A stretch of DNA of 21,869 bases from a virus. The notes below the pieces were generated by a model. That model was given only the letters and a program-made list of their open reading frames with translations. It was not told the DNA's origin and did not search any database. Location: IMG/VR virus record IMGVR_UViG_3300042460_000499, positions 1-21,869 of that record; one strand, 5' to 3'. Both the position numbers and the translations under genes were made by a program. Shown here piece by piece: positions 1-21,869 of the stretch (position 1 is its first letter; each line of letters opens with the position of its first letter).

Positions 1-706
1 CTTGCATATCTTGGAAAGCATTACCTTTAAAAATAGAAGCGATAACTTTATGAATCACTCCCATCTTCTTAAGCTTACTTGACGTTGTAATCCAAATCGG
101 CATATAGAATTTCCAAGTCATAACATCAATTGGATTTCCGGTACCTTGTGGAATGCTTCTACTTGAGAATGTCAACCCATCTTGATACACTACTGTCAAT
201 GAAGTCCAGTCTACAAAGTTATCAGTGCTTTGAATATCTAATGCTGGATTGAACAATACGCCTAGCTGCTCAATTAGTTCTAATTTTTGTTGATAGTTAG
301 TTGTCCAAAAGTCAACAGTAACTCTCAGCTTGTACGGAACAGGCATCATTCTCTCTAACGTAAATGCTTGCCCTTGGGTCTGTTCGAACTCACCAGTATC
401 TTGATTGACTGCACGTTGCCGAATTTGCATTTTGTCTATGAAGAATGGGTCTTGTGTTCTACTTTGTTCGTACTCTAGTCCACTAACATAGTATGTAATC
501 ATTGGGGCAGATGGCAAGTTACTAGCACTGTTATTAGCAATAATAGTGGCAGCTTGTCTACTGCTATCACCATACATAATTGGCACACGAACTAAGATAT
601 CATTGCCGTTAGGATCTTTGCCTCTGGTAACATACCAATTGCTAAAAATCTTAGCAAATTGAATTAGAAATCTTCTAATCTGATTATCGTAGAAAAACTG
701 TGCCAT
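1..706 (-). CDS. T4 gp15-like tail sheath stabiliser/completion protein (partial, C-terminus off window)
   Basis: I translated the minus strand from an ATG at 706-704 and found it open for 235 codons to the window edge, so the C-terminus is missing. The product starts MAQFFYDNQIRRFLIQF and contains the phrases LVRVPIMYGDSSRQAA, ERMMPVPYKLRV, EQLGVLFNPALDIQSTDNF and DWTSLTVVYQDG. I recognise these as typical of gp15 homologues in marine T4-like phages. In T4, gp15 forms the ring that ends the tail and joins it to the neck proteins gp13 and gp14. The start is 9 bases after the stop of the gp14-like gene, with a purine-rich AAGAGA before it, so both genes are probably read from the promoter upstream of position 2440. 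The family assignment is from memory of the sequence pattern, not a database match. Confidence 0.72.
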   Translation of the reverse strand, partial: MAQFFYDNQIRRFLIQFAKIFSNWYVTRGKDPNGNDILVRVPIMYGDSSRQAATIIANNSASNLPSAPMITYYVSGLEYEQSRTQDPFFIDKMQIRQRAVNQDTGEFEQTQGQAFTLERMMPVPYKLRVTVDFWTTNYQQKLELIEQLGVLFNPALDIQSTDNFVDWTSLTVVYQDGLTFSSRSIPQGTGNPIDVMTWKFYMPIWITTSSKLKKMGVIHKVIASIFKGNAFQDMQ

Positions 707-715
707 TAAATCTCT

Positions 716-2440
716 TTATACTACTGGGGGAACAGGGGGTAGCGTCGGCTGTAATACCGACGATAGTGGCTGTGCCTGCGGAACAAATGTTCCTTCACTA
801 TTTAGATAGATTTCTTCTTGATCATTAATAAATCCTGATAGTTGCGATTTATCCTCGACAGTGAATCCAGTTTCTGTTCTTACATTCTCGCTGATTCTAA
901 CCCAAATTCTACCGTCCCAACGATACAATAACTGAGGATTATAATCTATACGTAAGAAATAATCTCCGACTTGTGGATTCTGCGGGAACGCAATACCGGC
1001 GCCAGTCGGATAACCATTAGGTGCTTGACCGTCGCCAGTAAGCATTCCTGCTGAGTAACCAAATGATCTAGGACTCGAACGAACAATAAACTGATATCTA
1101 GGATCACAGTCTGCACGATAGTCCATTTGCTGAGTAATGTCACCGGTGAATCCGGGTAGTTCAGGATTTTGATCTGCGGTAGCATAGGTATTATCAGCAG
1201 TTCCGTATGGTCCGTCGATGATGCCAAACGATTGCACTGATAATAGCTTAGTAGTTTCTACTGAACCAGAACCACTTCCGATTCTTTCTGGAGCCTGCTC
1301 GACCATTTCTAAACTTGCTTGTACGAATTTATTAATTTTGTCATCCATTGACATATGGTCACTGTCTGCGGTCATATCCCAAATAGATTGCAGTGCATTT
1401 TTTGATACTTTGATGCCTGCACTTGCATATTTGTACTTTGGATTACGCATATAGACAACCTGCCCAGACGGTGATGTATTGCTAGTTGTAGGAATTGTGT
1501 TAACATCAATTGGCGGCGCAGGTTGATTATACTTACCGGATAGTGTGGTGTTTGACTCGTACTCGCCGTATGTTGGAACAACATATAGCTTACTAGTATC
1601 GTATCCTGCTTTGGGTACTAACCTCTGTGCTTCTCGTAGTGCAGCATCATTGATTGCGATGTTCTTACTATAGGTTGAGAGAATACTAGCCAAACTATCA
1701 TTTTCCTTTAGCAACCAATATGTTGGGTTAGGAGGACTAATTCCAATCGGAACTTCTATAATTGATTCGTAAATTTTGTCTCCGAACGCAATAGTATAGC
1801 CCGGTGGATAAGTTCTATCCTTATCCCAATCACCGAGATAGTTGTCTTGATTGATCGGCTCTTTAAGAATGTCAGTAAATTCTTCACTGTTGACAAGTGG
1901 TTCACACTTAATACGCCATAAGTGAGGATACCAAGTTTGACTAAAGCCCTCACTTGCATAGTTACTATCCGTAATTTGATAGAATCTCTTTAACGCAACT
2001 GGAATAGTTTCGTTGAGTGGATTGTAATCAAGTAAGTGCGGAAGTTCCAGTACGTCACCGACCATAAGTTTTCTACCTACAAGATCTATCATATCGTTGT
2101 AGTGGACAGTGATAAAGATGATATCATTATTCAGGAACAGCCCGAATTGGCTTAAGTCAAAGTCTAAGTTCTGTACGTTGTAGTGACCACGTAAACGATA
2201 GATATCCTTATCGTATTTTCTGTCACGATTTTCTAGGAACAACAAGTCTTGAATGTTCAATGGGTCTAGCGTATCATAGTTCGGCTGAGTAAAATCAGTT
2301 GAAGTATCACCTGTTGCTGGCCCTAAGTATTTGTGAATATATAGGTCTGTCCCGCCTACAGTGAATTGTTCGGCTATCGTTCTGTCTAGAAAGCGATAGT
2401 CGTTTTGTTTGTTCGAACGATATAAACTTAACTTTGGCAT
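716..2440 (-). CDS. T4 gp14-like neck protein, enlarged (574 aa) with CBM5/12-like and Trp-rich modules
   Basis: Residues 1-190 resemble the gp14 neck protein: a DLLFLENRDRKYDKDI stretch, FGLFLNNDIIFITV, the GDVLELP turn and the WRIKCEPLVNSEEF end typical of the core fold. T4 gp14 is 256 aa; this product is 574 aa, so about 380 residues are added. At 205-242 there is a CBM5/12-like pattern (W205, Y211, G214, G220, Y224, P236-P237, W242). Residues 480-530 hold a GDYFLRIDY...LYRWDGRIWVRI motif, and the end is proline-rich (LPPVPPVV). In T4, gp14 and gp13 build the neck that closes the filled head for tail joining. gp15-like follows 9 bases downstream. The ATG at 2440-2438 lies 5 bases after a GATAAATA late-promoter octamer and has no visible ribosome-binding site. 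The gp14 assignment rests on the N-terminal part only. Confidence 0.6.
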   Translation of the reverse strand: MPKLSLYRSNKQNDYRFLDRTIAEQFTVGGTDLYIHKYLGPATGDTSTDFTQPNYDTLDPLNIQDLLFLENRDRKYDKDIYRLRGHYNVQNLDFDLSQFGLFLNNDIIFITVHYNDMIDLVGRKLMVGDVLELPHLLDYNPLNETIPVALKRFYQITDSNYASEGFSQTWYPHLWRIKCEPLVNSEEFTDILKEPINQDNYLGDWDKDRTYPPGYTIAFGDKIYESIIEVPIGISPPNPTYWLLKENDSLASILSTYSKNIAINDAALREAQRLVPKAGYDTSKLYVVPTYGEYESNTTLSGKYNQPAPPIDVNTIPTTSNTSPSGQVVYMRNPKYKYASAGIKVSKNALQSIWDMTADSDHMSMDDKINKFVQASLEMVEQAPERIGSGSGSVETTKLLSVQSFGIIDGPYGTADNTYATADQNPELPGFTGDITQQMDYRADCDPRYQFIVRSSPRSFGYSAGMLTGDGQAPNGYPTGAGIAFPQNPQVGDYFLRIDYNPQLLYRWDGRIWVRISENVRTETGFTVEDKSQLSGFINDQEEIYLNSEGTFVPQAQPLSSVLQPTLPPVPPVV

Positions 2441-2445
2441 ATAGT

Positions 2446-2453
2446 TATTTATC
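2446..2453 (-). promoter_or_regulatory. Late promoter of the gp14-gp15 neck operon
   Basis: The minus strand reads GATAAATA, a one-base variant of the T4 late octamer TATAAATA recognised by gp55-type sigma factors. If initiation follows the T4 rule (octamer at -13 to -6), the first base of RNA is 2440, the A of the gp14-like ATG. It lies back to back with the sigma70 promoter of the plus-strand early genes. Confidence 0.7.
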
Positions 2454-2464
2454 GAAAAAAAAGG

Positions 2465-2493
2465 TTGACACGGTTACCCAAAACTGCTATAAG
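2465..2493 (+). promoter_or_regulatory. Sigma70-type early promoter P1
   Basis: TTGACA at 2465-2470, a 17-base spacer, and TATAAG at 2488-2493. Predicted start of transcription is near 2500, giving an 18-base leader containing the AAGGAG ribosome site at 2505-2510. Confidence 0.75.
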
Positions 2494-2517
2494 AAGACTA
2501 TAGCAAGGAGATAGTGT

Positions 2518-2721
2518 ATGGGATATCGTGTTCTTCGTGACCGTGAGACTAAGTATCAGCCGCGCAAGGGTCTTGAAGGTCCCTTCTTCTATCCAAACGG
2601 TCAAGTAACATACTATGACCCGAAGGAGGGCGCATACTGGGACCCAACAACTGACTTTTATCTGTCTTTTGAGGAACAGAACGAACTCCAAAATATGATT
2701 TTTGATAAACTTAAGGCTTGA
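2518..2721 (+). CDS. Small phage protein of unknown function (67 aa)
   Basis: The 67-aa product begins MGYRVLRDRETKYQPRKGLE and is rich in Tyr, Pro and charged residues (FFYPNGQVTYYDPKEGAYWD). It shows no signal peptide or membrane segment, and I do not recognise a family. It is supported as a gene by a strong AAGGAG site 7 bases before the ATG, a consensus sigma70 promoter just upstream, and codon use like the following early gene. Its TGA stop is embedded in the TTGACA of the next promoter, so it sits in an early promoter-gene-promoter string. Small genes of this kind in T4-like phages often act on host functions, but nothing in the sequence shows what this one does. Confidence 0.7.
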   Translation: MGYRVLRDRETKYQPRKGLEGPFFYPNGQVTYYDPKEGAYWDPTTDFYLSFEEQNELQNMIFDKLKA

Positions 2722-2746
2722 CATTGCAAGCCTACCGTTGTATAGT
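2718..2746 (+). promoter_or_regulatory. Sigma70-type early promoter P2 for the 386-aa gene, mazG and acp-like
   Basis: TTGACA at 2718-2723, exactly 17 bases, then TATAGT at 2741-2746. The preceding TTAAGGC gives a 13-base block (TTAAGGCTTGACA, 2711-2723) identical to that of the dNMP kinase promoter at 5443-5455. Predicted start is near 2753, and a TCAGGAGA ribosome site lies at 2766-2773. Confidence 0.8.
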
Positions 2747-2778
2747 GATATATAAGCTGATAATTCAGGAGATACAAT

Positions 2779-3939
2779 ATGGCTCGCCGCCCCGCTATCA
2801 TTAAAGCTAAGTCTACTAAGAAGACTACTCGTGCCCCTCGTCGCGGCGTCAATCGCTTTAGCTTGATGCCCACTGATAATTGGGATAAGGCTAGGTTCTT
2901 TGCTCACTATGATGTTGAGCGCAAAGATTGCGGCAACAAGGTTAGGGAGTATATCAAACAGAACTTTCCTAAGGATGTAATGACTAAGATCAATCGTCTT
3001 CCCGATTGGAAGGTTGATATGTATAGTCATTGGGCTGCTACTGCCCATCTTCTTGAAGTTAATCCTAATCTTGTTCCAGATGGCTATAAGACTGGTCTCG
3101 TTAAGTGGATTGAGACGCTTGCCCTTGAGGGTTCTGCACTCACTGCTAAGAAAGAAGAAACCGAAGGCGAAGAGAAGCCTAAGAAGGTAGTCAACATTCA
3201 GGAAATCATGCGTGAAAAGGCTGATGAAGCCTTTGGCGACATTGAAGCACTGTTTGACGAATTTATTGATTCGGGCTGCTCTAAGGATTTCAGCGTTGAC
3301 AAGAAGGTGGTAGGCGCACTGGCTACTCGTAATATTCTCCCGCAGCATATGGCTAGTGCCATCAAGCGTTATCAACGACTGCTTGACGAATATCTTGAAG
3401 TTCAAGCTGGCAAGTGTGAACAGTTGAACGAGGGCTATAGTCACTATAGCAAGATGCAAATCCGTTACGCTATCAAGATTATCGAAGACATTATCGCCGA
3501 AATGAATGGCTACATCAGTCTTAAGCAGGCTACTAAGAAGCCTCGTGCTAAGAAGGCTGTACCTGTTGAAAAGATTGTCGCTCGTCTTAAGTATTGTAAG
3601 GCGTTTAAGGACGATGCACTCATGCTTGAACTTACTGGTCTAAGCCCCGTTAAGCTTCATGAGAGCACCGAAGCTTGGGTCTATGACACTAAGAAGCGTA
3701 AGATGCATCACTACGTTGCAGACGCTTACAGTAAGTGTCTGATGGTCAAGGGCAATACTATCATTGGCTTTGACAAGAAAGAAAGCGGTATGAAGACGCT
3801 TCGCAAGCCCGTTGAACAGATTAAGGCGTTGATGGGTAGTAAGCCCGTTGCTCGTAAGTATTTCAAGGAGATCAAGGCTGTTGAGGCTGTACCAAATGGT
3901 CGCTTCAATGCTGATATGGTCATCCTCAAAGCATTCTAA
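2779..3939 (+). CDS. Conserved-looking phage protein of unknown function (386 aa, basic N-terminus)
   Basis: The product starts with a very basic, low-complexity tail (MARRPAIIKAKSTKKTTRAP...), then helical, charged sequence. A Glu/Lys linker near residues 117-133 separates an N-terminal part from a larger C-terminal part, and a second basic linker (ATKKPRAKKAVP) lies near 253-264. The layout suggests two or three helical domains with flexible basic segments, compatible with nucleic-acid binding, but I recognise no catalytic motif and assign no function. The ATG at 2779 follows a good CAGGAG site and promoter P2. mazG starts 11 bases after the stop, so the genes are probably co-transcribed. 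Codon choice favours AAG, CTT, GTT and CGT, different from the AAA/TTA-rich ACP-like gene two genes on. Confidence 0.8.
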   Translation: MARRPAIIKAKSTKKTTRAPRRGVNRFSLMPTDNWDKARFFAHYDVERKDCGNKVREYIKQNFPKDVMTKINRLPDWKVDMYSHWAATAHLLEVNPNLVPDGYKTGLVKWIETLALEGSALTAKKEETEGEEKPKKVVNIQEIMREKADEAFGDIEALFDEFIDSGCSKDFSVDKKVVGALATRNILPQHMASAIKRYQRLLDEYLEVQAGKCEQLNEGYSHYSKMQIRYAIKIIEDIIAEMNGYISLKQATKKPRAKKAVPVEKIVARLKYCKAFKDDALMLELTGLSPVKLHESTEAWVYDTKKRKMHHYVADAYSKCLMVKGNTIIGFDKKESGMKTLRKPVEQIKALMGSKPVARKYFKEIKAVEAVPNGRFNADMVILKAF

Positions 3940-3950
3940 AAGGAAAATAT

Positions 3951-4364
3951 ATGACAACTCAAATTGATTTAAACAAGTACGCAGATTTTGTTCTTACTGT
4001 AGCGTCGGAACCTAGCAAGGATGCAGAAACATTTGTAGAGCATGTTCGTAAGCTACACAACAACAGCCGTGTTAATATCCCGTTGCTACTCACTTCGGGT
4101 ATCGGTCTTGCTAGTGAAGGTGGAGAGTTCAACGAAATCGTGAAGAAGATTTTCTTTCAGGGTAAGCCCCTCAACGAAGAAAACATCTTCCATATGAAGC
4201 GTGAACTAGGCGATATTATGTGGTATTGGATGAACGCTTGTAACGCACTCGGTCTTGACCCTAACGATGTTATTGCTGAAAATGTGAGCAAGCTAGAAGC
4301 ACGTTATCCAGGTGGCGAGTTTGATGCTCACTACAGCGAGAACCGCAAAGAAGGTGACTTGTGA
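3951..4364 (+). CDS. mazG: MazG-family nucleoside triphosphate pyrophosphohydrolase
   Basis: The 137-aa product has the all-alpha NTP pyrophosphatase signature: EGGEFNE with E56, E59 and E62 on one metal-binding helix, and ELGDIMWY with E85 and D88 on the next. The C-terminal KLEARYPGGEFD block is characteristic of phage MazG. The family hydrolyses NTPs or dNTPs to NMP and pyrophosphate. Phage versions have been proposed either to recycle host nucleotides or to affect (p)ppGpp, and the latter has been questioned biochemically for cyanophage enzymes. The ATG at 3951 follows an AAAGGA site and lies 11 bases after the upstream stop. The TGA stop overlaps the GTG start of the ACP-like gene, so the two are probably translationally coupled. 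No key acidic residue appears missing. Confidence 0.92.
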   Translation: MTTQIDLNKYADFVLTVASEPSKDAETFVEHVRKLHNNSRVNIPLLLTSGIGLASEGGEFNEIVKKIFFQGKPLNEENIFHMKRELGDIMWYWMNACNALGLDPNDVIAENVSKLEARYPGGEFDAHYSENRKEGDL

Positions 4365-4600
4365 GCAATAAGCTTGAAGCATCTATTTTAAAACTTATCG
4401 CTGAACAGTTTGGTTTAGGCAAAGTACATCCTAAAGATCGTCTCATTGAGGATTTAAAGGGCGATGCATTAGACGCAATTGAACTTGTAATGCGCCTAGA
4501 AGAAGAATTTAATGTTCAGATACCTGATGAAAAACTAGACTATATCATCACTGTACAGGATGCTATTGATTGCGTTATTAAAAGTAAGCAGTTAGTTTAA
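4361..4600 (+). CDS. Acyl-carrier-protein-like protein lacking the phosphopantetheine serine
   Basis: The 79-aa product matches the bacterial ACP length and fold pattern: helix I (SILKLIAEQFGL), then EDLKGDALDAIELVMRLEEEFNVQIPDE and TVQDAIDCVI. In acyl carrier proteins the invariant motif is D-S-L, where Ser carries 4'-phosphopantetheine. Here it is D35-A36-L37, with codon GCA, one base from the serine codon TCA. Such a protein cannot carry an acyl thioester at the normal site, yet the acidic recognition helix (ELVMRLEEEF) is intact, so it should still meet ACP-binding enzymes. The start is GTG at 4361, overlapping the mazG stop (GTGA), with AAGGTGA just upstream at 4349-4355. It may be an apo-ACP mimic or partner-binding protein; catalytic carrier function is unlikely unless another residue is used. 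Confidence 0.88.
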   Translation: MSNKLEASILKLIAEQFGLGKVHPKDRLIEDLKGDALDAIELVMRLEEEFNVQIPDEKLDYIITVQDAIDCVIKSKQLV

Positions 4601-4623
4601 GTACAATAGAATAGAGGTCGTGG

Positions 4624-4658
4624 TCGTTTCCTGATAAATAAAGTATAACAGGAAACGA
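4624..4658. repeat. 10-bp perfect inverted repeat flanking the gp13 late promoter and ribosome site
   Basis: Left arm TCGTTTCCTG (4624-4633) and right arm CAGGAAACGA (4649-4658) are perfect reverse complements around a 15-base centre that contains the promoter octamer. The right arm includes the CAGGAA ribosome site of gp13. Confidence 0.85.
4633..4640 (+). promoter_or_regulatory. Late promoter of gp13
   Basis: GATAAATA octamer. The predicted first RNA base is about 4646, just before AACAGGAAA, so late RNA would start almost at the ribosome site and would lack the left arm of the inverted repeat. Confidence 0.75.
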
Positions 4659-4660
4659 AC

Positions 4661-5446
4661 ATGGCAGCAGACCTTTTAGCGACACCAAATAATCAAGACT
4701 TAATTGAGTATAAGCAAGGACTCTTTGAGAACCTTCGTCTACGTATGGGCGGCGACATTGTTGATCTAGAATTAGATCCTCAGCACTACGAAGCAGCATA
4801 TAACTACGCTATCAAGCTTTACCGCCAAAGAGCGCAAAACGCTAACATCGAATCCTACACTCTCTTCACCGTACAGAAGAACGTGTATGAATACACGTTG
4901 CCCAGCGAATTCATCAACGTAAGATCCCTGTTCAGACGCACAGTAGGGCTTGAGACAGGTCCAAGTTCAACGTCATTTGACCCGTTCTCAAGTGCAATTC
5001 TCAATACCTATCTACTGAATTATAACTATACCGGTGGTCTTGCTACATACGATTTTTATGCAGGCTACGTAGAACTTACAGCACGTATGTTTGGTGGTTA
5101 TCTTACATATACCTTTAACCCGGTTAGTAAGTTGCTAAAGGTCACTAGAGACTTCAAAGGAACCGGCGAACGCATTCTTATTTGGGCAGATGTACAGCGT
5201 CCTGAACTAGAATTGCTACAGGATCCTGGCGCAGGGGTTTGGATTGGCGACTATATCCTAGCAGTGCTTAAAGGCATCATTGGTGAAGCTCGTGAGAAGT
5301 TTCAATCAATTGCAGGTCCTGGTGGCGGAACGTCACTGAATGGTGCTGCTATGAAGGCTGAATCCAAAGCAGACCAAGAGCGATTGATAATGGAATTGAA
5401 AGCCTACGTAGATTATTCACAGCCTCTCACTTGGGTACAAGGTTAA
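4661..5446 (+). CDS. T4 gp13-like neck protein (head closure)
   Basis: The 261-aa product has features I associate with gp13 of T4-like phages: an N-terminal helical part with LRLRMGGDIVDLELDPQHY and AYNYAIKLYRQR, a central YEYTLPSEFINVRSLFRR segment, and the C-terminal LAVLKGIIGEAREKF followed by the glycine-rich AGPGGGTSLNGAAM block. T4 gp13 is 309 aa. With gp14 it closes the packaged head and forms the tail attachment site. Here it is 2.2 kb from, and on the opposite strand to, the gp14-like and gp15-like genes, unlike T4 where 13-14-15 are adjacent. Start ATG 4661 is chosen for the CAGGAAA ribosome site 10 bases upstream and the late promoter before it. Its stop is only 3 bases before the -35 of the kinase promoter. 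Confidence 0.78.
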   Translation: MAADLLATPNNQDLIEYKQGLFENLRLRMGGDIVDLELDPQHYEAAYNYAIKLYRQRAQNANIESYTLFTVQKNVYEYTLPSEFINVRSLFRRTVGLETGPSSTSFDPFSSAILNTYLLNYNYTGGLATYDFYAGYVELTARMFGGYLTYTFNPVSKLLKVTRDFKGTGERILIWADVQRPELELLQDPGAGVWIGDYILAVLKGIIGEAREKFQSIAGPGGGTSLNGAAMKAESKADQERLIMELKAYVDYSQPLTWVQG

Positions 5447-5449
5447 GGC

Positions 5450-5478
5450 TTGACAACACTCACTTCTTATGTTATAGT
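5450..5478 (+). promoter_or_regulatory. Sigma70-type early promoter P3 (dNMP kinase)
   Basis: TTGACA 5450-5455, 17-base spacer, TATAGT 5473-5478, the same hexamers and spacing as P2. With a standard 6-base discriminator the first RNA base is 5485, the A of the kinase start codon. Confidence 0.8.
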
Positions 5479-5484
5479 GTAAGA

Positions 5485-6120
5485 ATGATAATAGGAATAA
5501 CAGGACTTATCGGTAGCGGCAAAGATACAGCCGCTGACTATCTTTGCACATTTCACGGATTCAAGCGTATGAGCTTTGCTGGCACGCTTAAGGATGCTGT
5601 TGCAGTTATCTTTAACTGGGACCGTGAACTTCTTGAGGGCTCAACTAAAGCCAGCCGAGAATGGCGAGAAGAAGTTGACACTTGGTGGGCAGAACGATTG
5701 GGCATCCCCAATCTGACTCCCCGCTGGGTTCTACAACAGTGGGGAACAGATGTTGCCCGCAAAAGTTTTCATAATGACATTTGGGTAGCAAGCGTAGAGA
5801 ATCGTTTGCAGGGCATTAAGGATGATATCGTAATCACTGACTGTCGGTTCGGCAACGAAGTAGCCGCTATCAAGAATGCAGGTGGTATCACTCTTAGAAC
5901 TCATCGTGGTAAGGATCCTGATTGGCTTGTAATAGCAGAATTGCATAATGATGCGGATAACGACAAAGATAAAACATATCTTAAAGACCTGCTAGAACAG
6001 AATCATAATGTTCATGCTAGCGAATATAGCAGTGTTGGGCTAGACTACGATTACCACATTGACAATAACGGAATGATTGACCATCTACACAAGCAGATGG
6101 AATCAATAATCAACCGTTAA
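5485..6120 (+). CDS. Deoxynucleoside monophosphate kinase (T4 gp1-like)
   Basis: The 211-aa product starts MIIGITGLIGSGKDT, a P-loop (GLIGSGKDT, residues 7-15) right at the N-terminus as in T4 gene 1 kinase. Further family-like blocks are SFAGTLKDAVA, TPRWVLQQWGTDVAR and the VITDCRFGNE segment. The enzyme phosphorylates dNMPs to dNDPs in the cytoplasm, feeding phage DNA synthesis. A reading frame extends upstream to 5431, but that would overlap gp13 and place the promoter inside the gene. The ATG at 5485 puts the P-loop in the expected place. There is no Shine-Dalgarno sequence before it, and the predicted transcription start coincides with the ATG. Its 3' end overlaps the convergent HNH-type gene by 18 bases. 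Confidence 0.9.
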   Translation: MIIGITGLIGSGKDTAADYLCTFHGFKRMSFAGTLKDAVAVIFNWDRELLEGSTKASREWREEVDTWWAERLGIPNLTPRWVLQQWGTDVARKSFHNDIWVASVENRLQGIKDDIVITDCRFGNEVAAIKNAGGITLRTHRGKDPDWLVIAELHNDADNDKDKTYLKDLLEQNHNVHASEYSSVGLDYDYHIDNNGMIDHLHKQMESIINR

Positions 6121-6456
6121 GTCACCCCTCTTCCACGTAACCTCTTTGCGCTTAACGACTTCGATGCAATTGAGACATATGGTTCGTAGATTACTGAATG
6201 CTACATTGTTCAAATCACCGTCAATGTGAAAGACAGTCATCTGACTAGGATATAAGCTTTTGAAGCCGCACAAGTCACAGTGCGGTTTCTTTTTATATCC
6301 AGCCTTCTCCCAACTGGGTACAATAGGTTTCTTCTTAGCCTTCTTCTTCCCACAGTTATCACATATGCGTCGGTAATAGGTTTTACCATTGCGGATATAG
6401 TTTATAGCGCAATAGTTCTTATTGCATTCCTTACAGATTGGTCGTTGTAGAGGCAT
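6103..6456 (-). CDS. Small HNH-type zinc-binding protein (putative endonuclease)
   Basis: The 117-aa product has four CxxC pairs (C8/C11, C32/C35, C60/C63, C94/C97) and an H77-I-D79-G-D-L-N-N segment followed by NLRTICLNC, the zinc-ribbon HNH layout common in T4-like phages. The linker KKKPIVPSWEKAGYKKKP is also typical. Free-standing HNH proteins may be homing endonucleases or structural and repair accessory proteins; this short form has no extra DNA-binding domain, so homing is only one option. It is transcribed against its neighbours, converging on the dNMP kinase with an 18-base tail overlap and diverging from the sheath. The ATG at 6456-6454 is preferred; a TTG directly before it is an alternative. 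A minus-strand CTAAATA lies 4 bases upstream, with no ribosome site. Confidence 0.82.
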   Translation of the reverse strand: MPLQRPICKECNKNYCAINYIRNGKTYYRRICDNCGKKKAKKKPIVPSWEKAGYKKKPHCDLCGFKSLYPSQMTVFHIDGDLNNVAFSNLRTICLNCIEVVKRKEVTWKRGDLTVDY

Positions 6457-6470
6457 CAACTATTTAGTTG
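6457..6470 (-). promoter_or_regulatory. Late promoter embedded in a palindrome before the HNH-type gene
   Basis: The minus strand carries CTAAATA (6467 to 6461), 4 bases from the ATG. The whole segment 6457-6470 is a palindrome with arms CAACTA and TAGTTG around TT. Confidence 0.55.
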
Positions 6471-6517
6471 ATTTTTACCTTTAAAGGTCCCCCTATACCA
6501 GCTTTTTTAATTTATTT

Positions 6518-6525
6518 TATAAATA
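6518..6525 (+). promoter_or_regulatory. Late promoter of the tail sheath gene (full T4 consensus)
   Basis: Exact TATAAATA, the only perfect T4 late octamer among the promoters here, preceded by an AT-rich stretch. Predicted start is near 6531, giving a leader of about 70 bases, the longest of the late genes in the window. Confidence 0.82.
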
Positions 6526-6532
6526 TAGTTAC

Positions 6533-6571
6533 AAGCCCAGAGAAGTGTATTCTGGGTTTAGGTGGTAAACC
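6533..6571 (+). promoter_or_regulatory. Structured 5' leader of the sheath mRNA (two mutually exclusive hairpins)
   Basis: Stem 1 pairs AAGCCCAGA (6533-6541) with TCTGGGTTT (6551-6559), with one G-U pair and a 9-base loop. Stem 2 pairs GGTTTA (6555-6560) with TAAACC (6566-6571). They share 6555-6559, so only one can form at a time. The AAGGA ribosome site at 6585-6589 is outside both. Stem 1 would lie 2 bases from the RNA 5' end, a place where hairpins often protect mRNA. Confidence 0.55.
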
Positions 6572-6599
6572 TCAGAATCATACAAAGGAAAAAAAGAAT

Positions 6600-9500
6600 A
6601 TGGCACTAGTATCTCCAGGTGTAGAAGTTACAGTAATCGATGAGTCTCAGTATCTTCCAGCCCCAACCAACACAATCCCTCTTATTGTGCTTGCGACTGC
6701 TCAAAACAAAGCTGATCCTACTGGAACAGCAGTAGCAGTTGGCACAACAGCCGCTAACGCCGGCAAGCTCTATCAGGTTACTAGCCAGCGTGATCTAGTC
6801 ACTCTCTACGGTACTCCATTCTTCTACGAAACTACAAACGGTACACCGATTCAGGGTTACGAACTCAATGAATACGGTCTGCTTGCTGCTTACTCTGCAC
6901 TAGGTATTACTAACCGTGTATTCACTATGAGAGCAGACATTGATCTTGCAAGTCTTGTAGGTCAAACAGGACGTCCTACTGGTAACCCAGACAACGGTGC
7001 TTACTGGCTCGACACTACGACTTCAACTTGGGGTATCTATGAATTCGATTCAACAACTGGTCAGTTTGTATTACAATCTCCAATCGTAATCAGTTCTGCT
7101 GATCAAGTTACCGGTCATGTTCCTATTCCTAGCGTAGGACAAATAGGTGATTATGCAGTTGTTGCAATTCCTACATACGATTATCCAAGTGCATCTACTG
7201 CAGGAATGTTCTTCTATAAGACACCTAGTAATGAATGGGTACGTATTGGATCAGCAGACTGGGCTAATTCTTGGCCAACAATTCAAGCTTCAGAGGCTGA
7301 CCCAACATTGACTGAAGGTGATGTATTGACTCTTAACATCAACGACCAATATGTGTTAGAAGTCGAAGTCGATGAAGCGCCAAACAACACAGTAAGCGTT
7401 ATGGCAGCAGCTATCAATGCATTTGATTATCCATTCATCTCAGCAGATGTTATCGGTGGCAAGCTTGTTATCTATTCAGCACAGTTTAATCAACAGTATA
7501 GTAATACGGTCCCGTTCATTACTGCATCAAGTGCTTCAGAAACACTTTTGGCTGATTTAGGAATTTTGGAAACCCCCTATTATGAAACAAGTCTGTTTTT
7601 AGGTGTAGCTTCTCAGCAGCCACTATGGCAAGCTGGACAAACTACCCCTCGACCATCAGGCTCAGTATGGATCAAAATTGGTGCTGCAGGCAATGGATTA
7701 GACTCTGCAATTTCAGAGTGGAACTCTACTACTTCTTCTTGGGTTCCTAAGACAGTAAGCTATAGTCGTTCAGATTGGCTAGCAATTGCTGGGTCAGATG
7801 CAGGCGGCGGGAAAAATATTCCGGCAGGAACTGTTTACGGACAGTACTACTTCAATAGCGGCGGCACTATTTATAACGGGGTAGTTCCTAATTCTTACAT
7901 ACAAGCACCAGTATATTATTGGGAAAGAATTGCAACTGGTCCAACTGTTATTACTGGTTCGGTGTTGAATCCAACGTTCACTAACGGACCATACACTGTT
8001 TCAGTGAATACTACTATTCCAGGAACATCAGCACTGTCCTCAACTTACACAGTGACCATTCCAGACAATGCTACTACAACTGACGTTGTTACTGCTTGGT
8101 CTGCTGCCGGAATTCCTTTCACTACTTGTACTGTTACAGATTCCGATGCGTTGCAACTTACTCACACTGAGGGCGGTTGCATTATTCTAGAAGACATTAG
8201 TGGCGCTGGAGTCAGTAACGGTTGGATTCAAGAAGCAGGCTTCATCATTGGAACTACAATCGGTGTTAAAGAAGGACCATTCGTAGTTACTAATTATCAA
8301 CCGACGGCATCATCAACTACTGGTGTAGGTACTGGTCTACAGATTAACGTACAAAACTACTATCAAACTTACTTGATTAATCCAACTTCGTTTGCAAATG
8401 ACGGAAGTGGTTATGCAGTAGGTGATGAGGTAACGTTCTTAGGATCTGCATTAGGTGGAGCTTCACCTACTAATGATTTGATTTGTGTTGTTAATGCAGT
8501 CAGTAGCGGTAACGTAACAGAACTCGTTTATAAGAGTGGTTCAGGCGCACTTGAGTATTCTACTTGCTTGTCAAACTGGGTAGAGTTTGAAATGACCGCT
8601 AATGAAGGTGCTCCGGTTGAGGCTCCGGTAAACAATACTAATTGGTTCTTCTCAGTAATTGACGAAGTTGATATTATGGTCAACACTTCAGCAGGATGGC
8701 GCGGATATAAAAATACCAATTACGATAGTAGTGGTTTCCCTCAGCCAAGCGGCTCTAATGCAACTGATCCTAACGGACCACTAGTAAGCGCAAGTGAACC
8801 AACGACTCAGAGCGATGGTACTGCACTCGTATACGGTGATATTTGGATTGATACAAGTGATCTTGAAAACTATCCAATCATCAATCGTTGGCAGTCAGTA
8901 GACACTGTTGATAGATGGGTTCTTATTGACAACACCGATCAGACAGGTTCTACTGGTGTATTGTTTGCTGATGCACGTTGGGCAACTAACGGAACTACGA
9001 ACCCAGCTAACGATCCGATTCCATCAATCACAAGCTTGCTAACTAGCAACTATCTTGATTTGGATGCTCCGTCAAACACTGCGTATCCGGTAGGTATGCT
9101 ACTGTTTAACACTCGTCGTTCAGGCTATAACGTTAAGCAGTATCGTGTAAACTACTTTAACAACGACACCTTCCCTGATGAAACTCTACCAACAGAGAAG
9201 GATGCATGGGTAACGGCAAGTGGTCTACAGTCTAACGGTTCTCCTTATATGGGTCGTAAGGCACAGCGTAACATGGTAGTTCAGGCACTAAGATCAGCAG
9301 TTGACACTAACACTGCAATTCGTGATGAAGATAATACTTTCAACCTCATTGCTTGCCCCAACTATCCTGAACTTCAGCCTAACATGATTGTGTTGAACGC
9401 TGACCGTGGAGAAACAGGATTCATTATCGGTGATACTCCAATGAGACTCCCGGATGATGCTACAGCAATTCAAGCATGGGCAACTAATGCTGCTGGCGCA

Positions 9501-10193
9501 ACATCGACTGGCGAAGAAGGGCTAGTATCTCGCAGTACTTATATGGGTCTATTCTACCCAAGCGGTATTGCACCGGATTTGGATGGCAATTTAGTTGCAG
9601 TTCCTTCATCACACATGATGATCAGAACAATTCTTCGTAATGACAACGTTGCTTATCCTTGGTTTGCACCAGCTGGTACTCGTCGCGGCATCATTGATAA
9701 CGCAACTAATATCGGTTACTTAGATGCAATAACTGGTGAATTCCAAGTAATTAAGACTAGAATCGGTATTCGTGACGTATTGTACGTGAATCAGATTAAC
9801 CCAATGGTCTTCTTCACTGGAAACGGATTGCTTAACTACGGTAACAAGTCAAGCTTTGCATCAAATTCTGCACTTGACAGAATTAACGTTGCAAGACTTA
9901 TTGCTTATATCCGTAGACAGCTAACTGTTGCTGCTCGTCCGTTCGTATTCGAACCAAATGATTCGATTACAAGACAGCAGATTGCAGGTGTTGTGGAAAC
10001 TCTAATGGTCGACCTAGTCGCTAAGAGAGGTCTCTATGACTATCTTGTAGTTTGCGATGAGTCAAACAACACACCAGCCCGTATCGATAGAAACGAACTT
10101 TGGGTAGACGTTGCAATTGAACCTGTTAAGGCAATTGAATTCATCTACATTCCGGTTCGTGTTCTTAACACCGGTGAGTTGAGCGGCGCATAA
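6600..10193 (+). CDS. Tail sheath protein, T4 gp18-like, with large internal expansion (1197 aa)
   Basis: The N-terminus (MALVSPGVEVTVIDES...) and the C-terminal 320 residues are typical sheath: YPWFAPAGTRRGIIDNA, the DVLYVNQINPMVFFTGNGL block, RLIAYIRRQL and the final EFIYIPVRVLNTGEL. The sheath polymer contracts to drive the tube into the cell. T4 gp18 is 659 aa; here about residues 120-870 form a long Thr/Ser/Asn-rich, beta-predicted insertion between the conserved ends, with several GxxW...W motifs and a GYAVGDEVTFLGSALGG module near 604. The frame is open upstream to 6468, but the ATG at 6600 is chosen because it has an AAGGA site 10 bases before it, lies downstream of the late promoter, and gives the conserved MALVSPGVEV start. 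A weak hairpin terminator follows. Confidence 0.95.
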   Translation: MALVSPGVEVTVIDESQYLPAPTNTIPLIVLATAQNKADPTGTAVAVGTTAANAGKLYQVTSQRDLVTLYGTPFFYETTNGTPIQGYELNEYGLLAAYSALGITNRVFTMRADIDLASLVGQTGRPTGNPDNGAYWLDTTTSTWGIYEFDSTTGQFVLQSPIVISSADQVTGHVPIPSVGQIGDYAVVAIPTYDYPSASTAGMFFYKTPSNEWVRIGSADWANSWPTIQASEADPTLTEGDVLTLNINDQYVLEVEVDEAPNNTVSVMAAAINAFDYPFISADVIGGKLVIYSAQFNQQYSNTVPFITASSASETLLADLGILETPYYETSLFLGVASQQPLWQAGQTTPRPSGSVWIKIGAAGNGLDSAISEWNSTTSSWVPKTVSYSRSDWLAIAGSDAGGGKNIPAGTVYGQYYFNSGGTIYNGVVPNSYIQAPVYYWERIATGPTVITGSVLNPTFTNGPYTVSVNTTIPGTSALSSTYTVTIPDNATTTDVVTAWSAAGIPFTTCTVTDSDALQLTHTEGGCIILEDISGAGVSNGWIQEAGFIIGTTIGVKEGPFVVTNYQPTASSTTGVGTGLQINVQNYYQTYLINPTSFANDGSGYAVGDEVTFLGSALGGASPTNDLICVVNAVSSGNVTELVYKSGSGALEYSTCLSNWVEFEMTANEGAPVEAPVNNTNWFFSVIDEVDIMVNTSAGWRGYKNTNYDSSGFPQPSGSNATDPNGPLVSASEPTTQSDGTALVYGDIWIDTSDLENYPIINRWQSVDTVDRWVLIDNTDQTGSTGVLFADARWATNGTTNPANDPIPSITSLLTSNYLDLDAPSNTAYPVGMLLFNTRRSGYNVKQYRVNYFNNDTFPDETLPTEKDAWVTASGLQSNGSPYMGRKAQRNMVVQALRSAVDTNTAIRDEDNTFNLIACPNYPELQPNMIVLNADRGETGFIIGDTPMRLPDDATAIQAWATNAAGATSTGEEGLVSRSTYMGLFYPSGIAPDLDGNLVAVPSSHMMIRTILRNDNVAYPWFAPAGTRRGIIDNATNIGYLDAITGEFQVIKTRIGIRDVLYVNQINPMVFFTGNGLLNYGNKSSFASNSALDRINVARLIAYIRRQLTVAARPFVFEPNDSITRQQIAGVVETLMVDLVAKRGLYDYLVVCDESNNTPARIDRNELWVDVAIEPVKAIEFIYIPVRVLNTGELSGA

Positions 10194-10198
10194 TAAGT

Positions 10199-10229
10199 AA
10201 GGTGAGGGGTCATAACGGCCCCTCACTTT
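10199..10229 (+). terminator. Hairpin after the sheath gene (weak intrinsic terminator)
   Basis: The stem AAGGTGAGGGG / CCCCTCACTTT (one G-T pair) with a 9-base loop lies 5 bases after the sheath stop. It is GC-rich but followed by only three T bases, so termination may be partial or it may protect the 3' end. Confidence 0.65.
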
Positions 10230-10248
10230 AAAAGATAAATACTTTTAA
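10228..10248. repeat. 7-bp inverted repeat around the tube late promoter
   Basis: TTAAAAG (10228-10234) and CTTTTAA (10242-10248) flank ATAAATA exactly. The right arm abuts the CAGGAG ribosome site. Confidence 0.7.
10234..10241 (+). promoter_or_regulatory. Late promoter of the tail tube gene
   Basis: GATAAATA, followed by CTTTTAACAGGAG. The predicted RNA start near 10247 is just upstream of the ribosome site, as for gp13 and the fibre gene. Confidence 0.78.
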
Positions 10249-10261
10249 CAGGAGAATACAA

Positions 10262-10900
10262 ATGGCGACAGCCTCACAATCATTGTTCAACATGACCGTA
10301 GCATCTGATAACGCAGGCGGCAACCAGGGTCTGTTGATGCCTAAACTACAGTTCCGCTTTAGAGTCAATTTTTTGAACTTTGGGGTTGATTCCGACAGTG
10401 GACTTCAATTGACTAAGCAAGTTATAGATTGCTCAAGACCAAACGTCTCTTTCGCTGAAATTCCAATTCAGATTTACAACTCAACGCTAAAGTTAGCAGG
10501 TAAGCACACTTGGGCGGATATGTCAGTCAACATTCGTGACGATGCATCCGGAACCGTTTCGAAAGCAGTTGGTCAGCAGTTGCAAAAGCAACTTGACTTC
10601 GTTGAGCAGGCATCTGCTGCAACTGGTCAAGACTACAAATTCCAAACAAACGTTGAAATTCTCGACGGTGGTAACGGCGCACTAGCTCCTACTGTTCTTG
10701 AAACTTGGGAACTATATGGCTGCTTCTTGAAGTCAGTTAACTATAACGCACTTAACTATGGTACTTCAGAAGCAGTAACAATGGCACTTTCAATCGCCTA
10801 CGATAACGCAGTTCAATCACCTCTTCAATCAGGTGTTGGTACTTCTGTTGGTCGTGCATTCGGTGGCGCTTCTGTTACAGGTATCGGCGCTACTACCTAA
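10262..10900 (+). CDS. Tail tube protein, T4 gp19-like
   Basis: The 212-aa product sits directly after the sheath, as gp19 does in T4 (163 aa). It shows the tube-protein pattern: an N-terminal beta region LQFRFRVNFLNFG, the loop CSRPNVSFAEIPIQIYNSTLKLAG, then WADMSVNIRDDASG and a closing ETWELYGCFLKSVNYNALNY with strands to the end. Hexamers of the protein stack to form the rigid inner tail tube. It has its own late promoter and a strong CAGGAG site 6 bases before the ATG, allowing high expression apart from the sheath. The Gly/Ser-rich C-terminal tail (QSGVGTSVGRAFGG...) is probably flexible. The assignment is strong from context plus pattern. Confidence 0.9.
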   Translation: MATASQSLFNMTVASDNAGGNQGLLMPKLQFRFRVNFLNFGVDSDSGLQLTKQVIDCSRPNVSFAEIPIQIYNSTLKLAGKHTWADMSVNIRDDASGTVSKAVGQQLQKQLDFVEQASAATGQDYKFQTNVEILDGGNGALAPTVLETWELYGCFLKSVNYNALNYGTSEAVTMALSIAYDNAVQSPLQSGVGTSVGRAFGGASVTGIGATT

Positions 10901-10916
10901 TAATTAGGACAAATTA

Positions 10917-12152
10917 ATGTCACTAGGAAATTGGGGTCAAAGTTTATTACAGGACGCTGCCGGAGCTTTCTTCGGCAGCGACTACCTCAGAGACTATACC
11001 CACGCTTCTAAAACATTCAGAACGAATTCGTATCAGAATGCACCGAAGCTTAAATTTCTCTTTCATACATATTTTGATATCAACCCCGATGCATATTCCG
11101 GCGAAGGGAACTACGGGTTATTGGTTAAAGAAGTAAAGTTGCCCTCATTTAGTGTTCAAACTCAGCAGCTAAACCAATATAATAGAAAACGTATCGTGCA
11201 GACTAAAATAAGATACGAACCTATTGAAATAACATTCCATGATGATAATAACAACCAAGCCACAAAGCTTTGGGAAGCATATTATACTTACTACTACAAT
11301 GACGCTAATAAACCAGGCATAGTATTTGCTGGCAATAGAGGCGGCTCCGGTAGTTCAAGTGGTAAATCATACAACAGTAATAATATATATGACACTTCAA
11401 TCAGCGGCGATGATGATTGGGGCTTTACCGGAGGCTCTACTAGTAACGACGGTAAAAAGATTCCATTCTTTAAGAATATCACTGTATTCGGATTCAATCA
11501 ACATAACTTTACCGCATACTCGTTAGTAAATCCTGTCATAACCTCTTTCGGTCATGACACATATAACTACTCTGAAGGCGGCGGCGTCATGCAGAATAGA
11601 ATGACTATCGACTATGAAACGGTAGTATACAACTACGGTGCATTAGATGGTAGAACACCTGGTGATATTGTTACAGGATTCGGAGACACTGCAAACTACG
11701 ATACAGCGGTAAGCCCTATCTCTGCACCCGGTGCAAATGGTACTATACTGGGTCAAGGCGGACTTGTTGATGCAGTGGGTGGAACTATTGAAGCATTAGG
11801 CGAGGGCAATATTTTGGGCGCTATTAAAACTGCTGGAACAGCTTACAACACATTTAAGAATATTAACGTAAAAACTACGGTAAAAGCAGAATTAGATGCA
11901 ATGCTCAGAAATACAATTCAAAATACTCCAAACGCTAGAAATACGTTGTTTGATTTCCCAACTGCCGGTATGAGCCCAGGAACTGTAGGTACAGCCGGAG
12001 CACCCGTTATTGGCGCACTTACTCAGCCTCCAGCAGTTAACACTAACTTAACTACAGCCGGAACTCAATATAACGGTGCAAACCTAGTTAATCCCCCATT
12101 CTTCTCTGGATTCACGAGTGAACCAGAATTTACGGGTACAACGATAGTTTAA
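10917..12152 (+). CDS. Tail tube-like or baseplate tube-initiator-like structural protein (411 aa)
   Basis: The N-terminal 130 residues and residues 190-250 look like a tube-type beta fold: KLKFLFHTYFDIN, LLVKEVKLPSFSVQTQQLNQ, RKRIVQTKIRYEPIEITFHD, then NPVITSFGHDTYNY and the MTIDYETVVYNYGAL closing strands. A Gly/Ser/Asp-rich loop (about 140-185) interrupts the fold, and about 150 residues of Ala/Gly/Thr-rich sequence follow. T4 gp48 and gp54, which start the tube on the baseplate, share the tube fold, so a tube-initiator or terminator role is plausible. A virion protein of unrelated role with the same fold is the alternative. The ATG has a TTAGGA site upstream and lies 16 bases after the tube gene. 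No late promoter is evident between them, so the two are probably co-transcribed. Confidence 0.7.
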   Translation: MSLGNWGQSLLQDAAGAFFGSDYLRDYTHASKTFRTNSYQNAPKLKFLFHTYFDINPDAYSGEGNYGLLVKEVKLPSFSVQTQQLNQYNRKRIVQTKIRYEPIEITFHDDNNNQATKLWEAYYTYYYNDANKPGIVFAGNRGGSGSSSGKSYNSNNIYDTSISGDDDWGFTGGSTSNDGKKIPFFKNITVFGFNQHNFTAYSLVNPVITSFGHDTYNYSEGGGVMQNRMTIDYETVVYNYGALDGRTPGDIVTGFGDTANYDTAVSPISAPGANGTILGQGGLVDAVGGTIEALGEGNILGAIKTAGTAYNTFKNINVKTTVKAELDAMLRNTIQNTPNARNTLFDFPTAGMSPGTVGTAGAPVIGALTQPPAVNTNLTTAGTQYNGANLVNPPFFSGFTSEPEFTGTTIV

Positions 12153-12156
12153 ACGA

Positions 12157-12163
12157 CTAAATA
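12157..12163 (+). promoter_or_regulatory. Late promoter of the 118-aa structural gene
   Basis: CTAAATA followed by exactly 5 bases and the ATG, with no ribosome-binding site between. The predicted transcription start is the A of the ATG (12169). Confidence 0.6.
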
Positions 12164-12168
12164 ATATT

Positions 12169-12525
12169 ATGGCTATTTCATCAGTTAGAACGGCAGATCA
12201 AACCGTACGAATTTTCGATAATTTTTACAGCACTAAGCTGGTAGTACCTGCATCTGAATACGATGTAGTACTATCATTCTTTAGAGGTACCTCAAAAAGT
12301 AGAATAATTGCAGAAAACTTTACTAGTTTATTATTTAGGATTGCTCAAGAAGGCGGATACAATGTACTGTCTTTACTAGAAATCTTAAAAGGAGTAAACA
12401 ACGAACTAGAGTTGAATAAAGTAATGTGCTACTATTTAAATACGTTTAGACTCAGATCATCACTATACGGCATAGGTATAGTCCCAAAACCCAATCAAGC
12501 GGTGTTAAGAAACGTAGTACTATAA
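12169..12525 (+). CDS. Conserved T4-like virion structural protein of unknown role (118 aa)
   Basis: The product (MAISSVRTADQTVRIFDNFY...) matches a short protein I recall from marine T4-like phages, with the phrases RIFDNFY, VPASEYDVVLSFF, NFTSLLFRIAQEGG, CYYLNTFRLRSSLYGIG and the C-terminal PKPNQAVLRNVVL. It looks mostly helical with no membrane segment. Its specific job is unknown to me; its position between tail tube-like and head-completion genes and its late promoter make a structural or assembly role likely. Start ATG 12169 is 5 bases after a CTAAATA late motif and lacks a Shine-Dalgarno sequence. The next gene begins with GTG one base after its stop, so the two are tightly coupled. 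Confidence 0.7.
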   Translation: MAISSVRTADQTVRIFDNFYSTKLVVPASEYDVVLSFFRGTSKSRIIAENFTSLLFRIAQEGGYNVLSLLEILKGVNNELELNKVMCYYLNTFRLRSSLYGIGIVPKPNQAVLRNVVL

Positions 12526-12526
12526 C

Positions 12527-12961
12527 GTGGGTAAGTGGGCGCAAGGATTTTATACCCCAAAGAACCCTAAAAAATATGTAGGTAAACATACTCCTAGATA
12601 TAGATCAGGATGGGAACTTACATTCATGACGTTCTGTGACAACAATGATAGTATCATATACTGGGCAAGCGAATCTATTAAAGTGCCATATAAACACCCC
12701 CTAACCGGCAAACCAACTATCTATATCCCAGATTTCTTTGTAGTATACCAAAACAAAAGAGGTCAGCAGGTTGCTGAAGTTGTCGAAATCAAACCAAAAA
12801 AAGAAAGCATTATTGAAAGCAAGAGAGCTAATGCAAGAACCATGGCAATAGTTGCAGTGAATCATGCAAAATGGGCAGCAGCTAATGCTTACTGTAGGGC
12901 AAACGGATTAACGTTTAGAGTCATCACCGAAGATGACATCTTTTATAATGGACGTAAGTAA
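12527..12961 (+). CDS. T4 gp4-like head completion protein, nuclease fold
   Basis: The 144-aa product closely fits the gp4 (gp50/gp4) family of T4-like phages: W4-x-Q-G-x-Y/F-x-PKNPKKYVGK, PRYRSGWELTFMTFCD, IYWASESIKVPY, YIPDFFVVY and EVVEIKPKKE. E30, D69, E87 and K89 occupy the positions of a PD-(D/E)XK/TnsA-like nuclease core, all present. In T4, gp4 acts on the filled head before tail joining, thought to trim or protect the packaged DNA end. The start is GTG at 12527, one base after the upstream stop and without a clear ribosome site, implying coupling. Length is close to T4 gp4 (150 aa). The terminase small-subunit gene follows 14 bases later. Confidence 0.85.
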   Translation: MGKWAQGFYTPKNPKKYVGKHTPRYRSGWELTFMTFCDNNDSIIYWASESIKVPYKHPLTGKPTIYIPDFFVVYQNKRGQQVAEVVEIKPKKESIIESKRANARTMAIVAVNHAKWAAANAYCRANGLTFRVITEDDIFYNGRK

Positions 12962-12963
12962 CG

Positions 12964-12970
12964 CTAAATA
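12964..12970 (+). promoter_or_regulatory. Late promoter of the small terminase gene
   Basis: CTAAATA directly after the gp4 stop, then 5 bases (CTTGC) and the ATG. The predicted first RNA base is the A of the ATG (12976). Confidence 0.6.
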
Positions 12971-12975
12971 CTTGC

Positions 12976-13458
12976 ATGACTAAGAAACTTGAAGAATTAT
13001 TTGAGCTTGCATCGGGTGATGATAACGAATTAACTATTCCATTGCCTGATGTAACAGAAGAAGTTACTGAAAACGCACTTAGTACACTAGATAAAATAGA
13101 AGCAGCACTTCCCCAAATTCGTGGTTTAGAAGCTGCTGATAGTGAGATGGATGAATTAGCTGAGATGGCTACATCAAGTTATAAGGACTTGATGGATTTA
13201 GGTATGCAAGTTGAGTCTCGTTTTAGCTCAGAAATCTTCAACAGTGCTAGTAGTATGCTCGGTCATGCTATTACTGCAAAGACCGCAAAGATTAACAAGA
13301 AGCTCAAAATGCTTGATTTACAGATGAAGAAAGCACAGTTAGATGCTAAGAATGCAGCTAAAACTGAGGAAATTGAGAATACTCCTTTAGGAGCAGGTCA
13401 ATCACTAGACCGCAATGAATTGCTCAAGATGTTCAACACTAAAAATAACGAGCAATGA
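12976..13458 (+). CDS. Probable terminase small subunit, T4 gp16-like
   Basis: The 160-aa product has an acidic N-terminus followed by a long helical region (about residues 50-125) with MASSYKDLMDLGMQVESRF-like heptads, SSEIFNSASSMLGHAITAK and KINKKLKMLDLQMKKAQLD. This is the pattern of the central oligomerisation coiled coil of gp16 proteins, and the length is close to T4 gp16 (164 aa). In T4, gp16 forms a ring that regulates the gp17 motor and selects DNA for packaging. The large subunit gp17 is not next to it in this window, unlike T4. Translation has no Shine-Dalgarno site; the ATG follows a late motif by 5 bases. Another helical virion assembly protein remains possible. Confidence 0.6.
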   Translation: MTKKLEELFELASGDDNELTIPLPDVTEEVTENALSTLDKIEAALPQIRGLEAADSEMDELAEMATSSYKDLMDLGMQVESRFSSEIFNSASSMLGHAITAKTAKINKKLKMLDLQMKKAQLDAKNAAKTEEIENTPLGAGQSLDRNELLKMFNTKNNEQ

Positions 13459-13464
13459 TAAATA
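13457..13464 (+). promoter_or_regulatory. Late promoter of the 209-aa gene
   Basis: GATAAATA overlapping the TGA stop of the terminase gene. Predicted start is near 13470, and the AAGGA site at 13481-13485 lies within the palindrome AGGATCCT. Confidence 0.7.
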
Positions 13465-13491
13465 TATAATAAAGATATTCAAGGATCCTAT

Positions 13492-14121
13492 ATGCGCAGT
13501 TTAAAACAATATATCGTTGAAAGTGTTCACACTTACAATTACACTATTAAGGTCGCCGGAAACGTTGATAAGAACTTCCTTGACATGTTCAAGTTCAATC
13601 TAAAGAAGTTCGATCCTATCAAGATTTCTGATCCGGTATCTACTCCTATTCAGAAAAGCCCATATGGTTTTCCTGATCTAGTGAACGAACCAGTTCACAT
13701 CATTAAAGCAGAGTTCCGTTATCCTGCTACTGAACCAATGATTCAGCAAATTGCGCAGTTGCTAGGATATAATGTAAACATGGTTCGTGTTGTCAGTACA
13801 AACTTTGATGATAGTATCAATAGTGAGAGTGAAGGCTACGCTAACGAAGCTTCACATAGTCCTGTACTAGATCACACAGAACTTGAAGAACAGCCAGGCG
13901 CTAAGGAAGCTGCTAAGGCATATGGCAATAGCTATCTTGATAGCATCAAAGACCAAATGAAAGACAACACAATTGATATTCCTTACGAAGGTAAGAAGAC
14001 TCCAAATGCGTTTGATCCTTTTAAGCCAGAAACACAAATGGCAACAATGGGCAAAGAAAGCCCAATGAGCAAGATTACTCGTCCTGCTAAGCCACAAACA
14101 GGCGCAATGGGAGGCAGATGA
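13492..14121 (+). CDS. Virion-associated protein with capsid-targeting-like N-terminus (209 aa)
   Basis: The N-terminus MRSLKQYIVESVHTYNYTIK resembles the MKTYQEFIAEA-type targeting peptide that brings internal proteins into T4 proheads. I-V-E at residues 8-10 fits the (L/I)-x-E cut rule of the T4 prohead protease. Residues 15-105 look like a mixed alpha/beta domain (IKVAGNVDKNFLDMFKFNL, PVHIIKAEFRYPATEPMIQQIAQLLG, NMVRVVSTNF). The remainder is hydrophilic, Pro/Lys/Glu-rich and probably disordered. I recognise the sequence type from T4-like phages but know no function. It has a late promoter and AAGGAT site, and its TGA overlaps the ATG of the 1115-aa gene (ATGATGA), so the two are translationally coupled and may act together in the head. 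Confidence 0.7.
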   Translation: MRSLKQYIVESVHTYNYTIKVAGNVDKNFLDMFKFNLKKFDPIKISDPVSTPIQKSPYGFPDLVNEPVHIIKAEFRYPATEPMIQQIAQLLGYNVNMVRVVSTNFDDSINSESEGYANEASHSPVLDHTELEEQPGAKEAAKAYGNSYLDSIKDQMKDNTIDIPYEGKKTPNAFDPFKPETQMATMGKESPMSKITRPAKPQTGAMGGR

Positions 14122-17100
14122 TGAAAGACATTATGCAAAAGCTAGCTGAATTAGAAGCTACAGCACCTAAGGTAACGAAGAAGAAAATGTTGAATGAAGA
14201 TTCGACTACTCCTCCTATCAACGTTTCTAATAAGATTGCATCACTGAAGGATATGTTTGAAGCACTTTCTGAAAGTATTCCTGCAGGCGCAAAGCCTCTT
14301 CCTGTATTAGATCCGCAGAATAAGCAAGCTGGCATGGGATTTGTTACAAGCAATAATCCTGCCGTTCAGAACATGCTTAAGGCTCTAGATCCTAAAGATG
14401 TTCAGATTGTTCAAGCTCCAGGTCAACCAGGACAAGCTCCGGCAGCAGGTCAGCCTGCTCCAGCTGGTGCAACTGGACAACCTCAAATGGGTCAGATGCA
14501 GATGAAAGAAAAGAAGCTTGACGAACTATCACCTAATCTATTAAGTAGAGCAAGCATAGAGGCGGGTAAAAGACAATCGGCAGCGGCAGGAACTGTCATC
14601 AACTCCCCGCTAACTGACCCGTTCAGTTTCGAGATAGGTAATTTTCCTGAATTTGTAAGATCAACAAAGTCAGCAAAGATGTTTATTGACAGAGGTTTAT
14701 TAACTCCGGATACTGCTGTGACCGTTACCCCGGGCGGCGGCGAGCGTAGAATACATACTCAGGCTAAGAAAATACCCGAGTTAAAGGATTTGTTCGGAAA
14801 CGAAAGAATTGGACCGAGCAAATTTTGGGGTAAAAAAGTAGATAAATTTAATGCTGCCGCAAAGAAAGCAACTTACAGAGACCAAGCTAAGGCACAAACA
14901 GCTAATATGAGTCCTGCTCAAAAGCGCCAATATGATGCTATGATTAAATCTGGCGAACTTGCGGAAGCACAGCTTGACGAACTCTCACCTGAACTATTAG
15001 GTAGAGCAGCCGATAAGGCATTTCGCCAAGGTTTGGATTTACGGGGCAAGGCATTTGATCGGGGCCAAAAGGTGAAAAAAGAGATAGGGTATGGGCGTGA
15101 GGAGTTAGATGTTGACCCTTCCACTCCTTTAGGAAAAGCAACAAAGGCTAGATTTAACCAATATGATAAATTTATGGCCGGGGGACTTAAAGCAGAAAAA
15201 AGAGACCAAGAGCGTGAAGATTTAAGACAGGCGACCGCAGATTTAAGCCCTGCAATGAAGCGTAAATTAGGGCTTGGTGAAGGTGCAAAAGTTGATCGTA
15301 TGGTCAAGCACATTGAAAAGTCTGAAAAGAAATTAGGCAAGTCAAAAGGCGAAGCAGAAGATATTGCATGGGCAACTGCTAACAAGCGCGGTATGCTTGA
15401 CAATAAGAATAAGAAAAAAGTTAAAGAAGGCGACATCCCGTCGTCATCCGGAGTCGATACTAAGGGTGCTGGCTTAGGCGCAGGCCGTAGTGCAACAACA
15501 TTAGAGGGTAAAGAGTCTCAGGTTGAAGTTATCGACAATGCATTTAACAGAGAAAACTACAAAGATTTGATTGGTAAGAAATATCCTAAATCAAAGGCTC
15601 CTGCATATGCTAGAGTAAAAGAAGTTAATGAAGGTAAGAAGCCAGACTTCTTAGACCTAGACAAAGATGGTAACAAGAAAGAACCAATGAAAAAGGCAGC
15701 AGCCGACAAGAAAAAGAAAAAGGTAGATGAATCCATGAATCACAGAATTAGTGCAGCCCGCTTAGAGGGCAAATCACACGGTCTAAGAGGTCACGCACAC
15801 TCTGGCAAAAGATACGAAGACCTAGAAGAAATGAAGGCATATCACGAGGGCTACAAAGAAGGTCTTGATGAGTGCTATGGTCAGGGCGTGTATGAAACTG
15901 CTCCAGCAATGCCAGCAGCAACAGTTCCTGGTATGGCAGATGCTGCAATGGAAGAAGGCAAGCTCGGTAAAGCTGTGGCAGGCGCCGCTCTTGCTGCTAC
16001 ACTAGGCGCAGGCGGTATGATGGCAAAGGGTGCTTATGACTATCATAAGAAAGATCCTGCAGTCGGCATGTCAAAATACGACATGGATAGAATGGCTGGA
16101 AGAGATTTCACTAAAGAAGACGATATGGAAGAAGGCAATGCTTTCACCGCAGCACTTGCAAAGACTCCAAAGGGCGGTAAGTTTGCAGTAGGTGGAAAGA
16201 CTTTCACTGACCGTACAGGATACGATGCTAAAGTAAACGAATATGCGTTTGAATCACTCGACCAGCAGCTTAATGCACTTCTAAACGAGAGCGAAGAAGT
16301 AACTGAAGGTCTGTCAGTTTCAATCTCAAAGGGTCAGCAGAACTCACCTGACTCAGTAACTATCACTGCACAAGATGCAGAAGCAGAACATCTACTTGCA
16401 TTTGTAAAGAACGCAGGTCTTGGTCTATTCGGTGATGACAATGCTGACACACATTCAAGTGCAATGTCAGTTCAACCTTCACACGGTGCACCTGACGAAG
16501 TTGGAGCTGGCGGAATTGATATCGGTGTAGTTGACGGTCATGATGGTATGATGGGCTTGATGCAGAAATTATCAGGCATTCAATCAGTCGGCGCCGATGA
16601 CTATGCTGACGAAGAAGGCGATGAAGAACAACTTTATGGTAATCATCAAGCAGCCGATAAGAAAGATTGCGGATGTGACGGCGATTGCGAATGCAGTGAC
16701 TATGATCAACCCTCTAACGAAGCAACTTGCAACGAATGCGGAACATATGAAGGTGTGCATGAAGCAGGCTGTTCAATGGGAAGCGGAAAAGAAATGGTTG
16801 ATGAAGTAGAATCAGAAGACCAAATGGAATTTGAAGTAGCAGAAGACAATGCTCCTGATTCAGGTGAGGCAGAATCAACTGCTGATGAAAACGCAGAAGC
16901 ATCAGAGGATATGGCACTAGCTAAAGCAGGTTCAAAGGGCGGCACTTATACTGTTAACGAAGATGGCGACGAAGCAAGTGAAGAAGGTCCTGAAAGCAAA
17001 GAAGGCGAAGGCGATGAAGGAGCTGAAACTGTTTCAGAATCATTCGCTAATCTTTTCAGAAAACTTTCGTTCATTGCTGAAGAATCAACTGAAAAAGAAG

Positions 17101-17465
17101 ATGACAAAGCCGAAAAAGCAGGCAAAAAAGTAGCTAAAGATATCGAACATGACGAAGGTCATACGGGTAAAGACGACGACAAGGCCGAGAAAGCTGGAAA
17201 GAAAGTCACTAAAGACATCGAATACGATGACAAGAAAGACAAGAAAGAAAAAGTTGATGAGTGGGCTAACAACGCTGGTCCAGGAAAGACTGTATCTGAC
17301 ACTACTTTTGAACAAGATATTGACTTCATGACTAAAGTAATTGCTGGTGGTCTTAACAAGCCTAAGTCAACTGGTCAGACTACTATTCCTGTCATTGCAG
17401 GTCAAGATGACCGTATGCACGATAATCCAATGGATTGGGCAACTCTTGCAGGTATTAAGAAGTAA
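14118..17465 (+). CDS. Giant modular acidic virion-associated protein (1115 aa)
   Basis: No single family is recognised. Modules in order: an N-terminal helix (MKDIMQKLAELE); a Pro/Ala/Gln-rich linker near 100-130; two copies of a DELSPxLLxRA motif (about 133 and 285), each followed by an RDQ...SPAxKR segment; KHIEKSEKKLGKSKGEAEDI near 397, followed by the phage-common WATANKRGML; PDFLDLDKDGNKKEPMKKA near 508, with a DxDxDG loop; a Gly/Ala-rich hydrophobic stretch near 614-640; a VTITAQDAEAEHLLAFVKNA domain near 740-765; a cysteine cluster at 851-885; then a Glu/Asp/Lys-rich tail with two DDKAEKAGKKVxKDIExD repeats. It may be a scaffold, internal head or decoration protein. ATG 14118 overlaps the previous stop; ATG 14121 is equally possible. 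A strong terminator follows. Confidence 0.75.
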   Translation: MMKDIMQKLAELEATAPKVTKKKMLNEDSTTPPINVSNKIASLKDMFEALSESIPAGAKPLPVLDPQNKQAGMGFVTSNNPAVQNMLKALDPKDVQIVQAPGQPGQAPAAGQPAPAGATGQPQMGQMQMKEKKLDELSPNLLSRASIEAGKRQSAAAGTVINSPLTDPFSFEIGNFPEFVRSTKSAKMFIDRGLLTPDTAVTVTPGGGERRIHTQAKKIPELKDLFGNERIGPSKFWGKKVDKFNAAAKKATYRDQAKAQTANMSPAQKRQYDAMIKSGELAEAQLDELSPELLGRAADKAFRQGLDLRGKAFDRGQKVKKEIGYGREELDVDPSTPLGKATKARFNQYDKFMAGGLKAEKRDQEREDLRQATADLSPAMKRKLGLGEGAKVDRMVKHIEKSEKKLGKSKGEAEDIAWATANKRGMLDNKNKKKVKEGDIPSSSGVDTKGAGLGAGRSATTLEGKESQVEVIDNAFNRENYKDLIGKKYPKSKAPAYARVKEVNEGKKPDFLDLDKDGNKKEPMKKAAADKKKKKVDESMNHRISAARLEGKSHGLRGHAHSGKRYEDLEEMKAYHEGYKEGLDECYGQGVYETAPAMPAATVPGMADAAMEEGKLGKAVAGAALAATLGAGGMMAKGAYDYHKKDPAVGMSKYDMDRMAGRDFTKEDDMEEGNAFTAALAKTPKGGKFAVGGKTFTDRTGYDAKVNEYAFESLDQQLNALLNESEEVTEGLSVSISKGQQNSPDSVTITAQDAEAEHLLAFVKNAGLGLFGDDNADTHSSAMSVQPSHGAPDEVGAGGIDIGVVDGHDGMMGLMQKLSGIQSVGADDYADEEGDEEQLYGNHQAADKKDCGCDGDCECSDYDQPSNEATCNECGTYEGVHEAGCSMGSGKEMVDEVESEDQMEFEVAEDNAPDSGEAESTADENAEASEDMALAKAGSKGGTYTVNEDGDEASEEGPESKEGEGDEGAETVSESFANLFRKLSFIAEESTEKEDDKAEKAGKKVAKDIEHDEGHTGKDDDKAEKAGKKVTKDIEYDDKKDKKEKVDEWANNAGPGKTVSDTTFEQDIDFMTKVIAGGLNKPKSTGQTTIPVIAGQDDRMHDNPMDWATLAGIKK

Positions 17466-17481
17466 GAATAACAATAATACG

Positions 17482-17512
17482 AAAATAGCCGGGCTAGTTC
17501 CCGGCTATTTTT
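17482..17512 (+). terminator. Strong intrinsic terminator after the 1115-aa gene
   Basis: A 12-base stem (AAAATAGCCGGG pairing with CCCGGCTATTTT) with a CTAGTT loop, ending in a T run and lying 17 bases after the stop codon. It separates the 12964-17465 block from the fibre gene. Confidence 0.9.
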
Positions 17513-17538
17513 ATGGGCGGCAGCTATTTGCCCAAAAA

Positions 17539-17546
17539 GATAAATA
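17539..17546 (+). promoter_or_regulatory. Late promoter of the repeat-rich fibre gene
   Basis: GATAAATA followed by CATCATAACAGGTG. The predicted start near 17552 is just before the CAGGTG ribosome site, matching the arrangement at gp13 and the tube gene. Confidence 0.75.
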
Positions 17547-17569
17547 CATCATAACAGGTGATTTAAAAC

Positions 17570-20500
17570 ATGGCTCAGCGCAATATTGATTTTGGTACAT
17601 TTCCCAACGACCCAGATGCAGATGCAATTCGCACTGCATTTGTAAAGACGCAGGAAAATTTCTCTGAACTTTTCTCTGGATTACAAGATCAGGCCGTACT
17701 TTCTATCAGAGAGGGTGCCGGTATAACGGTTAATGCACCTACCGGAAATGTGGAAATAACTGCTAATATAGCGCAAGTCAGTGTTCAATCTAGTACTCTT
17801 AATATGGGAATCGGTTCAGCTGGTAGCACTTTACCTGCCGCAGCCACGTTAACTACATCAGCCCAAACCCTAATTATTGAATTACCTGCAACGGTAAACT
17901 CAATTGCAAATCTAAACGTCTCTAATACTATAACATCAAACACTGTAAACGTTGCCCTTACCATCAACGGTAATGTAGCAAGTTTTTCAGGAGCACTATC
18001 AGCCGCTAGCATCACAACCGGCGGCAATGCAAATGTCACCGGAAACGTTAATGCAGGCAATATCAATGTAGGCATAGGAAACTTTACAGGTAACATCAAT
18101 TCACTTAATGCTAACTTGGGTAATCTTGCAAATGCTAACAACTTAACAATTTCATCTACTGCAAATATCGGTGGAAACTTAACTTCTGCAAATGCTAACT
18201 TAGGTAATTTATCAGTAGCTAACTACTTTTCAGGTGATGGTAGTTTACTAACGAATGTTGTGGCGGCACCAGGTAATATAATATTAAACAGTAACAGTAA
18301 TGTTTCTATACCTACAGCAAACAGTAGTGTATTCGTCAGTGTTGCAGGTACTGCAAATGTATTAGTAATTAGTCAGACTGGAATAAATGCAAACGGTACT
18401 GCTAACTTTACTGGTAATCTGTCTGCTGCTAACGCTAATTTAGGTAATGCTGCAAGTGCCAACTACTTCATTGGTAACTTCTATGGTACTGCAAACTCGG
18501 CAACTACGGCAACAACTGCTGGTACAGTAACAACCGCTGCTCAACCAAACATCACTAGTGTTGGTACGCTTACATCATTAGGCGTAAGTGGTAACATTAC
18601 TGCCGCAAACATCACTGCTAACACAGGTGTCTTCACTGGCAATGGTAGTGGACTAAGTGCAATTGCAGGTGCAAATGTCACTGGCACTGTAGCAAGTGCG
18701 ACCGCAGCTACTACTGCTGGTACAGTAACGACCGCAGCACAGCCAAACATTACCTCAGTTGGTACTCTCACTTCGCTTGCTGTTACAGGTAATGCAAATG
18801 TTGGTAACTTAAATGCAACAACTGCGGTAATTGCAAGTACCCTAACTTCAAATGTCACAACTGGTACTGCTCCTCTTGTAGTTACCTCAACAACTCGTGT
18901 AGCTAATTTGAATGTTGATTATGCGAATGTTGCAGACTTCATTAGCGTAGCTGCTGGAACAGGTAATAACTTCATTATTTTTGCAAACGCAGCTACCGGA
19001 AATATAGCAGAAGTAACAAGCACTGGTCTCATTGCTAACTTATCTAATAACTCAATTACAGCAACTACATTTGTTGGTGCATTAAGCGGTGCAGCAACAA
19101 GTGCAACTACTGCTGGCACTGTAACAACAGCAGCACAGCCCAATATCACATCAGTTGGTACATTAACGAGCTTGGATGTAAGCGGTACTGTTACTGCTGC
19201 AAACATCACAGCAAATACAGGCGTGTTTACTGGTAATGGTAGCGGCCTGTCACAACTCGCCGGTGCTAACGTAACTGGTACAGTAAGTGCTGCTACAACA
19301 GCGGGTACAGTAACAACAGCGGCACAACCAAACATTACAAGTGTTGGTACATTAACAAGTTTAGGTGTCACTGGGAATATCTCATCCGGCAATGCTAATT
19401 TAGGTAATGCTGCAACTGCTAACTTCTTCATTGGTAGTGGTAATAATTTATCTAATATCCAAGGAGCAAACGTTACTGGAGCAGTAGCATCAGCAACTAG
19501 TGCTACAACAGCCGGCACAGTCACTACAGCAGCACAACCGAACATTACATCAGTCGGTACACTAACATCATTGGGTGTTAATGGCAATATTACTGCTGCA
19601 AACATCACAGCAAATACAGGCGTGTTTACTGGTAACGGTAATGGCTTGAGTTCTATTGTAGGCGCTAATGTTACTGGAACGGTATCAAGTGCTACAACGG
19701 CAACTACAGCAGGTACAGTAACAACAGCCGCTCAACCTAATATTACGAGTGTCGGAACTCTTTCATCACTGTCAGTTACCGGTAACTTAGCATCAGGTAA
19801 TGCTAACTTAGGTAATCTTGCTAAAGCAAACTTCTTCCAAGGTGATGGTAGTTTATTAACGAACATTTCTGTCGGAGCAGGTAGTTATATCGAAAACGGA
19901 AACTCTGAAGTAAGAGTTGATGCTAATAGTAACATAAGAGTTACTGTAGCCGGTAATGCGAACATACTGGTCGTCACTGGAACTGGCGCCAACATTACCG
20001 GTACTGCAAATATAACAGGTAACTTGTCAGCAGGAAATATCTCAACTGGATTGGTAACCGGAACATTAACTGCGGCAGCAGCTACTCAATCTAATATTAC
20101 GGCATTAGGAACACTAAGCGGTTTAACTATTGCGGGTGTAACTAATTTAGGACCCAACAGCAATGTCATCATCAGCGGTGGTGTCAGCGGGGCATTCTTA
20201 CAGACAAACGGTTCCGGAAACTTAGCGTGGAATACTGCAACTCTTGTTCCGGCTCAGGGTACTGATACACAAGTTATCTTCAACGACGGTGGTTCAACTT
20301 ATGCAGGTAATGCTAATTTAACGTTTAACAAAGCGTCTGGCGCGTTAGCTGTAGGTGGGAATTTAAGTGCCGCTAACGCTAACTTAGGTAACGCTGTTAC
20401 TGCTAATTTCTTGACCGGTACACTAAGAACTAATGCTCAGACTAATATTACAAGCATAGGAACTTTAACATCACTGACCGTTAACGGAAACATCAATGCG

Positions 20501-21869
20501 GGCAACGTATCAGGTGGCAACACAGTAAGTGCCAACTTCGTAGCCGGCACATTGACAACTGCTGCTCAACCTAATATCACAAGCCTTGGCACTCTCACTG
20601 CGTTAGGCGTAAACAATACTATCACTGCGGCAGCATTTACAGCTAACACCGGGGTATTTACTGGTAATGCTAATGGACTAAACAATATTCCTGGTGCTAA
20701 CGTAACTGGTACTGTAGCAAATGCAACGTTTGCAACTACGGCCGGATCAGCAACAACAGCCGGTACAGTAACTACAGCAGCACAGCCCAATATTACTAGT
20801 GTAGGTAGTTTAACTTCTCTTATTGTTAGCGGTAATGTCAACGCAGGAAACATCACTTCAACCTTAGTAGGCGGCACGTTAACTACTGCGGCACAACCTA
20901 ATGTTACAAGCGTTGGAACACTAACATCATTGACTGTTACTGGAACTGCTACAGCAGGTAATCTATCAACCGGTGGTACATTAAGTGTTACCGGCAATGC
21001 TAACGTAGGTAACTTAGGTACAGGTGGACTTATTGTTGCAACAGGTAACGTATCAGGTGGTAATCTAACTACCGGTGGTGTAGTCGTTGCAACTGGTAAT
21101 GCTAACGTAGGTAACTTAGGTACTGCGAGGGTAATTGCTACGGGAAATATCAGCGGTACTCAACTAATCAGTAATATTGCTACCGGTACTGCTCCTTTTG
21201 TAGTTACATCAACTACTCAAGTAGCAAACTTGAGTGTTGCTACTGCTGGTTCGGCAACTACAGCAGGTACAGTAACAACAGCCGCTCAACCCAACATCAC
21301 ATCTGTTGGAACATTGACCGTTCTATCTGTTAACGGCACTGCAACAATTACTACAGGTAACGTCACTACTATTAACAGTGGATTGATGCAGAACGGTAAT
21401 AGTAACGTTACTATTACTGCTAATGGCAACGTTACATTACACGCGGTAGGTGGAGCAAGAATTATTGCTACATCAACCGGAGCAAACATTACTGGCACGT
21501 TAGGTGTAAGTGGTAATGCTAACGTACTAAACTTAGGTACTGCACAGGTACTCGCAACTGCTAACGTGATTGCTCCGCAATTAATCAGTAACGTAGCAAC
21601 TGGTACTGCTCCTCTTATTGTTACTTCTACAACTCAGGTTGCAAACTTGAATGCTGCTACTGCCGGTACTGCAACTACTGCCGGCACAGTAACAACTGCT
21701 GCACAACCAAATATCACTAGTGTTGGTACGCTAACATCATTAGGTGTTACTGGCAATATCAGTGCAGGTAATGTGAGTGCAACAACATTCACTGGTGCGT
21801 TGACTGGCGCCGCAACTACTGCTGGTACAGTAACAACTGCTGCTCAACCGAATATTACATCAGTTGGTA
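17570..21869 (+). CDS. Giant repeat-built tail fibre/virion adhesin-like protein (partial, at least 1433 aa)
   Basis: I translated the frame from ATG 17570 line by line and found no stop to the window edge. The start MAQRNIDFGTFPNDPDADA with AIRTAFVKTQENFSELFSGL is a typical N-terminus of marine T4-like fibre or structural proteins. From about residue 310 the protein is built of Gly/Asn/Thr/Ala/Val-rich repeats centred on TAAQPNITSVGTLTSL, with linking blocks NITANTGVFTGNGSGL and GANVTGTVASAT. Near residues 865-905 a module AFLQTNGSGNLAWNTATLVP...TQVIFNDGGSTYAG, common in phage fibres, interrupts the array. Low charge and regular beta-prone repeats suggest a long trimeric beta-helical or beta-spiral shaft; the receptor-binding tip would be beyond the window. 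It is first in a unit after a strong terminator. Confidence 0.85.
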   Translation, partial: MAQRNIDFGTFPNDPDADAIRTAFVKTQENFSELFSGLQDQAVLSIREGAGITVNAPTGNVEITANIAQVSVQSSTLNMGIGSAGSTLPAAATLTTSAQTLIIELPATVNSIANLNVSNTITSNTVNVALTINGNVASFSGALSAASITTGGNANVTGNVNAGNINVGIGNFTGNINSLNANLGNLANANNLTISSTANIGGNLTSANANLGNLSVANYFSGDGSLLTNVVAAPGNIILNSNSNVSIPTANSSVFVSVAGTANVLVISQTGINANGTANFTGNLSAANANLGNAASANYFIGNFYGTANSATTATTAGTVTTAAQPNITSVGTLTSLGVSGNITAANITANTGVFTGNGSGLSAIAGANVTGTVASATAATTAGTVTTAAQPNITSVGTLTSLAVTGNANVGNLNATTAVIASTLTSNVTTGTAPLVVTSTTRVANLNVDYANVADFISVAAGTGNNFIIFANAATGNIAEVTSTGLIANLSNNSITATTFVGALSGAATSATTAGTVTTAAQPNITSVGTLTSLDVSGTVTAANITANTGVFTGNGSGLSQLAGANVTGTVSAATTAGTVTTAAQPNITSVGTLTSLGVTGNISSGNANLGNAATANFFIGSGNNLSNIQGANVTGAVASATSATTAGTVTTAAQPNITSVGTLTSLGVNGNITAANITANTGVFTGNGNGLSSIVGANVTGTVSSATTATTAGTVTTAAQPNITSVGTLSSLSVTGNLASGNANLGNLAKANFFQGDGSLLTNISVGAGSYIENGNSEVRVDANSNIRVTVAGNANILVVTGTGANITGTANITGNLSAGNISTGLVTGTLTAAAATQSNITALGTLSGLTIAGVTNLGPNSNVIISGGVSGAFLQTNGSGNLAWNTATLVPAQGTDTQVIFNDGGSTYAGNANLTFNKASGALAVGGNLSAANANLGNAVTANFLTGTLRTNAQTNITSIGTLTSLTVNGNINAGNVSGGNTVSANFVAGTLTTAAQPNITSLGTLTALGVNNTITAAAFTANTGVFTGNANGLNNIPGANVTGTVANATFATTAGSATTAGTVTTAAQPNITSVGSLTSLIVSGNVNAGNITSTLVGGTLTTAAQPNVTSVGTLTSLTVTGTATAGNLSTGGTLSVTGNANVGNLGTGGLIVATGNVSGGNLTTGGVVVATGNANVGNLGTARVIATGNISGTQLISNIATGTAPFVVTSTTQVANLSVATAGSATTAGTVTTAAQPNITSVGTLTVLSVNGTATITTGNVTTINSGLMQNGNSNVTITANGNVTLHAVGGARIIATSTGANITGTLGVSGNANVLNLGTAQVLATANVIAPQLISNVATGTAPLIVTSTTQVANLNAATAGTATTAGTVTTAAQPNITSVGTLTSLGVTGNISAGNVSATTFTGALTGAATTAGTVTTAAQPNITSVG
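18542..21869 (+). repeat. In-frame degenerate repeat array in the fibre gene (12 clear and 2 decayed copies)
   Basis: Cores encoding QPN(I/V)TSVG(T/S)L, one with TSLG, start at 18542, 18740, 19136, 19325, 19535, 19733, 20567, 20783, 20894, 21287, 21704 and 21845; weaker copies are at 20087 and 20438. Many steps are near 198 bases (66 residues) or twice that. Copies differ mostly at synonymous third positions. Confidence 0.88.

Follow-up and report, generated by a model that had tools for sequence, protein, structure and literature searches.

A survey of 112 modelled sheath proteins of phages by Evseev et al. (2022) found additional domains that lie away from the tube, many of them Ig-like, in numbers that rise with genome size; adhesion, the formation of appendages or stabilisation were proposed as their roles (PMC9230969). 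The table of that study includes, with five or more domains, the sheath of Atu_ph07 (1086 residues) and sheaths of 1248 and 1283 residues from metagenome phages (PMC9230969). A lateral, FliD-like domain is present in the sheaths of Pseudomonas phage Adele and related phages, where it reportedly takes no direct part in contraction; the fold that it has in common with FliD, flagellin and nozzle proteins was stated in 2025 (PMC12846349). What the outer domains of sheaths do has been a question since the T4 studies. Here, we analysed a viral DNA of 21.9 kb (21,869 nucleotides; referred to as the window), a fragment of a phage genome, which encodes a sheath of 1197 residues. Its closest named counterparts, from genomes of 287–490 kb, are the sheaths of the jumbo phages Phosso (1091 residues), Atu_ph07 (1086), Vibrio 2.275.O (990), SCTP-2 (955), RaK2 (888), CBB (884) and PA5oct (879). 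T4 gp18 has 659 residues.

The sheath gene and its surroundings

An open reading frame on the plus strand runs uninterrupted from an ATG at position 6600 to a stop at 10193 and encodes 1197 residues, beginning with MALVSPGVEV. The protein matched the PHROG tail sheath profile phrog_10581 (E 2e-216), and residues 1088–1187 matched Pfam PF17482 (Phage_sheath_1C) above the cut-off (E 7e-14). By sequence and structure model, it is the contractile, gp18-like tail sheath of a jumbo-type phage and kin to those of Atu_ph07, Phosso, PA5oct and RaK2. Its gene is the only one for a sheath subunit that we found within the window, and a sheath 68% identical to it is encoded on a contig of 244 kb. A previous, sequence-only reading had described a protein of almost twice the T4 length, and the ratio is indeed 1.82 (1197 versus 659 residues). 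An assembly artefact or a fusion of genes could be ruled out because 36 more intact, full-length relatives, on contigs from viral metagenomes, are just as long; a search for relatives among cellular genome contigs gave none that could be confirmed.

The sheath gene lies directly upstream of tail tube genes starting at 10262 and 10917. The first (10262–10900, plus strand) encodes a tube protein of 212 residues (phrog_4542, E 1e-49), the second (10917–12152, plus strand) a larger paralogue of 411 residues (phrog_13438 and phrog_4542), which stands in tandem with the smaller copy and has additional sequence past the tube domain. Phosso likewise has two annotated tube genes. Immediately 5' of the sheath gene is a gene for a deoxynucleoside monophosphate kinase (5431–6120, plus strand), and such a kinase is encoded directly upstream of the sheath, or one gene off, in RaK2, CBB and Phosso. 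The structural region also holds a gene for a MazG-type nucleotide pyrophosphohydrolase (3951–4364, plus strand). On the minus strand, 716–2440 encodes 574 residues, the first ~290 of which have matches among jumbo-phage proteins annotated as structural components of the virion, while the remainder is unmatched. Downstream of the tail genes, two large plus-strand reading frames encode 1115 residues (14118–17465) and at least 1433 residues (17570–21868, exiting the window and containing tandem repeats at 20732–21699); tblastn of both against 50,697 phage records gave no match for either.

Contractile core and middle domains

A first structure model, built on an alignment of 37 sequences, reached a pLDDT of 64, with a good middle but a poor core; a second model, built on an alignment of 89 environmental sheaths, took its place. 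Two sequences, L053 and L067, were excluded from the alignments since they carry stop codons within the matched stretch in one frame. The second model has a mean pLDDT of 84 and is low only at residues 1–23, 1082–1091 and ~1149–1197; the low-scoring ends are the terminal arms, by which adjacent subunits are connected in solved sheaths. Because 300–335 residues superposed on solved sheaths of T4-type phages, pyocins, extracellular injection systems and phiKZ (Z 17–30, best 29.7), we place a core of ~320 residues in two pieces, at residues ~22–117 and ~869–1189, with the split point taken from the secondary structure of the model and from sequence alignments. These borders agree with the conserved parts proposed from sequence, residues 1–120 and 880–1197. 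The N-terminal arm and first core half (residues 1–117; 6600–6950, plus strand) matched all 65 sheaths compared and superposed on the solved cores. The second core half and C-terminal arm (Phage_sheath_1C; residues 869–1197 and the stop codon; 9204–10193, plus strand), recognised by PF17482 and by superposition, aligned with T4 gp18 residues 478–648 (E 9e-34, with the 65 sheaths compared). Such a core would be expected to assemble as a contractile helical sheath that holds the tube and contracts via its terminal arms.

The core halves are separated by ~750 residues, which in the model and in fold searches form several distinct beta-rich domains outside the contractile core, as the sequence-only reading had anticipated. 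The ~750 residues that it took to be inserted do lie between the core halves, but the net excess over T4 is only 538 since T4, too, has non-core, projecting domains in this place. The proposed start of the conserved C-terminal part at residue 880 is right for the universal core; among nearer jumbo sheaths, however, this part begins near 640, because residues ~640–880 are common to jumbo-phage sheaths of 879–1091 residues at 34–46% identity (in BLAST segments that continue into the C-terminal core). The Ser/Thr/Asn content of the middle is higher, though only modestly so (0.24–0.34 versus 0.19–0.22). Counting the main one, model and fold matches give at least three domains, the number by which Evseev et al. 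(2022) define type 3 sheaths. By analogy with solved and modelled sheaths, in which such additions are placed away from the tail tube (PMC9230969), we expect the middle domains to project outward as an outer shell on each tail ring, without driving contraction, so that five or more extra beta-rich domains probably coat the tail exterior.

Three parts of the middle contain GxxW-type beta segments, at residues 118–222, 333–446 and inside 668–800. The first, a1 (residues 118–222; 6951–7265, plus strand), begins with a P..P.xGxYWLD motif, was present in 64 of the 65 sheaths and is modelled with a pLDDT of ~90; a2 (residues 333–446; 7596–7937, plus strand) was present in 62 of the 65. A beta-rich region with two further P..GxxW-type motifs (residues 668–868; 8601–9203, plus strand) is conserved through RaK2/Atu_ph07/PA5oct-type sheaths. 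The bare GxxW motif, noted before as a repeat, occurs at chance level (3 seen versus 2.0 expected, p 0.34), whereas the extended motif P-x(2-14)-G-x-x-W-hydrophobic is above chance (p 0.003). As the extended motif is found throughout the family of jumbo sheaths, we rejected GxxW as a repeat specific to the insert.

Two further domains, b1 (residues 226–332; 7275–7595, plus strand) and b2 (residues 447–556; 7938–8267, plus strand), resemble exposed parts of flagellar filaments. The former is a beta-sandwich with one helix, of the flagellin-IN or FliD D2–D3 type, and matched FliD (5fhy, VIA Z 8.7); the latter is flagellin D2-like and matched flagellin FlaD (9n8a, VIA Z 9.2; flagellin D2 range Z 9.2–9.6). 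Single-domain VIA Z values of 8–10 are only slightly above background; the matches have an rmsd of 2.5–2.8 across 93–98 residues, and podovirus nozzle domains rank next. Pfam PF07196 (Flagellin_IN) did not match b1 or b2 of the window itself, but the Phosso equivalent of b1 exceeds its cut-off and 13 of 40 b1 orthologues matched. Flagellin D2 and D3 are the outer, exposed domains of the flagellar filament. The fold is common to b1, b2 and the D2/D3 domains of flagellin and FliD (Flagellin_IN); we see no evidence of a flagellar function in the sheath, and this is an exposed-domain fold shared by unrelated filaments.

In hhalign, b1 and b2 were homologous with 97.3% probability (E 2.4e-11). A tree of 40 b1 and 40 b2 copies separated the two positions fully, with zero copies misplaced, indicating that the duplication predates the radiation of the compared sheaths. 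Duplication of one a+b double module found no support, as only b1 and b2 are clearly homologous (97%; a1–a2 21%, a2–a3 53%).

Domain g (residues 557–667; 8268–8600, plus strand) is the GSGYAVGDEVTF module. With the 65 sheaths, the GYAVGDEVTFLGSALGG module aligned with T4 gp18 residues 102–168 (E 3.4e-4), and a PDB-scale search with g gave eight weak matches (E 0.1–0.5), five of which were T4-type gp18 chains. Parts of other virion proteins, including baseplate wedge proteins, resemble it too. Of 36 close sheaths, 34 contain the domain; it was absent from all seven isolate jumbo sheaths compared, while 53 more distant environmental sheaths have a linker in its place, mostly of 20–28 residues and at most 42. 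The GYAVGDEV module, which the sequence-only reading counted among the additions, is missing from less close jumbo sheaths, though it resembles T4 gp18 102–168. To judge by its sequence, g looks like a mobile virion-protein module acquired within the clade of the window.

Selection and possible roles of the outer domains

All 37 full-length close sheaths have 1142–1208 residues. The core halves had dN/dS values of 0.04–0.10 by either summary; b1, a2, b2 and g had 0.13–0.28, with the maximum in b1, the fastest-evolving and least conserved domain, at two to three times the core rate. The highest pN/pS over any 25-codon window was 0.49. At the level of these codon comparisons, the whole protein is under purifying selection that is relaxed in b1, a2, b2 and g, and shows no diversification. 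The diversifying regions that the sequence-only reading had suggested seeking among close relatives did not appear, and a region of receptor variation is rejected at the level tested (dN/dS and 25-codon pN/pS). That reading had also held that full-length conservation in all relatives would count against it: the 37 close sheaths are indeed alike in length, but those of more distant jumbo phages lack defined domains and are correspondingly shorter.

These results bear on the idea that the outer domains form an adhesion or receptor layer, binding glycans of the host envelope or capsule so that the tail would already lie along the cell when the fibres engage. Weak carbohydrate binding is ascribed to Ig-like virion domains and has been proposed for sheath domains as well (PMC9230969); the poor conservation of b1 and the exposed position of flagellin D2/D3 would fit such a layer. 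However, a Pfam search of every segment for a carbohydrate-binding family found no match, and there was no diversifying selection; the fold search was compatible with such a family. The extra receptor layer envisaged earlier is therefore weakened, the region being non-diversifying and the length and architecture constant among close relatives, and we consider it unlikely. A more specific version, in which two D2/D3-type domains and the GYAVGD module per subunit make a flagellin-like coat and thereby, over the full tail length, a receptor layer for glycans of the host or the environment that is distinct from the fibres, strikes us as very unlikely.

The outer domains might instead be near-neutral accretions, tolerated owing to their outside position and a large genome. 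Sheaths tend to have more domains in phages with larger genomes, the outer domains of T4 were supposed to be nonessential (PMC9230969), and b1, a2, b2 and g evolve faster than the core. Yet purifying selection acts throughout, with dN/dS only up to 0.28, and a search for loss of b1 or b2 among close relatives found none. Moreover, each sheath subunit is present in many copies per tail, making extra domains costly. We regard accretion of this kind as quite unlikely.

Docking of decoration proteins such as tail whiskers, a role that Evseev et al. suggested for extra domains (PMC9230969), appears decidedly unlikely here. CBB and phAPEC6, of the same broad sheath group, do bear tail whiskers (PMC5259590, PMC7247149), but those of phAPEC6 sit at three tail rings only and not on every subunit (PMC7247149), and Atu_ph07, with its 1086-residue sheath, has mainly capsid-borne whiskers (PMC6102473); both observations disfavour docking. 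In addition, CBB has tail whiskers and yet a smaller sheath, of 884 residues.

We favour, as the probable reading, a jumbo-type sheath whose outer shell is mainly structural, weakly adhesive or protective, and not a host-specific receptor layer. The core would grip the tube and contract, and the middle domains would form an external shell, making the tail of a large virion thicker and more stable by contacts among adjacent subunits. The shell surface might provide weak, non-specific adhesion or protection rather than host-specific receptor binding. The rate of b1 could reflect a changing partner and counts against a structural shell. Such a sheath may have grown stepwise, from an architecture shared by jumbo-phage sheaths, via duplication of the sandwich domain in the lineage of more than 1,000 residues, to a gain of the GYAVGD module in the clade to which the window belongs.

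Comparison with known sheaths

The find itself is not surprising. What is new amounts to refinements: an exact map of the domains, the b1/b2 duplication and its old age, and a module resembling part of T4 gp18 that only one clade gained. They chart the domains of a sheath protein that ranks among the largest and give a stepwise order for the growth of such sheaths, and a deletion series on the outer domains is therefore easy to design.

T4 gp18 shares the core (Z ~25–30 for T4 and T4-type sheaths) and, at residues 102–168, a segment resembling g, but is 538 residues shorter, has no detectable b1 or b2 and carries the g-like segment elsewhere in the chain. The sheaths of RaK2, CBB and PA5oct (879–888 residues) share the core, residues ~640–880 and the GxxW motifs; they are ~310 residues shorter, and the two IN-type domains and g were not detected in them by sequence. 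Closer still, the sheaths of Atu_ph07 and Sinorhizobium phage Phosso share the core, the GxxW segments and two FliD/flagellin-IN-type domains, with 40–46% identity over the C-terminal half, but lack the ~90-residue GYAVGD module and have a much diverged middle. Type 3 sheaths likewise combine a split core with several, often beta-rich, additional domains. Those domains point away from the tube, a placement that would extend to the window sheath by homology only. Type 3 sheaths have up to 1283 residues (phage LacPavin_0818_WC45). Oversized, multi-domain sheaths are thus already known in the jumbo-phage group, and the sheath of the window is essentially an ordinary, well-resolved example of them.
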